A DNA stretch of 64,000 bases, taken from NCBI GenBank assembly GCA_003945285.1, contig AP019005.1, positions 1,054,001-1,118,000 of the forward strand, written 5' to 3'. How positions within the stretch are numbered: the stretch's first letter is position 1; every line of letters starts with the position of its first letter. The notes under the pieces were generated by a model. It ran no database searches, had not been told where the DNA came from, and was given only the letters and a program-made list of their open reading frames with translations. Both the position numbers and the translations under genes were made by a program. The DNA is from Hydrogenimonas sp. (GTDB lineage Bacteria > Campylobacterota > Campylobacteria > Campylobacterales > Hydrogenimonadaceae). This document shows, piece after piece, positions 1 through 64,000 of the stretch.

Positions 1-714
1 AAGAAACTCTCCTATTCTTCCGGCGACCTGATCTCTTCTTCCGAGAAAGAAGTAGTGATCCCCTTCGAAAACTTCGAGGGTCGCATTCGGCATGATCTCG
101 GCGATCTCCCTCCCGGCAGTCAGCGGGGTGGCGCTGTCCCGAGTGCCCCAGCAGATCAGCGCCGGAGAGCTGAAAGAGGCGAAGCTGCTTCTGAAGTTCT
201 CATCGACGACATTTTTGAAAGTCTCATACATGTTTTGGGGCATACCGGCCGCATCGGCGGAGACGAAGAGTTTTCTGAGCTCATCTCCCCCTAAGGGTTT
301 CAGAAGTTTGAAAAGAGCGATCTTCGCCCGCACCTTTAGAGGCTTGGGCTGCGGTATGCCGGCACTCGAGAGGAGTACGAGCCTCTCGGGCTGAAGCAGT
401 GTAGCCACTTTTCCTCCGAACGAGTGGCCCACAGCGGCATAGGGAGTGGTCTCCAGAAGAGCCAGGAAGGAGCCGACAATCGCGGCGTAGTCGTGTGTAG
501 TCAAAACCGAGTCGTTGCCGCTTTTGCCGAAGCCCGGCAGATCGAGGTAGATATGCCTGAACTCTTCCAGGTTGGACGAAAAGGCCTGTTTCATGAGCTC
601 TTTGTCGCTGCCCCAGCCGTGCAGAAAGAGTATGCTTCTTTTCTTGTCGGGATTCACTATGTCGTAAGAGAGACGGAACTTTTCGCCGTTGTAGTCTACA
701 CGTTTCAGCGCCAT
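1..714 (-). CDS. alpha/beta hydrolase, C-terminus cut by window edge
   Basis: Reading from an ATG at 714 on the minus strand gives an open frame to position 1, so the C-terminal end lies outside the window. The product begins MALKRVDYNGEKFRLSY and carries ILFLHGWGSD (oxyanion-hole region), the nucleophile elbow GHSFGG and a late EGDHYFFL segment that supplies a plausible catalytic His, the pattern of alpha/beta-fold hydrolases. The substrate cannot be deduced. The start lies one base after the stop of the upstream phosphatase gene, so the two are probably translationally coupled. In Campylobacter, from memory, a similar hydrolase sits between ddl and murF, so a link to cell-wall genes is plausible but inferred. 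Confidence 0.85.
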   Translation of the reverse strand, partial: MALKRVDYNGEKFRLSYDIVNPDKKRSILFLHGWGSDKELMKQAFSSNLEEFRHIYLDLPGFGKSGNDSVLTTHDYAAIVGSFLALLETTPYAAVGHSFGGKVATLLQPERLVLLSSAGIPQPKPLKVRAKIALFKLLKPLGGDELRKLFVSADAAGMPQNMYETFKNVVDENFRSSFASFSSPALICWGTRDSATPLTAGREIAEIMPNATLEVFEGDHYFFLGRRDQVAGRIGEFL

Positions 715-715
715 A

Positions 716-1399
716 TCACTCTCTTCTTAGAATAACGTTGTTTATAAAATCGGAGATGATACTCTCCTTCTCCTCTTTGAAGCGCCTCTTCATCTCCTCT
801 CTCGGAAGATTCTCCGTCCACTCGAAGAGGTCCGCATCGGGATGGCTCTTTTTATACTTCATGAACTCCTCGAAATAGAAGTCTATGATTCCCGCGTCGG
901 AGCTCCTGATGTGGCCGTAGGGAAGGAACTTCAACTGGTCCGTCTTTTCAAGAGGCACCCCCTCTTTCCAGTGCAGATAGAGTGTTGCGGCCAGACCGGT
1001 CCGGTCGGCTCCGGCTTTGCAGTGCATAAGCACCGGATATTCGGCCTCTTCGAACGCTTTGGCCATACTCTCCAGACGGTTTCTGTCGGGCAGGTCCCGT
1101 GAGTAGATCTCCACATCTATCATCTTCACCCCGGCCTCCCGGCAGGCTCTCCTCTCGAGCATATATACCGGACTATGAGGCTGTGTTCCCCTGAGGTTGA
1201 TGACCGTCTTTATCCCCTTCTCTCTCACTATCTTTTTGAGCTGCCACGGGGTCGGCTGGCTGGAGCGGTACATTTTGTCGCTCACTTTGTGGAGGTTGAG
1301 ACGGAATATGTTCGTGAAGTTGTGCTCCGTGATCATGGCGGTGAACCATGCTTTTATCTTCTGCCACAGCGTATCGTATTTTACCGGTTCTCTGCTCAT
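716..1399 (-). CDS. dual-specificity/tyrosine phosphatase family protein
   Basis: The 227-aa product contains the cysteine phosphatase P-loop HCKAGADRTG at residues 126-135, with nucleophile Cys127 and Arg133 (HCx5R), and an upstream general-acid candidate in the RDLPDR segment near residue 105. This is typical of the dual-specificity phosphatase superfamily found in bacteria. There is no signal peptide, so a cytoplasmic protein is expected. The start overlaps the stop of the MsbA-like gene by 4 bp, and the stop is followed at once by the hydrolase start. The substrate is unknown; coupling to an ABC exporter suggests a phosphorylated envelope precursor or a regulatory protein, which is only inference. 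Confidence 0.85.
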   Translation of the reverse strand: MSREPVKYDTLWQKIKAWFTAMITEHNFTNIFRLNLHKVSDKMYRSSQPTPWQLKKIVREKGIKTVINLRGTQPHSPVYMLERRACREAGVKMIDVEIYSRDLPDRNRLESMAKAFEEAEYPVLMHCKAGADRTGLAATLYLHWKEGVPLEKTDQLKFLPYGHIRSSDAGIIDFYFEEFMKYKKSHPDADLFEWTENLPREEMKRRFKEEKESIISDFINNVILRRE

Positions 1400-3108
1400 T
1401 TATGTCCCATATGGTAAAGTTTTTTGAATGTTTCACACTCTCTTGCCAGCACCTCTTTGCTCCCCCTGCAGACGATCTTCCCGCTCTCGAATACAAGAAT
1501 GGTGTCTGCCCTTTCGATAGTGGAGAGCCGGTGGGCAATCATGAAGACTATCAGATCTTTCTTCAATCTGTAGATAGTCTCTATGATCGCCGCCTCGCTC
1601 TTGTTGTCGAGTGCGCTCGTAGCCTCGTCGAGGATCAGTATATCGGGCTCTTTGTAGAGGGCTCTCGCGATAGCGATACGCTGGCGCTGTCCTCCCGATA
1701 GGTTCGTGCCCCCTTCACTCAGAACCGTGTCGATCCCATCGGGAAGAGACTCCACATACTCCCACAAGTTGGCTTTCTTCAACGCCTCGGTTACCTTCTC
1801 TCTATCGGGCTCTTTGACTCCGTAGGCGATGTTTGCGGCGATCGTGTCGTTGCTAATATATATGCGCTGCGTAACGATTGCAATTCTCTCTCTGAGAGAT
1901 GTCACATCTATCTCGCGGCTGTCGATGCCGTTTATCCGTACCGTGCCCTCCGCCGGGTCGTAGAAGCGGAGTATCAGGTTCACCATTGAGCTCTTTCCTC
2001 CGCCGCTATCTCCGACCAGACCTACAACCTCCCCCTTTTTCGCCTCGAATGAGATCTTTTCCAGGGCTATTTTGTCGCCGTAGCGCAGTGAGACGTTTTC
2101 GAACGAGATAGACTCCACATGCTCCAGTTTTACGGTTCCGCCCACTATCATCGGCTTATAGTTGAGAATCTGCTCTATTCTCTCGTTTGCTGCTATGGCG
2201 TCCTGAAAGCGGTTGTAGGCTCCCGATATTCTGCGTAGAGGGTCGATCAGAAGTGAAAGCGCAGTGAGAAAAGAGAAGAACTCTCCGGTTGTCATACTCT
2301 TCTCTATAAGAACCTCGCGCCCCCCTATAACTATGACCGCCGTTATCGCCACGGCGGCGACGAGCTCGAGTATCGGTACAAGCATCTGCTGGACTTTGAC
2401 CGTCTTTATATTCGTCTCGAAAAAGCGCCTGTTGAACTCCTTGAACCTGTCGAGTTCATACGGCTGTGCATTGTAGGACTTTATCATCTCGTAGTTCGCG
2501 AATATCTCGGAGAGGCTCGCGATAAGGTCCGAATTCTGTTCCTGTGCAGTATGCGAAAGCTTTTTGATCTTTCTCGAGATAACCTCGACCGGGTAGATCG
2601 CCAGCGGGATGATGATAAGTGAAAAAAGAGCCAGTTTCGGACTCTGGTATATGACGACTCCCAGCAGGGCGATGACTGTAAGTATCTCCCGTAAAAATGT
2701 GGCCATCTCGGAAGATATGGCGTTCTGGATACGGAGGATGTCGTTGCTTATACGGCTTATCAGTTCACCGCTGTGGTAGCGGAAGTGGAAGTCCATATCG
2801 AGGTTCATCATATGCGAAAGCATCCTGTCCCTGAGCTTTCTTATGATATCCATCCCGATATAGCTCAGAGCGTAGCTCTGCATAAAGGTTCCGAGCCCCT
2901 TCGCCACGAATGCGAGTATGATGAATGCGGGCACTATGTATAGCATTTGGACGTCGTGGTCGACAAAAATTTTGTCCATCAGCGGTTTGACGATGTAGGC
3001 TATTCCGGCTGTCGCCGCGGAGGCCATGATCATCCCTATGACCGCTGCCGCTATATAGCCGCCGTACCCTTTGTAGTAGGGAAGATAGGTCTTTAAAAAG
3101 TGTTTCAA
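1396..3108 (-). CDS. msbA: MsbA-like ABC exporter (fused permease and ATPase)
   Basis: The 570-aa half-transporter has an N-terminal six-helix membrane domain (about residues 15-290) and a C-terminal nucleotide-binding domain with Walker A GDSGGGKSS (366-374), signature LSGGQ (470-474) and Walker B LILDEAT (491-497), followed by the IAHRLST switch. Such homodimeric exporters include MsbA, which flips lipid A-core across the inner membrane. In Campylobacter, from memory, an msbA-like gene lies in the same neighbourhood beside cysS and pyrD, here relocated to the opposite strand. The start is TTG at 3108 behind GGGAG and overlaps the ddl stop. Substrate assignment rests on family and context; another lipid or peptide exporter is possible. 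Confidence 0.85.
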   Translation of the reverse strand: MKHFLKTYLPYYKGYGGYIAAAVIGMIMASAATAGIAYIVKPLMDKIFVDHDVQMLYIVPAFIILAFVAKGLGTFMQSYALSYIGMDIIRKLRDRMLSHMMNLDMDFHFRYHSGELISRISNDILRIQNAISSEMATFLREILTVIALLGVVIYQSPKLALFSLIIIPLAIYPVEVISRKIKKLSHTAQEQNSDLIASLSEIFANYEMIKSYNAQPYELDRFKEFNRRFFETNIKTVKVQQMLVPILELVAAVAITAVIVIGGREVLIEKSMTTGEFFSFLTALSLLIDPLRRISGAYNRFQDAIAANERIEQILNYKPMIVGGTVKLEHVESISFENVSLRYGDKIALEKISFEAKKGEVVGLVGDSGGGKSSMVNLILRFYDPAEGTVRINGIDSREIDVTSLRERIAIVTQRIYISNDTIAANIAYGVKEPDREKVTEALKKANLWEYVESLPDGIDTVLSEGGTNLSGGQRQRIAIARALYKEPDILILDEATSALDNKSEAAIIETIYRLKKDLIVFMIAHRLSTIERADTILVFESGKIVCRGSKEVLARECETFKKLYHMGHK

Positions 3109-4163
3109 CGGCTGCTCCCCGTTTTGGGCCCTTTGGCCGACTGGACACGGTTTATGTAGGCGTAGTTGGGCCTGATATTCCGCTTTTTGGGAAGCGAGGC
3201 GGCAAGCTCTTCGAGCAGTGATGCGAAATCATCAAACAGGTAGTTGGCCATAGACCCGGGAATCGGATTTATCTCGTTGAGCAGAATCTCCCCTTCCCGC
3301 TCGAAGAAGTCGCACCTCACAAGTGCCCCCTCGAAGATGTCGCCATAGATCTTTTTGAACTCCTCTATAAGCCTCTTTTCCAGCTCTTTCGGTATCTGGG
3401 CGGCTGCAACGGCATCTGTGCGGGAGAAGTCTAGATACTTCTGGTCGAAGTCGAGAAACTCCTTTTTGACCGGAGCCTCTATGGTACCTATTTGCCAGCC
3501 CGAGGAGGTTCTGCATCCGGCCACGTTATACTCTTTTATACCCTCCATAAAGGGCTCAATAATGACTTTGTCATCGAATTCGAAAGCGACATCCAGGGCG
3601 AAATCGAGATCCTCCTTCCCCCTTACTACGGAGACGCCTATGGAGCTTCCCAGCCTGAGAGGTTTTACGATAACCGGGTAGTCGAATGGAATCTCCCTCT
3701 CATCGTCTATACGGAGAAGGCTATATTCGACAGTCTCTATACCGAGGCCCTTCGCATATAGCTTCGTGAACCACTTGTCGTAGCTTATGACCGAAGCCTC
3801 TTTCGAGGGCCCTATGCAGGGTATGTCGTAGAACTCCATAAGAGCAGCGACGGTGCCGTCCTCCCCCTGCGCACCGTGTACAAGGTTTACAACCGTATCT
3901 GTTCCATCGACTCTTTTGCTGCCCAAGAGCCCTCTTCTTTCAAATCCACCCTGTACAGGAGTGATCTTCTCATCCTTTTTGTATGCACCGCTGCTGAAGT
4001 GGTCGGATCTCATATTTTCAGGTTTTATCAGGAAAAAGTTCCCGTCGGCATCCAGGAAAATGAATGTCGACGGGGATTTGAGCACACGTTTGAGCGCTAT
4101 AGCGCTGACGATGCTTATCTCGTGCTCGTAACTGGCACCTCCGAAAAGTATTGCAAATTTCAC
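3105..4163 (-). CDS. ddl: D-alanine--D-alanine ligase
   Basis: The 352-aa protein is an ATP-grasp ligase that joins two D-alanines for the peptidoglycan precursor in the cytoplasm. It begins KFAILFGGASYEHEISI, as Ddl proteins do, has the ATP-grasp VIVKPLRLGSSIGVS segment near residue 170 and ends the catalytic core with LNEINPIPGS. The start is GTG at 4163, preceded by GAGGAG at a 5-base spacing. It follows ruvA by 13 bases and overlaps the next gene, so it belongs to the fapA-ruvA-ddl-exporter run. Its length is normal for the family. Confidence 0.96.
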   Translation of the reverse strand: MKFAILFGGASYEHEISIVSAIALKRVLKSPSTFIFLDADGNFFLIKPENMRSDHFSSGAYKKDEKITPVQGGFERRGLLGSKRVDGTDTVVNLVHGAQGEDGTVAALMEFYDIPCIGPSKEASVISYDKWFTKLYAKGLGIETVEYSLLRIDDEREIPFDYPVIVKPLRLGSSIGVSVVRGKEDLDFALDVAFEFDDKVIIEPFMEGIKEYNVAGCRTSSGWQIGTIEAPVKKEFLDFDQKYLDFSRTDAVAAAQIPKELEKRLIEEFKKIYGDIFEGALVRCDFFEREGEILLNEINPIPGSMANYLFDDFASLLEELAASLPKKRNIRPNYAYINRVQSAKGPKTGSSR

Positions 4164-4176
4164 GTCTCTCCTCTTG

Positions 4177-4734
4177 TTAGCTTAATTTTTTCAGCGCCTC
4201 TTTTATCAAGGGCTCTGTTTCGGTCTCTTTGCAGGATGCAAGCACTTTGGCGACGGCATCCTTTTTGAAGCCGAGTGTCTCCAGGGCCATTGCCGCCTCG
4301 GTCCGGGCCGGAGCAGCGTTCTGCTGCTCGATACTCTCTATGCTGAAATCTCCCAGCTCTACAAGTATCCGCCCGGCACTCTTGGGGCCGATTCCTGGAA
4401 CACGTTTGAGCATGGCTATATCGTTGCTCTGTACTATCTTCGCGAAAGATTGCGGTGTAAAGGTAGAACATATGGCCATGGCGACTTTCGGCCCCACACC
4501 GCTTATCTTGATGAGTGTGTCGAACATCCGCTTTTCGTTCAGGTCGAGAAACCCGTAAAGCAGCTGCGCATCCTCCCGCACTATATGGGTCGTATGGAGT
4601 CTGATTTCACTCTCCGTTACAGCCGCGCTGCAGTGGAGAGAGACAAATATCTCATAGACGATTCCGCCCGGTGTAAGCAGATGCAGAAGCGTCGGCTCTT
4701 TCTTTTCGACTTTTCCTGTAACCGCTATAATCAC
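4177..4734 (-). CDS. ruvA: Holliday junction branch migration protein RuvA
   Basis: The 185-aa product matches RuvA: an N-terminal OB-fold ([14 protein letters not shown]...), two helix-hairpin-helix elements ([15 protein letters not shown] near residue 80 and [16 protein letters not shown] near residue 110) and a C-terminal three-helix domain ([12 protein letters not shown]). RuvA tetramers bind four-way DNA junctions and load the RuvB motor. The start is GTG at 4734, forming a GTGA overlap with the fapA stop. No ruvB or ruvC is present in the window, which is usual for this phylum, where the ruv genes are scattered. Confidence 0.96.
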
Positions 4735-6683
4735 TCTTTGACCGCCTCTTTGACCGCTATTTCATAACTGACTTCATCATCCGGTCCGGTAACTTTTTTC
4801 AGGTATACCTCCTGCATCTTATCTCCCGGTTTGGGTGTATACTCCAGTTTTATCTGGGGACAGAGAAGATGAAACTCTATATGGGTGTAGTCGCTCCATT
4901 CGCCGTAGTTTATTATTTTGGCGTTGACCATCATATCCTGGTAGGCCAGAAGTTTCATTCTCGTCTCCTTGAGACTACGTTCGGCAGCCTTGATTTCAGC
5001 TTTCAGGTCGAGAAGGTCACTCTCCAGTTTCTGAAACTGCTTTATTTTGGCCACGAAAGCGGGCTGCGGCCTGACACCTCTCTGTTTAGCCTCCAAAATC
5101 CTCTTTTTCAGTGTATTTACGGCTGCCGTGCTCTTCTCTTTCAGTGCCTCTTTCTGCTCCCTGCTCTCTTCGAGCCTGGCAAGCTCTTTTTCGATCTTGG
5201 CTATCTTCTCTTCGAGAGAAATGATCTCATTGTGGTAGGAGTCTATCTCCGTCGGATCTATAACGAGCCTGTTGTTCTCACCCAGCATCTTGTTGATCAC
5301 GATTTTGGAAACCGCATATATTTTTGCATTTGATGCCATGACATCCACATCTACCTCGATAGCTTTGACTTCACCGCCTATCATTTGTGAAATCTTCGCC
5401 TTTTTAGCTTCCGCGACACCGCCTTCAAGCCGGGTTATCTGAAGGTCTTCGGATGTCTTTACAAAACCTCTGTGTACATTTATTACCGCCTGCTTAGCAA
5501 ATATTTTGCTGCTTTGGTGGGTCTGGCCGCCTATTACAACCTCCTCGGCCGTAACGACTGCGGAGGCGCCGACGTTTCCTTCGACCTTCACTTCGGTAGC
5601 CTCTACTTCAACACCTGTTCCGATCGCATCTTTCATAAAGTCGGACTCGTTAATATGGAGTTTCACCTCAGTCTCTACACCTGCATCTATGGAGCCTGTC
5701 TTTTTGAAACTAACTTCGTTGAGCTCCATGGAGTCCTGTATGTCGTATGTATTATCTTTGAATACGACATACCCGCCGCGCTTCGCACGATAGAGGATTC
5801 TCGTTTCGTCCTCATCTATCTCGATGGCGTCGCTCACCCTGAACTCCGGTTTGAACTTTTCGAGGGGTTCCGGAACCGAAATGTGGGCGCCCTGGCAGTT
5901 TCGCCCCGGTTTGCCGGGCTGCGGCTTTATATACTCTATGACCGTCTCGCCCTTCTCCACGGCCTGGATGAAGCCCCGTTTCGAGTAGTCTACTCTGTCA
6001 CTCTCCTCCGGCTCTTCATCTTTGTTCTTGTAGTGAAGAATCAACTCGTCATTCACAGGCTTCTGCGACGCGAAACATACACATACGTCGAAAGAGAGGT
6101 CTTCGGGCAGAATATACTGCTCCTGCACCATCGCCTTCGCCGTCAAGTCGTCTAAGGCACTGTCGTAATCAACATCCCAAAGGTCTATAAGTATACGGGA
6201 ACGCAACATTTTCATCCGTATCAGATTCCTGATTTTCGACTTTAGGTTATCCGCTTTTCTGATTATAGAGCCCGCTTTTATGGTGCAGACAACCCTGTTC
6301 TTCTCTTTGTTCGACCCCATATGCAGTAAAAGATCGCTATTCCAGGGCTCCTCTTTGTATTTGAATATCTCCAGTTCATAGTTCTGCTTTATCAGGAAGT
6401 CCGGATTTAGAAGAATTTCCGGCTTGTTGAACTTCTGCCACTCACCCTCCTCCAGCTCTATCCACTCCTCCTCTTTCGGGTCCATTTTGATCAAGGTTTT
6501 GAACGATAGAAGCCTTATGTCGAGTGCGTGCGAGGAGATTTTGTATTTGAGCGCGGTATCGTGCAGAAGCTGTGCAACATTGTCGGTTGTAACCACGATC
6601 GGGGTGAAGCTGCCGCCTCCTGAAGGCTTTTTCTCCTCCTTCTCCTCCCTGTCGCTGCCGAATACTTTGTCGAAAAAACCCAT
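4731..6683 (-). CDS. fapA: FapA/DUF342 family protein
   Basis: The 650-aa protein starts [10 protein letters not shown] at 6683 behind a GAGTGG Shine-Dalgarno; a longer frame to 6806 would run through a repeat element and is rejected. The centre (about residues 250-450) has the repetitive beta-rich pattern of the FapA/DUF342 family, with phrases such as [17 protein letters not shown] and [21 protein letters not shown] long coiled coil ([20 protein letters not shown]...) follows near residues 485-570. Family members have been linked to flagellar assembly and polar localisation, but no flagellar gene is nearby. It heads the ruvA-ddl run and diverges from murJ. Confidence 0.85.
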
Positions 6684-6707
6684 AACCACTCTTTCATGAA
6701 TTGTTGA

Positions 6708-6873
6708 CTGACCTGACGCAAAATCGGTCCACCGAACGGGATTTGCCCTATAATACGCGGCAAAATATCGAAAAACAGGTGACACCTTCGGCACCCTGAC
6801 GGACAAGCGACGCTTTTTGACGATACTTTTCCGCCCAAATCCCGCCCGCTGTCCAGGTTTTGCGTAAAGTCAG
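6708..6873. repeat. Family A1 palindromic MITE-like element, copy A1a
   Basis: About 166 bp bounded by CTGACCTGACGCAAAAT and, inverted, TTTTGCGTAAAGTCAG. The interior contains GGGATTTG...CAAATCCC and ATATCGAAAAAC...GTTTTT-type inverted arms, so most of the element could fold into one hairpin. It aligns along its whole length with 52304-52468. No direct repeat flanks it, so it looks older than that copy. It fills the space directly upstream of fapA and may carry the fapA promoter or terminator activity. Confidence 0.8.
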
Positions 6874-6953
6874 ATGTCGCATCCGGTCGCCCGGAGCGAA
6901 AAAATATCTCTATTTTATCTAATTATCGTTAAAATATCATCAATCGATGTCAC

Positions 6954-7115
6954 CCCAAATCTCGAAATAGAGATAGAAGAACCCGTCACGATCATTGCAG
7001 CCGTGCACTTCCGGGAAAACCGTCGACGCACCTGGCAGGTGCGCCTCAAATTTTCCGAAACCGCCTGACCGCAGGCATCGCAACGATTTCAAACTATTCT
7101 ATTTCGAGATTTGGG
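6954..7115. repeat. Family B palindromic MITE-like element, copy B1
   Basis: A 162-bp element with perfect 17-bp terminal inverted repeats: CCCAAATCTCGAAATAG at 6954-6970 and its complement at 7099-7115. The interior holds a near-palindrome GCACCTGGCAGGTGC near 7030 and the block TCCGAAACCGCCTGA. Its reverse complement aligns throughout with 41415-41576, which is also 162 bp. It sits between fapA and murJ, just upstream of the murJ ribosome-binding region. No open reading frame is carried. Confidence 0.85.
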
Positions 7116-7144
7116 TCACGTGAACTTCAAAAGGCTGTTTTTCA

Positions 7145-8554
7145 ATGCGTTTTCGCTCCATTTTCACAAACAGTGCGGGTATTCTGGTCTCGCGCATCTT
7201 CGGATTTGTCCGGGACCTCTTGACCGCATCTTTTCTGGGAGCGAACATATATTCGGATATCTTTTTCGTCGCCTTCAAACTTCCGAACCTCTTTAGAAGA
7301 ATCTTTGCGGAAGGCGCTTTCGTGCAGAGCTTTCTTCCTACATTCATCGCCTCCGGAAACAGGAGTCTGTTCGCAGTCTCCGTTTTGATACGCTTTTTTC
7401 TCTTTCTTATGGCGGTATCGCTTTTGGTGACTCTTTTCAGTGAGCAGGTCACGAAGCTTATAGCGTTGGGTTTCAGCGAAGAGACCGTAGCAGCCGCCGC
7501 TCCTTTGGTGGCTATAAACTTCTACTACCTGGACTTCATATTTCTGGTTACCTTTCTCTCGGCTCTGCTGCAGTACAAGGAGCATTTCGCGACTACCGCC
7601 TTCTCGACCGCCGTTTTGAACATCTCCATGATAACCGCACTTGTGCTCTACCGGCACGAAGATCCGCAGACTATCGTCTACGCTCTAAGCTTCTCGGTTC
7701 TGATAGGCGGTGCACTGCAGCTTCTGCTACATATATGGATGGCCGGCCGCAAAGGGTTCTGCAGAATGCTCGCCGTCGGATTCGCAAACCTTTCGAAAAG
7801 AAGAGAGGAGAGCCGCAAGGAGTTGAAGCGCTTCAGCAGGAGCTTTTTCCCCTCGGTTTTAGGCAACTCCACGGCACAGCTCTCCTCCTTCATAGATACA
7901 TGGCTCGCCTCCTTTCTGGTAAGCGGTTCGATCAGCTACCTTTTTTACGCCAACCGGCTTTTTCAGCTTCCGCTTGCACTCTTCGCCACGGCCGCTTCGG
8001 TAGCGCTTTTCCCTACAGTCAGCAAACTTCTCAAAAGGGGGGCAGTAGAGGAGGCGAAGGTGGAGTCCAAAAGGGTTTTCTGGATTCTCGTAGCGCTTCT
8101 CGGCGGTGCGACCGCCATAGGTGCCGTTCTCTCTTTCGAAATCGTGAAGCTCCTTTTCGAGAGAGGAGCGTTCGGCACGGAGGATACCCGGAACACTGCG
8201 GCCGTTCTGGTAATGTATCTTGCCGGTCTGCTTCCTTTCGGTCTCGCCAAGCTCTTCTCCCTCTGGCTCTATGCGTCGCACCGGCAGGCAGATGCCGCTA
8301 AAATCGCCGCGAAATCGCTCGGCTTCAACATCTTTTTCTCACTTCTGCTGATAGCTCCGCTGCAGGCACCCGGCCTGGCGCTTGCGAGCAGTATAAGCGG
8401 GTGGATTCTGCTCTATCTGACGCTCAAAGCACTGGGAGGAGATATCTTTTTGGATATAATGCGCTCAAAATATGCACCCCTCTCGCTCGTGTTCATCACT
8501 CTTTGCGGGCTTTTTGCGTGGGGTATCAAGGTGATCGCCGATGCTTATCTATGA
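7145..8554 (+). CDS. murJ: lipid II flippase MurJ
   Basis: The 469-aa polytopic membrane protein belongs to the MurJ/MviN branch of the MOP superfamily and should flip lipid II to the periplasmic face of the inner membrane. Diagnostic stretches are GILVSRIFGFVRDLLTASFLG at the N-terminus (split here as GILVSRIFGF / VRDLLTASFLG), ANIYSDIFFVAFKLPNLFRRIFAEG and a later LFERGAFGTEDT. About 13-14 hydrophobic helices are evident. The ATG at 7145 lies 11 bases after an AAGG. Its 3' end overlaps cysS by 14 bp. Confidence 0.95.
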   Translation: MRFRSIFTNSAGILVSRIFGFVRDLLTASFLGANIYSDIFFVAFKLPNLFRRIFAEGAFVQSFLPTFIASGNRSLFAVSVLIRFFLFLMAVSLLVTLFSEQVTKLIALGFSEETVAAAAPLVAINFYYLDFIFLVTFLSALLQYKEHFATTAFSTAVLNISMITALVLYRHEDPQTIVYALSFSVLIGGALQLLLHIWMAGRKGFCRMLAVGFANLSKRREESRKELKRFSRSFFPSVLGNSTAQLSSFIDTWLASFLVSGSISYLFYANRLFQLPLALFATAASVALFPTVSKLLKRGAVEEAKVESKRVFWILVALLGGATAIGAVLSFEIVKLLFERGAFGTEDTRNTAAVLVMYLAGLLPFGLAKLFSLWLYASHRQADAAKIAAKSLGFNIFFSLLLIAPLQAPGLALASSISGWILLYLTLKALGGDIFLDIMRSKYAPLSLVFITLCGLFAWGIKVIADAYL

Positions 8555-9944
8555 TTCAGTTCAGAAGAGGAAAGTCCCTTTCGAGCCGCTGCAGGAGAAT
8601 GAGGTACGTATCTATGTCTGCGGGCCTACCGTTTATGACGACGCACACCTCGGCCACGCCAGGAGCGCCATAGCTTTCGATCTTCTAAGGCGTACTCTCG
8701 CTGCTTTGGGTTTCAGGGTGAAATTTGCAAGAAACATCACCGACATCGACGACAAGATAATAAAGAGATCGTTCGAAACCGGGGAGCCGATCGAAGAGAT
8801 CACCTCCAGGTACACCGAACACTATCTGGAGGATATGAGGGCCCTGGGGGTACTGGATGCCGATATATCCCCCAGGGCCACCGAGTCGATGGGGGATATA
8901 ATCAAGATGATCTCCGGACTTGTCGAGAAGGGCTGCGCCTATATCGCCGATGACGGAAGCGTCTGGTTCGATACATCCAAAGATGAGAAGTACTGCTCCC
9001 TCTCCCACATGTGCGGCGAAGAGGAGGAACTCCACTCCCGCATAGAGCATGAAGAGGGGAAGCGTCACCCCCGCGACTTCGCACTCTGGAAAGCGTGCAA
9101 AGAGCGGGATATCTGCTACGACTCCCCTTTTGGGCGCGGCCGCCCGGGGTGGCACATAGAGTGCTCCGCAATGATAGATGCCTCTTTGGCATACAGAGAC
9201 AAGCCCTACGAAATAGATATTCACGGCGGCGGAGCCGATCTCTTTTTCCCCCACCACGAAAACGAAGCCGCCCAGACACGCTGCGCGACGCACAGAGAGC
9301 TCGCCAAATACTGGATGCACAACGGTTTCGTAAATATCGACGGCGAAAAGATGAGCAAGAGCCTGGGCAACAGTTTCTATATAAAAGATGCGCTCAAAGT
9401 CTATGACGGAGAGGTTCTCCGCTTCTATCTCCTCTCCACACACTACCGCGCCAACTTCAACTTCAACGAAGAGGATCTTCTATCTTCCAAAAGACGGCTC
9501 GACAAGCTCTACAGGCTCAAAAAGAGGGTTTACGGTGTCAAGACGGGAACTGCAGAGAGCAGATTCGTTAAAGATGTACTGGCTGCTTTGAGTGATGACC
9601 TGAACATTTCCGTGGCTCTCGCCGCCGTCGACGAGATGGTCGCCGAATCGAACGAGCACCTGGATGCAAATCCGAAAGATAAATCTTTCAAACAGAAAGT
9701 AGCCGCGAATATAGCGTGGCTGAATGAAGTTCTGGGAATCGGAGGGAAGGATGCCTACGACTATTTCCGTATCGGCATGAGCAAAGAGGAGATAGAAGAG
9801 ATCGAAAGGCTGGTTGAAAAACGTGCGGAAGCCAAGAAGAGAAGAGATTTCGCCGAAGCAGATGCCATAAGGGAAGAGTTGGCGAAAAAGGGTATTCAGC
9901 TAATGGACACCCCGGAGAAAACGGTTTGGGAAAAGGCGGAGTAG
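8541..9944 (+). CDS. cysS: cysteinyl-tRNA synthetase
   Basis: The 467-aa class I aminoacyl-tRNA synthetase charges tRNA-Cys. It shows YVCGPTVYDDAHLGHARS (HIGH-type motif HLGH; first zinc Cys in VCGP), the zinc-site WHIECSAM near residue 207, FPHHENEAAQ near 235 and the KMSKSLGN catalytic loop near 268. The start at 8541 has AAGGTGAT upstream and lies inside the murJ 3' end, so the two are co-translated. Length matches the family. Confidence 0.97.
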   Translation: MLIYDSVQKRKVPFEPLQENEVRIYVCGPTVYDDAHLGHARSAIAFDLLRRTLAALGFRVKFARNITDIDDKIIKRSFETGEPIEEITSRYTEHYLEDMRALGVLDADISPRATESMGDIIKMISGLVEKGCAYIADDGSVWFDTSKDEKYCSLSHMCGEEEELHSRIEHEEGKRHPRDFALWKACKERDICYDSPFGRGRPGWHIECSAMIDASLAYRDKPYEIDIHGGGADLFFPHHENEAAQTRCATHRELAKYWMHNGFVNIDGEKMSKSLGNSFYIKDALKVYDGEVLRFYLLSTHYRANFNFNEEDLLSSKRRLDKLYRLKKRVYGVKTGTAESRFVKDVLAALSDDLNISVALAAVDEMVAESNEHLDANPKDKSFKQKVAANIAWLNEVLGIGGKDAYDYFRIGMSKEEIEEIERLVEKRAEAKKRRDFAEADAIREELAKKGIQLMDTPEKTVWEKAE

Positions 9945-10186
9945 GCAGTATGGGGCTGACCGCCCGGAAGCTCTATTCCCTGCCGATCCTGTTCACCCTA
10001 CGAGTCGGACAGAAAAAAAGGGTGCCTTGAGCCGGTCTTGAAAGATGTGAAACCATTCGCTTTGCGGGAGGTTGGAAGAGAGAGCCGGAGAGAGCGGCAT
10101 AGCTGAAAAAAGGTGAGTTTCCGAAGATGTAAAACCGATAAAAGGGGCGTCTTCCTATCAGCGGCAATCTGAACGGAACGGATCTT
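9945..10186. other. gene-free stretch after cysS
   Basis: Nothing with convincing coding features is visible here. A 64-codon minus-strand frame at 9973-10167 lacks a ribosome-binding site and recognisable motifs. It directly follows, in another frame, the possible ribonucleotide-reductase remnant at 10187-10324, so it may be decayed coding DNA. Confidence 0.4.
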
Positions 10187-10324
10187 TTAAGCCATCTTTC
10201 CGTCGAATATCCGGAGAGTGCGGTAATTGACGAGCTCTCCGAAGCCGTTGAAGCCGAAATGCGCTTTTTTCCATAAGAGCTTTTTAAACGCCTTATCAGG
10301 ACTAAACCGCTCTCCCGCTATCAT
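10187..10324 (-). pseudogene. possible remnant of adenosylcobalamin-dependent ribonucleotide reductase (N-terminal piece)
   Basis: A 45-codon frame starts at ATG 10324 behind AAGGGG at a good spacing and ends at TAA 10187-10189. Its product, MIAGERFSPDKAFKKL... continuing FGFNGFGELVNYRT, resembles the start of the FGFNGxGELVYxRTYSR segment that I recall from class II (B12-dependent) ribonucleoside-triphosphate reductases. After that segment the homology stops abruptly, and the rest of a roughly 700-aa enzyme is absent. It could be a decayed nrdJ-type gene or a small unrelated gene; the family match is from memory of a motif, not a search. Confidence 0.4.
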
Positions 10325-10459
10325 TTGGACCCCTTTTTAGGAACGGATTGCACTACAATTGTAACAAAACAGCGGTGAATACCGCTAATATTATTAAATA
10401 TTAAGCCTTTCTGGAGAGAGTTGTTGTTTCGGTTAAACCTCTCCTTACCCCTTTTTCTG

Positions 10460-10465
10460 TATAAT
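10460..10465 (+). promoter_or_regulatory. -10 box upstream of pyrD
   Basis: A perfect TATAAT lies 36 bases before the pyrD start, giving a short leader. No good -35 hexamer is seen at 16-18 bp. Confidence 0.5.
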
Positions 10466-10501
10466 CAATCCAATTTTCAGGAAAATATCGGATATAACAC
10501 A

Positions 10502-11557
10502 ATGGATTACGAAAAGATCAAACCTCTCTTTTTCAAACTCGACCCGGAGTATGCCCACCATATGGTGACCGGTCTGTTGAAAGTAGGTGAGCTTCTGCCC
10601 CAGCTTTTCAACCCGTGGGTAGAGAAGAACTTCGTCGATAACGAAAAGCTGCACCAGCGGATATTTGGACGTACCTTCTTGAACCCTGTGGGTCTTGCGG
10701 CCGGGTTCGACAAAGACGGTGAGCTGATAAGGTCGATGACCGCCATGGGCTTCGGTTTTACCGAAGTGGGTACTGTCACGCCGAAGCCTCAGCCAGGAAA
10801 CCCCGCCCCCAGACTCTGGCGCCATGTCGAGGAGGAGTCGCTCCAAAACGCGATGGGGTTCAACAACAGGGGAAGTCTCTATATGGAGAGAAGACTCAAA
10901 AAGAGATTTCCCTACGTTACGCCTATAGGCGTCAATATAGGAAAAAACAAGACGACTCCCGAAAAAGAGGCACTCAGGGATTACGAGCACGGTATAAGGG
11001 TATTCGCAAAACTGTGCGACTATCTCGTAATCAACATCTCCTCTCCCAATACGCCTGGATTGCGCAATCTTCAGAATGAGTCGTTCATCGAGGCGCTTTT
11101 CGGAATGGCGAAGTCGCTGACGGAGAAACCCGTTCTGCTGAAAATTGCCCCGGATATGGAGAGAGACGAAGCCGTCTCACTCTCTCTTAAAGCGGTGGAG
11201 GTCGGAGCGGACGGTATCATTCTGAACAATACAAGCATCGACTACTCGCTTGTAGCAAACCCGAAAGAGGTCGGAGGAATAAGCGGCCGCGCCATAAAGC
11301 AGAAGAGTTTCGAGTTTTTCGATGCCGTGGCGGCCGAACTTTTCGGCAAAACCGTTCTTATTAGCGTAGGCGGTATAGACAGCGGATATGAAGCCTACAG
11401 AAGAATAAGGGCGGGAGCCAACCTGGTGCAGGTGCTCAGCGGCCTGATTTTCAAAGGTCCCGAGCTGCCGGGCACTATAAACAGGACACTTCTGAAGCTT
11501 CTTGAAAAAGACGGCTTTGCCAACATAGGCGAAGCTGTCGGGGCAGACCGCAAATGA
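10502..11557 (+). CDS. pyrD: dihydroorotate dehydrogenase (quinone), class 2
   Basis: The 351-aa FMN enzyme oxidises dihydroorotate to orotate with transfer of electrons to the quinone pool, in pyrimidine synthesis. The start at 10502 gives MDYEKIKPLFFKLDPEYAHH, the amphipathic N-terminal helix of membrane-associated class 2 enzymes. An upstream in-frame TTG (10421) is rejected because the -10 box lies between. Motifs include PVGLAAGFDKDGE, EVGTVTPKPQPGNPAPR, VINISSPNTPGLR with the class 2 catalytic Ser, and LISVGGIDSG near the C-terminus. It overlaps the M16 peptidase gene by 4 bp. Confidence 0.96.
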   Translation: MDYEKIKPLFFKLDPEYAHHMVTGLLKVGELLPQLFNPWVEKNFVDNEKLHQRIFGRTFLNPVGLAAGFDKDGELIRSMTAMGFGFTEVGTVTPKPQPGNPAPRLWRHVEEESLQNAMGFNNRGSLYMERRLKKRFPYVTPIGVNIGKNKTTPEKEALRDYEHGIRVFAKLCDYLVINISSPNTPGLRNLQNESFIEALFGMAKSLTEKPVLLKIAPDMERDEAVSLSLKAVEVGADGIILNNTSIDYSLVANPKEVGGISGRAIKQKSFEFFDAVAAELFGKTVLISVGGIDSGYEAYRRIRAGANLVQVLSGLIFKGPELPGTINRTLLKLLEKDGFANIGEAVGADRK

Positions 11558-12879
11558 GCAGGGATATCAAGCGCCTTGCGGTGATTTTCTATATTTTCAC
11601 TCTACTATCAGGAGTTCTAATGGCAAGTTCTCTGCCGAAACACTACAGTAAAACGCTCAAAAACGGCCTGCAGGTCGTAGTCATTCCGCTTCACAACGAG
11701 AGCGGCGTCATCACTACCGATATATTCTACAAGGTAGGAAGCCGTAACGAGGTGATGGGCAAAAGCGGTATAGCACATATGCTGGAGCATATGAACTTCA
11801 AGTCCACCGAAAACCTGAAAGCCGGCGAGTTCGATAAGATCGTAAAGCGTTTCGGAGGCATCGACAACGCTTCAACGGGCTTCGACTACACACACTACTT
11901 CATAAAGAGCGCATCCAGAAACCTGGAGCGCTCACTATCGCTGTTTGCCGATATGATGGCGAATCTCTCCCTCAAAGATGAGGAGTTTCAGCCGGAGAGA
12001 AAAGTTGTGGCCGAAGAGAGAAGGTGGAGAACCGACAACAATCCCGTAGGGTATCTCTATTTCAGGCTCTTCAACAACGCCTATATATACCACCCCTATC
12101 ACTGGACACCTATCGGCTTCATGAACGATATTCTCAACTGGACCATAGAGGATATCAGGCAGTTTCACAAAACATACTACCAGCCAAAGAATGCGATAAT
12201 CGTAGTTGCGGGCGATATCGAGCCTGATGCGGTATTCGATGCGGTCAAAAAGGAGTTCGGAGATATAAAAAACTGCTGCGACATTCCCGAAGTGCACCAG
12301 GTCGAGCCCGAGCCAGACGGACCGAAACGTGTAGTGATTTACAAGGAGAGCGAAGTAGATATCGTTGCGATCTCCTTCCCTATTCCAAATTTTCAACATG
12401 AAGACCAGCCCGCCCTTTCGGCACTGAGCGAACTTCTCAGCCACGGGCGCAGCAGCCGTCTTGTCGAAGAGCTCGTAGACAAAAAGAAGATGGTGAACCA
12501 GCTCTATGCCTATAACCTCGAACAGAAAGATCCGGGAATTTTTCTTTTTCTGGCAGTCTGCAACCCGGGTGTGAGCGCCGAAGATACCGAGAGAGTCATC
12601 TGGGAGCAGGTCGAGCGGATCAAAAGAGAGGGTGTAAGCGAAGATGAGCTGAAAAAGGTAAAGGTGAGCACGAGGGCGGACTTCATATACAGTATGGAGA
12701 GCTCCAGCAGCGTCGCCGATCTGTTCGGCAGCTATCTTGCGAGAGGAGATCTCAAGCCGCTTCTTGAGTATGAAGAGAATATCGAGAAGCTCGATACGAA
12801 AAAGATTCAGGATGTGGCAAAAAAGTATCTCGAGAGAGAGAAGTCAGTTACAGTAATTTTGCGAAAAGGTGAAAAATGA
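11554..12879 (+). CDS. exported M16-family zinc peptidase
   Basis: The 441-aa protein starts with a hydrophobic signal-like segment ([19 protein letters not shown]), so periplasmic location is likely. The inverted zinc motif HxxEH appears as HMLEH near residue 72, with the downstream Glu expected in the [15 protein letters not shown] segment, typical of pitrilysin/M16 peptidases. The second, inactive M16 domain follows ([24 protein letters not shown]...). It overlaps pyrD and dapA by 4 bp on each side (ATGA). From memory the same pyrD-protease-dapA order occurs in Campylobacter. The substrate is unknown. Confidence 0.92.
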
Positions 12880-13769
12880 GCGAACCCATCATAGGAGCCA
12901 TGACGGCTCTTGTAACCCCGTTCAAAAACGGAAAAGTGGATCATGTCCAGTATGCGAAGCTGATACAGAGGCAGATAGCCAACGGTATCGACGCGGTTGT
13001 ACCGGTGGGAACCACAGGTGAGAGTGCGACACTTACCCATACGGAGCATAAGGAATGCATAGAGACCGCGGTAAACGTATGCAAGGGGACCAATGTAAAG
13101 GTGGTGGCTGGAGCCGGCAGCAACTCTACACTCGAAGCGGTAGATCTGGCACAGTTTGCACAGATGGCGGGTGCCGATGCCATTTTGAGCGTTTGCCCCT
13201 ACTACAACAAGCCGACGCAGGAGGGTATCTACAGGCACTACAGAACCATCGCGGAGTCGGTTGAGATTCCGGTGATGCTCTACAACGTTCCCGGCAGAAC
13301 CGCGCAGGATATATCCCCGGAGACGACCTTCAGGCTTTTTGACGAAGTGCCCAACATATATGCGATAAAAGAGGCTACAGGGTCGATGGAGCGGACTCTC
13401 CTTCTAAAGGCGAAACGCCCGGCCATGGCGGTGATCAGCGGCGACGACGCGATAAACTACCCTATAATGGCCACCGGCGGCAACGGCTGCATATCGGTTA
13501 CATCCAACCTTCTGCCGAACCTGATAACGGATCTTATCCACTCTGCCCAGGAGGGTGACTTCGCATCTTCCAAGGCGATAAGCGACAGGCTTTACGATAT
13601 CAACAAGGTTCTTTTCATAGAGAGCAACCCTATCCCTATAAAAGCGGCGATGTATCTGGCCGGTCTTATCGATACACTCGAGTACCGGCTCCCCCTGACT
13701 CCCCCCTCTGCCGAGAGTATGAAGCAGATAGAGGATGTTGTTAAAAAATATGAGATACCGGAAGCGTAA
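12876..13769 (+). CDS. dapA: 4-hydroxy-tetrahydrodipicolinate synthase
   Basis: The 297-aa class I aldolase condenses pyruvate with aspartate semialdehyde, the first committed step to lysine and meso-diaminopimelate. Key parts are [17 protein letters not shown] near residue 45, [16 protein letters not shown] near 110 with an essential Tyr, and the Schiff-base lysine in YAIKEATGS near 163. The length is typical. The start overlaps the M16 stop. The next gene follows after 23 bases with its own GGAGAG ribosome-binding site. Confidence 0.97.
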
Positions 13770-13792
13770 GTCAAATTCAAGGAGAGAAAAAT

Positions 13793-14578
13793 ATGAGTAA
13801 ATGTGAAAGCATGAAAGGCAAAACCCTGGTAATCAGCGGAGCGACAAGAGGAATCGGAAAGGCGATTCTCTACCGTTTCGCAGAGGCCGGGGCGGATATC
13901 GCCTTTACCTACAACTCGAACGCCGAGGAGGCGGAAAAGATTGCTGACGATGTAAAAGAGCGGTATGGAATAAAGGCGGTTCCCTATCAGCTCAATATTC
14001 TCGAGCCGGAGAGCTACAGGGACCTCTTCAAGCAGATCGACGAAGATTTCGAACGTGTAGACTACTTCATCTCCAATGCCATCATTTCCGGGCGTGCCGT
14101 CGTCGGCGGATTCGGGCCATTCATGCGTCTAAAGCCAAGGGGCCTGAACAACATCTATACAGCGACCGTAACCGCATTCGTCATCGGGGCGCAGGAGGCG
14201 GCCAAACGGATGGAGAGAGTCGGCGGCGGGAGCATAATATCACTCAGCTCTACCGGGAATATCGTCTATACCCCGAACTACGCCGGACACGGCACCAACA
14301 AGGCAGCTGTCGAAACGATGGTGAAGTATGCCGCTGCCGAACTGGGAGAGAAAGGTATCCGTGTAAATGCAGTGAGCGGCGGGCCTATAGATACAGATGC
14401 GCTTAAAGCATTTCCGAACTATGAAGAGGTCAAAGCGGAGGTCGTTGAGCGTTCTCCGCTGAACCGGATGGGCCTTCCCGAAGATCTTGCCGGGATGTGC
14501 TGGTTCCTCTGTACCGAGGAGTGTTCGTGGCTGACCGGTCAGACTATAGTCATAGACGGAGGCACCTCTTTTCAATGA
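13793..14578 (+). CDS. FabL/FabI-like enoyl-ACP reductase of the SDR family
   Basis: The 261-aa SDR protein has the NAD(P) motif SGATRGIGKA near residue 15 and the C-terminal GQTIVIDGG. The catalytic Tyr and Lys are spaced Y-x6-K (YAGHGTNK) instead of the usual Y-x3-K. That spacing is a hallmark of enoyl-ACP reductases such as FabI and FabL, so the last step of fatty acid elongation is the likely role. It sits in the conserved dapA-SDR-pgsA-rseP order. A different short-chain reductase activity cannot be excluded. Confidence 0.8.
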   Translation: MSKCESMKGKTLVISGATRGIGKAILYRFAEAGADIAFTYNSNAEEAEKIADDVKERYGIKAVPYQLNILEPESYRDLFKQIDEDFERVDYFISNAIISGRAVVGGFGPFMRLKPRGLNNIYTATVTAFVIGAQEAAKRMERVGGGSIISLSSTGNIVYTPNYAGHGTNKAAVETMVKYAAAELGEKGIRVNAVSGGPIDTDALKAFPNYEEVKAEVVERSPLNRMGLPEDLAGMCWFLCTEECSWLTGQTIVIDGGTSFQ

Positions 14579-15114
14579 TTATGAACCTGCCCAACATTCT
14601 GGCGTTTTCGCGTCTTCTGATGGCGCCGCTCCTGCTCTGGCTCCTCGCGGGACGCGATTCGTCGATTCTGCAGGGGGTTCATCCAAGCTGGCTTGACTAT
14701 TTTGCGGCTCTTGTCTTCGTTCTTGCCAGTGTGACCGACTTTTTCGACGGCTACATAGCGCGCATGTTCAACCAGATTACGCCTCTTGGAAAGATCATAG
14801 ATCCGCTTGCGGACAAGATGTTGACGCTTGCGGCGTTTTTGGGCCTGGTTGTCCTTCAAAGAGCGGATGTATGGGCCATTTTCCTGATACTAAGCCGTGA
14901 ATTTTTCATAACGGGGCTTCGTGTCGTCGCAGTGAGCGAAGGGAAAGAGATATCATCCTCGATGGCCGGAAAAGTCAAGACGGTATCGCAGATGATAGCC
15001 ATAGGCTTTCTGACGATGGACTGGCCCGGGGGCACGCTCCTTCTTTGGATCGCGGTCGCCATAACCCTCTACAGCGGGTATGAATATATACGTGAATACG
15101 TAAAAGGACTCTAA
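14575..15114 (+). CDS. pgsA: CDP-diacylglycerol--glycerol-3-phosphate 3-phosphatidyltransferase
   Basis: The 179-aa membrane enzyme makes phosphatidylglycerol phosphate. The CDP-alcohol phosphatidyltransferase signature is complete: DFFDGYIAR followed by PLGKIIDPLADK (D-x2-D-G-x2-A-R-x8-G-x3-D-x3-D) near residues 55-82. Several hydrophobic helices surround it. The start ATG at 14575 overlaps the reductase stop as ATGA; a longer upstream frame inside that gene is rejected. The stop overlaps the rseP start by one base. Confidence 0.95.
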   Translation: MIMNLPNILAFSRLLMAPLLLWLLAGRDSSILQGVHPSWLDYFAALVFVLASVTDFFDGYIARMFNQITPLGKIIDPLADKMLTLAAFLGLVVLQRADVWAIFLILSREFFITGLRVVAVSEGKEISSSMAGKVKTVSQMIAIGFLTMDWPGGTLLLWIAVAITLYSGYEYIREYVKGL

Positions 15115-16169
15115 TGGGTATGCTCATATCGCTTCTGATACTATCTTTCCTGATCTTCTTCCATGAGCTCGGCCACTTTCTTGCCGCCAGATTTTTCGGA
15201 GTCCGCGTAGAGCGTTTTTCGATAGGTTTCGGAAAGGTACTCTTTTCTAGAGTCGTAGGTGATACGGAGTATGCATTCAGCGCTATACCGCTCGGCGGCT
15301 ACGTAAAGATGAAGGGACAGGACGACACCGATCCGACAAAAGTGAGTTACGATCCCGACAGCTACAACGTGAAACCTCCGTGGCAGCGCATAATGATACT
15401 GCTTGCAGGCCCTTTTTTCAACTTCCTGCTGGCTTTTATACTCTACTACGCAATCGCATTGATGGGCGCAAACGCCCTGAAGCCGACGATAGGTTCGGTC
15501 CAACCCGGTTCCCCCGCTGCAGAGGCAGGGTTGAAAAAGGGTGATACCGTCGTCGCCATAAATGACGAGCCTGTACGGGTCTGGGACGATCTGAGTGAAA
15601 AGATAGGTTCCTCTCAGGGGCCGATAGATATGGTGATAGACCGAAACGGTACTCTGATACCTCTCAGTGTAACACCGAGGGTACTGGAGGCGAAAAATAT
15701 CTTTGGAGAGGTTGTAAAACGGAGAATGGTGGGAATAGGCCCCTCCGGAGATGTGACGGTGGTCAACTACGGTGTGACGGATGGAGTGGCGTTCGCCTGG
15801 CACAAGACCGTAGAAGCCTCCAAGCTCATAGTCATGAGTGTGCAGAAGCTGATAGAGGGGGTCGTACCGGCTAAAGAGATGGGCGGAGTCATAGCCATCG
15901 TGCAGGTGACCGCTGAGGCGAGTCAGCACGGCCTGGTCGCACTCTTTGCGCTTACCGCTCTCATATCGGTAAACCTGGGTGTCCTGAACCTCCTGCCCAT
16001 TCCGGCTCTGGACGGCGGGCATATCATCTTTACTCTCTACGAGATGATATTCAGACGCCCCCTGAACGAGGAGATAATGTACAGGCTTACACTCGGCGGA
16101 TGGGCCCTTCTTCTTTCACTTATGGCCTTTACAATATACAACGACATAGCAAGGATCGCAAATGGATAG
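15114..16169 (+). CDS. rseP: RIP metalloprotease RseP family (site-2 protease)
   Basis: The 351-aa integral membrane protease carries HELGH at residues 18-22, a PDZ domain at about 120-200 (GSVQPGSPAAEAGLKKGDTV), and the second metal motif NLLPIPALDGGH near 298. It belongs to the site-2 proteases that cut transmembrane segments of anti-sigma factors or remnant signal peptides. Four membrane helices are evident. It is coupled to pgsA upstream and overlaps yggS by 8 bp. No sigma-E operon is present nearby, so its substrates are unknown. Confidence 0.95.
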   Translation: MGMLISLLILSFLIFFHELGHFLAARFFGVRVERFSIGFGKVLFSRVVGDTEYAFSAIPLGGYVKMKGQDDTDPTKVSYDPDSYNVKPPWQRIMILLAGPFFNFLLAFILYYAIALMGANALKPTIGSVQPGSPAAEAGLKKGDTVVAINDEPVRVWDDLSEKIGSSQGPIDMVIDRNGTLIPLSVTPRVLEAKNIFGEVVKRRMVGIGPSGDVTVVNYGVTDGVAFAWHKTVEASKLIVMSVQKLIEGVVPAKEMGGVIAIVQVTAEASQHGLVALFALTALISVNLGVLNLLPIPALDGGHIIFTLYEMIFRRPLNEEIMYRLTLGGWALLLSLMAFTIYNDIARIANG

Positions 16170-16839
16170 AGCAACTATGCAGGAGAGATTCGACCGCCTT
16201 GTATGGAGGGTCGAAGAGGCTAGAATCAAAAGAAGCGAGCATCACATCGTCAAGATCGTGGCCGTGAGCAAGTATACCGACGAGGAGAGCATACGCCTTC
16301 TCTACGACCTGGGACAGCGCGCATTCGCCGAGAGCAGGGTCCAGTCCCTGCAGGAGAGGGTCGACAGGCTCGATGACCTTCCCTTGGAGTGGCACTACAT
16401 CGGCAGGCTCCAGAAGAACAAGATCAACCATCTGATACGCGCCAACCCTTTCATGATGCAGTCACTAGACTCTACGGAGCTGGCCGAGGCTATGCAGAAG
16501 CGTCTTGCGGAGCACGGTGTGACGATGGAGTGCCTGCTGCAGATAAACAGTGCAAAAGAGGAGACCAAAGCGGGAGTCGCGCCGGAAGCGGCCGAAGAGA
16601 TATATCTCGAGATAAAAGAGTCATGCCCGAATATCGATCTGCGCGGCGTCATGACGATAGGTGCGCATGTAGATGACGAATCGGTCATAAAAGAGAGCTT
16701 CGAGACAACCTACAGGGTTTTCGATAAATTGAAAAATGAGGGAGCGACTATCTGCTCAATGGGTATGAGCAGAGATTTCGAGCTGGCCATCGAGTGCGGT
16801 TCCAACATGATAAGGGTGGGATCGATTCTGTTCGAGTAG
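16162..16839 (+). CDS. yggS: YggS/PLPBP family pyridoxal-phosphate homeostasis protein
   Basis: The 225-aa single-domain PLP-binding protein resembles alanine racemase fold III. AVSKYTDEESI near residue 33 supplies the PLP lysine; EWHYIGRLQKNKI and the SMGMSRDFELAIECGSNMIRVGS tail are diagnostic of the family, which buffers free PLP and has no known catalytic reaction. It is the last gene of the pyrD-to-yggS run and is followed by a repeat element. Confidence 0.94.
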   Translation: MDRATMQERFDRLVWRVEEARIKRSEHHIVKIVAVSKYTDEESIRLLYDLGQRAFAESRVQSLQERVDRLDDLPLEWHYIGRLQKNKINHLIRANPFMMQSLDSTELAEAMQKRLAEHGVTMECLLQINSAKEETKAGVAPEAAEEIYLEIKESCPNIDLRGVMTIGAHVDDESVIKESFETTYRVFDKLKNEGATICSMGMSRDFELAIECGSNMIRVGSILFE

Positions 16840-16869
16840 TAGCAGTTAAAACTTGGATAAGCCGTCAAA

Positions 16870-17003
16870 GCGCCGATCTTACGCAAAGCCCTAGCAAAAT
16901 CCGGGCTTTGGCCGGGAGTGGCCGTTCCTGCACCAATTAAATCCGCAAAAGCCGGGAAAGCGCAGTTTCCGAGATAATATTATGCTCTTTGCGTAACGTC
17001 ACT
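16870..17003. repeat. Family A2 repeat, copy between yggS and the GMC gene
   Basis: The block begins near GATCTTACGCAAAGC at 16875 and ends with TTTGCGTAACGTCA near 17001. The inner stretch GGGCTTTGGCCGGGAGTGGCCGT matches the reverse complement of the 41075-41196 copy. The termini are inverted repeats of one another. It fills the whole gap between the two convergent genes. Confidence 0.65.
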
Positions 17004-17006
17004 TGT

Positions 17007-18680
17007 TCAGTAACAATGCCCCACTCCGACTATATGGTAGGCTACCCTCATCGCGTTTGCATATATGGTCCAGGTGTACGGGACGCTGCCTCCTGTCGGC
17101 ATGAAAGAGGCATCCGCCACGAAGAGATTGGGTATATCGTGGCTTTGACAGTAGCGGTTGAGAACCGATCTTTCAGGGTCATCTCCGAAACGGCATCCGC
17201 CTGCTATCAGGTTTTGCGGAGGGAGAGAAGAGATATCGGTAACTATGTTTCGTGCACCCATTTTCCTTAAAAGCGCCTCCGCTTTCGCCGAAATCATAGA
17301 GGCGACTTCGAGATCGTGCGGATGGGCATTCAGACGCAGTCTTCCCACAGGCATACCGAACCTGTCTTTACGGGTCGGGTCGACCGTTATGCGGCATTCG
17401 TCAGTCGGGAGCCAGTCGTTGAAGACTTCGAAGCGAAAGCGCTTGCTCTCTTCGAATCTGTAGCGCAGAACCTTTTCGAGATCTCTTCCCCAAAGAAGTC
17501 TCCCCTCTTTCGAATATTTGCTCATCGCCGCCCGCCGTATGAAGTTCTGGTGGCCGAACATGAACTCTACGAGACCCCCCTTCATACTCTTTTCTCCATC
17601 CTCCAGCCGGTACCAGTCGAGTATGGAGCGGTTGACGAAGAGTCCCGGCCTCATCAACTCTTCGAACATCTCTTTCGTGAGGGATTTGCGGTCGAGATCT
17701 CCCTCACCCGATCCGCCTGCCGAAAAGATGAGGTTTTTTCCGAGTTCACCGCTGGAGTTTGCCAAGCCGTCTGGGTAGTGCCTGTTTGCGGAGTTGAAGA
17801 GGAGCCTGACCGTTTCATGGGCCTGTGCGGCTACGATGAAGATGCGGGCCCTTATCTTTTTGCTTCTGCCGGTTTCGGTATCTACGGCATCTGCGTATTC
17901 GACTCTATCTTTCGACGAAGTTACCAGCTTTTTAACGAAGGTTCCGCTTATCAGCGTCAGGTTTCCGGTTTTAAGTGCAGGCATTATGAACGCCTCTCTC
18001 GAGCTCCCTTTCGCACCGCTCGAACATCCGTAGCTTCCGCAGAAGTTGGAGTAGTAGCAGGCCTCACGCCCCTCAATCGGACGGGAGAGAATCGCGCGCG
18101 GTGTAACCAGGGGATTGACTCCGGCGGCTCTGCAGCGTTCGTCGAAAAGCTTCGTAATGCGGTTCTCCAGAGTCGCAGGCTGAAAGAGACTCTCCCTTCT
18201 CCTGGGCGGCTCGAAAGGATGCTCTCTGAAGGTTCCGGATATACCCACGAGCTCCTCTATTTTGTCGTAGTACGGCTCCAGTTCCTCGTAGGAGATGGGC
18301 CAGTCTACGATGTTTGCACCCTCTATCGGGCCGTAACGGCTCAGCAGCCTGAAGTCGTCGGGGTGCATTCTGTGAAACATGCCGCTCATGAGATTGGACG
18401 ATCCGCCGACTATGTTTCCGTTCCAGAAGCTCCAGCCCGTTTCATATGTCGGCTTTCCCTTCCACTCTCCCCCCTCTTTGCGCTCGATGACATGATACTC
18501 TTCAAAGAGGTTCGGCGTGACTATGTCGCGCCTGCAGTAGGCTATCTCATCCTTGCTGAAATCCTCTCTCTTCATCCACGGCCCCTTCTCTATCAGGGCC
18601 ACTCTCATCCCGGCCTTCGCCAGTATATATGCCACCGTACCCCCGGCGGCACCGCTCCCTATTATCGCCGCATCATACAC
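17007..18680 (-). CDS. GMC-family oxidoreductase, gluconate 2-dehydrogenase flavoprotein-like
   Basis: The 557-aa protein has an N-terminal FAD-binding Rossmann motif (AAIIGSGAAGGTVAYILAKAG) and the C-terminal GMC signature region LFVADASFMPTGGSVPYTWTIYANA. A central NIVGGSSNLMSGM segment is also typical. GMC dehydrogenases of this subtype oxidise sugar or alcohol groups and pass electrons to partner subunits. The start is GTG at 18680 (SD AGAGGT) and overlaps the small-subunit stop by 8 bp. No Tat signal is present on this subunit. The substrate is unknown, and no cytochrome c subunit lies next to it. Confidence 0.85.
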   Translation of the reverse strand: MYDAAIIGSGAAGGTVAYILAKAGMRVALIEKGPWMKREDFSKDEIAYCRRDIVTPNLFEEYHVIERKEGGEWKGKPTYETGWSFWNGNIVGGSSNLMSGMFHRMHPDDFRLLSRYGPIEGANIVDWPISYEELEPYYDKIEELVGISGTFREHPFEPPRRRESLFQPATLENRITKLFDERCRAAGVNPLVTPRAILSRPIEGREACYYSNFCGSYGCSSGAKGSSREAFIMPALKTGNLTLISGTFVKKLVTSSKDRVEYADAVDTETGRSKKIRARIFIVAAQAHETVRLLFNSANRHYPDGLANSSGELGKNLIFSAGGSGEGDLDRKSLTKEMFEELMRPGLFVNRSILDWYRLEDGEKSMKGGLVEFMFGHQNFIRRAAMSKYSKEGRLLWGRDLEKVLRYRFEESKRFRFEVFNDWLPTDECRITVDPTRKDRFGMPVGRLRLNAHPHDLEVASMISAKAEALLRKMGARNIVTDISSLPPQNLIAGGCRFGDDPERSVLNRYCQSHDIPNLFVADASFMPTGGSVPYTWTIYANAMRVAYHIVGVGHCY

Positions 18681-19182
18681 CGCAGTACCTCTTTTCGGGC
18701 CTTGGCCGGCCGGGAGTCAAAGAGAAGCTTCTCCAGCCGCACTCCTCTCTGTTCCCGCCGTATATCGGATCGGAGAGCAGAGCTTCGAGCGTAATGTTCA
18801 TCACATGGCTCAGCCAGAACGATCCGAACGGCTCCTCCTCGAACTTTCTGAGGAGCCTCTCCTTTTTGTCGGAAGAGAGAGAGGAGAAGGTGCCGCCGGC
18901 CAATCTTTGGACTCTTTTGGCGCCGTCGAAAAGGATGTCGCGTATATCGGGGTCGAAACTGCTGTGTAAAACGGCCTCTTTTGTATATTGCGCCGCTCCG
19001 AAACTATCTGCATCGGGCATGGAGAGCCCTTTCGGAAAGAGATGCCGCTGTACCGAAAAGATCAGCTCGAGAGCATCTTCACGCTCCTTCCCGTCCATAG
19101 ATTCGGCGGCGGAGTAGACAAACCTGACCGACCCCCAAGCGGCAAGTGCTCCGGCGGCGGTGATGAATTTTCTTCTGTTCAT
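18673..19182 (-). CDS. gluconate 2-dehydrogenase subunit 3 family protein, Tat-type signal
   Basis: The 169-aa product starts MNRRKFITAAGALAAWGS, a twin-arginine-like signal peptide; the frame extending to 19317 has no support. The body (RHLFPKGLSMPDADSFGA... ending GSFWLSHVMNITLEALLSDPIYGGN) matches the small subunit of membrane-bound gluconate/2-keto-gluconate type dehydrogenases. These subunits typically pair with a GMC flavoprotein, here the next gene downstream, and may carry it through the Tat pathway. Assignment is by motif pattern and context. Confidence 0.8.
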   Translation of the reverse strand: MNRRKFITAAGALAAWGSVRFVYSAAESMDGKEREDALELIFSVQRHLFPKGLSMPDADSFGAAQYTKEAVLHSSFDPDIRDILFDGAKRVQRLAGGTFSSLSSDKKERLLRKFEEEPFGSFWLSHVMNITLEALLSDPIYGGNREECGWRSFSLTPGRPRPEKRYCGV

Positions 19183-19189
19183 ACCGGTA

Positions 19190-19858
19190 CTATAGCCTCT
19201 TATCGTGCAGTGAGTGTGTAGAGTCCCTGTCTCCGTATATCGCGTAAATGTATGCGAACGCTCCAAGGGCGTAGCCGCTCCAGAATATAATGGCCGGAAA
19301 AGGGCCGGGCATTCCACCCTTCAAAACCGGAACGGCCGGAATGATGAAGGATGCTATGACGGTGCAGGCACCGGCAAGTGCCGCAAGAAGAGAGAGCGGG
19401 CCGAAGCGGATATATCGTCCCTTTTCATTCTTCGCCAAAACTGCGACAGATGCCGCTATCAGCCCGAGGGATACGGTCACCGGCGCCCATACGGGCCCCG
19501 CCCACGGAACCGGAATCAGGAAGAGAATATCCCATGTAGCGGGCGATGCGGGCCAGTCCAGAAGAATCTTCAAGAAGATGTAGTAGAAGATATCCCAGAC
19601 GCCGAAGAGAATGAAAAAGGCGGCGATTCTGGACTGCAGGCGGCTGTAGGAGAGAACGGCTGTGCTCCACAGAAGCAGAAGTGTGGCCGCTTCACGCAGG
19701 GTCTCTGTCTTCAAAATATTCTCATCTATCGGTACAAGAGGGAAGGAGAAGCCGTTGGGGTAGTATATCTCTCTCAGGTAGACTACAACGGCGCTTTCTA
19801 TATAACCGAACGAAACTCCCCAGAGTAGAAGCCAGAAAAGCCCTCTTTTCAGATCCAT
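19190..19858 (-). CDS. polytopic membrane protein of unknown function
   Basis: A 222-aa protein with about six to seven hydrophobic segments, beginning MDLKRGLFWLLLWGVSFGYIESAVVVYLREIYYP. I do not recognise a family. The residues GYIESAVVVYLR and the proline-rich VPWAGPVWAPVT loop look conserved in kind, but no catalytic motif is evident. It starts three bases after the lipoprotein gene and ends eight bases before the Tat-signal subunit, so it belongs to the same transcription unit. A role in membrane anchoring or electron transfer for the GMC pair is possible but unsupported. Confidence 0.7.
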   Translation of the reverse strand: MDLKRGLFWLLLWGVSFGYIESAVVVYLREIYYPNGFSFPLVPIDENILKTETLREAATLLLLWSTAVLSYSRLQSRIAAFFILFGVWDIFYYIFLKILLDWPASPATWDILFLIPVPWAGPVWAPVTVSLGLIAASVAVLAKNEKGRYIRFGPLSLLAALAGACTVIASFIIPAVPVLKGGMPGPFPAIIFWSGYALGAFAYIYAIYGDRDSTHSLHDKRL

Positions 19859-19861
19859 AGC

Positions 19862-20452
19862 CTAGAATCGGTAGATATCTATATTTTCCCGAATCTCGTC
19901 GATCAGTCCGGCAAGAGTCTCCTGAAGATACTCTTTTATCTCATCTTCACCTGCAAAAGGGGGCACCCATTTGCTCTGAATCAGCGAGACACGCTTCGTA
20001 ATCTTCTTGTTCCCCTGCTCTATGGTCAGGGTGGCACTTGCCTCGGCAGTCAGATTCTCCCCAGTCAGCCGGCTTCTGTCCAAAGTGGCCTCGAGACTGT
20101 TAATCTCTACTTTAATGTTGGCGACTCTCTTGTTGTCGTTGACCCCCGTTACGACTCTGCACCCCTCGACCTCAAGGGCTTTTTTCAAAGCATCGGCGAA
20201 CCACTCATCGAGTGCCTGATCCGAATATACTGTAGTGACGGTCTTGCCGCCCTTTACAATGCGCCCTACGACCCTCTTGTCTCTCCTGGCGTCCACAACG
20301 CCGTCCAGGATGATCATACCGCTCTTTTGAAGTACTGCCGGGTTGGGCACGAAGGGATCTATGCGTATCACAGCCTCCGGTTTCTGGGCACATCCGGCAA
20401 AGAAGAGCAGCGAAACGGAAAAAATCGCGGCCATAAAATGGAATCTTCTCAT
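19862..20452 (-). CDS. YajG-like lipoprotein
   Basis: The 196-aa product has a lipoprotein signal ending LFFAGC (lipobox, Cys21), so it should be lipidated and envelope-attached. The mature part (RIDPFVPNP..., ILDGVVDARRDKRVVGRIV..., DEWFADALKKALEVEGCRVV) resembles the YajG family of uncharacterised lipoproteins. It is the first gene of a minus-strand unit with the membrane protein and the dehydrogenase pair. No function is known. Confidence 0.75.
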   Translation of the reverse strand: MRRFHFMAAIFSVSLLFFAGCAQKPEAVIRIDPFVPNPAVLQKSGMIILDGVVDARRDKRVVGRIVKGGKTVTTVYSDQALDEWFADALKKALEVEGCRVVTGVNDNKRVANIKVEINSLEATLDRSRLTGENLTAEASATLTIEQGNKKITKRVSLIQSKWVPPFAGEDEIKEYLQETLAGLIDEIRENIDIYRF

Positions 20453-20610
20453 AAACGCCCCTTTTGTACGAGAATTTTTCCGTTTAGTATAACCTATCTA
20501 CGCTATCATTTCGCAAACTTTTTTGCCCAAATCGGGAAGTACCGGCTGCAATGATCATGAAGGGTTCTTCTTTCTCTATTCAAGATCAGGGTTTTAGCTA
20601 AAATAATGCC

Positions 20611-21192
20611 ATGAAAAAGAGAGTACAATCGCTTGGAAAGTGCCCAGAGTGCGGTGAAAATATAGTAAGCCGCGGTGATTTTTACGGGTGTGAAGGGTAT
20701 CTGGATGGATGTACTTTTACCATGTCTGTACATGCGCTTGCATCTATCGGCCACTACTCTATTTCGCCCAAACAGATGAGAAGTCTCCTCAAGGGCCCAT
20801 CCAAAATGGGTTTCAAAACTTCAAGCGGCGTCGAGCGGATATTTACCGTAGAGCTGAAAAAGGTCGACGGAAAGTGGCGGGCATGGGTCGATTTCGAGGC
20901 TGGCAGCGAACCGGAAGTTCTCGGAAGCTGCCCCCTGTGTGGAAGCGATGTAGTAGAGAGTCCGCTCAGCTTCGGATGCTCAAAATGGGATAATGGATGC
21001 CGGTTCGCCATCTTCAAAAATTCCCTTAAGCGTTTCGGCGGTAAAATGCTCGGCAAACATGTCGCCGCAGAGCTTCTTCGCAGCGGAGAGACAGAGGTGA
21101 AAATCAGGGCATTCGACGGATCGGAAAGGTCGGTCCGGCTTGTTCTGGACCCAGATTTCGGATGCAGTATCGATTTCGACCGGGAGCTTTGA
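20611..21192 (+). CDS. zinc-ribbon protein resembling topoisomerase III C-terminal repeats
   Basis: The 193-aa protein consists of two similar units. Each opens with a CPxCG zinc knuckle (LGKCPECGENIV and LGSCPLCGSDVV), followed by a second Cys pair region (YGCEGYLDGCTF; FGCSKWDNGCRF) and then a short alpha/beta tail with LxRxGxT-type phrases. This is the layout of topoisomerase C-terminal repeats found at the end of TopB-type enzymes, but no topoisomerase core is present. It is therefore a stand-alone nucleic-acid-binding candidate. The acidic protein gene at 21242 follows after 49 bases. Confidence 0.75.
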   Translation: MKKRVQSLGKCPECGENIVSRGDFYGCEGYLDGCTFTMSVHALASIGHYSISPKQMRSLLKGPSKMGFKTSSGVERIFTVELKKVDGKWRAWVDFEAGSEPEVLGSCPLCGSDVVESPLSFGCSKWDNGCRFAIFKNSLKRFGGKMLGKHVAAELLRSGETEVKIRAFDGSERSVRLVLDPDFGCSIDFDREL

Positions 21193-21241
21193 CCGACTGC
21201 TCCCGGGGCTCAAGAAGTCTAGTAAAAAATTCAAAGGAGAG

Positions 21242-21685
21242 ATGATGAAACTGGATGCGACACAACAGGCGAGATATGCAGAAGCCGAAAAAAGGGCCGC
21301 CTCAAACCCGGATGAGGAGTCGATCAAACCTTTCGTCGCTCTCGATGCGATACTAAAAGAGATAGAGAAAAACGGTTTCATGCAGATGATAGACCTCGAT
21401 CCCTATTTCGGGAACACTTCACTGCCCTACAAAGAGCAGACCGAACTGCTGCTGCAGAAGTATCCCGAAGAGTTCGCCTTCTTCAAGGAGTTCATGGACG
21501 ATCTGCAGGAGGAGATAGAGCTCCATTTCGAACTGACGGAGATGTACGAAGATGAGGAGTTCGATCAGTTTGTCGAAGATATGAGAATCATCAAAAAAAG
21601 ATACACAGAGATGTTCAACGAAGAGGGCTTCAAAGAGAAGATGTACGACTTCACGAAGCTGGTTCTCGACAACTTGCCGTCCTGA
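21242..21685 (+). CDS. acidic protein of unknown function
   Basis: The 147-aa product starts MMKLDATQQARYAEAEKRAA behind a strong AAAGGAGAG at 21242; the longer frame from 21140 overlaps the previous gene and is rejected. It is predicted all-helical and acidic, with phrases such as DDLQEEIELHFELTEMYEDEEFDQF. I do not recognise a family. It follows the zinc-ribbon gene in the same direction, so the two may be co-expressed. The stop is immediately followed by a repeat element. Confidence 0.75.
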   Translation: MMKLDATQQARYAEAEKRAASNPDEESIKPFVALDAILKEIEKNGFMQMIDLDPYFGNTSLPYKEQTELLLQKYPEEFAFFKEFMDDLQEEIELHFELTEMYEDEEFDQFVEDMRIIKKRYTEMFNEEGFKEKMYDFTKLVLDNLPS

Positions 21686-21834
21686 CGCTGCGTTCAGCGC
21701 GTGAAATCCCGCTCTGCGTGCGGATTTTGCGTAAGGTCATCCCGAAATCTATGATTTCGTAGCTTTAGGGGGGCGTAGGGGACGGTCACTCACCGCCAAA
21801 GCTTGGGCTTTGCTCAAGCTTTGCGTAACATCAG
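21686..21834. repeat. composite of a partial A1 and a full A2 repeat
   Basis: The left third (21686-21739) matches, inverted, the first 55 bases of the 52304 element (TGACCTTACGCAAAATCCGC). The right two thirds (about 21737-21834) match 41097-41196 as a direct repeat at roughly 85 percent by eye, ending GCTTTGCGTAACATCAG. The terminal TCA supplies the TGA stop of the AAA protease gene on the minus strand. Confidence 0.75.
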
Positions 21835-24221
21835 TCGGTAAGTTTTAGGTCACCCTTTAGATATCTTTTCAGCTCCTCTCCCTCTATAAGCTCCTCTTTC
21901 AGGAGCCTGAGGGCTACCGTCTCTATCATCTTCCACTCCTTTTCCACCACTTTCGTCGCCAGCCTGGTCCCTTCTTCCATCCAGTAGATGATCCTTGACT
22001 CTATCTTCTCCCTGAAGAGATTGCTGTTTATATTTTGCAGAAGGGTCTCTATGTGTATATTCGGAAGCTCCTCATCCATACCGAACTGCGCCACCGCACT
22101 GTAGGCGTATAAAGAGGCCTCCTGCAGGTCGCTGTAGGCACCGGTTTCGAGCCCTTTTTCAGGGCCGAACTTTTTTACGGTGGCGACTCTGCCGGCTAGA
22201 AGAACAGCTATATTGGCCTCTATCTCCTCTTTTGAAAGGTTGGTCTCTATAGCATCCTGCATGTAGGATACAAGTCCGAGAGCCTCGCTTCTGGGGATGA
22301 CCGTAACCTGCTCTATCTCCACATCCGGAAGCAGTCTCAAAGATGCAACGGCATGGGCGGCTTCATGGTAGGCACTCTTTTTCAGATCCTCTTCGAAGTT
22401 TTTGAAACGTCTCTTCTCCAGCTTGTGCCCATATTTGATCGTGTTTATTCTGTCTATTATTATCTCTTCGGTAAGTTCCGAAAGACCGGCCCTGAGGGCG
22501 TCAAGAGAGGCCTCTTTCGCTATTCTGCCCAGTTCGTAGCCGTTCATACCGGACATATATCTTGTGATACGCTCGACGCTTATACCCTTTTCATGGGGTT
22601 TTTCAAGGATCTTTTTCGCGAAGAATCGCCTGGCCTCCCTGTCTAGTTCGGGTACCTCGACACTCTGGTCCAGCCGCCCCGGACGCATCAGCTCCGTCGG
22701 AACTTCGTCGATATCTCTTGCGGTCGCTATGGTGAATATATACTCACCCGGCTCACTCGGAATGCGGTCTATCATCTGTGTCAGAAGGCCGGTAGGGATG
22801 GATGTATAGTTCCCCTCTATCACCCCTTTCGTGTCGACTCCTTCCAAAACCACAAGAACGGGAGCGGCCAGTCTTGCACGAGTGAACACCTCCCTGATGA
22901 GCATCTCATCGAAAAGGTCGCTCTCTCCGAGGTAGAGGTAGGCAAGTCCGGCCTCTTTCGCGAATGCTTTGACGAGCATACTTTTACCTACACCCTCCGG
23001 ACCGTAGAGCAGCAGCCCTTTGGGAAGAGAGATTCCGAAGTGTTCGAGCCCCGTCTCATCCTGTAGAAGCCTTATTATCGACTTGAGCTCTTTTTTTACC
23101 CTGAGCTGGCCGGCTACATCATCGAAACCGATGTGAGAAACCCGGATTGCAAGTCGGTCGGAGTATGCAGGCCTCTCTTCAGGCTTCTGAAGCTCTCTTT
23201 CTACAATACCTGTCAGTGTCAGGGTGATACCGGAGCCGCGTCTGCTCTCTTTCCACTCAAGCTCGAAACTCCGTTCGAACTTGACGAAGTGTTTGATCTC
23301 CTCCGACAGATCGAAAAACGGTTCGAGCTGTTTCAGTCCGTTTTTGGAGACTCTGATCCTGCACAGCTTGGCGTCACCCGGACATTTGGAGACCATATCT
23401 GTAATGAGTGCCGGCAGTTTGTGCGCTATACGTTTGGCATTGAGATATGGTGAGAAGCCGAGTAGAAATGCGAGCGCACACTCACGCGGATGTTCGATTT
23501 TAGTCACTGTCGTGCGTCCGGCGTTGAGTATCGTTACGCTCTTTTGCATCACTCTTTCGCAAATTTCGTGCAGAACTTTGAACTCCAGGGGGTAGAATAG
23601 AGCCAGGTCCCCTTCGCTGAAAACGGTGAGAATATCCGCATCGAAAACGGTCGTGAGGTTTCCCTCTTCATCTGTCACCGCCTCTTTGGCAATCTGCTCG
23701 TAGAACTTCCCCTGAACGAGCAGAGGATTGTCGTAATACTCATCTATAAATCTCTTTTCGTACCAAGACGGATCGTTCACGGAGAAGGTAAAGAGAAACA
23801 GAGACTCTTTGTAGCGGCGAAGGTCGTCCGGGGCACCGTCGGATACTATCGAAGCGAGAAGGCGCTGGATGGAGTGGTCGGCCTTGTCTATATCTTCGAA
23901 GATCACAACTCCGTCCGGATGCGCGGCTATCCACCGCTCCAGTACCCCTTTCTCTCCTACGAGCCGCTCTATGTCGTCGCTGTAGGCGTAGTCGCCCATA
24001 TGCAGAATGAGCATCTCACGCTGAAGGTAGCGCCCTATAACCTTCGCGGCGAAGTTCTTGCCGCATGCGGGCGGCCCCGCCATGGTCAGCATACCGGCCA
24101 CCCCGTCGAAAAGGCTTAGGCTCCCAAACCGCTCAAGCGCCGAACTTATCAGCTCTATCGCCCTATCCTGCCCTAAAATCTCTCTCTTTGCGTAGGCCGA
24201 AAATTTCTCCATGCTATTCAC
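21831..24221 (-). CDS. tandem-AAA FtsH-like metalloprotease without membrane helices
   Basis: The 796-aa protein has an N-terminal ClpX/ClpB-like AAA domain (about 1-240), a linker, an FtsH-like AAA domain (about 365-600) and an M41 peptidase domain with HEAAH at 619-623 and a candidate third zinc ligand Asp698. No transmembrane segment is seen, unlike FtsH. Walker A of domain 1 is GPPACGKN (49-56; Asn instead of Ser/Thr) and its Walker B is VVIFED. Domain 2 has a normal GPEGVGKS (407-414), but Walker B reads LVVLEGVD (456-463), lacking the catalytic Glu; LMRPGRLD keeps the arginine finger. FtsH-like paralogues exist in Campylobacter and Helicobacter. It overlaps truD by 8 bp. Confidence 0.85.
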   Translation of the reverse strand: MNSMEKFSAYAKREILGQDRAIELISSALERFGSLSLFDGVAGMLTMAGPPACGKNFAAKVIGRYLQREMLILHMGDYAYSDDIERLVGEKGVLERWIAAHPDGVVIFEDIDKADHSIQRLLASIVSDGAPDDLRRYKESLFLFTFSVNDPSWYEKRFIDEYYDNPLLVQGKFYEQIAKEAVTDEEGNLTTVFDADILTVFSEGDLALFYPLEFKVLHEICERVMQKSVTILNAGRTTVTKIEHPRECALAFLLGFSPYLNAKRIAHKLPALITDMVSKCPGDAKLCRIRVSKNGLKQLEPFFDLSEEIKHFVKFERSFELEWKESRRGSGITLTLTGIVERELQKPEERPAYSDRLAIRVSHIGFDDVAGQLRVKKELKSIIRLLQDETGLEHFGISLPKGLLLYGPEGVGKSMLVKAFAKEAGLAYLYLGESDLFDEMLIREVFTRARLAAPVLVVLEGVDTKGVIEGNYTSIPTGLLTQMIDRIPSEPGEYIFTIATARDIDEVPTELMRPGRLDQSVEVPELDREARRFFAKKILEKPHEKGISVERITRYMSGMNGYELGRIAKEASLDALRAGLSELTEEIIIDRINTIKYGHKLEKRRFKNFEEDLKKSAYHEAAHAVASLRLLPDVEIEQVTVIPRSEALGLVSYMQDAIETNLSKEEIEANIAVLLAGRVATVKKFGPEKGLETGAYSDLQEASLYAYSAVAQFGMDEELPNIHIETLLQNINSNLFREKIESRIIYWMEEGTRLATKVVEKEWKMIETVALRLLKEELIEGEELKRYLKGDLKLTD

Positions 24222-25302
24222 CCTCTCTTACCGGCCTGTTGGCAATCATCTCCAGCAGTACCGTTGCGTAGGAGCCTTTCGGCAAAGTGAAGTGAAGTTC
24301 GTAATGCGCCTCCTCCTCCCTGTAGCGCCCCTCTATATCTTCCGGCCACACCCATGCGTATCTCCGGCTACCCGGTGCCGGAACCTCTTCGACAAACCCC
24401 TTCTCAATCTCCCATGCAAGACCCGTCGAGTGTTTCGACTTCTCTCCGCACAGAAGGCCGGTAGGGCTTATCTGTCGGTTTTTGAAACGTTTTGCCTCTT
24501 CAGCGACATCATCGACCGGAAAGTGTTTGCCGTGTGGGTAATGGCTCGCTATATCTCCCGGCAGAAGTCTGAAAAAGTGGGGCTCTCTTTTGACCAGCTT
24601 CACAAGGGTGCTGTTCCAGACGAACACCTTTTCGAGCTCCTTTTCGTTCAGCCCATCGAACAGACGCGAAATCTCGACTCGCTTACTGAGCCAGAGGTTG
24701 AAGAGGTGCGACTGATAGGCACTCATCAGGAAATCGCGCCTCTTTCTGTCTCTCATCTTCCGCTTCCCCTCCACTATCTCACGGGCGGTTTCGAAATTGT
24801 CACCTTCGCGGCCGAAGCGCTGGTAGCCGAAGTAGTTGGGCATACCGTCGGCATCTATCCACTTCAGAAGAGAGTCTATCTTCTTCGCATCCGTCGGGTT
24901 CACCTTCTTCAGCCGTATGAAGAAGCGGTTACCCTTGAGATGGCCCATGCGCAGTTTGTTGGAGTGAAGAGTCTGCTCCAGAATCCTGATCTGCGGGTGC
25001 GAAAACTCTTTCAGCCTCTCTTCATATTTTTTATGAATCGATATATGCTGGATCGTCATAGCGTCCTTGTCTTTGAGGCCGGCGTAGCCGATGTCTCGAA
25101 CCCTGATTCCAAGATGGGTGCTTAAAATTTCGAGCATCTGCCACGTCGTCAAAGCTTTTTTGCGTATCTTCAAAACTAGATGCTCGCCTTCTCCGCTGAA
25201 GTCGTAAAGCGGTATTTCCGTAACTACGAAATCGGCAGGTGTCTGCCTGAAGTGAAAATGCACAGGCGCATGAGATAGAGGATATAGACGGTCCGGCTTC
25301 AT
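24214..25302 (-). CDS. truD: tRNA pseudouridine(13) synthase TruD
   Basis: The 362-aa protein converts U13 of tRNA-Glu and others to pseudouridine. It contains IGYAGLKDKDAMTIQ near residue 75 with the catalytic Asp, the RNRFFIRLK-type stretch (here GNRFFIRLKKV), and the PNYFGYQRFGR motif diagnostic of TruD. Length is normal. It overlaps the start of the AAA protease gene, so the two are co-transcribed. A reverse-oriented TATAAT at 25332-25337 provides a plausible promoter. Confidence 0.95.
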   Translation of the reverse strand: MKPDRLYPLSHAPVHFHFRQTPADFVVTEIPLYDFSGEGEHLVLKIRKKALTTWQMLEILSTHLGIRVRDIGYAGLKDKDAMTIQHISIHKKYEERLKEFSHPQIRILEQTLHSNKLRMGHLKGNRFFIRLKKVNPTDAKKIDSLLKWIDADGMPNYFGYQRFGREGDNFETAREIVEGKRKMRDRKRRDFLMSAYQSHLFNLWLSKRVEISRLFDGLNEKELEKVFVWNSTLVKLVKREPHFFRLLPGDIASHYPHGKHFPVDDVAEEAKRFKNRQISPTGLLCGEKSKHSTGLAWEIEKGFVEEVPAPGSRRYAWVWPEDIEGRYREEEAHYELHFTLPKGSYATVLLEMIANRPVREGE

Positions 25303-25331
25303 ATGGCTCCTTGATTTTTCTCTTTATGGAA

Positions 25332-25337
25332 ATTATA
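25332..25337 (-). promoter_or_regulatory. -10 box for truD
   Basis: TATAAT on the minus strand, 30 bases before the truD start. A plus-strand TATAAT at 25359 faces the opposite way, so this is a compact divergent promoter region. Confidence 0.5.
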
Positions 25338-25358
25338 CTCTGATTCGCCATATGAGGG

Positions 25359-25364
25359 TATAAT
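25359..25364 (+). promoter_or_regulatory. -10 box for the HD-domain gene
   Basis: TATAAT on the plus strand lies 62 bases before the ATG at 25426. The transcript would begin just ahead of the A-family remnant at 25371-25395. Confidence 0.45.
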
Positions 25365-25370
25365 AAGCAT

Positions 25371-25395
25371 CTGACTTTGCATTTTGCGTAAAGTC
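25371..25395. repeat. collapsed remnant of a Family A repeat
   Basis: CTGACTTTGCA joined to TTTTGCGTAAAGTC: both ends of a Family A element with nearly all of the interior missing. It forms the 5' leader of the HD-domain gene. Confidence 0.5.
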
Positions 25396-25425
25396 CGTAA
25401 CCCAATCGATATTGCAAGGCACAAG

Positions 25426-26619
25426 ATGATTGACCCCCGTTTTCTTCACCTCCTTTTTTCGACCGCCAGCATCGACAGGTGGAACGACCAGATCCGTCCC
25501 GTAGAGTTCGTAGAGCTCGACAAGCAGTCACACAAGATGATTACGGCCTGGCTGCTCGGGCGCATCGAAGAGGAGGAGAACGGCACCGAAATCGACTGGC
25601 GGAAGCTCATAGACCACGGTGTCTGCGAGTTTATGTACAGAGCCGTGCTTACAGACCTTAAACCGCCCGTTTTTCACCACCTGGCGAAGCATAAAAAACG
25701 TGAGCTGGACGCATATGTCGAAAAGGAGCTCTTCGGAATTATCGGAGAGAACCTGAAAGAGAAGTTCAAAAAATATACAGCCTCGGATGAAAACGGGATA
25801 GAGCGGCGTATTCTGCGCGCCGCGCACTTTCTAGCGAGCCGCTGGGAGTTTGGAATAATATACGATTTCCACCCGAATGCCGTCGGAGTTGAGGAGATAA
25901 AACGGAAAATAGACTCGGAAGTCGAAGACTACCTGGACCTCACCGGTGTCAGGCGGCTGGAGATGGGAATAAAGAGCAGAAACTTCCTCGAAACGTGTGC
26001 TATGCTGCGGTTCCAGAAGAGGTGGGCGAAGACTCCACGGATTCCGCAGACTTCGGTTTTGGGACATATGTTCTTCGTAGCGGTCACAACCTATCTGCTG
26101 AGCCTCGATTACGGTGCCTGCGGCAGAAAACTCTACAACAACTTCTTCACCGCCCTGTTTCACGACATAGCCGAGTCTCTCACAAGAGACATAATATCGC
26201 CGGTCAAATACGGGGTGGAAGGGCTGGACGAACTGCTGGCGGAGTATGAAAAAGATGCGCTGGAGCGGAAACTGCTGCCGATGCTGCCGCCCTATCTGAG
26301 AGATGAGATGCGCTACTTCGTAAACGACGAATTTGCAGATAAAATAGTGGTGGACGGAAGGCTGGAAATTATCGATAGAACCGATCTCATGCAGACGAAA
26401 TACAATCTGGACGGCTACAACGGTATAGACGGATCGCTGATAAAGGTTGCTGACCATATAGGAGCCTTCATCGAAGCGGCCGCCTCGATACATAACGGTG
26501 TAAAACCGCAGTCGCTTGTGAAAGCGAAAGAGAGCCTTTCTCAAAAATACAGAGGGTTCGGGATATACGGTATGGACATAGAAGAGATACTCAAAGGGAT
26601 CGAAGCTTCACAGATTTGA
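25426..26619 (+). CDS. HD-domain phosphohydrolase
   Basis: The 397-aa protein starts MIDPRFLHLLFSTASIDRWND at 25426 behind CAAGG; a TTG at 25384 would start inside a repeat remnant and is rejected. The central part has an HD hydrolase layout: SVLGHMFFVAV, then FTALFHDIAESLTRD with the HD pair, and RTDLMQTKYNLDG with a late Asp. The pattern is YfbR-like, a group that acts on nucleoside monophosphates or related phosphates. Substrate is not deducible. It is divergent from truD and convergent with thiL. Confidence 0.8.
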   Translation: MIDPRFLHLLFSTASIDRWNDQIRPVEFVELDKQSHKMITAWLLGRIEEEENGTEIDWRKLIDHGVCEFMYRAVLTDLKPPVFHHLAKHKKRELDAYVEKELFGIIGENLKEKFKKYTASDENGIERRILRAAHFLASRWEFGIIYDFHPNAVGVEEIKRKIDSEVEDYLDLTGVRRLEMGIKSRNFLETCAMLRFQKRWAKTPRIPQTSVLGHMFFVAVTTYLLSLDYGACGRKLYNNFFTALFHDIAESLTRDIISPVKYGVEGLDELLAEYEKDALERKLLPMLPPYLRDEMRYFVNDEFADKIVVDGRLEIIDRTDLMQTKYNLDGYNGIDGSLIKVADHIGAFIEAAASIHNGVKPQSLVKAKESLSQKYRGFGIYGMDIEEILKGIEASQI

Positions 26620-26660
26620 TCCCCGATATGGGGTAGAGTCACCTGAACTCTTCCGAAGGC

Positions 26661-27494
26661 TTAAAAGTGGTTGGCTTTGCATATATTTACATAAGGCTTT
26701 CTTACGGCTTTTGCAAATACGGTGAGAGGTGTTCTGTGCTTTTTGGCGATATTTCTTATTCTGCTCTCTTCGGCCGGATCGAAAGCGAATAGGATCTCGA
26801 ACTCCTCTCCGCTGCACCCCACTCTCTTCGGAATCGGCCGAAAAAAGTCGAAACCAAGCCTGTTTGCCCTGTGCATCTTTTCGAGATCGTGAAAGAGCCC
26901 GTCGGAGATATCCATCGCGCATCTTATGCTTGAGGCGGCCTCGTAGAAGAAGCCGCTTCTCAAAACGGGCTCTATGAAGCGAGAATTTCCGCTTACGCCG
27001 CCCCCTCTTAAAAGCCGAAGAAGATCGCGTCTGCTGCTTCCCAACTCGCCGGTATACGCAAGAAGGTCCCCCTCTTTCATGCCCGATCTTAGTACCGGCT
27101 TTCCACATTCGGCCAGCACGGTTACGGATATGTCGAGCTTCACGTTCGCTATCGTATCGCCGCCGATAATCGTTATGCCGTACTCCTCCGCGGTATCCTG
27201 AAAGCCTTGCGCAAGCTCCCTGAGCTCCGCTCTCGTGTAGCTTTTCGGAACGGCCACGGTCAGAAGCGCAAACTTCGGTCTTGCATTCATAACTATAGCG
27301 TCGGAGATGTTTACGAGCATCGCCTTTCTTGCGATACGGTAGAGGCTCATCCACTCTCTTTTGAAGTGGACATTTTCGAAAAAGGCGTCCTGGCTTACCG
27401 ATAGTACGCTATTTTTCATCTCCAGTATCGCCGCATCGTCTCCGATGAACGGGCTTTTTGAAAAGCAGCTTATAAAATAGTCCTCTTTGTTCAT
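26661..27494 (-). CDS. thiL: thiamine-monophosphate kinase
   Basis: The 277-aa protein starts MNKEDYFISCFSKSPFIGDDAAI at 27494. ThiL phosphorylates thiamine monophosphate to the active diphosphate. The family pattern is present: IGDDAAIL near the N-terminus, VSQDAFFENVHF, MLVNISDAIVMNARPKFALLTVAVP, ITIIGGDTI and AMDISDGLFHDLEKM. Some ThiL positions differ from longer homologues and the protein is shorter than the usual 300-330 aa. From memory truD and thiL are neighbours in Campylobacter, and here only the HD gene separates them. Confidence 0.88.
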   Translation of the reverse strand: MNKEDYFISCFSKSPFIGDDAAILEMKNSVLSVSQDAFFENVHFKREWMSLYRIARKAMLVNISDAIVMNARPKFALLTVAVPKSYTRAELRELAQGFQDTAEEYGITIIGGDTIANVKLDISVTVLAECGKPVLRSGMKEGDLLAYTGELGSSRRDLLRLLRGGGVSGNSRFIEPVLRSGFFYEAASSIRCAMDISDGLFHDLEKMHRANRLGFDFFRPIPKRVGCSGEEFEILFAFDPAEESRIRNIAKKHRTPLTVFAKAVRKPYVNICKANHF

Positions 27495-27617
27495 ACCGGA
27501 AATTATATCAGAGTTGTGAAGAGTTCGAAATCCCAAATCTGAAAACATTGGTAACACATTGCAGAGCTGACGCGCTCTTCACAGAGATGATTAAAGTTAT
27601 TTATAGACTTCGATATG

Positions 27618-27623
27618 TATAAT
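27618..27623 (+). promoter_or_regulatory. -10 box upstream of sdhA
   Basis: TATAAT preceded by TG, 45 bases before the sdhA start. No clear -35 hexamer is visible. Confidence 0.5.
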
Positions 27624-27667
27624 TGACCCATATTCCTAAACTGCCACAATACAAAGGATGCGTCTCA

Positions 27668-29386
27668 ATGAGTATACAGATACACAAATACGATGTTGTG
27701 ATTGTCGGTGCCGGGCTTGCCGGGCTGGCAGCCGCAAGGGAGCTTCAAAGAGCGGGCAAAAGCGTTGCCGTCCTGACTAAACTGCATCCGCTCAGAAGCC
27801 ACTCGGGAGCGGCACAGGGCGGTGTCAACGCCGCACTGAGTGAAGATGACGATATCGAACTCCATATGTTCGATACGGTCAAAGGGAGCGACTACCTGGC
27901 TGACCAGGATGCCGTAGAGCTGATGTGTTCCAAAGCGCCTGAAACGATCAGATGGATCGCCAACAGCGGTGCCGCTTTCAGCAGAAAAGATGACGGTACA
28001 ATTGCGCAGCGCCCGTTCGGCGGACAGTCGAAACCGAGAGCCTGTTATGCAAGAGACCGGACCGGTCTTACGCTGCTTCAGACAATATATGAGCAGGCCG
28101 ACCGCGAAAATGTAACCTTTTTCGACGAGTGGTACGTTGCCGACATCATATATGAAGATGGCGTAGTAAAGGGTGTAGTTGCCTACAATATCCGCAATCT
28201 CGAACCTGCGATATTCAATGCGAAAGCGACGATGTTCGCGACAGGCGGATATGCAAGGGCTTTCAAAATCAGCTCAAACGCGCATGCGAACACCGGCGAC
28301 GGCCTATCCATCGTAGCGCGCCACGGACTTCCTCTTGAAGATATGGAGTTCGTACAGTTCCACCCGACCGGTCTGGCGGGAAGCGGTATTCTCATCTCCG
28401 AAGCCGCCAGGGGAGAAGGCGGACGGCTCTACAACAGCCTCGGCGAGAGATTTATGGAGAAGTACGCCCCCGAAAAGATGGAGCTGGCACCCCGCGACGT
28501 CGTAAGCCGCGCCATCACCCAGGAGATTCTGGAAGGGCGCGGTGTAGGCCCGCACAAAGATGCGGTGGCGATAGATCTGACTCACCTCGGAGAAGAGATC
28601 ATCATGGAGCGCCTTCCCGAGCTCAGGGATCTTGCAATAACGTTCCTCGGGCAGGATATGCTGAAAGAGCCTATCCATATCGCAGCAACCGCGCACTACT
28701 CCATGGGCGGTATTCCGTGCGACATAGACGGGCACGTCAAAAAGAGCCCGAAAGAGATCGTACGCGGCTTCTACGCCGCCGGTGAGTGCGCATGTGTAAG
28801 CGTGCACGGCGCCAACAGGCTCGGCGCGAACTCTCTGCTCGAAGCCCTCTTCTTCGGACGCCACGTCGGGACACACATCGTGGAAGATCTCGAAAAAGGT
28901 ATTCTCGAGTGTCATGCCGCAAAAGAGGAAGATGCCGAGAGGATGCTTGCCGAGATCAAGTTCTGCATGAACAACAACGGCACCGAGTCCGTTCCGAAGC
29001 TTCGGGCAGAACTGCAGGAGAGTATGATGGCCAACGCCGGAGTTTTCAGAACGGAAGAGACGCTTCTGAAACAGCGCGCAGTTATCGCCGAACTCAGGGA
29101 GCGCTACAGAAACATCCGCATAGACGACAAGAGCAAAATATTCAATACCGATCTTCAAGAGGCGATCGAATTGGGCCACATGCTCGACTACTCTTCGTTC
29201 ATCGTGGAGGGTGCGATCGCGAGAAAAGAGAGCCGCGGCGCTCACTACCGCGACGACTATCCCAAACGGGATGACGAAAATTTCCTGAAGCATACGTTTG
29301 CGACGATGAATGAAGACGGATCGATAAACATAGAGTACGGCGATGTGGTACTCGGCAAATTCGAGCCGCAAGAGCGAAAATATTAA
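27668..29386 (+). CDS. sdhA: succinate dehydrogenase/fumarate reductase flavoprotein subunit (type E)
   Basis: The 572-aa flavoprotein begins [22 protein letters not shown] at 27668, a dinucleotide-binding motif at the very N-terminus with no Tat signal, which argues for a cytoplasmic complex and against the periplasmic MfrA form. [16 protein letters not shown] supplies the FAD-linked His, and [11 protein letters not shown] plus the later RGEGGRL and [11 protein letters not shown] segments form the dicarboxylate site. It is followed by sdhB nine bases on and sdhE, the arrangement of type-E complexes. Direction (succinate oxidation or fumarate reduction in a reverse TCA cycle) cannot be read from sequence. 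Confidence 0.93.
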
Positions 29387-29395
29387 GGATGGGCG

Positions 29396-30379
29396 ATGAG
29401 CAGTGAACGAATAACGAAAAAATTGACTTTTAAAACCTTCCGTTTCAACGCGGAAACCGATTTTCTGCCCTACTTTAAAACATATGAGATGGAAGTGGGC
29501 AAAGATGAACTGGTTCTGGATATTCTGAACCGTATCAAGTGGGAGTTCGACGGAAGCTTCAGCTACCGAAGAAGCTGTCGTCACGGTATATGCGGCAGCT
29601 GTTCGATCAAGGTGAACGGAAAGCCGGTTCTCTCGTGCAAACAGAATGTCTGGGAGCTTGTCGATATATTCGATACCGACACCCTTCTGCTGGAGCCTCA
29701 GAGCAGAAAGCGCGTCGTGAAAGATATGATAATAGACAAAAAAGATTTCTGGGAAAAGCATGCGAAACTGAAGCCCTATCTCGTAGCCGAGATAGATGAG
29801 CATCCGAAAGAGGAGATCAAAGTCTCTCCGCATGAAGCGGAGCAGCTTCTAGAAGCCGACTACTGCATCCAGTGCGGCAACTGCTACTACGCATGTCCGG
29901 TTGTCGAGGTCAATGAAGAGTACTTCGGTCCCGCGCAGTTTGCAAAAGCGTACCGTTTCAACGCCGATGTACGCGACAATGCGAAAACCGAGCGCCTGGA
30001 AAAAGTGCGTGAAATGGGCCCCGGTGTATGGGACTGCGTCAAGTGCTTCGAGTGTGCCGAAGCCTGCCCGAAAGATGTCGATCCTATAGGCAAAATCACG
30101 AAGCTCCACAATCAGCTCTTCGAAGAGGGAATGGCACAGGACAATGTTGCGACAAGACACGCCGTAGGCTTCAAACACTCCATCGTCAAGCACGGGCTCC
30201 TGGACGAAGGGGAGCTGGTACGCTACTCAGAAGGAACTCTGGGTGTAATGAAACACCTGCCCGAAGCAATAGCGATGTTCAAAAAAGGGAAGATCGTTAT
30301 GCCTTGGAATATGCCGAAATCTGAAAAACTCGACGAGATCAAAACACTGGTCAAGAGCTCGTCGAAAGTTAAATTTTAA
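29396..30379 (+). CDS. sdhB: succinate dehydrogenase/fumarate reductase iron-sulfur subunit
   Basis: The 327-aa protein has an N-terminal ferredoxin domain with the [2Fe-2S] ligands SCRHGICGSC and VLSCKQ (about residues 60-85), then two dicluster motifs CIQCGNCYYACPV (near 160) and CVKCFECAEACPKDVDP (near 215). It is longer than the usual 230-250 aa subunit because of a C-terminal extension of about 80 residues, a feature common in type-E complexes. It passes electrons from SdhA to SdhE. Confidence 0.93.
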   Translation: MSSERITKKLTFKTFRFNAETDFLPYFKTYEMEVGKDELVLDILNRIKWEFDGSFSYRRSCRHGICGSCSIKVNGKPVLSCKQNVWELVDIFDTDTLLLEPQSRKRVVKDMIIDKKDFWEKHAKLKPYLVAEIDEHPKEEIKVSPHEAEQLLEADYCIQCGNCYYACPVVEVNEEYFGPAQFAKAYRFNADVRDNAKTERLEKVREMGPGVWDCVKCFECAEACPKDVDPIGKITKLHNQLFEEGMAQDNVATRHAVGFKHSIVKHGLLDEGELVRYSEGTLGVMKHLPEAIAMFKKGKIVMPWNMPKSEKLDEIKTLVKSSSKVKF

Positions 30380-30390
30380 AGGGGACGAAT

Positions 30391-31344
30391 ATGGCTGAAC
30401 TGAAATATGCACTATACACCGGATGTACTGCGAGAGAATCGACCCCTGAACTGCTTATGTCGACTCTGGCCGTCGCCAAAAAGCTCGGTATAGAGCTTGT
30501 CCTTCTGGATGAAGCGAGCTGCTGCGGCGCCAGCCACCTGCAGGATTTCGACGATTTTCTTTCACTTGTACTCAATGCGCGGAATATCTGCTATGCCGAG
30601 AAGCAGGAGCTGAATATGGTGACTATCTGTAACACCTGCCAGCTCAATACGGTGATGACCAAAGAGCGTCTCGACAGTGACGAAAACCTCAAGTCACAGG
30701 TAAACGAAAAGCTGGCCGAAGTCGGACTGGAGTACAAGGGTACCAGCTCCGTGCGGCATTTCCTCTACGCGATCATAGACGACTACGGTCTGGACAAGCT
30801 TGCGGAGCAGGTTGTCAAACCTCTTGACGATTTCAACATTGCGGCCTTCTACGGCTGCCACAACATCCGACCGAGCCATCTGCACAGGAAGCACAACAGG
30901 GTCGAAAGAGGTGTCGGTGAAGGCGGAGGAGAGGAAGGCTTTGAAGAGGTGCCTCTGATGAGCAAGTACAACGACGGTGAAAACCCCTACAACCCGACCT
31001 CACTGGACAGAATCATAGAGGCACTCAGAGGCAAGAGCGTCGACTACGACAGCAAAAACAAATGCTGCGGCTTCCATGCCGACCTGCAGGCGCCCCATAC
31101 GGCGCACAAACTTACCGGCACTGCGCTTCTCGATGCCATAGACAACAACGCAGACATGATGGTAACCCCTTGCCCTCTGTGCCATCTCAATATGGATGTA
31201 AAGCAGGACTCGGTCGCAAAAGAGATGGGCCGTGACATAAAGCTCCCCATACTACACCTTCCGCAGCTGATAGGCCTTGCGCTTGGAATAGAGCCGCAGG
31301 AGCTTGGACTTCAGCACAACGTTTCAGAACCGACATTTGTATAA
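30391..31344 (+). CDS. sdhE: CCG-domain subunit of type-E succinate dehydrogenase/fumarate reductase, with insertion
   Basis: The 317-aa protein carries two cysteine-rich CCG domains related to heterodisulfide reductase HdrB. Domain 1 has Cys12, Cys44-Cys45 and C80xxC83; domain 2 has Cys156, Cys225-Cys226 and C261xxC264. The Cys-to-CC gap is 32 residues in domain 1 but 69 in domain 2, because of an extra hydrophilic stretch near residues 168-197 rich in Gly and Glu. These subunits replace the cytochrome b anchor and link the complex to the quinone pool. It follows sdhB by 11 bases with GGGGA as ribosome-binding site. Confidence 0.9.
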   Translation: MAELKYALYTGCTARESTPELLMSTLAVAKKLGIELVLLDEASCCGASHLQDFDDFLSLVLNARNICYAEKQELNMVTICNTCQLNTVMTKERLDSDENLKSQVNEKLAEVGLEYKGTSSVRHFLYAIIDDYGLDKLAEQVVKPLDDFNIAAFYGCHNIRPSHLHRKHNRVERGVGEGGGEEGFEEVPLMSKYNDGENPYNPTSLDRIIEALRGKSVDYDSKNKCCGFHADLQAPHTAHKLTGTALLDAIDNNADMMVTPCPLCHLNMDVKQDSVAKEMGRDIKLPILHLPQLIGLALGIEPQELGLQHNVSEPTFV

Positions 31345-31348
31345 AGCG

Positions 31349-31364
31349 TGCGCCTTCGGGCGCA
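31349..31364 (+). terminator. hairpin after sdhE
   Basis: TGCGCC-TTCG-GGCGCA forms a six-pair stem with a stable TTCG tetraloop five bases after the sdhE stop. The following run is A-rich and then ATCTTT, so it could act as a weak terminator or an mRNA-stabilising 3' hairpin. Confidence 0.45.
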
Positions 31365-31469
31365 AGCTTCAAAAATCTTTAAACTACAGAGAAAATAAGA
31401 GAGATTTTATCTTCTTTAATTCCCTTATGATACAATGATGGATATAAAACATTAAAAGAAGGAGCTGAA

Positions 31470-31862
31470 ATGCCAAAAATCAACCGTTATGTAGACATAG
31501 ATACAGTAGAGAGAGAAGCGAAGAAAGACTACATAGACAGACACTCTCCGTTCATCTACTGCGACAACACCGCAAAAAAGGGAGAGAAGTTTCCGGTAAG
31601 AGTCGTTATGGGAAAAGAGTATACACACCCCGACGATCCTGACCACTTCATCGAGAGCATCCGCCTTTTCAACGGAGAGACGCTGCTCGGAGAGGTCACC
31701 TTCAATGCCGGTATGCTCGGCGGTGAAGGACACAAAGGACACGCCGAAGTCACTTTCAACATAGTTCCCACAGGAAACAAACTCAGCCTTGTAGCCCAGG
31801 CCTACTGCACGAAGCACGGCCTCTGGGAGAACGAGCCTGTAACCGTAGAAGTTACCGAGTAA
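31470..31862 (+). CDS. superoxide reductase (neelaredoxin/desulfoferrodoxin C-terminal type)
   Basis: The 130-aa protein shows the mononuclear iron ligands of a class II superoxide reductase: His25 in DRHSPF, His53 and His59 in THPDDPDHF, and Cys113 with His116 in YCTKHG. The usual EKH motif before the first His is replaced by DRH, a conservative change. The N-terminal desulforedoxin domain is absent. The enzyme reduces superoxide to peroxide without making oxygen, which suits a microaerophile. It has its own AAGGAG site and an extended -10 (TGATACAAT at 31428-31436), and is followed by a good terminator. Confidence 0.9.
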   Translation: MPKINRYVDIDTVEREAKKDYIDRHSPFIYCDNTAKKGEKFPVRVVMGKEYTHPDDPDHFIESIRLFNGETLLGEVTFNAGMLGGEGHKGHAEVTFNIVPTGNKLSLVAQAYCTKHGLWENEPVTVEVTE

Positions 31863-31881
31863 CCTACACTACACAGAAACG

Positions 31882-31910
31882 GGGCGCTTTTTGCGCCCTA
31901 ACCTCTTTTT
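31882..31910 (+). terminator. intrinsic terminator after the superoxide reductase gene
   Basis: GGGCGC (31882-31887), a TTTTT loop and GCGCCC (31893-31898) form a GC-rich stem 20 bases after the stop, followed by TAACCTCTTTTT. This is a standard rho-independent layout. Confidence 0.7.
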
Positions 31911-31937
31911 AACCCCTTTTAATCTACACTATCACCC

Positions 31938-32606
31938 ATGAACAGACTCTATAACGCTTTGCAGCTCAAGCGGCTCCATCAGCTAAAACAGCTAGGCTAC
32001 AGATATGTGCCGCTCATAGAAAAAAGAAGTGCAAACTCAAGCGCTCTGCCCGATGACCTGGAGGCGCTTAAGCGGATGGTGGAGGAGTGCAGGTTATGCG
32101 CCCTTAGCAAAACCCGTACAAAAACGGTATTCGGAGAGGGAAACCCCAATGCCGCTTTGATGTTTGTAGGAGAGGGGCCGGGTGCGCAGGAAGATACGAC
32201 TGGCAGGCCGTTTGTAGGCAGAGCCGGTGAACTCTTGACGAAGATGATAGAAAACGCCATAGAGATTCCGAGAAGCAGCGTCTACATAGCCAATATCGTC
32301 AAGTGCAGGCCCCCGAACAACAGGGTTCCCACACCGGAAGAGGCCTACACCTGCCTGCCATATCTTATGAAACAGATAGAGCTTGTCTCTCCGAAAGTTG
32401 TAGTGGCCCTAGGAGCTACCGCATACCACTATCTCACAGGCGACAAAAGCGGCATAACGAAAGTGAGAGGAGAGGTGATAGAGACCGGAAGCTACCAGCT
32501 GGTGCCCACATACCACCCGAGCTACCTGCTTAGAAACCCCTCCGCCAAAAAAGAGGTTTATCAGGATCTTCTAAAAATCAAGAGGCTTTTATGCGAAAAC
32601 TGTTAA
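31938..32606 (+). CDS. family 4 uracil-DNA glycosylase with iron-sulfur cluster
   Basis: The 222-aa protein removes uracil from DNA as the first step of base excision repair. It has the family 4 pattern: CRLCALSKTRTKTVFGEGNP with two cluster cysteines, MFVGEGPGAQEDTTGRPFVGRAGELL near residues 75-100, IVKCRPPNNRVPTPEE with a further cluster Cys, and the C-terminal PTYHPSYLLRNP catalytic His motif. The fold also resembles phage SPO1-type polymerase fusions. It overlaps the next gene by 16 bp. Confidence 0.9.
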   Translation: MNRLYNALQLKRLHQLKQLGYRYVPLIEKRSANSSALPDDLEALKRMVEECRLCALSKTRTKTVFGEGNPNAALMFVGEGPGAQEDTTGRPFVGRAGELLTKMIENAIEIPRSSVYIANIVKCRPPNNRVPTPEEAYTCLPYLMKQIELVSPKVVVALGATAYHYLTGDKSGITKVRGEVIETGSYQLVPTYHPSYLLRNPSAKKEVYQDLLKIKRLLCENC

Positions 32607-33874
32607 CTATTTTCACACTTGTAAGCACCCTTACGGCACAGATTCAGCTTACCTCCCCCATTCCGCTGCCATCGACCGTCATCATAGACCTCGATCCGCA
32701 CGAGTACAGCGATGAAGAGCTGATGGATCTGGTGCAAAAAGGGCAGATATTCACTTTCCTGGCAAAGGCCAAAAATCCTCAGATCCCGGAGCTGGCCGCT
32801 TTGAAGCAGAACTATATGACGCTTTTCAACATTACGCACAAAATCTACTCCTCGGCCGCATTCAAAGTCGCTTTCATAGTTCCGTACAAGATCATAGGCA
32901 AATACGCCTACTCCACTTCAAACTCCGCCCTTGCCTACCTTCTGAACAGAAAAATACCCTTCGAAATGGAGCTTTACCCAATACAGAATGAAGATAATGC
33001 TACACTTCATGACGCTCTTCAAAACGTCTCGGGCGGTGCATACGACCTGGTAGTGGCACCCGTGACGATGAAGGGAGCCGAATATATATGCGGGCAGCGG
33101 CTCGACACTGAACTCTTCATACCGACACTGCACAAAAACAGGATAGAGTGCATGAACAACATGGTAAGCTTCGGCGGTATCGACTACAATGCCCAGATAG
33201 AGACTCTCTCCTATCTCGTGGAGCACAACGCCACTACCATCACGGTCTCCGACAGCTCCCCCATCTCGAAAATGCTTTCTGACTCCGTAGCCGATATTAT
33301 AGATGTGAAAGAGCAGCTCTCTCTCAACCGCAGCGGCTACTATAAAGATATGATAGAGAAGCATGAAGATCTGAACCAGTCCACCATTTTCCTCAACACA
33401 CCCGTGGTAAAGAGCAGCCTTTTTCTCTCTCAGCTGACACTGGCAGACTTCAAACCGGAACAGGTGCTGAGCACACAGATAAACTACTCGCCGCTGCTGC
33501 TGACACTCACACAGTACCACGACAGGGAAAACATGGTCGTAGCCAGCTCCATAGGCGACCTCGACCCGGTGGTGAGCGAAAACATAGCCCTGATAAACCA
33601 GGATGTCCGCTTCAACTGGCTAAACTACGCCACGGTATCTGGACTCGACTACTACTTCAGTGCCAAAACTGGCGAACAGAGGCTCTCGAAAGAGATATTT
33701 TCGGACGGCTCCATAGACTACAGCGTAAAACTATACGAAGCGGGACTCTACCGCTTCGTCCCCAAAGAGATACCGCAGCCGCCGGAAGATATGAACGACA
33801 CCTATATATATGACGAATACGGAGATGGCGAAGAGCCGCCGCAGGATATCTACCACTCCGATATGATGGAGTGA
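32591..33874 (+). CDS. exported protein of unknown function
   Basis: The 427-aa product begins MRKLLTIFTLVSTLTAQIQL, a signal peptide, so it is probably periplasmic. I do not recognise a family with certainty. The centre (FKVAFIVPYKIIGKYAYSTSNSAL..., YDLVVAPVTMKGAEYI, LFIPTLHKNRI, FGGIDYNAQIETL) reads like a type 1 periplasmic-binding fold, as in LpoA-like or ligand-binding proteins. The C-terminus is rich in acidic and proline residues. It overlaps the UDG gene upstream and is convergent with, and overlaps, the thioesterase gene by 25 bp. Confidence 0.7.
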   Translation: MRKLLTIFTLVSTLTAQIQLTSPIPLPSTVIIDLDPHEYSDEELMDLVQKGQIFTFLAKAKNPQIPELAALKQNYMTLFNITHKIYSSAAFKVAFIVPYKIIGKYAYSTSNSALAYLLNRKIPFEMELYPIQNEDNATLHDALQNVSGGAYDLVVAPVTMKGAEYICGQRLDTELFIPTLHKNRIECMNNMVSFGGIDYNAQIETLSYLVEHNATTITVSDSSPISKMLSDSVADIIDVKEQLSLNRSGYYKDMIEKHEDLNQSTIFLNTPVVKSSLFLSQLTLADFKPEQVLSTQINYSPLLLTLTQYHDRENMVVASSIGDLDPVVSENIALINQDVRFNWLNYATVSGLDYYFSAKTGEQRLSKEIFSDGSIDYSVKLYEAGLYRFVPKEIPQPPEDMNDTYIYDEYGDGEEPPQDIYHSDMME

Positions 33875-34218
33875 AGGCCGGAAGGAATCCTCGCCGGCCT
33901 GCCCTCCTTCAAAAACGCAAGCTTCACCACCATCTTGAAAAGTGTCTCACCATCTTTCAAAAGACTCTGCAAAAGAGTGATGGAAGCTCCCCTTTTCTCC
34001 AAAAGCTCCGTTTCAACATCCAAAACATCACCAAGCTTGGCGGGCATAATATAGTCTGCCTCCACACGCTTGACGACAAAGTAACCCTCCTCGCTTTGGG
34101 GGGTAAGCCCCCTCCTGAAAAAAGCCTCACTCCTCGCCCTCTCGCAGAACTTCAGATAGTTCGCGTAATAGACTATACCCGCTGCATCCGTGTCTTCATA
34201 ATAGACCCGTATTTTCAA
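33850..34218 (-). CDS. ybgC: YbgC/FadM-type acyl-CoA thioesterase
   Basis: The roughly 122-aa hotdog-fold protein has the diagnostic N-terminal YYEDTDAAGIVYYANYLKFCERARSE, whose Asp is the expected catalytic residue, and ends within the usual length. The best start is TTG at 34218, 7 bases after AGGGG; an ATG at 34260 would add a 14-residue tail not seen in the family. The enzyme hydrolyses acyl-CoA or acyl-ACP and is often linked with the Tol-Pal system, which is not present here. The 3' end overlaps the convergent exported-protein gene. Confidence 0.85.
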   Translation of the reverse strand: MKIRVYYEDTDAAGIVYYANYLKFCERARSEAFFRRGLTPQSEEGYFVVKRVEADYIMPAKLGDVLDVETELLEKRGASITLLQSLLKDGETLFKMVVKLAFLKEGRPARIPSGLHSIISEW

Positions 34219-34272
34219 ATTCAAACCCCTATATTGGTAATCCCCCCATTTCCACAGCATCCAAAAGTAGAA

Positions 34273-34925
34273 TCAGGCCACATGGCCCACCTTCTGCCTA
34301 GGCGGGATACCGCCGATTGCCGTATGAGGGCGTTCGTTATTATACACCCAGAGCCATTTTGTTGCATACTCTCTGACTTCATCGAGTGAGCTGAAGAGAT
34401 GCTGATTGAGCCAGTCATATCTTACGGTACGGTTGTAACGTTCGATGTAGGCGTTTTGCTGCGGTTTGCCGGGCTGGATGTATTGGAGGGTGATCTTTTG
34501 CTTTTGGGCCCACTCCTGTAACGTCCGGCTGATATACTCCGGACCGTTATCGCAACGGATATTTTTCGGTTTCCCTCTTTGCTCGATGATCCGCTCCAGA
34601 GTGCGAATGACTCGAAGGGCCGGTAGAGAGAAATCGACTTCGATCTCCAGTCCTTCCCGGTTGAAGTCGTCGATAATGTTGAGCAGACGGAACCTTCAGC
34701 CGTTTTCGAGTTCATCGTACATGAAATCCATCGACCAGATCTCATTGGGCTTGAGAGCTGTTCCCAGGGTGTCGGGTTTGTCTCTTTTGATGCGCCGTTT
34801 GGGTTTGATACGAAGATTTAGCTCCAACTTCCGGTAGATCCGATTATACCCGTTTGTGGTTCCACTTGAACCCTTTCACATTCCGCAGATAGAAAAAACA
34901 GAGGCATCTTTGGAAAAGCCATAGA
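34273..34925 (-). pseudogene. degraded IS3-family transposase (OrfB, DDE domain)
   Basis: Read on the minus strand, the remains give FKWNHKRV, then RIYRKLELNLRIKP, IWSMDFMYDELENG, a stop, [11 protein letters not shown] and onward through [11 protein letters not shown] to [16 protein letters not shown] and a stop at 34273. These include the DDE catalytic core of IS3-type OrfB. The frame is broken by one extra A near 34843-34848 (GTATAATCGG) and by TGA at 34696-34698, most simply a CGA-to-TGA change. Upstream sequence suggests a further frameshift. No OrfA and no clear terminal inverted repeats are seen, so it is a dead fragment. Confidence 0.85.
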
Positions 34926-35261
34926 AACCAGACGGATTGTCTCTTGAATTCTATGAGCCTCTTGTGCTTGCACTTTAAAAGTAGCTTTCAGCACAGGAGC
35001 ATCGATAGGTAAGTTCTCTTCCAAAAAGAGGGTGATGCGAATACTATTCTCTTCATCGAGCTCTTTGATGATATTTTTCGAAGGCAGGGGGCTTCATATA
35101 TATAACTATCCTCAAGATTTCTTTTGCTGCTTATCTCTTCTATCAAAGAGGCTTAATCCCTTTCAAAAGCTGAGTCGTAAAGTTTTTTCGCCGCTTTCTT
35201 CTCTGTTTCGGTTTAACTCATCAGCGGAATTCTCCTTCTCTTTGTGTGCAAAAGAGAGGAC
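34926..35261. other. decayed stretch upstream of the transposase remnant
   Basis: A minus-strand frame over about 34930-35080 reads ...SKNIIKELDEENSIRITLF and then continues toward the transposase in a mixed frame. It looks like former coding DNA cut by the insertion, but I cannot name the gene. The rest shows no coding signal. Confidence 0.4.
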
Positions 35262-35606
35262 CTAAGCCTTTTTCACAAACTCCTGCTTGAGCTTGATAGC
35301 CCCTACTCCGGGTACTTTACAGTCGATGTTGTGTCCGTCGCCGCTTTCTACGAGGCGGATATTTTTGATCTTGGTGCCTACTTTTATGCCTCCGCTGCTC
35401 CCTTTGACTTTCAGATCTTTTATGACCGTTACGGTGTCGCCGTCTTGAAGGATGTTTCCGTTTGCATCTTTGACTACAAGCCCGGCCTCCTCTTCCGCTG
35501 CGGCATTTTTGCTCCACTCATACGCACACTCGGGGCATACGTATAGTTCACCGTCTTCATATGTATATTCGCTGCCGCACTTCGGGCAGCTCGGTAGATT
35601 TTCCAT
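35262..35606 (-). CDS. yjdM: YjdM/PhnA-family zinc-ribbon protein
   Basis: The 114-aa protein has an N-terminal zinc ribbon ([28 protein letters not shown]) and the C-terminal PhnA domain ([40 protein letters not shown], here split by eye). Despite the historic name, the protein is not needed for phosphonate breakdown, and its role is unknown. It stands alone between the transposase remnant and ribBA. Confidence 0.92.
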
Positions 35607-35644
35607 TCTATTCCTTCGATAAAATTTTTCGTATTTTAGCCAAT

Positions 35645-36670
35645 TTACCTTATCTCTATCTCTTCGGCAATATCCAGACCGAAACCGCCGAGTCCCACGA
35701 ACTCTCTGCCTTTGCTGGAGACGAGGAGTTTTATGTTGCGTATTCCGAGTTCCGCAAGTATCTGTGCACCTATTCCGTACTCTTTCATCGTGTCACCGGC
35801 TGAGTCCCTGCTGTCGAGGAATATGATGACTCCGCCGTTTTTTTTCAGGTACTCTATGGAGCCGATGAGCTGGCTGTAGCGGTGCTGGTTTAGCAGGAGG
35901 TCCACATCCGGCCCTATGTTGTGGAATTTTACGTTTTCGGTTTCGTGCAGTCTGTAGAAGATTACGGCGAAGTGCTCTTTCCCCTGGTGGTCTACGAAGC
36001 GTTTTTTTACCGCTTTTGTACCGAAGAAGTCGATCTCTTCCTCCTCCATGGCCCGAACGAGTCTTTCGTTTCTGAGTCTGTACTCGACTATATCCGATAT
36101 ATATACGATGTTGAGGCCGTGCTTTTTGGCGAAAAGCTCCAGGTCGTCGCGTCGCGCCATCTGTCCGTCTTCACGCATGATTTCGCAGATGACCGCGCTG
36201 GGTGCAACTCCGGAGAGCCTGCACAGATCCACCGAGCCTTCCGTGTGGCCTGTACGCACCAGCACCCCGCCCTCTTTCGCTATCAGCGGGAAAATGTGCC
36301 CCGGGCGCACGAAGTCGTCCGGTGAGCTTACCGGGTCTGCAAGAAGTTTGATTGTCATATCTCTTTCAAATGCAGAAATTCCGGTCGTGGCCTCTTTCGC
36401 ATCTACAGATACGGTAAAAGCGGTCTCATGCTGGGAGTCGTTGTTCTGAACCATAGGTTCTAACTGCAGCCGCTCCGCTATCGCTTTCGATATGGCTACA
36501 CATATCAGCCCCTTCGCTTCGGTGGCCATGAAGTTGACCTTCTCCGGTGTGGAAAATGTGGCCGCATAGACTAAATCTCCTTCATTTTCCCTATCTTCGT
36601 CGTCTATCATTACGACCATTTTCCCATGTTTTATATCCTCGATAGCCTGCTGTACCCTCTTTATAGGCAT
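35645..36670 (-). CDS. ribB: 3,4-dihydroxy-2-butanone 4-phosphate synthase with degenerate GTP cyclohydrolase II domain
   Basis: The 341-aa protein has a full RibB domain (about 1-200): [16 protein letters not shown], a [15 protein letters not shown] segment and the C-terminal acidic residues for metal binding. It makes the four-carbon unit of riboflavin from ribulose 5-phosphate. The C-terminal half aligns in position with GTP cyclohydrolase II, but the zinc-binding Cys triad and the catalytic region are missing ([21 protein letters not shown], no Cys). That activity must come from another gene. Such truncated RibBA proteins are common in this phylum. Confidence 0.9.
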
Positions 36671-36719
36671 ATATAACTCCGTTCAATTTTTATGTTTGGA
36701 AAATTATATCGAAAAACCC

Positions 36720-36748
36720 TTGACATTGACCGACAAATGCATTATAAT
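36720..36748 (+). promoter_or_regulatory. sigma-70-type promoter for the tRNA pair
   Basis: TTGACA at 36720-36725 and TATAAT at 36743-36748 with an ideal 17-bp spacer, 36 bases upstream of tRNA-Gln. It is the best consensus promoter in the window. Confidence 0.85.
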
Positions 36749-36783
36749 TCTGACCGCAAACAGGCAACAGCCTCTCCATATTT

Positions 36784-36858
36784 TGGGGTGTCGCCAAGTG
36801 GTAAGGCAGCAGGTTTTGGTCCTGCCATTCGGGGGTTCGAATCCCTCCACCCCATCCA
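36784..36858 (+). tRNA. tRNA-Gln (anticodon TTG)
   Basis: The acceptor arms TGGGGTG and CACCCCA pair fully; the anticodon stem GCAGG/CCTGC encloses TTTTGGT with anticodon TTG; the T arm GGGGG-TTCGAAT-CCCTC and an encoded 3' CCA are present. Total 75 nt. Confidence 0.97.
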
Positions 36859-36868
36859 CCTTTCATGT

Positions 36869-36945
<77 letters not shown>

Positions 36946-37022
36946 ATCTCACAGCTTTTTCACGATCTCAACACTCATCCATACTCGATAGATTTATCTT
37001 CCTAATTAATTAGGCAAAATCA

Positions 37023-37150
37023 CCCTAATCCATAAATAGACTACTTGCAGTCAGGCGGTTTCGGGAAAATTTGAGGTTCACCCGCCAGGTGCATCGATGA
37101 TTTTACCCAAACTTCATGGCTACAATGATCGTAACGGGCTCTTTTGTTAC
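37023..37150. repeat. Family B element, copy B3, right end lost
   Basis: Starts CCCTAATCCATAAATAG (13 of 17 matches to the B1 terminus) and continues through GTCAGGCGGTTTCGGGAAAATTTGAGG and CACCCGCCAGGTGCAT in the same order as B2. The match ends near 37150, where a Family A2 sequence begins, and the expected right terminus is not found. Confidence 0.75.
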
Positions 37151-37153
37151 TAG

Positions 37154-37250
37154 CTGATGCTACACAAAGCTTGAGCAAAGCCAGGCTTTGGCGGGGAGCG
37201 GCCTTCTTCAGCATCCCATAAAGCTTCGAAATCGTAGTTATCGAGATTGT
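37154..37250. repeat. Family A2 element next to or inside B3
   Basis: CTGATGCTACACAAAGCTTGAG...GGCTTTGGCGGGGAGCGGCC...AAGCTTCGAAATCG matches the reverse complement of the 41075-41196 copy. Its left end abuts the truncated B3 copy, as if it inserted there and replaced the B3 terminus. Confidence 0.65.
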
Positions 37251-37323
37251 GGAATTAACAAACATATAACAAAACTTCAATATAATACCTACTCTTTGCA
37301 TTTAAATAAACGGCAGGTGAGCG

Positions 37324-38115
37324 TTGTTCGACGAGAAAATGAAAAAACCGTACCTTTTTGTCTCCCTACTTGTGGCGGTTTTTGCTGCGGAAACCCTGGT
37401 TTTCTACTACACACGTATCGAAACTCCGTCGCTTACACCAGCCGTAGAAGAGAAAAGGGTTTATATAAAGCTCTCTTCACTCAAGCCGGCTCCTCCTCCG
37501 GAGCCTGTATGCAGATGCGCGGAGCAGCCCCGGCCGGAACCGCCGGTCAGACCCAAGCCCGTTATAAAACCTAAACCTAAACCTAAACCTGTCGTAAAGC
37601 CGAAACAGAAGCCTAAGCCGAAACCCAAACCTGTCGTAAAGCCAAAACCAAAACCTGTTACAAAACCTGAGCAGAAGCCTCAAAAAGAGAAAGTTGCGAA
37701 ACAACCGAAACCCGCTCCACAGAAAGTCGCAGCAGCAAAAACACCCAAACCGGTTGTAAAAGCTCCGGCATCGAAACCGAATGTTTCTGCTCAAAAAGTA
37801 GAGAAAGAGAAGATCGAAAAGATCAAAGCGGCCTATCTTATGGCTGTAAGAGAGAAGATAGAGAGAAACAAATACTACCCCAGAAGTGCTAAAAAACTTC
37901 GCCAAACCGGGACAGTAGAGCTTAAGTTCACCATATTGAAAGACGGAACAATCGGTAGAATCGCCGTAGTCTCAGGCTGTAGGTACGGCAGGCTAAACAA
38001 AGCCGCCGTAAAAACTTTGGAGAGGATTGGATGTTTCGCACCGCTTCCGAATGTATTTGAATCGGACCAGTTGACACTGAAGGTACCTATAAACTACAAA
38101 TTGATGAACAGATAA
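37324..38115 (+). CDS. tonB: TonB energy transducer
   Basis: The 263-aa protein has an N-terminal anchor helix (KKPYLFVSLLVAVFAAETLVF), a long periplasmic spacer dominated by Lys-Pro repeats (about residues 60-160) and a C-terminal TonB fold (YLMAVREKIERNKYYPRSAKKLRQTGTVELKF..., again split here only by eye). It transmits proton-motive energy from ExbBD to outer-membrane receptors. The start may be TTG at 37324 (SD AGGTGA) or ATG at 37339. exbB follows 9 bases later. No receptor gene is in the window. Confidence 0.9.
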   Translation: MFDEKMKKPYLFVSLLVAVFAAETLVFYYTRIETPSLTPAVEEKRVYIKLSSLKPAPPPEPVCRCAEQPRPEPPVRPKPVIKPKPKPKPVVKPKQKPKPKPKPVVKPKPKPVTKPEQKPQKEKVAKQPKPAPQKVAAAKTPKPVVKAPASKPNVSAQKVEKEKIEKIKAAYLMAVREKIERNKYYPRSAKKLRQTGTVELKFTILKDGTIGRIAVVSGCRYGRLNKAAVKTLERIGCFAPLPNVFESDQLTLKVPINYKLMNR

Positions 38116-38124
38116 AGGATATAA

Positions 38125-38652
38125 ATGGGACTGATGGAGTATATAAAAGCCGGCGGCATCATAATGGATATACTTATCGCTATGAATACCGTCGGAATCG
38201 CTCTTATAATTACCAAATTGGTACAATATATGCTATTTGTCAAAAAGAAGAAGGAGTATGCCGACGAAATCGCAGGCGAATTCTCTTCTATAGCTTCGGG
38301 AGACAGGCGGACGGTGCTACTCATAGTAAAAGAGCTTCTGCAAAGCAGACTCAGGAAGATGGAAAAGGGTATGCCTACCATAAAGATAATAGCAACAACC
38401 GCTACACTGTTCGGTCTTTTGGGAACAGTGGTTGGCGTCTTGATGGCATTCGAGGCTATCGGGAAGGTCGGCATGGGTGATCCGAGTGTATTCGCCAAGG
38501 GAATCTCGATGGCTCTCGTTACCACTGTTGGAGGTCTTGTCGTAGCTATCATTCATACCGTCGGCTACAACTATCTCATAGCATATCTTGACGATATTGA
38601 GTCTCAACTCGAAGAGGAGCTGCTTCTACGTTTTTACGGATCGGACAGATGA
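38125..38652 (+). CDS. exbB: ExbB/TolQ-family proton channel subunit
   Basis: The 175-aa protein has three hydrophobic helices in the MotA/TolQ/ExbB layout: one near residues 12-35 and two near 90-110 and 130-155, with the conserved KIIATTATLFGLLGTVVGVLMAFEAIG and GISMALVTTVGGLVVAI segments. It forms the pentameric proton channel around ExbD. Downstream exbD overlaps by 4 bp (ATGA). Confidence 0.93.
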   Translation: MGLMEYIKAGGIIMDILIAMNTVGIALIITKLVQYMLFVKKKKEYADEIAGEFSSIASGDRRTVLLIVKELLQSRLRKMEKGMPTIKIIATTATLFGLLGTVVGVLMAFEAIGKVGMGDPSVFAKGISMALVTTVGGLVVAIIHTVGYNYLIAYLDDIESQLEEELLLRFYGSDR

Positions 38653-39035
38653 AACGACGTAAATCACTCCTGCTCGATATGACACCGTTGGTGGATGTCG
38701 TCTTTTTGCTGCTGATATTTTTTCTTGTCACCTCCGTTTTCAAAAAAGAGGAGCTGGCTCTGCTTCTGAATCTGCCGAGTGCCAAAGAGGGTGAAAAAGT
38801 AGTTGAGAAGAAGGATATATCCATCGAACTCTCTGAAGAGAGTGTGGCTTTAAACGGGCAGACGCTGACACTTGAGAGACTGGATATACTGCTGGCCGAT
38901 GTCAAAGACAAAGAACGTCCCGTGGTTTTAAGAATCGACCGCCATGTAAGATATGGACGTATAACCGAGCTTTTCAATATTTTAAAGAGGCATGAGCTCA
39001 ACAACCTGGTTCTTGTAGAAGAAGCCGAAAAGTAA
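38649..39035 (+). CDS. exbD: ExbD/TolR-family protein
   Basis: The 128-aa protein has a short cytoplasmic start, one transmembrane helix with the essential Asp (LLDMTPLVDVVFLLLIFFLVTS; Asp in PLVDVVF) and a periplasmic domain ending PVVLRIDRHVRYGRITELFNILKRH. The Asp couples proton flow to TonB motion. It completes the tonB-exbB-exbD operon, which is transcribed away from the tRNA pair. Confidence 0.94.
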   Translation: MKRRKSLLLDMTPLVDVVFLLLIFFLVTSVFKKEELALLLNLPSAKEGEKVVEKKDISIELSEESVALNGQTLTLERLDILLADVKDKERPVVLRIDRHVRYGRITELFNILKRHELNNLVLVEEAEK

Positions 39036-39044
39036 ACTTTTGCA

Positions 39045-39120
39045 GATATTACGTAGAGCTTGGGCAACTCCAGGCTTTACGTAGAGACCGGCAGTCCATG
39101 TCCCCTCATGCTCGAAAGCA
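39045..39120. repeat. degenerate Family A2 remnant after exbD
   Basis: GATATTACGTAGAGCTTGGGCAACTCCAGGCTTTACGTAGAGACCGGCAG follows the order of the A2 left half with many substitutions. The remaining 39121-39337 holds nothing I can assign. Confidence 0.45.
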
Positions 39121-39337
39121 AAAAATGCACGGTTTTTTTGGTAAACAAGGGTTTTCCGGCAAACATTCTCCGCCTGGAACAACAATCACAATTTCTCCGC
39201 CACAAGTACCGAATTGACGAAGATTGGCAATGTAATACTTTGATTTCATTTTCTGTTAACATTTTAATCTTTAAAGCCGATATATAGCCAGGATTGATTA
39301 GTCTGATATTCAAGATTAAGTAAGATAAATTATTTAT

Positions 39338-39447
39338 ATTATAGTCCTAAATAATTTAAATGATTTATCGCGAAATCTTCGTTTCATCAGTTTTCTTGCT
39401 TGTATAATCTTATTTTCAGATTAGATTTAAACAAGTAGGACTATAAT
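39338..39447. repeat. spaced inverted repeat upstream of sqr
   Basis: ATTATAGTCCTA at 39338-39349 and its exact complement TAGGACTATAAT at 39436-39447, with the match continuing weakly inward (AATTTAAAT / ATTTAAAC). The 86-bp interior contains TGTATAAT at 39401-39408, a plausible -10. It differs from Families A and B in sequence and is AT-rich. Confidence 0.65.
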
Positions 39448-39470
39448 CAATCTGATTGACAAATTAAATA

Positions 39471-39597
39471 CTGATGTTACGCACTATGTACCATATTCCG
39501 AAGCCGGATACTGTATGATTTCGCCGATGCCGTTGGTCGAAAAAAAATGTCGCCATTTCGGACTCAAACAGTAATGGTGTATACTGCGTAACATCAG
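39471..39597. repeat. Family A3 palindromic element upstream of sqr
   Basis: A 127-bp element with about 27-bp imperfect terminal inverted repeats starting CTGATGTTACGCACTATGTA and ending in GCGTAACATCAG. It shares the outer 12 bases with Family A, but the interior (including an AAAAAAAT run) is unrelated. It ends 16 bases before the sqr start, so the sqr leader includes it. Confidence 0.75.
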
Positions 39598-39613
39598 GTA
39601 AAAAGGAGTAGAA

Positions 39614-41074
39614 ATGGCTAGAGTCGTTGTATTGGGTGCCGGTGTCTCTGGACATACAGCAGCCACTTTTTTGCGTGACTGGCTGGGACCGCAGCACGAG
39701 GTTGTTGTCGTTACGCCAAACAGCAAATGGAACTGGATTCCATCGAATATATGGGTCGGTGTAGGGCAGATGACCAAAGATGACGTTGTGTTCGAACTGG
39801 CCCCGGTTTATGAGAAGATAGGAATAGACTACCGTCAGGCGAAAGCGGTCTCGATCCACCCCGAAGGCGGCGAAGCGGAGGATGTTCCGTATGTTACCAT
39901 AGAGTATACCGGTCAGGGTAAAGAGGGTGAGAAAGAGCTCATCTCATACGACTACCTGATAAACGCCACAGGACCGAAACTAAACTTCGGGGCTACCGAA
40001 GGTCTGGGTCCTGACAACGGGTATACCGTTTCCGTATGTACTGCCGACCACGCAACCCATGCAAACGAAGAGCTTCAAAAGCTCATCGCCAAGATGAAGA
40101 GCGGAGAGCGCCAGAAGATAGTTATAGGAACGGGCCACGGTATGTGTACCTGTCAGGGTGCCGCTTTCGAGTATATTTTCAATGTCGATCACGAATTGAG
40201 AAAAGCCGGGGTACGTGACCTGGCCGAAATTACATGGATCTCCAACGAATCCTTCCTCGGTGACTTCGGAATCGGCGGACTACACATGAAACGGGGCGGT
40301 TACGCCGCAAGCTCACGCCTTTTTGCAGAGTCTTTGTATACGGAAAGGGGGATCCCCTGGATTATAGGCGCCCATGTAAACAAGGTCGAACAGGGCAAAA
40401 TCCACTACGAGCAGCTTGACGGCAGTACAGGCGAACTTGAGTTCGACTTTTCGATGCTGATTCCCCCATTCTCCGGTGTCGGTCTCAAAGCCTACGCGAA
40501 AGACGGCAGCGACATAACCGATAAAATCTTCGCACCGAACGGTTTTCTCAAGGTAGATGCGGATTACAGCGGAAAACCTTATGAGGAGTGGAAGGCGAGT
40601 GACTGGCCGAGAACATATCAGAACCCCGACTACAGAAATATATTCGCAGTCGGGATCGCATTTGCTCCGCCGCACGGAATTTCCAAGCCGATGAAAAGCC
40701 CCAACGGCACCCCGATAAACCCGACACCTCCGAGAACAGGTATGCCTTCCGGTATTATCGGAAAAACTGTGGCGATGTCAATCCGTGATATGATCGAAAA
40801 AGGTGCGGACAAACCTACCCATCACGCATCCATGGCCGAAATGGGAGCCGCATGTGTCGCATCCGCAGGGAAGGGTCTGACCGACGGTATGGCTGCATCT
40901 TTGACCGTATATCCCGTAGTGCCGGATTTCGAAAAATATCCGGGAATCGGTCGCGATCTGGATTATACATTCGGTGAAATAGGTCTCGCGGGACACTGGA
41001 TAAAACATATACTGCATCATATGTTCATCTACAAAGCCAAGCTCAAGCCGGGCTGGACATTGATACCTGAATAA
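39614..41074 (+). CDS. sqr: sulfide:quinone oxidoreductase family flavoprotein
   Basis: The 486-aa protein begins with the FAD motif ARVVVLGAGVSGHTAATFL, followed by VVTPNSKWNWIPSNIW, typical of SQR and flavocytochrome c-like flavoproteins. GTGHGMCTCQGAAFEYIFN holds a CxC cysteine pair and YTVSVC another Cys that may take part in sulfide oxidation. PDYRNIFAVGIAFAPP near the C-terminus is the second FAD region. The enzyme should oxidise sulfide and reduce quinone at the inner membrane. The start has AAAAAGGAG upstream. I cannot assign the SQR type (III to VI) with certainty. Confidence 0.85.
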   Translation: MARVVVLGAGVSGHTAATFLRDWLGPQHEVVVVTPNSKWNWIPSNIWVGVGQMTKDDVVFELAPVYEKIGIDYRQAKAVSIHPEGGEAEDVPYVTIEYTGQGKEGEKELISYDYLINATGPKLNFGATEGLGPDNGYTVSVCTADHATHANEELQKLIAKMKSGERQKIVIGTGHGMCTCQGAAFEYIFNVDHELRKAGVRDLAEITWISNESFLGDFGIGGLHMKRGGYAASSRLFAESLYTERGIPWIIGAHVNKVEQGKIHYEQLDGSTGELEFDFSMLIPPFSGVGLKAYAKDGSDITDKIFAPNGFLKVDADYSGKPYEEWKASDWPRTYQNPDYRNIFAVGIAFAPPHGISKPMKSPNGTPINPTPPRTGMPSGIIGKTVAMSIRDMIEKGADKPTHHASMAEMGAACVASAGKGLTDGMAASLTVYPVVPDFEKYPGIGRDLDYTFGEIGLAGHWIKHILHHMFIYKAKLKPGWTLIPE

Positions 41075-41196
41075 CTGACGTTTTGCAAAAAGCGTAACGT
41101 CATTTCGAAATCTGTGATTTCGAAGCTTCAGGAGGGTGTGGGGACGGTGAGTTCCCGCCAAAGCTTGGGCTTCTCTCAAGCTTTGCGTAACATCAG
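41075..41196. repeat. Family A2 element between sqr and its small partner
   Basis: 122 bp beginning directly after the sqr stop with CTGACG and ending GCGTAACATCAG. The part from 41097 on is a direct repeat of 21737-21834. Inner arms such as CGAAATCTGTGATTTCG form an extra hairpin at 41106-41122. Confidence 0.8.
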
Positions 41197-41218
41197 TTAA
41201 CAAAAGAAAGGAGAGAAT

Positions 41219-41383
41219 ATGGAACATATCGAAAAGAATGTCAAGCCATACGAGCCGAGTTTTACCACAATGGTACCGACAGGTTTCGTCCGTTTTATGA
41301 GAACATGCCTTATCTGGCAGTTCATCCGCTTCATAGTAATTAATATCAAAATGTTGGCTGTCGTCAAAAAGAGCCACCACTAG
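41219..41383 (+). CDS. 54-aa hydrophobic-tail protein downstream of sqr
   Basis: An ATG at 41219, eight bases after AAAGGAG, opens a 54-codon frame encoding MEHIEKNVKPYEPSFTTMVP and on through TCLIWQFIRFIVINIKMLAVV to KKSHH. A polar, proline-containing N-terminus is followed by one hydrophobic helix (about residues 30-48) and a basic tail, as in small membrane subunits. It is separated from sqr only by the A2 element. The strong ribosome-binding site and the position suggest a real gene; a role as a membrane anchor for SQR is inference. Confidence 0.65.
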   Translation: MEHIEKNVKPYEPSFTTMVPTGFVRFMRTCLIWQFIRFIVINIKMLAVVKKSHH

Positions 41384-41387
41384 TCAT

Positions 41388-41405
41388 CCCGTGCATCTGC
41401 ACGGG
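41388..41405 (+). terminator. hairpin after the small sqr partner gene
   Basis: CCCGTGC-ATCT-GCACGGG gives a seven-pair stem five bases after the stop. It is followed by CTCTCTAT, without a clear T run, so its termination strength is uncertain. Confidence 0.5.
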
Positions 41406-41414
41406 CTCTCTATA

Positions 41415-41576
41415 ACCAAATCCGGAAATAGCACTGATAGAAATCGTTGTTAAGCTTGTAGCCAGGCGGTTTGGAAAAAATTTTAGGCGCACCCGCCAGG
41501 TGTTCGACGGTTTTTCCCAAAGTGCATAGCTGCAATGACCATATTGAGCTTTGCTATCACTATTTCGGTATTTGGG
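41415..41576. repeat. Family B palindromic MITE-like element, copy B2
   Basis: 162 bp, the same length as B1, in reverse orientation to it. Ends are ACCAAATCCGGAAATAG and CTATTTCGGTATTTGGG, each close to the B1 17-mers. The internal blocks AGGCGGTTTGGAAAAAATTTTAGGCGCACC, CCGCCAGGTG and GCTGCAATGACC follow in the same order as in B1. Confidence 0.85.
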
Positions 41577-41633
41577 TCTGTATAATCATCCGGCTGAAGC
41601 AGAGGCCGTAATCATTTCCAAAAGAGGTTCAAC

Positions 41634-42455
41634 ATGTCTGTCAAGAAAGAGCTTGTCGTATATCCAGATGAACGGATAACCATACCATCCACGGATGTTA
41701 GAAAATTCGATGAAACCCTTTTTGAAGTGATTGATATGATGAGAGAGATCATCGAGGAGAATGATGCCGAAGGTCTTGCGGCGATACAGACCGGATACCC
41801 CTACAATATTGTGCTGGCTAAAGATGACGACGGTGCCGTTTTGGAGCTTATAAACCCCAGAATTCTCAGCTCCGACGGCAGGGTTGTAGAGAAGGAGAAG
41901 ACACTCTACTACCCGGACATAGAGATTGAGATTCCGCGTTACGAGAGGATAAAGCTGATATATGAAGACCGTACCGGCAAACAGCACCACCTAGAGGCAT
42001 CCGGAAGACTCTCTCGTATCATACAGAGAAAAATAGACTACACATTCGGAGGGACATTTCTTTCGAAAGTTTCCAAGCAGCAAAGAGAGGCAGTCGAAAA
42101 AGCACTTGCAAAGAAGGGGCTGGTTCCGGAAGTTGAGCTCTGCCCTACAACATCGAAGCGTGTCTATTTTCTGAGTGTCGCGGACAAACTGCTCTTTTTC
42201 ATGTTTCTTACACTCTTCGCAAAGATTTTCGGTGTTTCCGAAGAGACGCTCTCTTCACTCTACATGTTCGACAAAGCCGGTGCGGTCATAGTGGTGCTTC
42301 TTATGATCGGTTACTTCGTTTTCGGACGCTGGGAGGCGAAGAGATACAGCAGCTGCACAAGCTGCCAGATAGGCAATATGCTGGGCTCCATGGCCAAACG
42401 TATTGCTGCAACGCTCCTGATAGGCGGTGCTGCCTATTTCATTCTGGGCTCCTGA
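41634..42455 (+). CDS. peptide-deformylase-like membrane protein lacking metal ligands
   Basis: The 273-aa protein has an N-terminal peptide deformylase-like domain. Motif 1 is kept as EGLAAIQ (46-52). Motif 2, normally EGCLS with the metal Cys, reads EKTLYYP (88-94). Motif 3, normally QHExDH, reads IIQRKIDY (129-136), so both metal His and the catalytic Glu are gone. The C-terminal third has about three hydrophobic helices (near 178-200, 216-236, 257-272) and a CxxC (SCTSC). Deformylase activity is therefore unlikely, and a binding or scaffold role at the membrane is inferred. Nothing upstream couples it to another gene. Confidence 0.75.
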   Translation: MSVKKELVVYPDERITIPSTDVRKFDETLFEVIDMMREIIEENDAEGLAAIQTGYPYNIVLAKDDDGAVLELINPRILSSDGRVVEKEKTLYYPDIEIEIPRYERIKLIYEDRTGKQHHLEASGRLSRIIQRKIDYTFGGTFLSKVSKQQREAVEKALAKKGLVPEVELCPTTSKRVYFLSVADKLLFFMFLTLFAKIFGVSEETLSSLYMFDKAGAVIVVLLMIGYFVFGRWEAKRYSSCTSCQIGNMLGSMAKRIAATLLIGGAAYFILGS

Positions 42456-42464
42456 TCTCTTTAC

Positions 42465-42546
42465 CCCAAAACTATCCCAGATTTTCCCGAACCGCCTGCT
42501 CCTAAGTATCGCAGCGGTTTCAAGCCATTCTATTTAGAGGTTTTGG
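42465..42546. repeat. Family B deletion derivative, copy B4
   Basis: 82 bp with ends CCCAAAACTATC and CTATTTAGAGGTTTTGG, keeping the GAACCGCCTG and GCGGTTTCAAGCCATT blocks of B1 but lacking the left half of the interior. It sits just upstream of msrA. Confidence 0.65.
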
Positions 42547-42584
42547 TTTATCACAGATTAATCAAACTACAATACAATAGGCTT

Positions 42585-43181
42585 ATGATAAAAAAACTTG
42601 TAATAACCCTTTTTACGGCCGGACTGTTTGCCGGAAACGGAGTGGAAATGTCTGAAACTACTGAAAGAGCTGTTCTCGGCGGAGGATGCTTCTGGTGTCT
42701 GGAAGCCGTTTACGAAGAGGTAAAAGGTGTGGAGGAGGTTGTCAGCGGTTATGCCGGCGGCACGGTGGAAAACCCAACATACGAGGCTGTCTGCAGCGGA
42801 TCTACCGGTCATGCGGAGGTGGTGGAGATTATGTTCCGGCCCGATGTTGTCTCTTTCGAAGAGCTTCTCGATATATTCTGGAGTATTCATGACCCCACTA
42901 CACTGAACAGGCAGGGGGCAGACGTCGGTACACAATACAGGTCTGTCATCTTCTATAGGAACGAAAAGCAGAAGGAGATAGCAAAAAAGTCGAAGGCTGA
43001 GGCCCAAAAGCGTTTCTCCTCACCGATAGTGACGGAGATTTCACCGCTTGAAAAGTTTTGGCCGGCAGAAGAGTACCACCAGGACTATTTCCGGAAAAAT
43101 CCATATCACGGGTACTGCCGGGCTGTAGTAGCTCCGAAGGTAGAGAAGTTCAAAAAAGAGTATAGTGGGTGGCTGAAGTGA
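42585..43181 (+). CDS. msrA: peptide methionine sulfoxide reductase MsrA, possibly exported
   Basis: The enzyme reduces the S form of methionine sulfoxide. The catalytic GGGCFWCLEAVY motif and the YHQDYFRKNPYHGYC region are complete. From ATG 42585 the protein is 198 aa and starts MIKKLVITLFTAGLFAGNG, which looks like a signal peptide. An internal ATG at 42648 with GGAG upstream would give a 177-aa cytoplasmic form of standard MsrA length. The longer start is preferred because of the clean signal-like sequence. The BFD-like gene overlaps its stop. Confidence 0.9.
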   Translation: MIKKLVITLFTAGLFAGNGVEMSETTERAVLGGGCFWCLEAVYEEVKGVEEVVSGYAGGTVENPTYEAVCSGSTGHAEVVEIMFRPDVVSFEELLDIFWSIHDPTTLNRQGADVGTQYRSVIFYRNEKQKEIAKKSKAEAQKRFSSPIVTEISPLEKFWPAEEYHQDYFRKNPYHGYCRAVVAPKVEKFKKEYSGWLK

Positions 43182-43402
43182 ATCCGGATCCGAAGAGATT
43201 GATATGCCACTGCAACGATCTTACGGCCGAAGATATAGCGAAGATCATAAAAGAGGAGGGTTTTACTACTCTTGACGAGCTCTTGGAGCAGAATATCTGT
43301 CCGATGGGCGATAAATGTGAAGCTTGTCGTGACGAGGGTTATGAGAACGACGGCTACAATCTGCCTATGGTGCTCTCATTGGTTAAGACGGGAAGGATTT
43401 GA
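43178..43402 (+). CDS. BFD-like [2Fe-2S] protein
   Basis: A GTG at 43178 in a GTGA overlap with msrA gives a 74-aa protein, MNPDPKRLICHCNDLTAEDI and on to CPMGDKCEACRDEGYEND. The CHC pair and the later CEAC pair, separated by a short helical stretch, match the BFD-like [2Fe-2S] fold of bacterioferritin-associated ferredoxin and the NirB/NifU insert domains. It may supply electrons or mature clusters; a link with msrA is suggested by coupling alone. GTG at 43169 is an alternative start. Confidence 0.8.
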   Translation: MNPDPKRLICHCNDLTAEDIAKIIKEEGFTTLDELLEQNICPMGDKCEACRDEGYENDGYNLPMVLSLVKTGRI

Positions 43403-43404
43403 GG

Positions 43405-43566
43405 ATGGAAGAGAAAAAGATAGATCTTGAGGTCAAAGTGACTATCGAGGAGATGAAAAAAATTGGTGAGTTCTGCAGAGAGCGCGGTTTGAATTTTTCA
43501 GAGTGGATGCGTTCCCTGGCCCTTGCGGAGATCGAGAAGGTGGAGAAGAAAAAGAGTAAAGGGTAG
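43405..43566 (+). CDS. 53-aa ribbon-helix-helix-like protein
   Basis: ATG at 43405, two bases after the BFD-like stop, opens a 53-codon frame: MEEKKIDLEVKVTIEEMKKI then GEFCRERGLNFSEWMRSLAL and a lysine-rich tail. A short beta strand (DLEVKVT) followed by two helices with a GLNFSEW turn is the ribbon-helix-helix layout of MetJ/Arc/CopG-type DNA-binding proteins. It is the last gene of the msrA unit. Whether it regulates this unit or pairs with a toxin cannot be told; no toxin-like gene is adjacent. Confidence 0.65.
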   Translation: MEEKKIDLEVKVTIEEMKKIGEFCRERGLNFSEWMRSLALAEIEKVEKKKSKG

Positions 43567-43585
43567 GACCCCTCTTTATTGATCT

Positions 43586-43810
43586 TTATAGTCTAAACTC
43601 CTCTTCAGCCGCTTTGGCCGCTACGCTTCCTTTGAATGTGAGTTCATTCTCCTCTATGTAGCCCTCTTTTTTGAGCGCTTTTATAAGACGTTTGCCCTCT
43701 TTCAGCGTAAAGACCCGGCTGTTTTCAAGTATATTCAGAATATCTTTGAGGGTCTCACCCTCCTCTTTTTTCAACATTGCAAGAAGCAGAACTTTCTCTT
43801 CGGTAGTCAT
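43586..43810 (-). CDS. small winged-helix-like protein of unknown function
   Basis: The 74-aa product starts MTTEEKVLLLAMLKKEEGET at 43810, overlapping the permease stop by one base; the longer frame to 43891 is rejected. The sequence is helical with a possible wing (FTLKEGKRLIKALKKEGYIEENELTF) and ends FRL. It reads like a helix-turn-helix or winged-helix domain, but I do not recognise a family. As the last gene of the export operon it might regulate it, which is inference. Confidence 0.65.
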   Translation of the reverse strand: MTTEEKVLLLAMLKKEEGETLKDILNILENSRVFTLKEGKRLIKALKKEGYIEENELTFKGSVAAKAAEEEFRL

Positions 43811-44889
43811 TAAAAAAGCCTTCCTATTTTTTGAAATCCGTAGAAGTATAGCACACTTCCCGATATGATGACTCCGGCAAAATAGCTCCACAAATCGGTA
43901 AAACCGGTACCTCTGAAAAATATGCTTTCACTCCCCTCGATATAGTAGCGCAGAGGTGAAATCAGGGAGAGATCCTGCAACAGCGGGTGCATCGCATGTA
44001 TCGGCGTCCATGCGCCGCTCAGAAAAATCAGGGGCATCATGATGAGAATCGAGAGTTGGGCCACCTGCAGCATACTCTTCGAGACGGCCGCCACAAATAG
44101 ACCTATTCCGGAACTTGTGAAGGCATAAAAGAAAGATAGGAGAAAAAAGGCGGCCAGGGAGCCGTTTATCGGAACGTCGAATACTCCGAAGAGAACGATA
44201 CCGGTTGCTATGACCACACCGCCCATAATAACGACAACCTGTGAGAAGCTTTTGGCCAGTATGATAAGCCGTGGATCTATCGGCATAAGCAGCATAATAT
44301 CCCATGTTCCGTTCTCTTTCTCTCTGACAAATACCGCCGCGGTAAGGATCACTCCGAGAAGGGTGATAACGGAGAGCATCTCCGCCATAGCCATAAACTG
44401 TGATGTGGTCGCGTTCGGGTTGAAGAGCTTGTGAATTTTCACCTCTACCGGAATCTCGATATCCGAATAATCCAGAACAATGTTCTGAAGATACTGGAGT
44501 GCCTGAAAGCTCTGTGTGGCCGATACGGAATCGAGAAGCATATCTATCTCGGCATGTCCGTATCTTTTCATATTTTTTTCGAAGTCGGACCCGAATATCA
44601 GCCCAACCATCATTTCGCGGTTGTAGATGCTTTTGCTCAAAGCTTCACGAGATAAAAAAGGAACCGGCTTTTGAAACTCGGGCATATGCAGGCGGCTTAG
44701 AATCTTACGGCTCATCCCGCCGCCTGTTTCGTCTACGTAACCGACAGCTATGTTTTTTGCCTGCATCTCTATTCCGGCGCCGGTGATGTATATATCTAGT
44801 GTAAAGGAGTAAAGCACGATGGCGACCAGCCCCCATGAACGGAAAAAACCTATCAGCTCTTTTGTAACAAGCGCCAAAAATGTACCCAT
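43810..44889 (-). CDS. ABC-2 type permease, YbhR/YbhS-like
   Basis: The 359-aa protein has an N-terminal helix, a large extracytoplasmic domain (about 40-170) and five C-terminal helices with REKENGTWDIMLLMPI and SGAWTPIHAMHPLLQDLSLISPLRY, the ABC-2 membrane-domain pattern. It pairs with the next upstream permease to form the pore for the dual-NBD ATPase. The two genes overlap by one base. Substrate unknown; YbhFSR-type systems export small hydrophobic compounds and cations. Confidence 0.88.
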   Translation of the reverse strand: MGTFLALVTKELIGFFRSWGLVAIVLYSFTLDIYITGAGIEMQAKNIAVGYVDETGGGMSRKILSRLHMPEFQKPVPFLSREALSKSIYNREMMVGLIFGSDFEKNMKRYGHAEIDMLLDSVSATQSFQALQYLQNIVLDYSDIEIPVEVKIHKLFNPNATTSQFMAMAEMLSVITLLGVILTAAVFVREKENGTWDIMLLMPIDPRLIILAKSFSQVVVIMGGVVIATGIVLFGVFDVPINGSLAAFFLLSFFYAFTSSGIGLFVAAVSKSMLQVAQLSILIMMPLIFLSGAWTPIHAMHPLLQDLSLISPLRYYIEGSESIFFRGTGFTDLWSYFAGVIISGSVLYFYGFQKIGRLF

Positions 44890-46004
44890 CAGGATATCTC
44901 CTTTTTCATTAGCCGCGAGCCTAGAAGAATCAGGAAGATCGCGTAAAAAACGAGGATGGCAAGATAGAGCCGGTTTTTTTCGGAATCGAGCCCCTGCCCT
45001 ATCAGAAATGTGTCATATATTATGTGGTTGAAATACATTACGGGGTAGATATGTGCCTCTATTCTCGATTCGCCGCTCATCGAGGAGATCGGCATCAGCA
45101 TACCGGAGTATAGAAATCCGGGAATGATGGTAATTATGATGGTCAGAACGATAGCGACGATCTGTGTGCGTGCAATGATAGAGACGAGAATACCGACTCC
45201 GAGGCTTATAAGAATATATATCTCAGCCGCCGCCCAGTAGAGCATGAAGCTTCCGCGGAAAGGTACTTCAAAGAGCCATGTCGCCCATAGAAAAAGTATG
45301 AATATATTAACGGAGTGAAGCAGCAGCGGAGGGACCAGTTTTGCGACGATGAACTCGCTCTTTTTTATCGGCGAAGAGAAGAAGTTGAAAATGGTCCCCT
45401 CCTCTTTCTCTTTGACGATCAGCAGCGCCGAGAGTATGGCGGGAGCCACCAGCAGAATAAGACCGATAAGGCCCGGTACTATAGCATCTTCGTCACGCAT
45501 GGCCTGGTTGAAGAGATTGCGGCTGTTTATAGTAATGAGGTTTTTCGGCTTCTGCTTCAAGAGAGCATCTGCCGCATTGAAAATGACCCCTTTTACATAA
45601 TTTTCCATAGTAGTGGCACGTACAGGAAAAGCCCCGTCGATAAAGACCCCTATCTCCGTTTTTTCCCCGTGAAGAAGCCGTTTTTCAAATCCGCCCGGTA
45701 TGATGATGAGAATGTCGGTTCTGGCCTGTTTTATACGTTTGAGAGCCTCCTTTTCACTCATTCCGGTAACGATATCGGTATCGAAATATTTGGAGTGTCT
45801 GAATTTTACGGCAAGATCGCGCGATATTTTGCTTCCGTCGTTGTCGATTATGAGTGTCCTGGCGTTCGTCACCTCCATACGTATTCCGTAACCGAAAAGA
45901 ATTATGATCATAGTCGGAAGAATATAGACAATAAGAATAAGGCGCGACCGCAGAAGCTCTTTGAACTCTTTGAGTATATAGGCCTTTATCACCGCTGCAT
46001 TCAT
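44889..46004 (-). CDS. ABC-2 type permease, YbhS/YbhR-like
   Basis: The 371-aa protein has the same layout as its neighbour: one N-terminal helix, a periplasmic domain with RTLIIDNDGSKISRDLAVKF, and five helices ending the protein. VKEKEEGTIFNFFSSPIKKSEFIVAKLVP is the typical cytoplasmic coupling segment of this family. It starts within the stop of the ATPase gene (4-bp overlap) and is followed by the second permease. Confidence 0.88.
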   Translation of the reverse strand: MNAAVIKAYILKEFKELLRSRLILIVYILPTMIIILFGYGIRMEVTNARTLIIDNDGSKISRDLAVKFRHSKYFDTDIVTGMSEKEALKRIKQARTDILIIIPGGFEKRLLHGEKTEIGVFIDGAFPVRATTMENYVKGVIFNAADALLKQKPKNLITINSRNLFNQAMRDEDAIVPGLIGLILLVAPAILSALLIVKEKEEGTIFNFFSSPIKKSEFIVAKLVPPLLLHSVNIFILFLWATWLFEVPFRGSFMLYWAAAEIYILISLGVGILVSIIARTQIVAIVLTIIITIIPGFLYSGMLMPISSMSGESRIEAHIYPVMYFNHIIYDTFLIGQGLDSEKNRLYLAILVFYAIFLILLGSRLMKKEIS

Positions 46005-47668
46005 ACCCGATCCTCGTAATAGTGGAGAAATATATCTTCGAAACTTTCTGCATCGGGATGTTTTTTATAGAGATTTTCCACTCTGTCGTCTGCCACTTTC
46101 CTACCCTCTTTCAGCAGAACAACCCGGTCGCAGTACTCCGCTTCGCTCATATAGTGTGTTGTGATCAGTATAGCTATACCCCACTTCTGCTTCAGAAGCC
46201 TGAGCATATGCCAAAACCGGCTCCTGGCTATGGCATCAACACCCGATGTAGGTTCATCCAGAAAGAGTACGACCGGTTCATGAAGCAGCGCGGCAGCGAC
46301 GGAGAAGCGCTGGTTTATTCCCAGAGGAAGCTCCGTAGGCAGAGAATCCATATATGATTCGAACCCGAGCTCTGCCGCATAACGCTCTATCCGCTCGGAT
46401 GCTTTCCCGGGATCGAGACGATGAATACTTGCAAAGTAGAGAAGATTCTCCCTGACGGTCATATCTTTGTACAGGGAGAAGTGCTGGCTTACGTAACCGA
46501 TCCTGCCCTTGAGATCGCGCCTCTCCTTGGCGCTTCTGATCGGTCTGCCCAGAAGTGTCAACTCACCCTCGTCTATCGGGTAGAGTCCGAGAAGCATCTT
46601 TATAAACGTGGTTTTGCCTGCCCCGTTCGCTCCGAGTAGGCCCAGAATCTCCCCGCTTTTGAGCTCCATATCTATATGGTCGTCCGCTGTGAAGTCGCCG
46701 AATCTTTTTGTAAGGCCTATTGCCTCCATGACAACAGGTGGTATCGGCTCCGTACTCTCCCTGGGGCTCACTTCGATCTCCGGTATTTCGACCCCCCTTT
46801 TCAGAGCGTTAATAAAAAACAGCGCCTCAAGCGTCGGCCTCTTTCGCGGTGCATCCAACGGATCGAGAGAGTATGTGTAGTAGCCTGCGGATACACACCT
46901 TTCGCTTCTGCACGGAACGGGAGAGTATGTATACTCTTCGACCGTTTCTATCAGTTCGTCGGCCGTACCCGACGCTATGATGCTGCCGGAGTCGAAAAGA
47001 TAGACACGGTCCATCTTCGCCGCCTCCTGCATATATGCGGTACTCATGAGCGTTATCGTCCCTTCACTCTCTCTTATCTCCTCCAGTATATCCCACAGTT
47101 CACGGCGGCTGAGAGGATCGACACCGGTGGTCGGTTCGTCCAATATGAGAAGCTTCGGCCGATGGACAAGTGTAGATATGAGCGAGAGCTTCTGCATCAT
47201 GCCGCCGCTCAGCTTTCCCGCCGCTCTTTCCGTAAAGCGTTCGAGCCCGGCCATCTTCAGGAGTCTCTCCCTGTACTCTTCGAAAGCTTCGTTCTCTTCG
47301 ACTCCCCTGATCTTGGCGAAGAAGCTCAGGTGTTCCGAAACCGTGAGGTTTTTGTAGAGTACCAGCCCTATGCCCTGCGGCATAAGACCGATAGAAGACT
47401 TGAGCTCCTCAGCCTCTCTCGGAGAGTGGAAACTTCTCCCCTGAAAAGTGATTACACCCTCGAAACGGACCACCCCGGCAACCGCATGCATGAGCGAGCT
47501 CTTTCCTGCGCCGTCCGCTCCGATCAGGCCGATGATCTCACCCTTTTTCGCAAAGAGTGATGCACTCTTTATGGCCGTTATATCTCCATGCCTTACTGTG
47601 ACATCTTTTACCTCCAGTTCAGCCTGAACCGGCTCTTCGGCCGCTACCTCTTTTTTATCTCTACTCAT
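46001..47668 (-). CDS. dual-domain ABC ATPase, YbhF-like
   Basis: The 555-aa protein starts MSRDKKEVAAEEPVQAE at 47668 and contains two nucleotide-binding domains. NBD1: Walker A GADGAGKSS, signature KLSGGM, Walker B LLILDEPTTGVD. NBD2: Walker A GANGAGKTT, an altered signature ELPLGINQRF and Walker B LFLDEPTSGVD. This tandem layout and the altered second signature are typical of YbhF and the RbbA/YhiH group, which work with two ABC-2 permeases and a HlyD-type adaptor. All these parts are adjacent here. Confidence 0.9.
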   Translation of the reverse strand: MSRDKKEVAAEEPVQAELEVKDVTVRHGDITAIKSASLFAKKGEIIGLIGADGAGKSSLMHAVAGVVRFEGVITFQGRSFHSPREAEELKSSIGLMPQGIGLVLYKNLTVSEHLSFFAKIRGVEENEAFEEYRERLLKMAGLERFTERAAGKLSGGMMQKLSLISTLVHRPKLLILDEPTTGVDPLSRRELWDILEEIRESEGTITLMSTAYMQEAAKMDRVYLFDSGSIIASGTADELIETVEEYTYSPVPCRSERCVSAGYYTYSLDPLDAPRKRPTLEALFFINALKRGVEIPEIEVSPRESTEPIPPVVMEAIGLTKRFGDFTADDHIDMELKSGEILGLLGANGAGKTTFIKMLLGLYPIDEGELTLLGRPIRSAKERRDLKGRIGYVSQHFSLYKDMTVRENLLYFASIHRLDPGKASERIERYAAELGFESYMDSLPTELPLGINQRFSVAAALLHEPVVLFLDEPTSGVDAIARSRFWHMLRLLKQKWGIAILITTHYMSEAEYCDRVVLLKEGRKVADDRVENLYKKHPDAESFEDIFLHYYEDRV

Positions 47669-48818
47669 TGCGGTATCTTCCGAACAGAAGATAGAGAAGG
47701 GCCATTGACGCAGTGCCGGCAAGTCCGAAAAGAAGCGCCGAATCGATTCCGAAATGTTCCCAGATCATGCCGGAAACGTATGCACCGGCCGCACCGAAGA
47801 GGGCGACGGCCGCATAGAAGATGCCGTATACCGAGCCCCTGTTGTCGGCCTTTTGTGCGATGAGTGCACGGTTGGCATTCAGAGAAGCGACCGTAAAGAG
47901 CCCCAGGAGTGCGTACGACAACCAGGTGAAAACGGGCTTTTGCAGATAGAGCAGCCCCTGTGCCGCAGCACCGCAGAGATAGGCGAAAGCGAGAATCTTT
48001 CCGGCCCCTATTCTGTCCACCCATACACCTAGCAGATAGCTTGTGAGAGTCTGAACCGAGGTAGAGACGACAAACAGAAGGGGGATCATGACGACGGCTA
48101 TACCGACACTTTTCGCCTGCATCGTGAAAAAGGCTTCGCTGAATATGAAAAAGAGGAAAAAGAAGTAGAAAAAGAGTGAGCGGACCGTAGACCAGTCCCG
48201 CTCCGTAAGAGTGAAGCGCTTTTTGGAGTCTGACCTCTTTTGGGATATATCCTTTACGAGAAAAGCGACAATAAAGAGTCCGACAAGGCCGGGAACCAGT
48301 GTCGCAAAGAAGATATTGCGAATCACATTTTCGCTCTCACCCAGAAAATAGAGAAGCCCCAGCAATATAAGTGTACCGCTAAGCTCCCCTGCGATATCTA
48401 GAGTTTTATGAAAACCGAATGTCCTGCCGGAACTTCTCTTTTTACTGTAGTGTGCGATCATCAGATCTTTGGGGGCCGATCTGAGCCCTTTGCCGAGCCT
48501 CTCCAGCGCCTTCAGGCCGGCGACGCTTTTGTAGCCGTGTGTAAAGCCTATGAGAGGCTTGCTCAAGGCGGATAGCGCATACCCGCCTACAACGAGCGGC
48601 TTCACAACCCCGTAGCGGTCACTTATGTAGCCCGATAAGAGGCGAAGCGCATAGGAGACGAAGGTTGCAACCGCCACTATGATACCCAGCTTGTCCATCC
48701 CTTCATGAAGTATGGTTACGACAAAAATCGGCAGTATCGGATTTATCATGGCGGAGGCCATGTCGGTGAAGAAACTCACCCACCCGAGCAGAACCACATT
48801 TCTGTCGATCTTTTTCAT
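47661..48818 (-). CDS. MFS transporter inside the ABC export operon
   Basis: The 385-aa protein has about 12 hydrophobic helices. The MFS signature between helices 2 and 3 is LLSGYISDRYGVVKP, and LERLGKGLRSAPKDLMIAHYS marks the subgroup often labelled MFS efflux transporters. It starts with ATGA overlap at the HlyD stop and ends inside the ATPase gene start, so it is embedded between the adaptor and the ATPase. The substrate is unknown. It is not part of the YbhGFSR system as known in E. coli. Confidence 0.88.
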   Translation of the reverse strand: MKKIDRNVVLLGWVSFFTDMASAMINPILPIFVVTILHEGMDKLGIIVAVATFVSYALRLLSGYISDRYGVVKPLVVGGYALSALSKPLIGFTHGYKSVAGLKALERLGKGLRSAPKDLMIAHYSKKRSSGRTFGFHKTLDIAGELSGTLILLGLLYFLGESENVIRNIFFATLVPGLVGLFIVAFLVKDISQKRSDSKKRFTLTERDWSTVRSLFFYFFFLFFIFSEAFFTMQAKSVGIAVVMIPLLFVVSTSVQTLTSYLLGVWVDRIGAGKILAFAYLCGAAAQGLLYLQKPVFTWLSYALLGLFTVASLNANRALIAQKADNRGSVYGIFYAAVALFGAAGAYVSGMIWEHFGIDSALLFGLAGTASMALLYLLFGRYRNE

Positions 48819-49972
48819 AGCTGCGGAAGGTCGTTCAGGGATTTGGGCAGAGTTCCGTTCCCAAGCGCCACCACCCCGGTCGCCGGAATACCGAGTTTCA
48901 AAAGAGGGTCGGCTTTCAGCGGCTTTATATGAAGTGCAAAAACGCGCTGTATACGGTCACTTCTTACATTCACCTCTTTCGGGGTAAATTCGGCTCTCTG
49001 GGCTATGCGGACAACTTTGGCCTCTATCGGCCTATCTGGATAGGAGTCGAGAAATATCACGGCTCGGTCTCCTATTTTTATCTTTCCGTTTTCGATGGTA
49101 TCCACGAATATTTTGAGATAGAGCGAGTCCGGATCTATCAGTGTCAAAACGGCCATTCCGCTTCCGACAACCTCTCCTTCGTTTGCGATCTTTTCCACGA
49201 CATAGCCGTCGACCGGAGAGGCGAGAGTCATCTCTTTCATCATCGCCTCCACCTCTTTTTTGGCGGCGGCAGCGGCTTTTACGCCCTCTTTCAGCGCAGC
49301 AATGCCTTTTTGCAGCGCCGCGATCCTCTTCTGCACGGCTTCAGCCTCTCTCATATCTGCTTTCGCAACACTGATGGCCGCTTCTACCTCTATCTCTTTG
49401 TGTATGAGCCCTTGCAGTCTCTGACTGTCGGTCTTCAACTTCAAAGCCGATTTTTCCAGAAGCTCCTTTTGGATCAGCCTCTTGGCATAGAGGTTTTCGG
49501 CTCTTGCGTAGTCGCGGTCGTCCTGCTCCACAACCTCCCGCATAGAGGAAATCTCCGCTTTCAACTGGGCCTTTCGGGACTCTGCGGCTCTGAGGCCGGC
49601 CGATGACTTTTCCAAGAGGAGCGGCAGTCTCTTTTTCGAGATCTCCAACTCTACCCTTTTGGAAGCCAGCTCATCCCTTTTGGCCGACTCTTCGGCAGCT
49701 ATCCGGGAGAGCCTGGCTCTCAGTTCGTCACTATCGAGCTGTGCCAGTTTTTCGCCTCTTTTTACCCTATCTCCCTCACCTACGAAAATTTTCACCACTC
49801 TGCCCGGATATTTGACATTCAGAGTCGTCAGGTCACCGTCTATATGTCCGACCCCCTGGATGAGATTAGGCGGCAACTTTTTCGGATGGAGCTTCTCGTA
49901 TATCATGAAGGCCGCCAGCACAACGAGAGCCGCACCGAAGAGTCCGAGCCAATATTTTTTGAAAAGCTGCAT
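48815..49972 (-). CDS. HlyD-family periplasmic adaptor, YbhG-like
   Basis: The 385-aa protein starts MQLFKKYWLGLFGAALVVL at 49972, a single membrane anchor. The lipoyl half-motifs (NVKYPGRVVKIFVGEGDRVKRG; ASPVDGYVVEKIANEGEVVGSG) flank a long coiled coil (about residues 95-230), and a beta-barrel domain follows. This is the membrane-fusion-protein layout that links inner-membrane transporters to TolC. The start overlaps the hydrolase stop. It should serve the downstream ABC or MFS transporter. Confidence 0.9.
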   Translation of the reverse strand: MQLFKKYWLGLFGAALVVLAAFMIYEKLHPKKLPPNLIQGVGHIDGDLTTLNVKYPGRVVKIFVGEGDRVKRGEKLAQLDSDELRARLSRIAAEESAKRDELASKRVELEISKKRLPLLLEKSSAGLRAAESRKAQLKAEISSMREVVEQDDRDYARAENLYAKRLIQKELLEKSALKLKTDSQRLQGLIHKEIEVEAAISVAKADMREAEAVQKRIAALQKGIAALKEGVKAAAAAKKEVEAMMKEMTLASPVDGYVVEKIANEGEVVGSGMAVLTLIDPDSLYLKIFVDTIENGKIKIGDRAVIFLDSYPDRPIEAKVVRIAQRAEFTPKEVNVRSDRIQRVFALHIKPLKADPLLKLGIPATGVVALGNGTLPKSLNDLPQL

Positions 49973-50634
49973 CACAGATCTCTTTCCAGGTGCTCCACAA
50001 ACCACTCTTTCGCTATAACGGAGACCTTCTCCAATGCCCCGGGCTCTTCGAAAAGGTGTGTTGCCCCGGGTATCAGAACGAGTCGTTTCTCACATCTCAG
50101 GCGCTCGTATGCTGCTTCGTTCAGCTCTATCACACCGGAATCGTTGCCTCCGACAATGAGCAGAGTCGGAGCTTTGACACGCTCTATGACATCGAGAGCC
50201 ATATCGGGCCTTCCGCCCCTGGAGACGATTGCGTAGACTTCATGTTCGGTAATTACAGATGCCTTCAGTGCAGCCGCGGAACCGGTACTTGCCCCGAAAT
50301 ACCCGAGCTTGAAACCTGACGTATCGTCTCTTGACGCTATCCAGTCGGTAGCCATTACGAGCCTGGATGCCAGCAGATCGATATCGAAGATATCTCTTCT
50401 GTCGTGCTCCTCGCTTTCCGTCAGAAGATCGAACAGTAAAGTAGCTATTCCCGCCTCATGAAGAACGGAAGCGACATAGTTGTTTCTGGAGCTGAAACGG
50501 CTGCTTCCGCTGCCGTGTGCAAAGAGCACTATCGATTCTGCCCCTTCAGGAACGGCCAGAAAACCTCCGACACTTACTTGAGCATTTTCTATTCTCACCT
50601 CTTGCTGAATCGAACGGAACTCTTCAACTCTCAT
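49972..50634 (-). CDS. alpha/beta hydrolase, dienelactone hydrolase-like
   Basis: The 220-aa protein starts MRVEEFRSIQQEVRIEN at 50634 behind AAGGAGAG. It has SIVLFAHGSGSSRFSSRN near the N-terminus, the nucleophile elbow GYFGASTGSAAAL near residue 110, LLIVGGNDSGV with the acid residue and GATHLFEEPGAL with the catalytic His. There is no signal peptide. It lies between the patatin and the HlyD adaptor in a coupled operon, so an esterase acting on a lipid or exported compound is plausible but unproven. Confidence 0.85.
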   Translation of the reverse strand: MRVEEFRSIQQEVRIENAQVSVGGFLAVPEGAESIVLFAHGSGSSRFSSRNNYVASVLHEAGIATLLFDLLTESEEHDRRDIFDIDLLASRLVMATDWIASRDDTSGFKLGYFGASTGSAAALKASVITEHEVYAIVSRGGRPDMALDVIERVKAPTLLIVGGNDSGVIELNEAAYERLRCEKRLVLIPGATHLFEEPGALEKVSVIAKEWFVEHLERDL

Positions 50635-51511
50635 GCTCTCTCCTTTGCAACGGTCCGCTATCAAGCTCTTCAATCACCTCCGAAGCGGCCATCCTGCCCG
50701 CCTCTATCACTTCAGCCGCCTTGTGGAAATCGAATGTGCTGCATACATTCATCGAGATATTTACCATAACATCGGGAGGATACCCTGCTATCCTGTATCT
50801 TGTCAGGGCATCCTGCATTGTATCGAATGTTTTGTCGAGCACATCGAACATAGTGAACTTCTTCTCCTCTTTGGCTTTGGCGAATAACTCTTTTACCGCA
50901 GTCTCGATGCTGTTCTTTCTCTCATCTTCCACTTTTTCGGTTTCAATTTTGGGTTTCGGTGTCTCCGCATAGAGATTTACCCCTACGATCATATCCGTCA
51001 GATCGGACTGTGTGGGGGCGACGGGAAGCGGGTTCAAAGCCCCACCGTCGACCAAAACCATATTACCCATCTTGACCGGAGTGAAAACGGACGGTATCGC
51101 TATTGAGGCGCGTATCGATTCAAGCAGGTTTCCTTTCTGGAACCAGACCTCCTTTTTTCTGACTATGTCGGTCGCGACCGCGGTAAATTTTATGGGAAGA
51201 TCTTCAATATCCACCTCCCCGATCATCTTCGAGAGCCTGTCGAATACCTTCTCCCCTTCTATAATGCCGCCACTGGAGAAGGATATATCCAGAAGGTAGG
51301 CTACATCGAGTGCATCCAGCCCAAGGACCCACTCTCTATACTCGTCCAGTTTTCCGCACGCATACAGCCCCCCTATCAAAGCGCCCATAGAGGCTCCGCT
51401 TATTGAGGCTATCTCGTATCCCCTCTTCTCAAGAATCTCGATGACCCCGATATGGGCATACCCCCGTGCACCGCCGCTGCCCAAAACCAGGGATATCCTC
51501 CTCTTAGCCAT
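50624..51511 (-). CDS. patatin-like phospholipase, RssA-type
   Basis: The 295-aa protein has the patatin features in order: LVLGSGGARGYAHIGVIEIL (oxyanion hole, residues 8-27), the nucleophile GASMG near residue 40 and the catalytic dyad Asp in LVDGGALNPLPV near 150. It is expected to hydrolyse lipids in the cytoplasm or at the membrane. The gene overlaps the TetR stop at its start and the hydrolase start region at its end. Members of this family often accompany lipid transport genes. Confidence 0.9.
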   Translation of the reverse strand: MAKRRISLVLGSGGARGYAHIGVIEILEKRGYEIASISGASMGALIGGLYACGKLDEYREWVLGLDALDVAYLLDISFSSGGIIEGEKVFDRLSKMIGEVDIEDLPIKFTAVATDIVRKKEVWFQKGNLLESIRASIAIPSVFTPVKMGNMVLVDGGALNPLPVAPTQSDLTDMIVGVNLYAETPKPKIETEKVEDERKNSIETAVKELFAKAKEEKKFTMFDVLDKTFDTMQDALTRYRIAGYPPDVMVNISMNVCSTFDFHKAAEVIEAGRMAASEVIEELDSGPLQRREHES

Positions 51512-52103
51512 CTCCTCTCCTCATACCCGAAAGAAATATATCGACAACCTCGGAAGCATCCTCGTCCAGCTCTCCTCCGCTGTTGAGCCAATACTCTATG
51601 AAGCCGGTCGTGTAGGCATTGAAGAGATAGGCAGTTTTCAGGTGATCCTTATTTTTGAGTGGCTCACTTGCATCCAGCCGTGCGAAGATCTCTGATAGAT
51701 AGAGGTAAATCGGAGCGGCAGGCTCGCTTTTGCGGGTATTCATCTTCAAAAAAAAGAGCGGATCTCCTACTACCGGATGTTCGATCGCCTCCTTTTTGGA
51801 AGCGAAAGCCGAAAACTTGAGCTCTACGAACTTCTCAAGCGCTTCCCGCGGATCGTCGATACCGGTAGATGCGGATATCAACTCTTCGTGGAATCTCTTT
51901 ATCTGGTACTCTATATATTCGAAAAAGAGTTCATCCTTTGATGGAAAGAGATTGTACAGGGCGCCGACAGACAGCCCTGTGTGTTCCGCAATATCCTGCA
52001 TTTTCACATTGTCAAAACCAACCTCTTCGAAATATTCGGAGACCTTCTGCAGTACGAGACTTTTCTTCGTTTCGATCACCTTCTCTCTTATCAACTCTTT
52101 CAC
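51504..52103 (-). CDS. TetR-family transcriptional regulator
   Basis: From GTG at 52103 (SD CAAGG, 7-base spacing) the protein is 199 aa, a standard TetR length; ATG at 52133 is an alternative. The helix-turn-helix is KMQDIAEHTGLSVGALYNLFPSKDELFFEYI near residues 30-60, followed by a ligand-binding all-helical domain. It is the first gene of the nine-gene export operon and is divergent from the EmrAB-TolC pump, so it probably controls both. The E. coli YbhGFSR operon also carries a TetR-type regulator (CecR). Confidence 0.9.
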   Translation of the reverse strand: MKELIREKVIETKKSLVLQKVSEYFEEVGFDNVKMQDIAEHTGLSVGALYNLFPSKDELFFEYIEYQIKRFHEELISASTGIDDPREALEKFVELKFSAFASKKEAIEHPVVGDPLFFLKMNTRKSEPAAPIYLYLSEIFARLDASEPLKNKDHLKTAYLFNAYTTGFIEYWLNSGGELDEDASEVVDIFLSGMRRGDG

Positions 52104-52296
52104 GCAGCAACCTTGAATAATGGAGTATCTCATTTTGTACCGTCCAGGCCGGAAACGAAGCTTCATGCAGCGCGGCATTGACTGTAACGGCTTCCGTAGA
52201 CGACACTTAATTCTATTTTATAAATGATCTTCTTAAATCAGAATAAATTAATTATTTTGTGAATATAATTCACTGATATCGGATAGGGTTCGTAAT

Positions 52297-52475
52297 TTAG
52301 GAACTGACCTTACGCAAAATCCGCACGCCGTGCGGGATTTGCCCTGCTGGACGCTGCAAAATATCTAAAAACCGCTAACGCCTTCGGCGCCCTTACGGGC
52401 AAGCGCGGTTTTTTGAACGATATTTTTCCGCTCAAATCCCGGGGCTGACAAATTTTGCGTAAGGTCAGTTAGGAA
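52297..52475. mobile_element. Family A1 MITE with 17-bp perfect ends and 7-bp target duplication
   Basis: The 165-bp element spans 52304-52468. Its ends are perfect inverted repeats: CTGACCTTACGCAAAAT at 52304-52320 and the complement at 52452-52468. It is flanked by the direct repeat TTAGGAA at 52297-52303 and 52469-52475, as left by a cut-and-paste transposase. The interior folds through AAAAACCGC / GCGGTTTTTT and GGGATTTG / CAAATCCC arms. It lies in the divergent region between tetR and the EmrA-like gene, where it may affect both promoters. Confidence 0.85.
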
Positions 52476-52506
52476 AATATGCCTACATGGGTGCAAAAGG
52501 AGCGAA

Positions 52507-53622
52507 ATGGGCAGAAGAGTCGGAACGCTTATAATTCTAGTACTTGTTGTTCTGTTTGCCTACGGCGGATACAGGTATTTCTCTTTCCGCTCCGCAAATG
52601 CCGTCAGCGAAGCGGCTTTCATAAAGAGTGACAGGCTTGCCAACCTCACATTCAAAGTTGACGGCAAGGTGACTGAAATGTTGAAAAAAGAGAATGAGCC
52701 GGTGAAAGAGGGTGAGCTGCTCGCGGTGATCGACCCTACGGACCTGAAGGTCGCCAAGGAGGAGCTTCTTCATATCATAGAGAGCCTTGTAAAGTCGACG
52801 GATGCCATGGAGTTGAAAAAGAGACGGCTCAAGGAGTCACTGGCCCTTGAAACATCTATAGCCGGAAGTGACAACGAATCGGTAACGATGAAGCTCAAAT
52901 CTCTCGGCTTCAGGATAAAGGCCGCAGAGACGAAGCTGGAAAAGCTGGACAAAGATACGCTCAGATACGAAAAGATGCTCCGAAAGAGGCTCATAGCCTC
53001 ATCCGATTTCGAGTCGGTCCGTACCGAAAGAGACTCCCTTTCTGATGAGATAGAGGGGATGAGAAGAGAGTACGACGCTCTCAAGGCGGCGGAAAAGGCA
53101 TCGAGAGAGAGATACAGGCTTGCCATGGTACAGCAGCGGACGATAGAGGAGCTGCAAAAAGGCATAGAAGCCAAGAGAGAGGAGCTGAAGTCGCGCAGGG
53201 AGGCACTATCCGACATAGAGAACAAGATAGGCTACACCAGGCTATATGCTCCGTTTGACGGTGTTATAGCGAAGAGATATTTCGAAGCGCCGCTTGTAGT
53301 TGAAAAAGGGACACCCGTCTATGCTCTGATAGACCCTTCGGCTCTATACTGCGAAGTGCTTCTCTCCGAGAAGAAGATGAGGGGGGTAAAGCCGGGCAAC
53401 CCGGTTACTATTACAGTAGACGCGTTGGAGGGGAGAGAGATAAGCGGTAAAGTAGAGTCTATTGCACCGGTATCCGCCTCAACCTTCTCTCTGGTACCGA
53501 GAGATATAGCCAGCGGAGAGTTCACCAAGCTCGACCAGCGTTTCAAGATACGCATCTCGATAGAGGAGACCGAAGGCCTCAGGTCGGGCATGAGCGCTTC
53601 CGTAGCGATCGAAAGGAGATAG
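52507..53622 (+). CDS. emrA: HlyD/EmrA-family adaptor
   Basis: The 371-aa protein has an N-terminal anchor (VGTLIILVLVVLFAYGGYRYF), lipoyl half-motifs (LTFKVDGKVTEMLKKENEPVKEG; LYAPFDGVIAKRYFEAPLVVEKG) and a long coiled coil in between (about 90-230). It should link the EmrB-like transporter to the TolC-like channel across the periplasm. The emrB start follows by one base. The ribosome-binding site AAAGGAG lies before ATG 52507. Confidence 0.9.
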   Translation: MGRRVGTLIILVLVVLFAYGGYRYFSFRSANAVSEAAFIKSDRLANLTFKVDGKVTEMLKKENEPVKEGELLAVIDPTDLKVAKEELLHIIESLVKSTDAMELKKRRLKESLALETSIAGSDNESVTMKLKSLGFRIKAAETKLEKLDKDTLRYEKMLRKRLIASSDFESVRTERDSLSDEIEGMRREYDALKAAEKASRERYRLAMVQQRTIEELQKGIEAKREELKSRREALSDIENKIGYTRLYAPFDGVIAKRYFEAPLVVEKGTPVYALIDPSALYCEVLLSEKKMRGVKPGNPVTITVDALEGREISGKVESIAPVSASTFSLVPRDIASGEFTKLDQRFKIRISIEETEGLRSGMSASVAIERR

Positions 53623-53623
53623 G

Positions 53624-55186
53624 TTGGCACTTCCGGCTGAAGATGTCGAGCTTGAAAACAGAAAGAAACCGTGGGATATAACACCCAAAGAGCGGGCGAT
53701 TTTCAGCATCATCGTCATGACCGGGGCTTTCATGGCGATTCTGGACACCACCGTCGTCGATGTCATAGTACCGAAACTCACCGGGCCGCTGGCAACCGAT
53801 ATGTACGGTGTCCAGTGGATAATTACAAGCTATATGATCTCCGCCGCAATAGCGCTTTTGATAACCGAATACCTGATAAAAAGATACGGTGCGAAGAGTG
53901 TCTTTTTATCCGGAGTTCTACTCTTCTCTGTAGCCTCTCTCTTTTGCGGTCTTGCGGACACTCTCGAGCATATGATCGTATTCAGGGTTTTACAGGGTGT
54001 CGGAGAAGCCTTTATCATGGTGACGAGTCACATAATGATCTTCAGCTATTTCCCGCCTCACAGACAGGGGCTGGCGATGGGACTTTTCGGGCTCGGTGTA
54101 AGTTTCGCTCCGGCACTTGGACCGACTATCGGCGGTTATCTTACGGAGTACTACAGTTGGAGAATGGTCTTCTACATAAATGTGCCGGTAGGTGTACTCC
54201 TGATAGTCTCCGGCCTTGTATTTCTCCCCAAAGAGAGTATATTCCAAAGACTCAAATTCAATTTCGTGAGCTTCCTGCTTATCTCTTTCGCCACCGTTTC
54301 TCTTCTTATTATGTTGAGCAAGGGGCAGCAGCTGGGCTGGTTCAACGACTCCTTCATAGGCCTTCTTCTCGTATGCTCGGTAATAGGATTCCTGCTGTAC
54401 GGATTGAGTGAGATGTGGTCCAGGCACCGCCTCATAGACTTCTCTCTCTTCAAAAACCCGGTATTCGCCAACGGAATGATGATCTACTTCTTCATTCTCG
54501 GTTTCTCTATGTACCAGTATTTCTATCTTCTTCCGGTTTATTACGAGCATATCAAGATGCTCCCCACTCTGGATGCGGGAATAGCCGTTTTCGCCTTTGC
54601 CGTCTTCATAGGTATATTCTCACCGCTGGCGGGGATACTTTCCGATAAAATCGGCGCGAAGAGGACCGTTCTGATAGCTTCGTTTTTCTACGTGGCTACA
54701 TCGCTGGCGTTTCTGCCTACATTAAACTACTACACTCCTCTTGGCCGGGCGATGCTGCTGACAATACCTTTCGGAATTGGAATGGGACTCTTTTTCGCAC
54801 CCGTTACCGTTATGGTTCTGCAAAACGCGCCGCAGCAGAAGGGAGAGCTCGCTATAGTCCTTATGGACTATTTCCGCTTTGTAGGAGGGAGTTTCGGCAC
54901 GGCACTGGCTACGAACAATATGGAGTATTTCAAAAATATGCACTTCCTCCGTATGGAGGAGCTGCAAAACAGCGAATATCTCTCTTACTACCTGAACCGG
55001 CTGGCCGACACCCTATCCATATCGGTAGAAAAGGCGAAGGCAATATTCGCAAACTATGAGGCTTTCATGGGATACAACTACGGTTTTTACAACACTTTCA
55101 TGCATGCGGGATACTGGGGAGTCCTGGGTTCCCTTTTCGTACTGCTGCTTTTCGTGAGATTGAGGCCGAATAAGGAGGCAAAATGA
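53624..55186 (+). CDS. emrB: EmrB-like drug efflux transporter, DHA2 family
   Basis: The 520-aa protein has about 14 hydrophobic helices and the DHA2 hallmark MAILDTTVVDVIVPKL with VQWIITSYMISAA near the N-terminus, as well as GPTIGGYLTEYYSWRMVFYINVPVG near residue 170. It exports hydrophobic drugs using proton antiport. The start is TTG at 53624 behind an excellent AAGGAG, one base after the emrA stop; translation is likely to be efficient despite the rare start. tolC overlaps by 4 bp. Confidence 0.93.
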   Translation: MALPAEDVELENRKKPWDITPKERAIFSIIVMTGAFMAILDTTVVDVIVPKLTGPLATDMYGVQWIITSYMISAAIALLITEYLIKRYGAKSVFLSGVLLFSVASLFCGLADTLEHMIVFRVLQGVGEAFIMVTSHIMIFSYFPPHRQGLAMGLFGLGVSFAPALGPTIGGYLTEYYSWRMVFYINVPVGVLLIVSGLVFLPKESIFQRLKFNFVSFLLISFATVSLLIMLSKGQQLGWFNDSFIGLLLVCSVIGFLLYGLSEMWSRHRLIDFSLFKNPVFANGMMIYFFILGFSMYQYFYLLPVYYEHIKMLPTLDAGIAVFAFAVFIGIFSPLAGILSDKIGAKRTVLIASFFYVATSLAFLPTLNYYTPLGRAMLLTIPFGIGMGLFFAPVTVMVLQNAPQQKGELAIVLMDYFRFVGGSFGTALATNNMEYFKNMHFLRMEELQNSEYLSYYLNRLADTLSISVEKAKAIFANYEAFMGYNYGFYNTFMHAGYWGVLGSLFVLLLFVRLRPNKEAK

Positions 55187-56475
55187 GATGGTTGCTTTTA
55201 TTGGCGCTAAAAGGTGCCCTGCTTGCACAGACATACAGTTCGATAATAGAAGAGGTCGACAACTCGCCTCTCCTTCAGAGTGCAAAGGAGTTGAAGATGG
55301 CGGCATCTTCGGCTGCGGAAGCCGCAAGAGGAAAGAGTATGCCGAGCCTCGATGTCTCGTTCGGTGCAGCGTGGCTGAAAGAGAGACCGACCGTTACATT
55401 CAGAATACCCGGCTATCCGCCCATGGATGCCCCGATGGGAACCAAACGAAACTTCAACGGTTCCGTCAGGCTTGCCTACCCTCTCTTTACCGGCTTCGCA
55501 ATCAGCGCCGAAATAGAGAAGATGGGATATGAGAGTGAAACGGCCCGGCTGAAACTGCTCGATCTAAAAAGAAACCTCTACCTTCAGGCTACGGAGCTTG
55601 CCGCCGCATGTTTTGCGGCGGATAAGACCCTGGAGGCTCAAATTGAGGCAAAAAAAGCCATGGAGGATGCCTACAGGAAAGCGAAAGGACTCTACGACAA
55701 CGGACTTCTACCGCCTGCGGACCTTTACAACATAGAGGCTAAACAATACGAAGTGGAGGCGGAAATAGAGGAGACCAAAACAAAAAGAGCACAGATTCTA
55801 AACCGCCTGGGCTATCTTATCAACGCAAAGGTCGAGTCGGTCGACCTTCCGCTTTATCTCTTTTCGCTCAATATGGAGAAAGAGGCGCTGATTGAAGAGG
55901 CGCTTGAGTCACGGGAAGATATTAAAGTTCTCAAAACCGTTTTGAAGAGCGGCGACACCGTAATCAAGCTGGCCGAAAGCCGACTCTATCCCAGTGTAAC
56001 TCTGGCAGCCGAACTGAAAAGAAGAGGTGACACCCCGAAGCTGAACGGTGACGGTTTTACAAATCCCGATCAGAGCTATATCGGTGCATCCCTATCCTGG
56101 AATCTTTTCAACGGATTCTCCGATAAAAAAATGATAGAGTCGGCCCGCTACAGGCGTCTCGCTTCTGCGGCGATGCTTAACGACTACAAAATGAGGGTGA
56201 AAACCGAACTTGAAAATGCCTTTCTTGACCTTTCGGCCCTCTATTCGAGGCTAAAAAGCGCAAAGATGGAGCTCAAAGCCAGAGGTGCATACTGCGAACT
56301 CACAAAGGGGCGTTTCGAGAATCAGCTGGCAGATGCGGATGAACTGAGTCGCTCAATAGCCGAACTTTTCGCTTCCAAAGCAAAAGTAGCCGTTCTGCAA
56401 AGCCGTATATTCAAACAGAAAGCCTCGATATTGCTGATGGCCGGAATAGACCCTTTCAAAAGAGTTGTCGAGTAG
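55183..56475 (+). CDS. tolC: TolC-family outer membrane channel protein
   Basis: The 430-aa protein begins with a short signal peptide (MRWLLLLALKGALLAQ) and shows the two-fold repeat of long helices and strands of TolC proteins: SSAAEAARGKSMPSLDVSFGAA and, in the second half, LAESRLYPSVTLAAEL. SYIGASLSWNLFNGFSDKKM is the typical strand region before the second helical pair. It completes the tripartite pump with EmrA and EmrB, and could also serve the facing HlyD-ABC system, which has no channel gene of its own. Confidence 0.9.
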   Translation: MRWLLLLALKGALLAQTYSSIIEEVDNSPLLQSAKELKMAASSAAEAARGKSMPSLDVSFGAAWLKERPTVTFRIPGYPPMDAPMGTKRNFNGSVRLAYPLFTGFAISAEIEKMGYESETARLKLLDLKRNLYLQATELAAACFAADKTLEAQIEAKKAMEDAYRKAKGLYDNGLLPPADLYNIEAKQYEVEAEIEETKTKRAQILNRLGYLINAKVESVDLPLYLFSLNMEKEALIEEALESREDIKVLKTVLKSGDTVIKLAESRLYPSVTLAAELKRRGDTPKLNGDGFTNPDQSYIGASLSWNLFNGFSDKKMIESARYRRLASAAMLNDYKMRVKTELENAFLDLSALYSRLKSAKMELKARGAYCELTKGRFENQLADADELSRSIAELFASKAKVAVLQSRIFKQKASILLMAGIDPFKRVVE

Positions 56476-56775
56476 ATAAGTACGAAAACAGACAAGGCAC
56501 AAATCATAGACTGATGTTACACTTCTTGCGCAACATCCTTACAGTCAAACACCATTTATATCTCCCTTTGGGGATAAACCCAGCTGAAAATCAACCGATA
56601 CTACTCTATATTATTTGATAAATTTTTTTGATCTTTAAAAGATTGCCTCTCCGGCCGAATGCCTTATAGATCGGTCTGCGGAGCGATACTGGGGGGAACA
56701 AGCCAGATTACAACCTGATCTATTATATTGTTCATTTGCTCAAAATGGTATAATCGTTATGATAGAAGGACGAAG
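56476..56775. other. intergenic stretch upstream of the GGDEF gene
   Basis: Includes a small Family A-type hairpin remnant at 56511-56538 (CTGATGTTAC...GCGCAACATCC) just after tolC, a T-rich part around 56605-56635, and a TATAAT at 56749-56754, 22 bases before the downstream start. No c-di-GMP riboswitch pattern was recognised. Confidence 0.5.
56749..56754 (+). promoter_or_regulatory. -10 box of the PAS-GGDEF gene
   Basis: Perfect TATAAT, with TTGTTC at 56728-56733 as a possible -35 at a short 15-bp spacing. Confidence 0.5.
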
Positions 56776-58410
56776 ATGGAGTATTTTTTAAAAGATTGTG
56801 AATATAAAATTGTTATTAATCCGGAAAACGGAAAAATAATAGAGTGCAACAAAGCCTATTCCGAGCTTGTAGGGTACAGCAAAGATGAGATTTTTGAGCA
56901 GGCTCTACTTGAGCGCATGACAGTCGAAAATACAATTATGTTTCTCGAGGTACTGGATGATGTAATTGCCGGTACCAAGGCTATGATTACCGCCGATCAT
57001 AACTGTAAAAACGGTGAGAAAGTGAGGTTGGACAACTATTTGATCTCCAGGCGCCACTCATACATAGAGATTTGGATGAAAAAAAACAGGCCGCCTCAAT
57101 TACCTATACACAGAAGAAGACTTCTTGATATGATCATAGATTACGCTCCCGATATGTTCTGGGCGAAAGATCTGCAGGGGCGCTACCTTTTTACCAACAA
57201 AGCACTTTGCGAAAAACTTCTCGACATTGAAGATCAGAGGGATGCAATAGGAAAAACAGATATATTCTTCGCTCTCAGGCAGATGGCTGCACATCCGGAA
57301 AACCCGAGCTGGTATACCATGGGTGAAATGAGACAGAACTCCGATGAACTGGTCATAAAACATCTTACGCCTATGCATTTTGAAGAGCACGGAAAGGTGA
57401 AGGGGAAGGAGATATATCTCGATGTTCACAAGGCTCCTCTTTACAACTGCGACGGCGTGCTCATAGGTACGGTAGGAATCGGAAGAGATATCACCCTGCA
57501 AAAAGAGTTTGAAACGAAAGTGGAAGAGGAGCAGCTTAAAAAGATGGAGCTTTTCGAATCACTTTTGAACTCCACGATAGAGGGGCTTTTGATCTTCGAT
57601 GAGAACAGGAAGTGCATCCACTACAACAGCCCGATAAAGGAGATATTCGGATATTCCGACGATGAGCTTTGGCAAAAAGATGCACTCTCGTTCGCAATGG
57701 ACTCCTCCAAAGAGCTGATTCTGGAGAGATACCCAAAAAGCGACAAAGAGCCTTATGAAGTTCTGATGAAAAGAAGAGACGGGTCCGCTTTTTGGGCGCT
57801 CGTGCGCGGTAAATTCATGACTCTAGAGGGCAAAAAGGTGAAAGTGTGGGCGATAGTCGATATCTCTCCGCTGAAAGAGAAAGAGAGAGCCATTACTTTC
57901 CAGGCGGAGCACGACCCGCTTACGAACCTTATCAACAGACGCCACTTTTTCAGGATTTTCGAATCTGTACTTGAGAGTGCAGACCGGAAACGTCAATATA
58001 AGGGACTCCTTTTTATAGATCTTGACAGGTTCAAACCTATAAACGATACGATGGGGCACAATATCGGGGACCAGCTGCTTCAGCTTGTAGCCCAGAGGCT
58101 GCAGTCTAGTCTCCGTAAGAGTGACCTGATTTCCCGTTTCGGCGGCGACGAGTTTCTCGCGCTGATTTCTACCGAAACAACAGATATTGAAGATGCCAAA
58201 AAGCGTATCTCGATGATAGCGGAGAAGATACTGAGAGCCATCAAGGCGCCTTACCGGATTGAAGACAAGAGTGTAGAGATAGGGGCAAGCATAGGAATCA
58301 CAGTCTTCAACTCTTCGGAGAGAGACCTGAACAGACTCATTCTAGATGCCGACTCCGCGATGTATGAAGCGAAGAAAAAGGGCGGAAACAGTTACTCCTT
58401 CAGCGGGTAA
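56776..58410 (+). CDS. multi-PAS diguanylate cyclase
   Basis: The 544-aa protein starts MEYFLKDCEYKIVINPENGK at 56776 behind AAGGA. It has three PAS-like domains (about 1-95, 105-255 and 265-375) without membrane helices, followed by a GGDEF domain. The active site RFGGDEF near residue 456 is intact, and RKSD five residues upstream is the I-site RxxD, so product inhibition by c-di-GMP is expected. DPLTNLINRRHF marks the start of the catalytic domain. It is soluble and probably senses a cytoplasmic redox or ligand signal. The 3' end overlaps the convergent yciH gene by 11 bp. Confidence 0.92.
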   Translation: MEYFLKDCEYKIVINPENGKIIECNKAYSELVGYSKDEIFEQALLERMTVENTIMFLEVLDDVIAGTKAMITADHNCKNGEKVRLDNYLISRRHSYIEIWMKKNRPPQLPIHRRRLLDMIIDYAPDMFWAKDLQGRYLFTNKALCEKLLDIEDQRDAIGKTDIFFALRQMAAHPENPSWYTMGEMRQNSDELVIKHLTPMHFEEHGKVKGKEIYLDVHKAPLYNCDGVLIGTVGIGRDITLQKEFETKVEEEQLKKMELFESLLNSTIEGLLIFDENRKCIHYNSPIKEIFGYSDDELWQKDALSFAMDSSKELILERYPKSDKEPYEVLMKRRDGSAFWALVRGKFMTLEGKKVKVWAIVDISPLKEKERAITFQAEHDPLTNLINRRHFFRIFESVLESADRKRQYKGLLFIDLDRFKPINDTMGHNIGDQLLQLVAQRLQSSLRKSDLISRFGGDEFLALISTETTDIEDAKKRISMIAEKILRAIKAPYRIEDKSVEIGASIGITVFNSSERDLNRLILDADSAMYEAKKKGGNSYSFSG

Positions 58411-58756
58411 AACCCTCCAGGATCAGAACTTTCCTGATCTCATCCTCTCTTCTTCCCTGAATCTCAATCCAGCCGGACTTGAACGTGCCGCCGCAACCGA
58501 GAGTTTTTTTTAGAACCTTCAGCACTCTTTTCGCTTCACTCTTCGGTATATGAAACTCCCCTACGACCGTTACAGGTTTGCCACGGCGCATCACGACCTT
58601 GTATAACAGGTTGTGCCGCGACGGAGGAAGAATAGTCTCGTCTTCGCCGCATATGCACTCGCTGCCGTTTTCACCGCACTTTTTGCAGACGGCATCCACC
58701 TCCCATCCGTCCCCCAGGGAGTGGAAAGAGATCTCGAGCTTCTCTCTCTCGCCCAC
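58400..58756 (-). CDS. yciH: YciH/SUI1 (eIF1-like) protein
   Basis: The 118-aa protein has a C-terminal SUI1 domain: RRGKPVTVVGEFHIPKSEAKRVLKVLKKTLGCGGTFKSGWIEIQGR, where LGCGGTFKSG is the core motif. An N-terminal Cys cluster (CKKCGENGSECICGED) could bind a metal. Bacterial YciH resembles eukaryotic initiation factor 1 and may act on start-codon fidelity. It overlaps the ABC-F stop by one base and is co-transcribed with it, which fits a translation-related role. Confidence 0.9.
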   Translation of the reverse strand: MGEREKLEISFHSLGDGWEVDAVCKKCGENGSECICGEDETILPPSRHNLLYKVVMRRGKPVTVVGEFHIPKSEAKRVLKVLKKTLGCGGTFKSGWIEIQGRREDEIRKVLILEGFTR

Positions 58757-60360
58757 TACACTCTCTCGCCTATATATTCAGCATACTCTTCATAGTTGCC
58801 CATGAAGTCGACAATCTCACCGTCCGGCCTGATCTCTATGATGCGGTTGGCGAAAGCATCTATCAGCTCCCGGTCGTGGGTTACGCAGATAACGTTGCCG
58901 TCGAAATTGTAGAGAGCCTCTCCGAGTGCGATGATGGCTTCAAGGTCCAGGTGGTTCGTAGGCTCGTCTAGAACAAGAAAGTTCCCCTGTTCCAGCATCA
59001 TTTTGCTGAGCATCATACGGTGTTTCTCTCCGCCGCTTATCTTTTCTATGCTCTTCTCCTGCTCCTCACCGCTGAAGAGCATCCTTCCGAGGCAGTTTCT
59101 TATCTCAGAGATATCGGCATCCCTGTCATGACTTCTCAGCCACTCGTAAAGAGTTTCGCTCCCCTCTATCCTGTCGGTTGTATCCTGCGGAAAATAGCTG
59201 GGCTCCACGGTGGCGCCCCACTTTATCTCTCCGCTGTCCGGCTTGATTCCGTCATCCATTATCATCCTGCAGAGAGTGGTCTTTCCTACGCCGTTGGGTC
59301 CTATTAGAGCAACCTTGTCTCCGGGATTGAACTTTAGGGTCAGATCTTTGAAAACCTCCAGGTCATCGAAACTTTTGCTTACATTCAGAAGCTCCAAAGC
59401 CTCTTTTCCTATCTCTCTTCTCTTCTTGAAAACGATGCTCGGATCTCTTCTTGAAGAGGTCTGAAGAGCACTCAAATCGAGTTTTTCGAGCTGTTTTTGG
59501 CGGCTTGTGGCCTGCTTAGCCTTGGATGCGTTGGCACTGAAGCGCCTTATGAAACTCTCCAGCTGCTCCTTCTCTTTGAGTTTCTTGGCTCTCTCCATCT
59601 CCCGCTGTTTCTGCAGAAGATTACTGGCTATATACCAGTCGTCGTAGTTCCCCGAAAACTCTCTTATGGTCTTGAAATCGAGATCGAGTATATGTGTCAC
59701 GACACTGTTTAGAAAGTGGCGGTCGTGGGAGATTACTATCATCGTTCCTTCATGCCTTTTCAACTGCTCTTCGAGCCATGCAATGGCGTGTATATCGAGG
59801 TTGTTGGTAGGCTCGTCCAGAAAGAGGATATCCGGTTTCGGGAAAAGAACCTGGGCAAGAAGCACTTTGAATTTGTCCGCGCTCGGAAGCGTACTCATGA
59901 GTTCGTTATGCTGCGACTCGGGAAAGCCGAGCTCTTCGAGAATCTTCTTAATTCTGACGTCATACTCGTACATAGGATCCTCTTCCACGCAGACCATTTC
60001 GAGCTCTCCGAGCCTTTCGTTCACCTTGTCGTCGTCGAAGTTCCCCTCCGCATAGAGCCTCTCCTTCTCTTTGATGGCGTCAAACAGCCTTCTGTTTCCG
60101 TACAAGACCGCATCAGCTATCGTGAACTCTTCGAAAGCGTACTGGTTCTGACCCAGAACCCCTACTTTCAGGCCACTGCCTATTACAATCTCTCCGGAGG
60201 TCGCATCCTCCTCGCCGGCGACTATTTTCAAAAAAGTACTCTTTCCGGCTCCGTTTGCACCGATCAGGCCGTATCTCTTACCGGCATCTAGTTTTATGTT
60301 GACATTTTCAAACAGCACTCTGCCGCCGAAACGTTTGGTTAAATCTATCGTCTGAAGCAT
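58756..60360 (-). CDS. ABC-F family ribosome-associated ATPase, YbiT-like
   Basis: The 534-aa protein has two ABC domains and no membrane helices. NBD1: Walker A GANGAGKST near residue 38, with LDEPTNNLD further on; NBD2: GPNGVGKTT near 350, KISGGEKHR signature and LDEPTNHLD. A linker of charged helices (KQREMERAKKLKEKEQLESF) is the P-site tRNA interaction motif region. ABC-F proteins act on stalled ribosomes. Length and linker resemble YbiT. Confidence 0.9.
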   Translation of the reverse strand: MLQTIDLTKRFGGRVLFENVNIKLDAGKRYGLIGANGAGKSTFLKIVAGEEDATSGEIVIGSGLKVGVLGQNQYAFEEFTIADAVLYGNRRLFDAIKEKERLYAEGNFDDDKVNERLGELEMVCVEEDPMYEYDVRIKKILEELGFPESQHNELMSTLPSADKFKVLLAQVLFPKPDILFLDEPTNNLDIHAIAWLEEQLKRHEGTMIVISHDRHFLNSVVTHILDLDFKTIREFSGNYDDWYIASNLLQKQREMERAKKLKEKEQLESFIRRFSANASKAKQATSRQKQLEKLDLSALQTSSRRDPSIVFKKRREIGKEALELLNVSKSFDDLEVFKDLTLKFNPGDKVALIGPNGVGKTTLCRMIMDDGIKPDSGEIKWGATVEPSYFPQDTTDRIEGSETLYEWLRSHDRDADISEIRNCLGRMLFSGEEQEKSIEKISGGEKHRMMLSKMMLEQGNFLVLDEPTNHLDLEAIIALGEALYNFDGNVICVTHDRELIDAFANRIIEIRPDGEIVDFMGNYEEYAEYIGERV

Positions 60361-60367
60361 TCCGTCT

Positions 60368-60727
60368 CTACCCTTTTATCAGTTCAATTACTTTTTCCGG
60401 CGGCCTTCCCAGTACGGCTCTGCCATCTTTTATGACGATGGGACGCTCGATGAGCTTCGGATTCTCAGCCATCGCCTCAATGAGCTTTTCGTCATCATCC
60501 ACATCTTTCAGGCCAAGCTCTCTGTAGGCCGCTTCCTTGGTTCTCATGATATCACGCGGCCCGACACCCATCAGCTTTAAAACCTCTTTTATCTGCTCAA
60601 CGGAAGGCTTCTCGTCGAGATATCGGAAAACAGTCGGCTCCACACCTTCGGCCTCAAGCAATTTAAGAGCTTCACGAGACTTGGAGCATCTCGGATTGTG
60701 CCATATTACAATCTCTTCGGTTGCCAT
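60368..60727 (-). CDS. arsC: ArsC-family arsenate reductase (glutaredoxin-type)
   Basis: The 119-aa thioredoxin-fold protein has the catalytic WHNPRCSKSREAL with Cys14 region, the Arg triad (RTKEAAYRE, ERPIVIKDGRAVLGRP) and the length of E. coli-type ArsC. It reduces arsenate to arsenite using glutathione and glutaredoxin. No arsB or arsR is adjacent. A Spx/YfgD-type role is an alternative. It precedes the ABC-F gene by seven bases. Confidence 0.9.
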   Translation of the reverse strand: MATEEIVIWHNPRCSKSREALKLLEAEGVEPTVFRYLDEKPSVEQIKEVLKLMGVGPRDIMRTKEAAYRELGLKDVDDDEKLIEAMAENPKLIERPIVIKDGRAVLGRPPEKVIELIKG

Positions 60728-60757
60728 TGTTTAATCCTTTATGATAAAGTTTGCGTT

Positions 60758-61105
60758 ATGAATGAAGTAAAAGCGATCATCGAACTAATCCCTCCGCTGG
60801 ATAAAAAGTGTAAAATAGCCGCAACCCTTTTAAGAAGCGCTTTTACACTGGTCCCCCTTCTGCTGGGAGCAGTCGTCTGGGCCCAATATGGGTGGCTCTA
60901 TGGGGTTCTGCTCTGGATGGCCGGCGTTTTTGCCGGTCTTATTATCCTCAGCAAGCTCAAAATAGCCTATGTCCCACATAATCAGCATGAACTGCCGCAC
61001 TCGGCGACAGCCATACTCAAATGGTATGTTGCAAAAGAGTTATGCGGCTACGAAACTCCACGACACACGGAAGAGCAGCCAGGAATCAGTGAAGCTCCAC
61101 GTTGA
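60758..61105 (+). CDS. small membrane protein of unknown function
   Basis: The 115-aa product starts MNEVKAIIELIPPLDKKCKI at 60758; the longer frame from 60698 overlaps arsC and is rejected. It has two adjacent hydrophobic helices (SAFTLVPLLLGAVVWAQYGW and GVLLWMAGVFAGLIIL) and a polar C-terminus with HNQHELPHSATAILKWYVAK. I do not recognise a family. It is divergent from arsC, and its 3' end overlaps dapD by 20 bp. Confidence 0.65.
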   Translation: MNEVKAIIELIPPLDKKCKIAATLLRSAFTLVPLLLGAVVWAQYGWLYGVLLWMAGVFAGLIILSKLKIAYVPHNQHELPHSATAILKWYVAKELCGYETPRHTEEQPGISEAPR

Positions 61106-62294
61106 GCTTCACCTCTCTCCTGCTTCTCATAGCTATAAGTTGCCCGGTCATCGAGTTCTGCCTGAAGTGTATACCGTTTTTGCCGGCAAGCTCCACACCT
61201 TTGAAGATATTCTCATCTTCTACCTTCACATCCCATAGGGGGTTTACCTCTTTTATCTTTTCAAGCTCGGCCCTGCTGACAGCCACTTTGGTGCCCTCCA
61301 GTATAGCGATTCCTGCATCCACTATACATCCGTCACCCAGGGGGATACCTGTGACGCTGTTGGCTCCGAGGAGTACGTTCTCCCCTATTGTGACGGGGTT
61401 GCCGTTCGTACCGCTCAAGACACCGAGAATGGACGCACCTCCCCCGACATCGGAACCGGACCCGACAATCGCGGAGCTGGAGATGCGTCCTTCGACCATG
61501 ACCGCACCTGTGGTACCTGCGTTGAAGTTGATGTAGCTCGCACCCGGCATAACCGTTGTGCCCGGATGCAGCTGCGCACCCATTCGCACTTTCGCACTGT
61601 CTAGTATCCTTGTGTTGTCGGCCGGAATGATGTGCTGGAGGTAGCGCGGGAACTTGTCTACACTCTCTATCTCAGGATAGGCGCCGTTGAGTTTGAGTTC
61701 TATCTCGTTCTCGCGGAGCCAGTCGAGCTCGAAAGGCTCGTTTCCGAACCATGCTACGTTGTGAAGTATTCCGAAAGCTCCGTTGAGATTGACACCGCGA
61801 AGCTCCGCTTTTCCGAGAGAGAGAGCGTAGAGTTTTATATAGACCGCCTCCACGCTCTGCGGCGCATCGTCTTCGAACAGGAAGATTATTCTGAAGTTGT
61901 CGTCCAGCTCTTCACACTCGACGATACGGGCGAGCTCTTTTATCACCTGGACATTTTTGTGGGCTTCGCCTTCCGCCTCTGCGAGGTAGGGGTGAAAAGC
62001 GGCCAGTGCATTGACGACGAACTCGTCAGTCACGTCGAACAGCTGCTCTGACTTCCCGAAATCGATACTTGCGCCGCTCTCCTGAAGTGCGGCTATAAAG
62101 ACTGCCGCCGAACCGAAGTTCTCGTTCCAGTTCACCAGGGGAAAGACCGCCTGCAAAATTTTGTCGCGGTTCTTCTGTCCGCGATCTACGCGGCATATGC
62201 CGAATGCAACCGCTCTTCTGTACCCCTCCTGTGCCTCGGTTTCTTCGACCAGCCTCTTAAATCCCTCTTTGGACTCGATTTTTTCGATTGACAT
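61086..62294 (-). CDS. dapD: tetrahydrodipicolinate N-succinyltransferase, long form
   Basis: The 402-aa protein starts MSIEKIESKEGFKRLVEETE at 62294 behind AGGAG. The C-terminal half is a left-handed beta helix built from hexapeptide repeats (RMGAQLHPGTTVMPGASYINFNAGTTG..., SSAIVGSGSDVGGGASILGVLSGTNGNPVTIGENVLLGAN, quoted in parts). The long N-terminal domain distinguishes the Campylobacterota/actinobacterial form from the 270-aa E. coli enzyme. It works in the succinylase branch of lysine and meso-diaminopimelate synthesis, downstream of DapA in this window. Confidence 0.9.
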   Translation of the reverse strand: MSIEKIESKEGFKRLVEETEAQEGYRRAVAFGICRVDRGQKNRDKILQAVFPLVNWNENFGSAAVFIAALQESGASIDFGKSEQLFDVTDEFVVNALAAFHPYLAEAEGEAHKNVQVIKELARIVECEELDDNFRIIFLFEDDAPQSVEAVYIKLYALSLGKAELRGVNLNGAFGILHNVAWFGNEPFELDWLRENEIELKLNGAYPEIESVDKFPRYLQHIIPADNTRILDSAKVRMGAQLHPGTTVMPGASYINFNAGTTGAVMVEGRISSSAIVGSGSDVGGGASILGVLSGTNGNPVTIGENVLLGANSVTGIPLGDGCIVDAGIAILEGTKVAVSRAELEKIKEVNPLWDVKVEDENIFKGVELAGKNGIHFRQNSMTGQLIAMRSRREVKLNVELH

Positions 62295-62321
62295 CACCAC
62301 TCCTGAATATAATGTTGCGCG

Positions 62322-62327
62322 ATTATA
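62322..62327 (-). promoter_or_regulatory. -10 box of dapD
   Basis: TATAAT on the minus strand, 28 bases before the dapD start. Confidence 0.5.
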
Positions 62328-62475
62328 CTCGAAATAAGTTGACACTCCGTTTAGAGAAATTGACCAGAATCAATGATAAGAGTTTTATTATCGTCTATCA
62401 TTAATTTAACTGCTTAAAATTACATATTTAATAAATTATGTTTTTTTGTGCAGATTTCAAACAGAGGATAACTCC

Positions 62476-62997
62476 ATGAGAAGACCTGAACCGAGAGACT
62501 TCGAGCGCTTTTTGAAGGAGGAAGACTATATCGTCTCGAAAACCGACCTCAAAGGTCGTATCACCTACTGCAACAAGACTTTCATCGAGATCTCCGGCTA
62601 CAGTGAAGAGGAGCTTTTGGGTGCACCCCACTCCATACTTAGGCATCCCGATATGCCAAAGATCGTCTTCAAACTCCTCTGGGAGAGAATTCAAAACAGA
62701 CAGGAGATTTTCGCTTTCGTTAAAAATCTATGTAAAGACGGGGGATTCTACTGGGTTTTTGCAAACGTAACGGCTACGGTGGACCCCGACGGCAATATTC
62801 GCGACTACCACTCTGTGCGGCGCAAACCCTCCAGGGAAGGTGTAAAGGTGATGGAGTCTATCTACAAGAGGCTACTGGAGGAGGAGAGGCGCGGCGGCAT
62901 GGAGGCTTCGGCATCCATGCTGGAGACTATCCTTGAGTCTGAGGGGACAGATTACGACAAGTTCGTAAACTCTCTTCAAAAGCCGAAAACGGCTTAA
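62476..62997 (+). CDS. single-PAS-domain sensor protein, Aer-like
   Basis: The 173-aa protein starts MRRPEPRDFERFLKEEDYIV at 62476 behind AGAGG. The PAS domain (about 15-125) has the Aer-type signatures GRITYCNKTFIEISGYSEEELLG, PHSILRHPDMPKIVFKLLW and WVFANVTATVDPDG, seen in FAD-binding redox sensors of aerotaxis. There is no HAMP, methyl-accepting or output domain; the C-terminus is a short helical stretch. Such stand-alone PAS proteins in this phylum may pair with a separate signalling partner. Confidence 0.88.
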   Translation: MRRPEPRDFERFLKEEDYIVSKTDLKGRITYCNKTFIEISGYSEEELLGAPHSILRHPDMPKIVFKLLWERIQNRQEIFAFVKNLCKDGGFYWVFANVTATVDPDGNIRDYHSVRRKPSREGVKVMESIYKRLLEEERRGGMEASASMLETILESEGTDYDKFVNSLQKPKTA

Positions 62998-63011
62998 AGG
63001 TCCGCCGATAT

Positions 63012-63112
63012 TTGACTGACGGGTTGATGCGCAACGTTTGGGCAGAGTAGAAGTTTTGGCGGAGGCTCATCGACCCCTGCCCCCTGAAGCTTTGAAATTG
63101 CAGATGCGGCTC
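63012..63112. repeat. degenerate Family A2 copy between the PAS and OmpA genes
   Basis: The reverse complement (GCAATTTCAAAGCTTCAGGGGGC...CCGCCAAAACTT...GCGCATCAACCCGTCAG) follows 41105-41196 block by block with many substitutions. It fills the space between two convergent genes. Confidence 0.55.
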
Positions 63113-64000
63113 ACTTCGTTAGGCGTATGACGATTGCGTCCGTACGTCTGTTGAGAGCCCGGCCGGCCGCTGTATCGTTCGAGGCTGCAGGTCTGCTCTC
63201 TCCATAGGCTCTGATATCGATCCTCTCCGGAGAGACTCCCAGATCGGTCAATGCAGATTTTACTTTGAGAGCCCTTCTTTTCGAGAGTAGAAAGTTGTAT
63301 CGAACACTCCCGATACTGTCGGTGTGCCCCTCTATCCTAACTCTTATATCGGGATGGTGCCGGAGATATTCGGCCAGTTGTCCTATGCGGACCCTGTCTC
63401 TTTCATCGAGCTTAACGGAGTCGAATTCGAAATTGACGAGCATCGGCACGCTTTTGGCACACCCGTCACTATCGACAACCCATCTTTTTGGAGTATCTCT
63501 GCAGATATCCCTGCAGTCCGGCACTCCGTCGTTGTCGCTATCTTCTCTGCAAACCGCCTCTTCGGAAGTCGGCCGCTTCCGTTCGACTCTTTCCGATCTC
63601 TCAGCTGCCGCGGCCGGTTTCGCCGTTTCGACTGCCGCTTTCATCTTGGCGACACTCTCTTTTTCCGCCTTTGACTCCGCCGCAATATTACCTGTTTCCT
63701 TGTCCGAGAAGATATTTCGGTACACACCATCCCCGTACCCGTCGCTCTCTACTCCGGCGGCAGTTTGCTCAATATCCAGTTCATCGCTGCCGTATCCCGT
63801 TTCCCCGGACTCTTTTGCTATAATTCTGCCGCTTTCGTTCCCACCGGATCGATTTTCAGTATTTAAAGACTTAAATGCCGCTTTCGGTGAAGTAGACGAT
63901 AATGCCGCTTCGGCACTTTCCGGTATCTGTGCTGCCGCCGTTACGGCCGGTGATACAGCGGCACCAACGCCTCCACTATCTTCGGCAGGAGCTCTGTATG
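63111..64000 (-). CDS. OmpA-family protein with thrombospondin type-3-like region, 5' end outside the window
   Basis: The frame stays open from the stop at 63111 to the right edge (first full codon at 63998), so the start is outside; a GTG at 63725 is not the true start. The upstream part is low-complexity, rich in Ala, Ser, Glu and Gly (AAVSPAVTAAAQIPESAEAA). Then come CREDSDNDGVPDCRDICRDTP, a calcium-binding type-3 repeat motif, and the OmpA domain: VNFEFDSVKLDE, IRVRIEGHTDSIGS, NFLLSKRRALKVKSAL, PERIDIRAYGESRP, which binds peptidoglycan. It should tether the outer membrane to the cell wall. Confidence 0.88.
   Translation of the reverse strand, partial: YRAPAEDSGGVGAAVSPAVTAAAQIPESAEAALSSTSPKAAFKSLNTENRSGGNESGRIIAKESGETGYGSDELDIEQTAAGVESDGYGDGVYRNIFSDKETGNIAAESKAEKESVAKMKAAVETAKPAAAAERSERVERKRPTSEEAVCREDSDNDGVPDCRDICRDTPKRWVVDSDGCAKSVPMLVNFEFDSVKLDERDRVRIGQLAEYLRHHPDIRVRIEGHTDSIGSVRYNFLLSKRRALKVKSALTDLGVSPERIDIRAYGESRPAASNDTAAGRALNRRTDAIVIRLTK

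Follow-up and report, generated by a model that had tools for sequence, protein, structure and literature searches.

The window that we analysed is the whole stretch of 64,000 nucleotides (positions 1054001-1118000 of a genome that consists of one contig of 2,193,435 bases); the remainder of the genome was covered by searches and by selected stretches. A TetR-family regulator gene lies divergent from a pump operon with EmrA-like, EmrB-like and TolC-like genes, and the intergenic space between them contains a short element (Table 1). The initial annotation had called this a gene-free MITE of 165 bp with perfect 17-bp inverted ends and TTAGGAA on both flanks. We found this description exact to the base, and the results below support the MITE interpretation. 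The interior had been described as palindromic and able to fold into one long hairpin. A single long hairpin is indeed predicted for the whole strand (-71 kcal/mol, z = -6.6; none of 200 dinucleotide shuffles was as good), but the palindrome is not a clean one: it is imperfect and asymmetric and bears side hairpins.

The element had also been placed in a regulatory region shared by the TetR gene and the pump. It does lie in that intergenic space, but 3' of the intact promoter block: it is part of the pump operon's 5' leader, with 38 bp between it and the start codon (ATG) at 52507. The promoter block contains a palindrome, GTGAATATAATTCAC, that overlaps a TATAAT box and is a likely TetR operator. 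Transcripts of the pump genes from the conserved promoter would need to run through the entire hairpin, which would probably make expression lower or conditional. The predicted hairpin probably lowers or conditions read-through of the EmrAB/TolC-like operon.

We compared this locus to that in other genomes of the genus. Of 18 same-genus genomes (counting the source genome), 17 have an orthologue of the EmrA-like gene. Nine (G001, G002, G004, G005, G007, G009, G013, G015 and G017) have the divergent TetR and EmrA-like pair and are missing the MITE. The nine empty intergenic spaces contain the conserved block ending in GTGAATATAATTCAC or a variant of it, followed by a short leader; these leaders are too diverged for alignment at the level of single bases. 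Relatives within the genus thus do have an empty site, with the promoter intact.

There are two HlyD/EmrA-like adaptor genes in this neighbourhood, at 48815-50005 (minus strand) and 52507-53622 (plus strand), in opposite directions and 2.5 kb apart. A second MFS gene is at 47661-48818. This arrangement may stem from an ancient duplication of the pump cluster.

Table 1. Features of the locus and related sites (window coordinates, except for the last two rows, which are genome coordinates)
Feature	Position	Strand	Remarks
TetR-family regulator gene	51504..52178	-	longest ORF; alignment with relatives suggests a later start
Promoter/operator block ...TTCTTAAATCAGAATAAATTAATTATTTTGTGAATATAATTCAC	52213..52273	.	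conserved in same-genus genomes; upstream of the insertion
Target duplication TTAGGAA, left copy	52297..52303	.	exact
MITE (family A)	52304..52468	+	165 bp, without a gene; no ORF of at least 80 aa
Left terminal inverted repeat CTGACCTTACGCAAAAT	52304..52320	+	17 bp; CTGA..TTACGCA is the IS701/ISAba11-group end
Conserved structured core	52331..52445	+	115-position covariance model R1, 124.7 bits
Outer core stem GATTTG (pairs with CAAATC)	52336..52341	+	5' arm
Side hairpin, CCCTNCGGG in most copies	52342-52350	+	5' arm only, not mirrored on the 3' arm
Variable middle stem, 5' arm AAAATATC	52358..52365	+	pairs with 52419-52426; all pairs show compensatory changes
Inner stem, 5' arm AAAACCGC	52368..52375	+	A-tract nearly invariant; CCGC covaries (TTGC, GTGC)
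Two adjoining tip hairpins, GCCTTCGGC and CCCTTACGGG	52380..52399	+	
Inner stem, 3' arm GCGGTTTT	52405..52412	+	followed by TTGAAC bulge; terminator-like on both strands
Right terminal inverted repeat	52452..52468	-	same as left repeat, 17/17 bp
Target duplication TTAGGAA, right copy	52469..52475	.	exact
EmrA-like periplasmic adaptor gene, first of pump operon	52507..53622	+	
EmrB-like gene of pump operon	53624-55186		
TolC-like gene of pump operon	55183-56475		
Second family A copy, decayed	6708..6873	+	core 57.7 bits; target duplication gone
Family B site	21813-21834	-	
Family B site	37154-37175	+	
Family B site	41175-41196	-	
Family A copy with nested third MITE (L078)	341596-342030		
Family A copy with nested third MITE (L080)	1577438-1577871		

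Dispersed copies and the source of the ends

The ends of the element are highly repeated. The 17-mer end was found six times in the window with up to three mismatches (0.15 expected). Allowing up to two mismatches, the 2.19-Mb genome has 114 occurrences, compared to none for the reversed control. Using BLASTN against this genome, we found about 40 copies or fragments of the element (family A), nearly all with 78-97% identity. Exact 7-bp direct repeats flank 14 of the 39 family A copies that have both ends, and in 21 of the 39 the flanks match at six or more of seven positions. When the right flanks were permuted 10,000 times, there were on average 0.47 exact repeats and at most 5. Three more family A copies are flanked by exact 8-bp repeats (TTAGGATA, TGAGTTTA and TGACATCA), and the target motif of the family is approximately T-T/G-A-N-T-A-A (T.A..AA). 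Many copies therefore bear flanking duplications of 7-8 bp, so that this check proposed in the initial annotation came out in favour of a MITE.

We surveyed the context of 30 copies, counting ORFs of at least 90 amino acids as genes. All but one (29/30) were intergenic or overlapped just short or doubtful ORFs, and copy L020 was within one doubtful ORF. The neighbouring genes were tandem for 16 copies, divergent for nine and convergent for five, and family A copies were found in either orientation relative to their neighbours. Decay was seen in many MITE copies, and the exact two-ended pattern of the MITE had no matches in 85,000 named genomes. In sum, the element is a MITE: it is short and gene-free and has inverted repeats, target duplications, dispersed copies and an empty site.

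The initial annotation had also proposed a search for a full-length, transposase-coding element with the same ends. We found such elements, but in other genera and not here. In this genome, the 13 places with unpaired ends, which were candidates for a full-length IS, are decayed or partial copies, and none was found beside a transposase. An order-wide search for ACTGACNTTACGCAAA led to G028, where an open frame of 288 amino acids begins ~75 bp within the end and is truncated by the edge of the contig. The frame is an IS701-family transposase (NF049921; 260 bits compared to a cut-off of 250), with relatives beside end CTGACCTTACGCAAA in G035 and beside end CTGACCTTACGCAC in G469. In all, transposases above the NF049921 cut-off lie 50-75 bp within ACTGACYTTACGCAAA ends in two genera other than that of the window. 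G469, from a third genus, has a complete IS of 1102 bp with CTGACCTTACGCAC ends and a 350-amino acid transposase (330 bits).

Relatives on plasmids have ends of the form CTGA(CC/TG/AG)TTACGCA, and one of them is annotated as ISAba11 group. Exact 7-bp duplications flank the plasmid ISs of Acinetobacter schindleri (TTATTTA), Polaromonas CJ2 (TATTTAA) and Polaromonas H6N (TTACTAA). The sequence CTGACCTTACGCA is exactly common to the MITE, the ISs of G469 and G035 and the Polaromonas H6N IS. Based on the same end sequence, duplication length and target motif, the MITE agrees with ISs of the ISAba11 group. These ISs (NF049921, transpos_IS701_2) resemble the MITE in their CTGA(CC/TG)TTACGCA ends and 7-bp TTANNAA-like duplications. 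In contrast, they are ~1.1 kb long with a transposase, whereas the MITE is 165 bp, has only the terminal 13-15 bp in common with them and has an interior that is not from an IS.

We suggest that the MITE was moved in trans by a DDE transposase of the IS701 family, ISAba11 group, and that this transposase would since have been lost from the genome. No IS701-type transposase was detected at E<=1e-5 in this genome or in 17 relatives of the same genus, hence the proposed loss. An IS4-type DDE_Tnp_1 transposase (PF01609) was also considered as a source and none was detected in the genome. Because neither an IS701 nor a DDE_Tnp_1 transposase was detected in this genome, present-day mobility of the MITE is only putative. 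A search of the openly accessible literature found nothing on MITEs from IS701, or on MITEs in Campylobacterota or Sulfurimonas.

A structured core between different ends

The interior of the MITE is a structured core that is common to MITEs with different ends, which the initial annotation had missed. We compared the window element to 150 relatives by BLASTN. It matched sequences in G013 (1e-23) and G007 (8e-19) over positions ~17-146, that is, excluding the ends, and there were weaker partial matches in other genera. The outer ends at the matching places differ from those of the window element.

We aligned 23 sequences that came from nine genomes and built a covariance model from this alignment, in which 22 of 30 pairs had changed on both sides. 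The model matched 18 of 397 genomes of the class (8 genera in 4 families), almost always over its full length, and found 71 cores in this genome. In the larger set of 83 distinct sequences, compensatory changes occurred at 27 of 30 pairs, and the covariation score was 0.534 compared to 0.156 for shuffled and at most 0.142 for slid alignments; this alignment was fitted to the model and is biased towards it. Unpaired columns of the core are also more than 90% conserved. The bulge on the 3' side has the consensus TTNAAC, with TA opposite.

The distribution of the core appears limited to Campylobacterota. A scan of 85,000 named genomes for the exact core gave 16 places in metagenome-assembled genomes of Campylobacterota, and the named relatives that bear the core are Campylobacterales/Campylobacterota genomes. 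Six matches beyond Campylobacterota (in Elusimicrobia, Ornatilinea, Spirochaetia, Pedosphaera, Akkermansia and Leeuwenhoekiella) were rejected: they have neither the 3' stem nor the arms, and are chance-like. Rfam had no match at the locus and none above the gathering score in eight relatives. Two different species (G034 and G065) have the same core insertion in the same flanks (L161 and L172), indicating that some copies are old and vertically inherited.

The core was found between at least four types of ends: the IS701 type, TACCAATCC, ACTGACTAAAT and CGGTAATTCAAAA. IS701-like ends surround the core in G053, where the duplication is TTAATAA, and in G083. In G007, the core is between TACCAATCC ends, and the 3-bp flanks agree in 6 of 6 complete copies (TAA/TAA or TTA/TTA); this TWA duplication differs from the 7-bp type. 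The f15/f18 genomes have the core with ACTGACTAAAT-like ends. About eleven of the 71 cores in this genome have CGGTAATTCAAAA ends (family C), and these are closer to the cores of G007 (mean identity 0.75) than to the family A cores that this genome also has (0.64). No clear target duplication was found at the ACTGACTAAAT or CGGTAATTCAAAA types of ends.

Families A and C are homologous almost to the A ends, with GCAAAAYCYGYACGC in common beside the terminal ~10 bp. One copy (L093, genome position 674985) is a chimera of the two. From left to right, it begins with the outer end of family C, continues with the left end and left arm of family A (CTGACCTTACGCAAAATCCGCACGCCGAGCGGGATTT), and returns to family C for the core, right arm and right end. 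Given several types of ends and one chimera, the core appears to have been inherited while the ends were exchanged. The likely course of such an exchange is that one MITE inserts into or beside the ends of another and that the ends are then swapped within the core that both have, by recombination or by template switching, a route that we infer from the chimera and from nesting, as family A copies also occur in or beside B and C elements. Altogether, the explanation that we consider very probable is a MITE mobilized by ISAba11-group elements, with an old core that is not tied to particular ends and has had its ends exchanged.

Family B is a MITE of ~150 bp with IS701-like ends (CTGATGTTACGCAAAGC / CTGACGTTACGCAAAAA) and without the core. 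At L089 (genome positions 1338253-1338600), three pieces stand side by side (one A copy, one B copy and a further A end), and the A duplication, TTACTGA, overlaps the B end. A third MITE, with ends GGGCACCTCTAAAGGCCCC, is inserted in A copies at one internal site (Table 1). Remnants of 11-25 bp are present at this site in other A copies (L017, L021, L023, L025, L028 and L030), which would fit the imprecise loss of a nested copy. Two copies of 434 bp (341596 and 1577438) were candidates for longer autonomous ancestors, but they are A copies that contain the nested GGGCACCTCTAAA-ended MITE and have no notable open frame.

Possible roles of the core

The core has a terminator-like layout, with a G+C stem flanked by A- and T-tracts on both strands (AAAAACCGC...GCGGTTTTTT), and the tracts are near-invariant. 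A simple terminator scan flagged only sub-stems, on the minus strand. The core would most likely act as a bidirectional terminator-like hairpin that makes intergenic insertions tolerable. It is also possible that hosts have domesticated the copies as terminators. This is not favoured, because there is no excess of copies between convergent genes (5/30). An integron attC-like site, suggested by the long imperfect hairpin, was rejected because the site motif, judged by eye, does not match.

The pairing itself indicates the form in which the structure is maintained. In a structure that acts as a single RNA strand, G-U pairs are expected to be much more common than A-C mismatches. Among 2264 paired cells of the core, 40 (1.8%) were G-U, fewer than the 63 that were A-C. 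Because G-U is rarer than A-C, pairing seems to be maintained at the level of DNA or for both strands. We tentatively propose, as a possibility that falls short of even odds, that the core is an independent module, selected as a structure of DNA or of RNA from both strands. It would have persisted over order-level time in Campylobacterota by repeatedly acquiring the ends of whichever IS family is active, and the lineage of the MITE would be defined by this core instead of by its ends or its transposase.

A rather doubtful alternative is that the pairing has no function and that the core is ancestral filler of MITEs, its arms homogenized by template switching. Template switching between arms, a process described in PMC8794818, could yield compensatory changes without function. 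Covariation nearly free of G-U intermediates is what copying from arm to arm gives, and the decay of many MITE copies also fits. But copying between arms would erase one-sided features, and such features are kept at the level of the order: the side hairpin that only the 5' arm has, the TA opposite TTNAAC, and the highly conserved unpaired columns.

It is improbable that the core is a functional RNA (a regulatory RNA, attenuator or ribozyme) selected for its RNA fold. Strong covariation, conserved loops and an asymmetric side hairpin across genera, together with a very stable fold, are what such an RNA would have. Against it, the scarcity of G-U pairs indicates no bias to the RNA strand, Rfam has no match, and the copies are in either orientation relative to their neighbours. 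We think it equally improbable that the core used to be a mobile element in its own right, with repeated insertions into different MITEs, instead of staying in place while the ends were exchanged. Nesting is common (the GGGCACCTCTAAA-ended MITE in A copies, and A in or beside B and C), but homology between A and C reaches almost to the A ends through GCAAAAYCYGYACGC, and we saw no target duplication flanking the core. Finally, a fixed REP/BIME repeat or chance palindrome that is not a transposon would also be intergenic, palindromic and present in many copies, but we give this almost no credence since the target duplications far exceed those from permutation, relatives have empty sites, and the ends are identical to those of an IS family.

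Relation to known repeats

The MITE described here resembles several known repeats. QMITE2 from Coxiella, Chunjie from Geobacter and MITEAba12 are likewise shorter than 500 bp, gene-free and intergenic, with inverted and direct repeats (7-9 bp for QMITE2) and a stable stem-loop (PMC10969869, PMC6382973). In contrast to these, the elements described here have one structured core between several unrelated types of ends, within and across genera. The Correia elements of Neisseria and the SPRITE and BOX elements of pneumococcus are also small and terminator-like or regulatory, and are found in leaders and in one another (PMC10969869). Their regulatory effects have been studied, whereas those of this MITE are only predicted, and the likeness given here is one of description. 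REP/BIME repeats are similar in their intergenic, palindromic and high-copy character. To our knowledge, REPs do not have long terminal repeats or 7-bp duplications. They are 20-40 bp in length (PMC3733652).

As a MITE, the element is ordinary; what is new is a core with exchangeable ends. MITEs are usually seen as deleted ISs, are classed by their ends, and are thought of as bound to a single transposase. In this case, the same interior can be traced through at least four types of ends, two of which are in one chromosome together with a chimera of those two. The covariance model now describes a repeat family that has no Rfam entry. In addition, the presence or absence of a 165-nt hairpin in the leader of the pump operon makes a natural experiment. 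The exchange of ends and the purpose of the interior thereby become directly testable.
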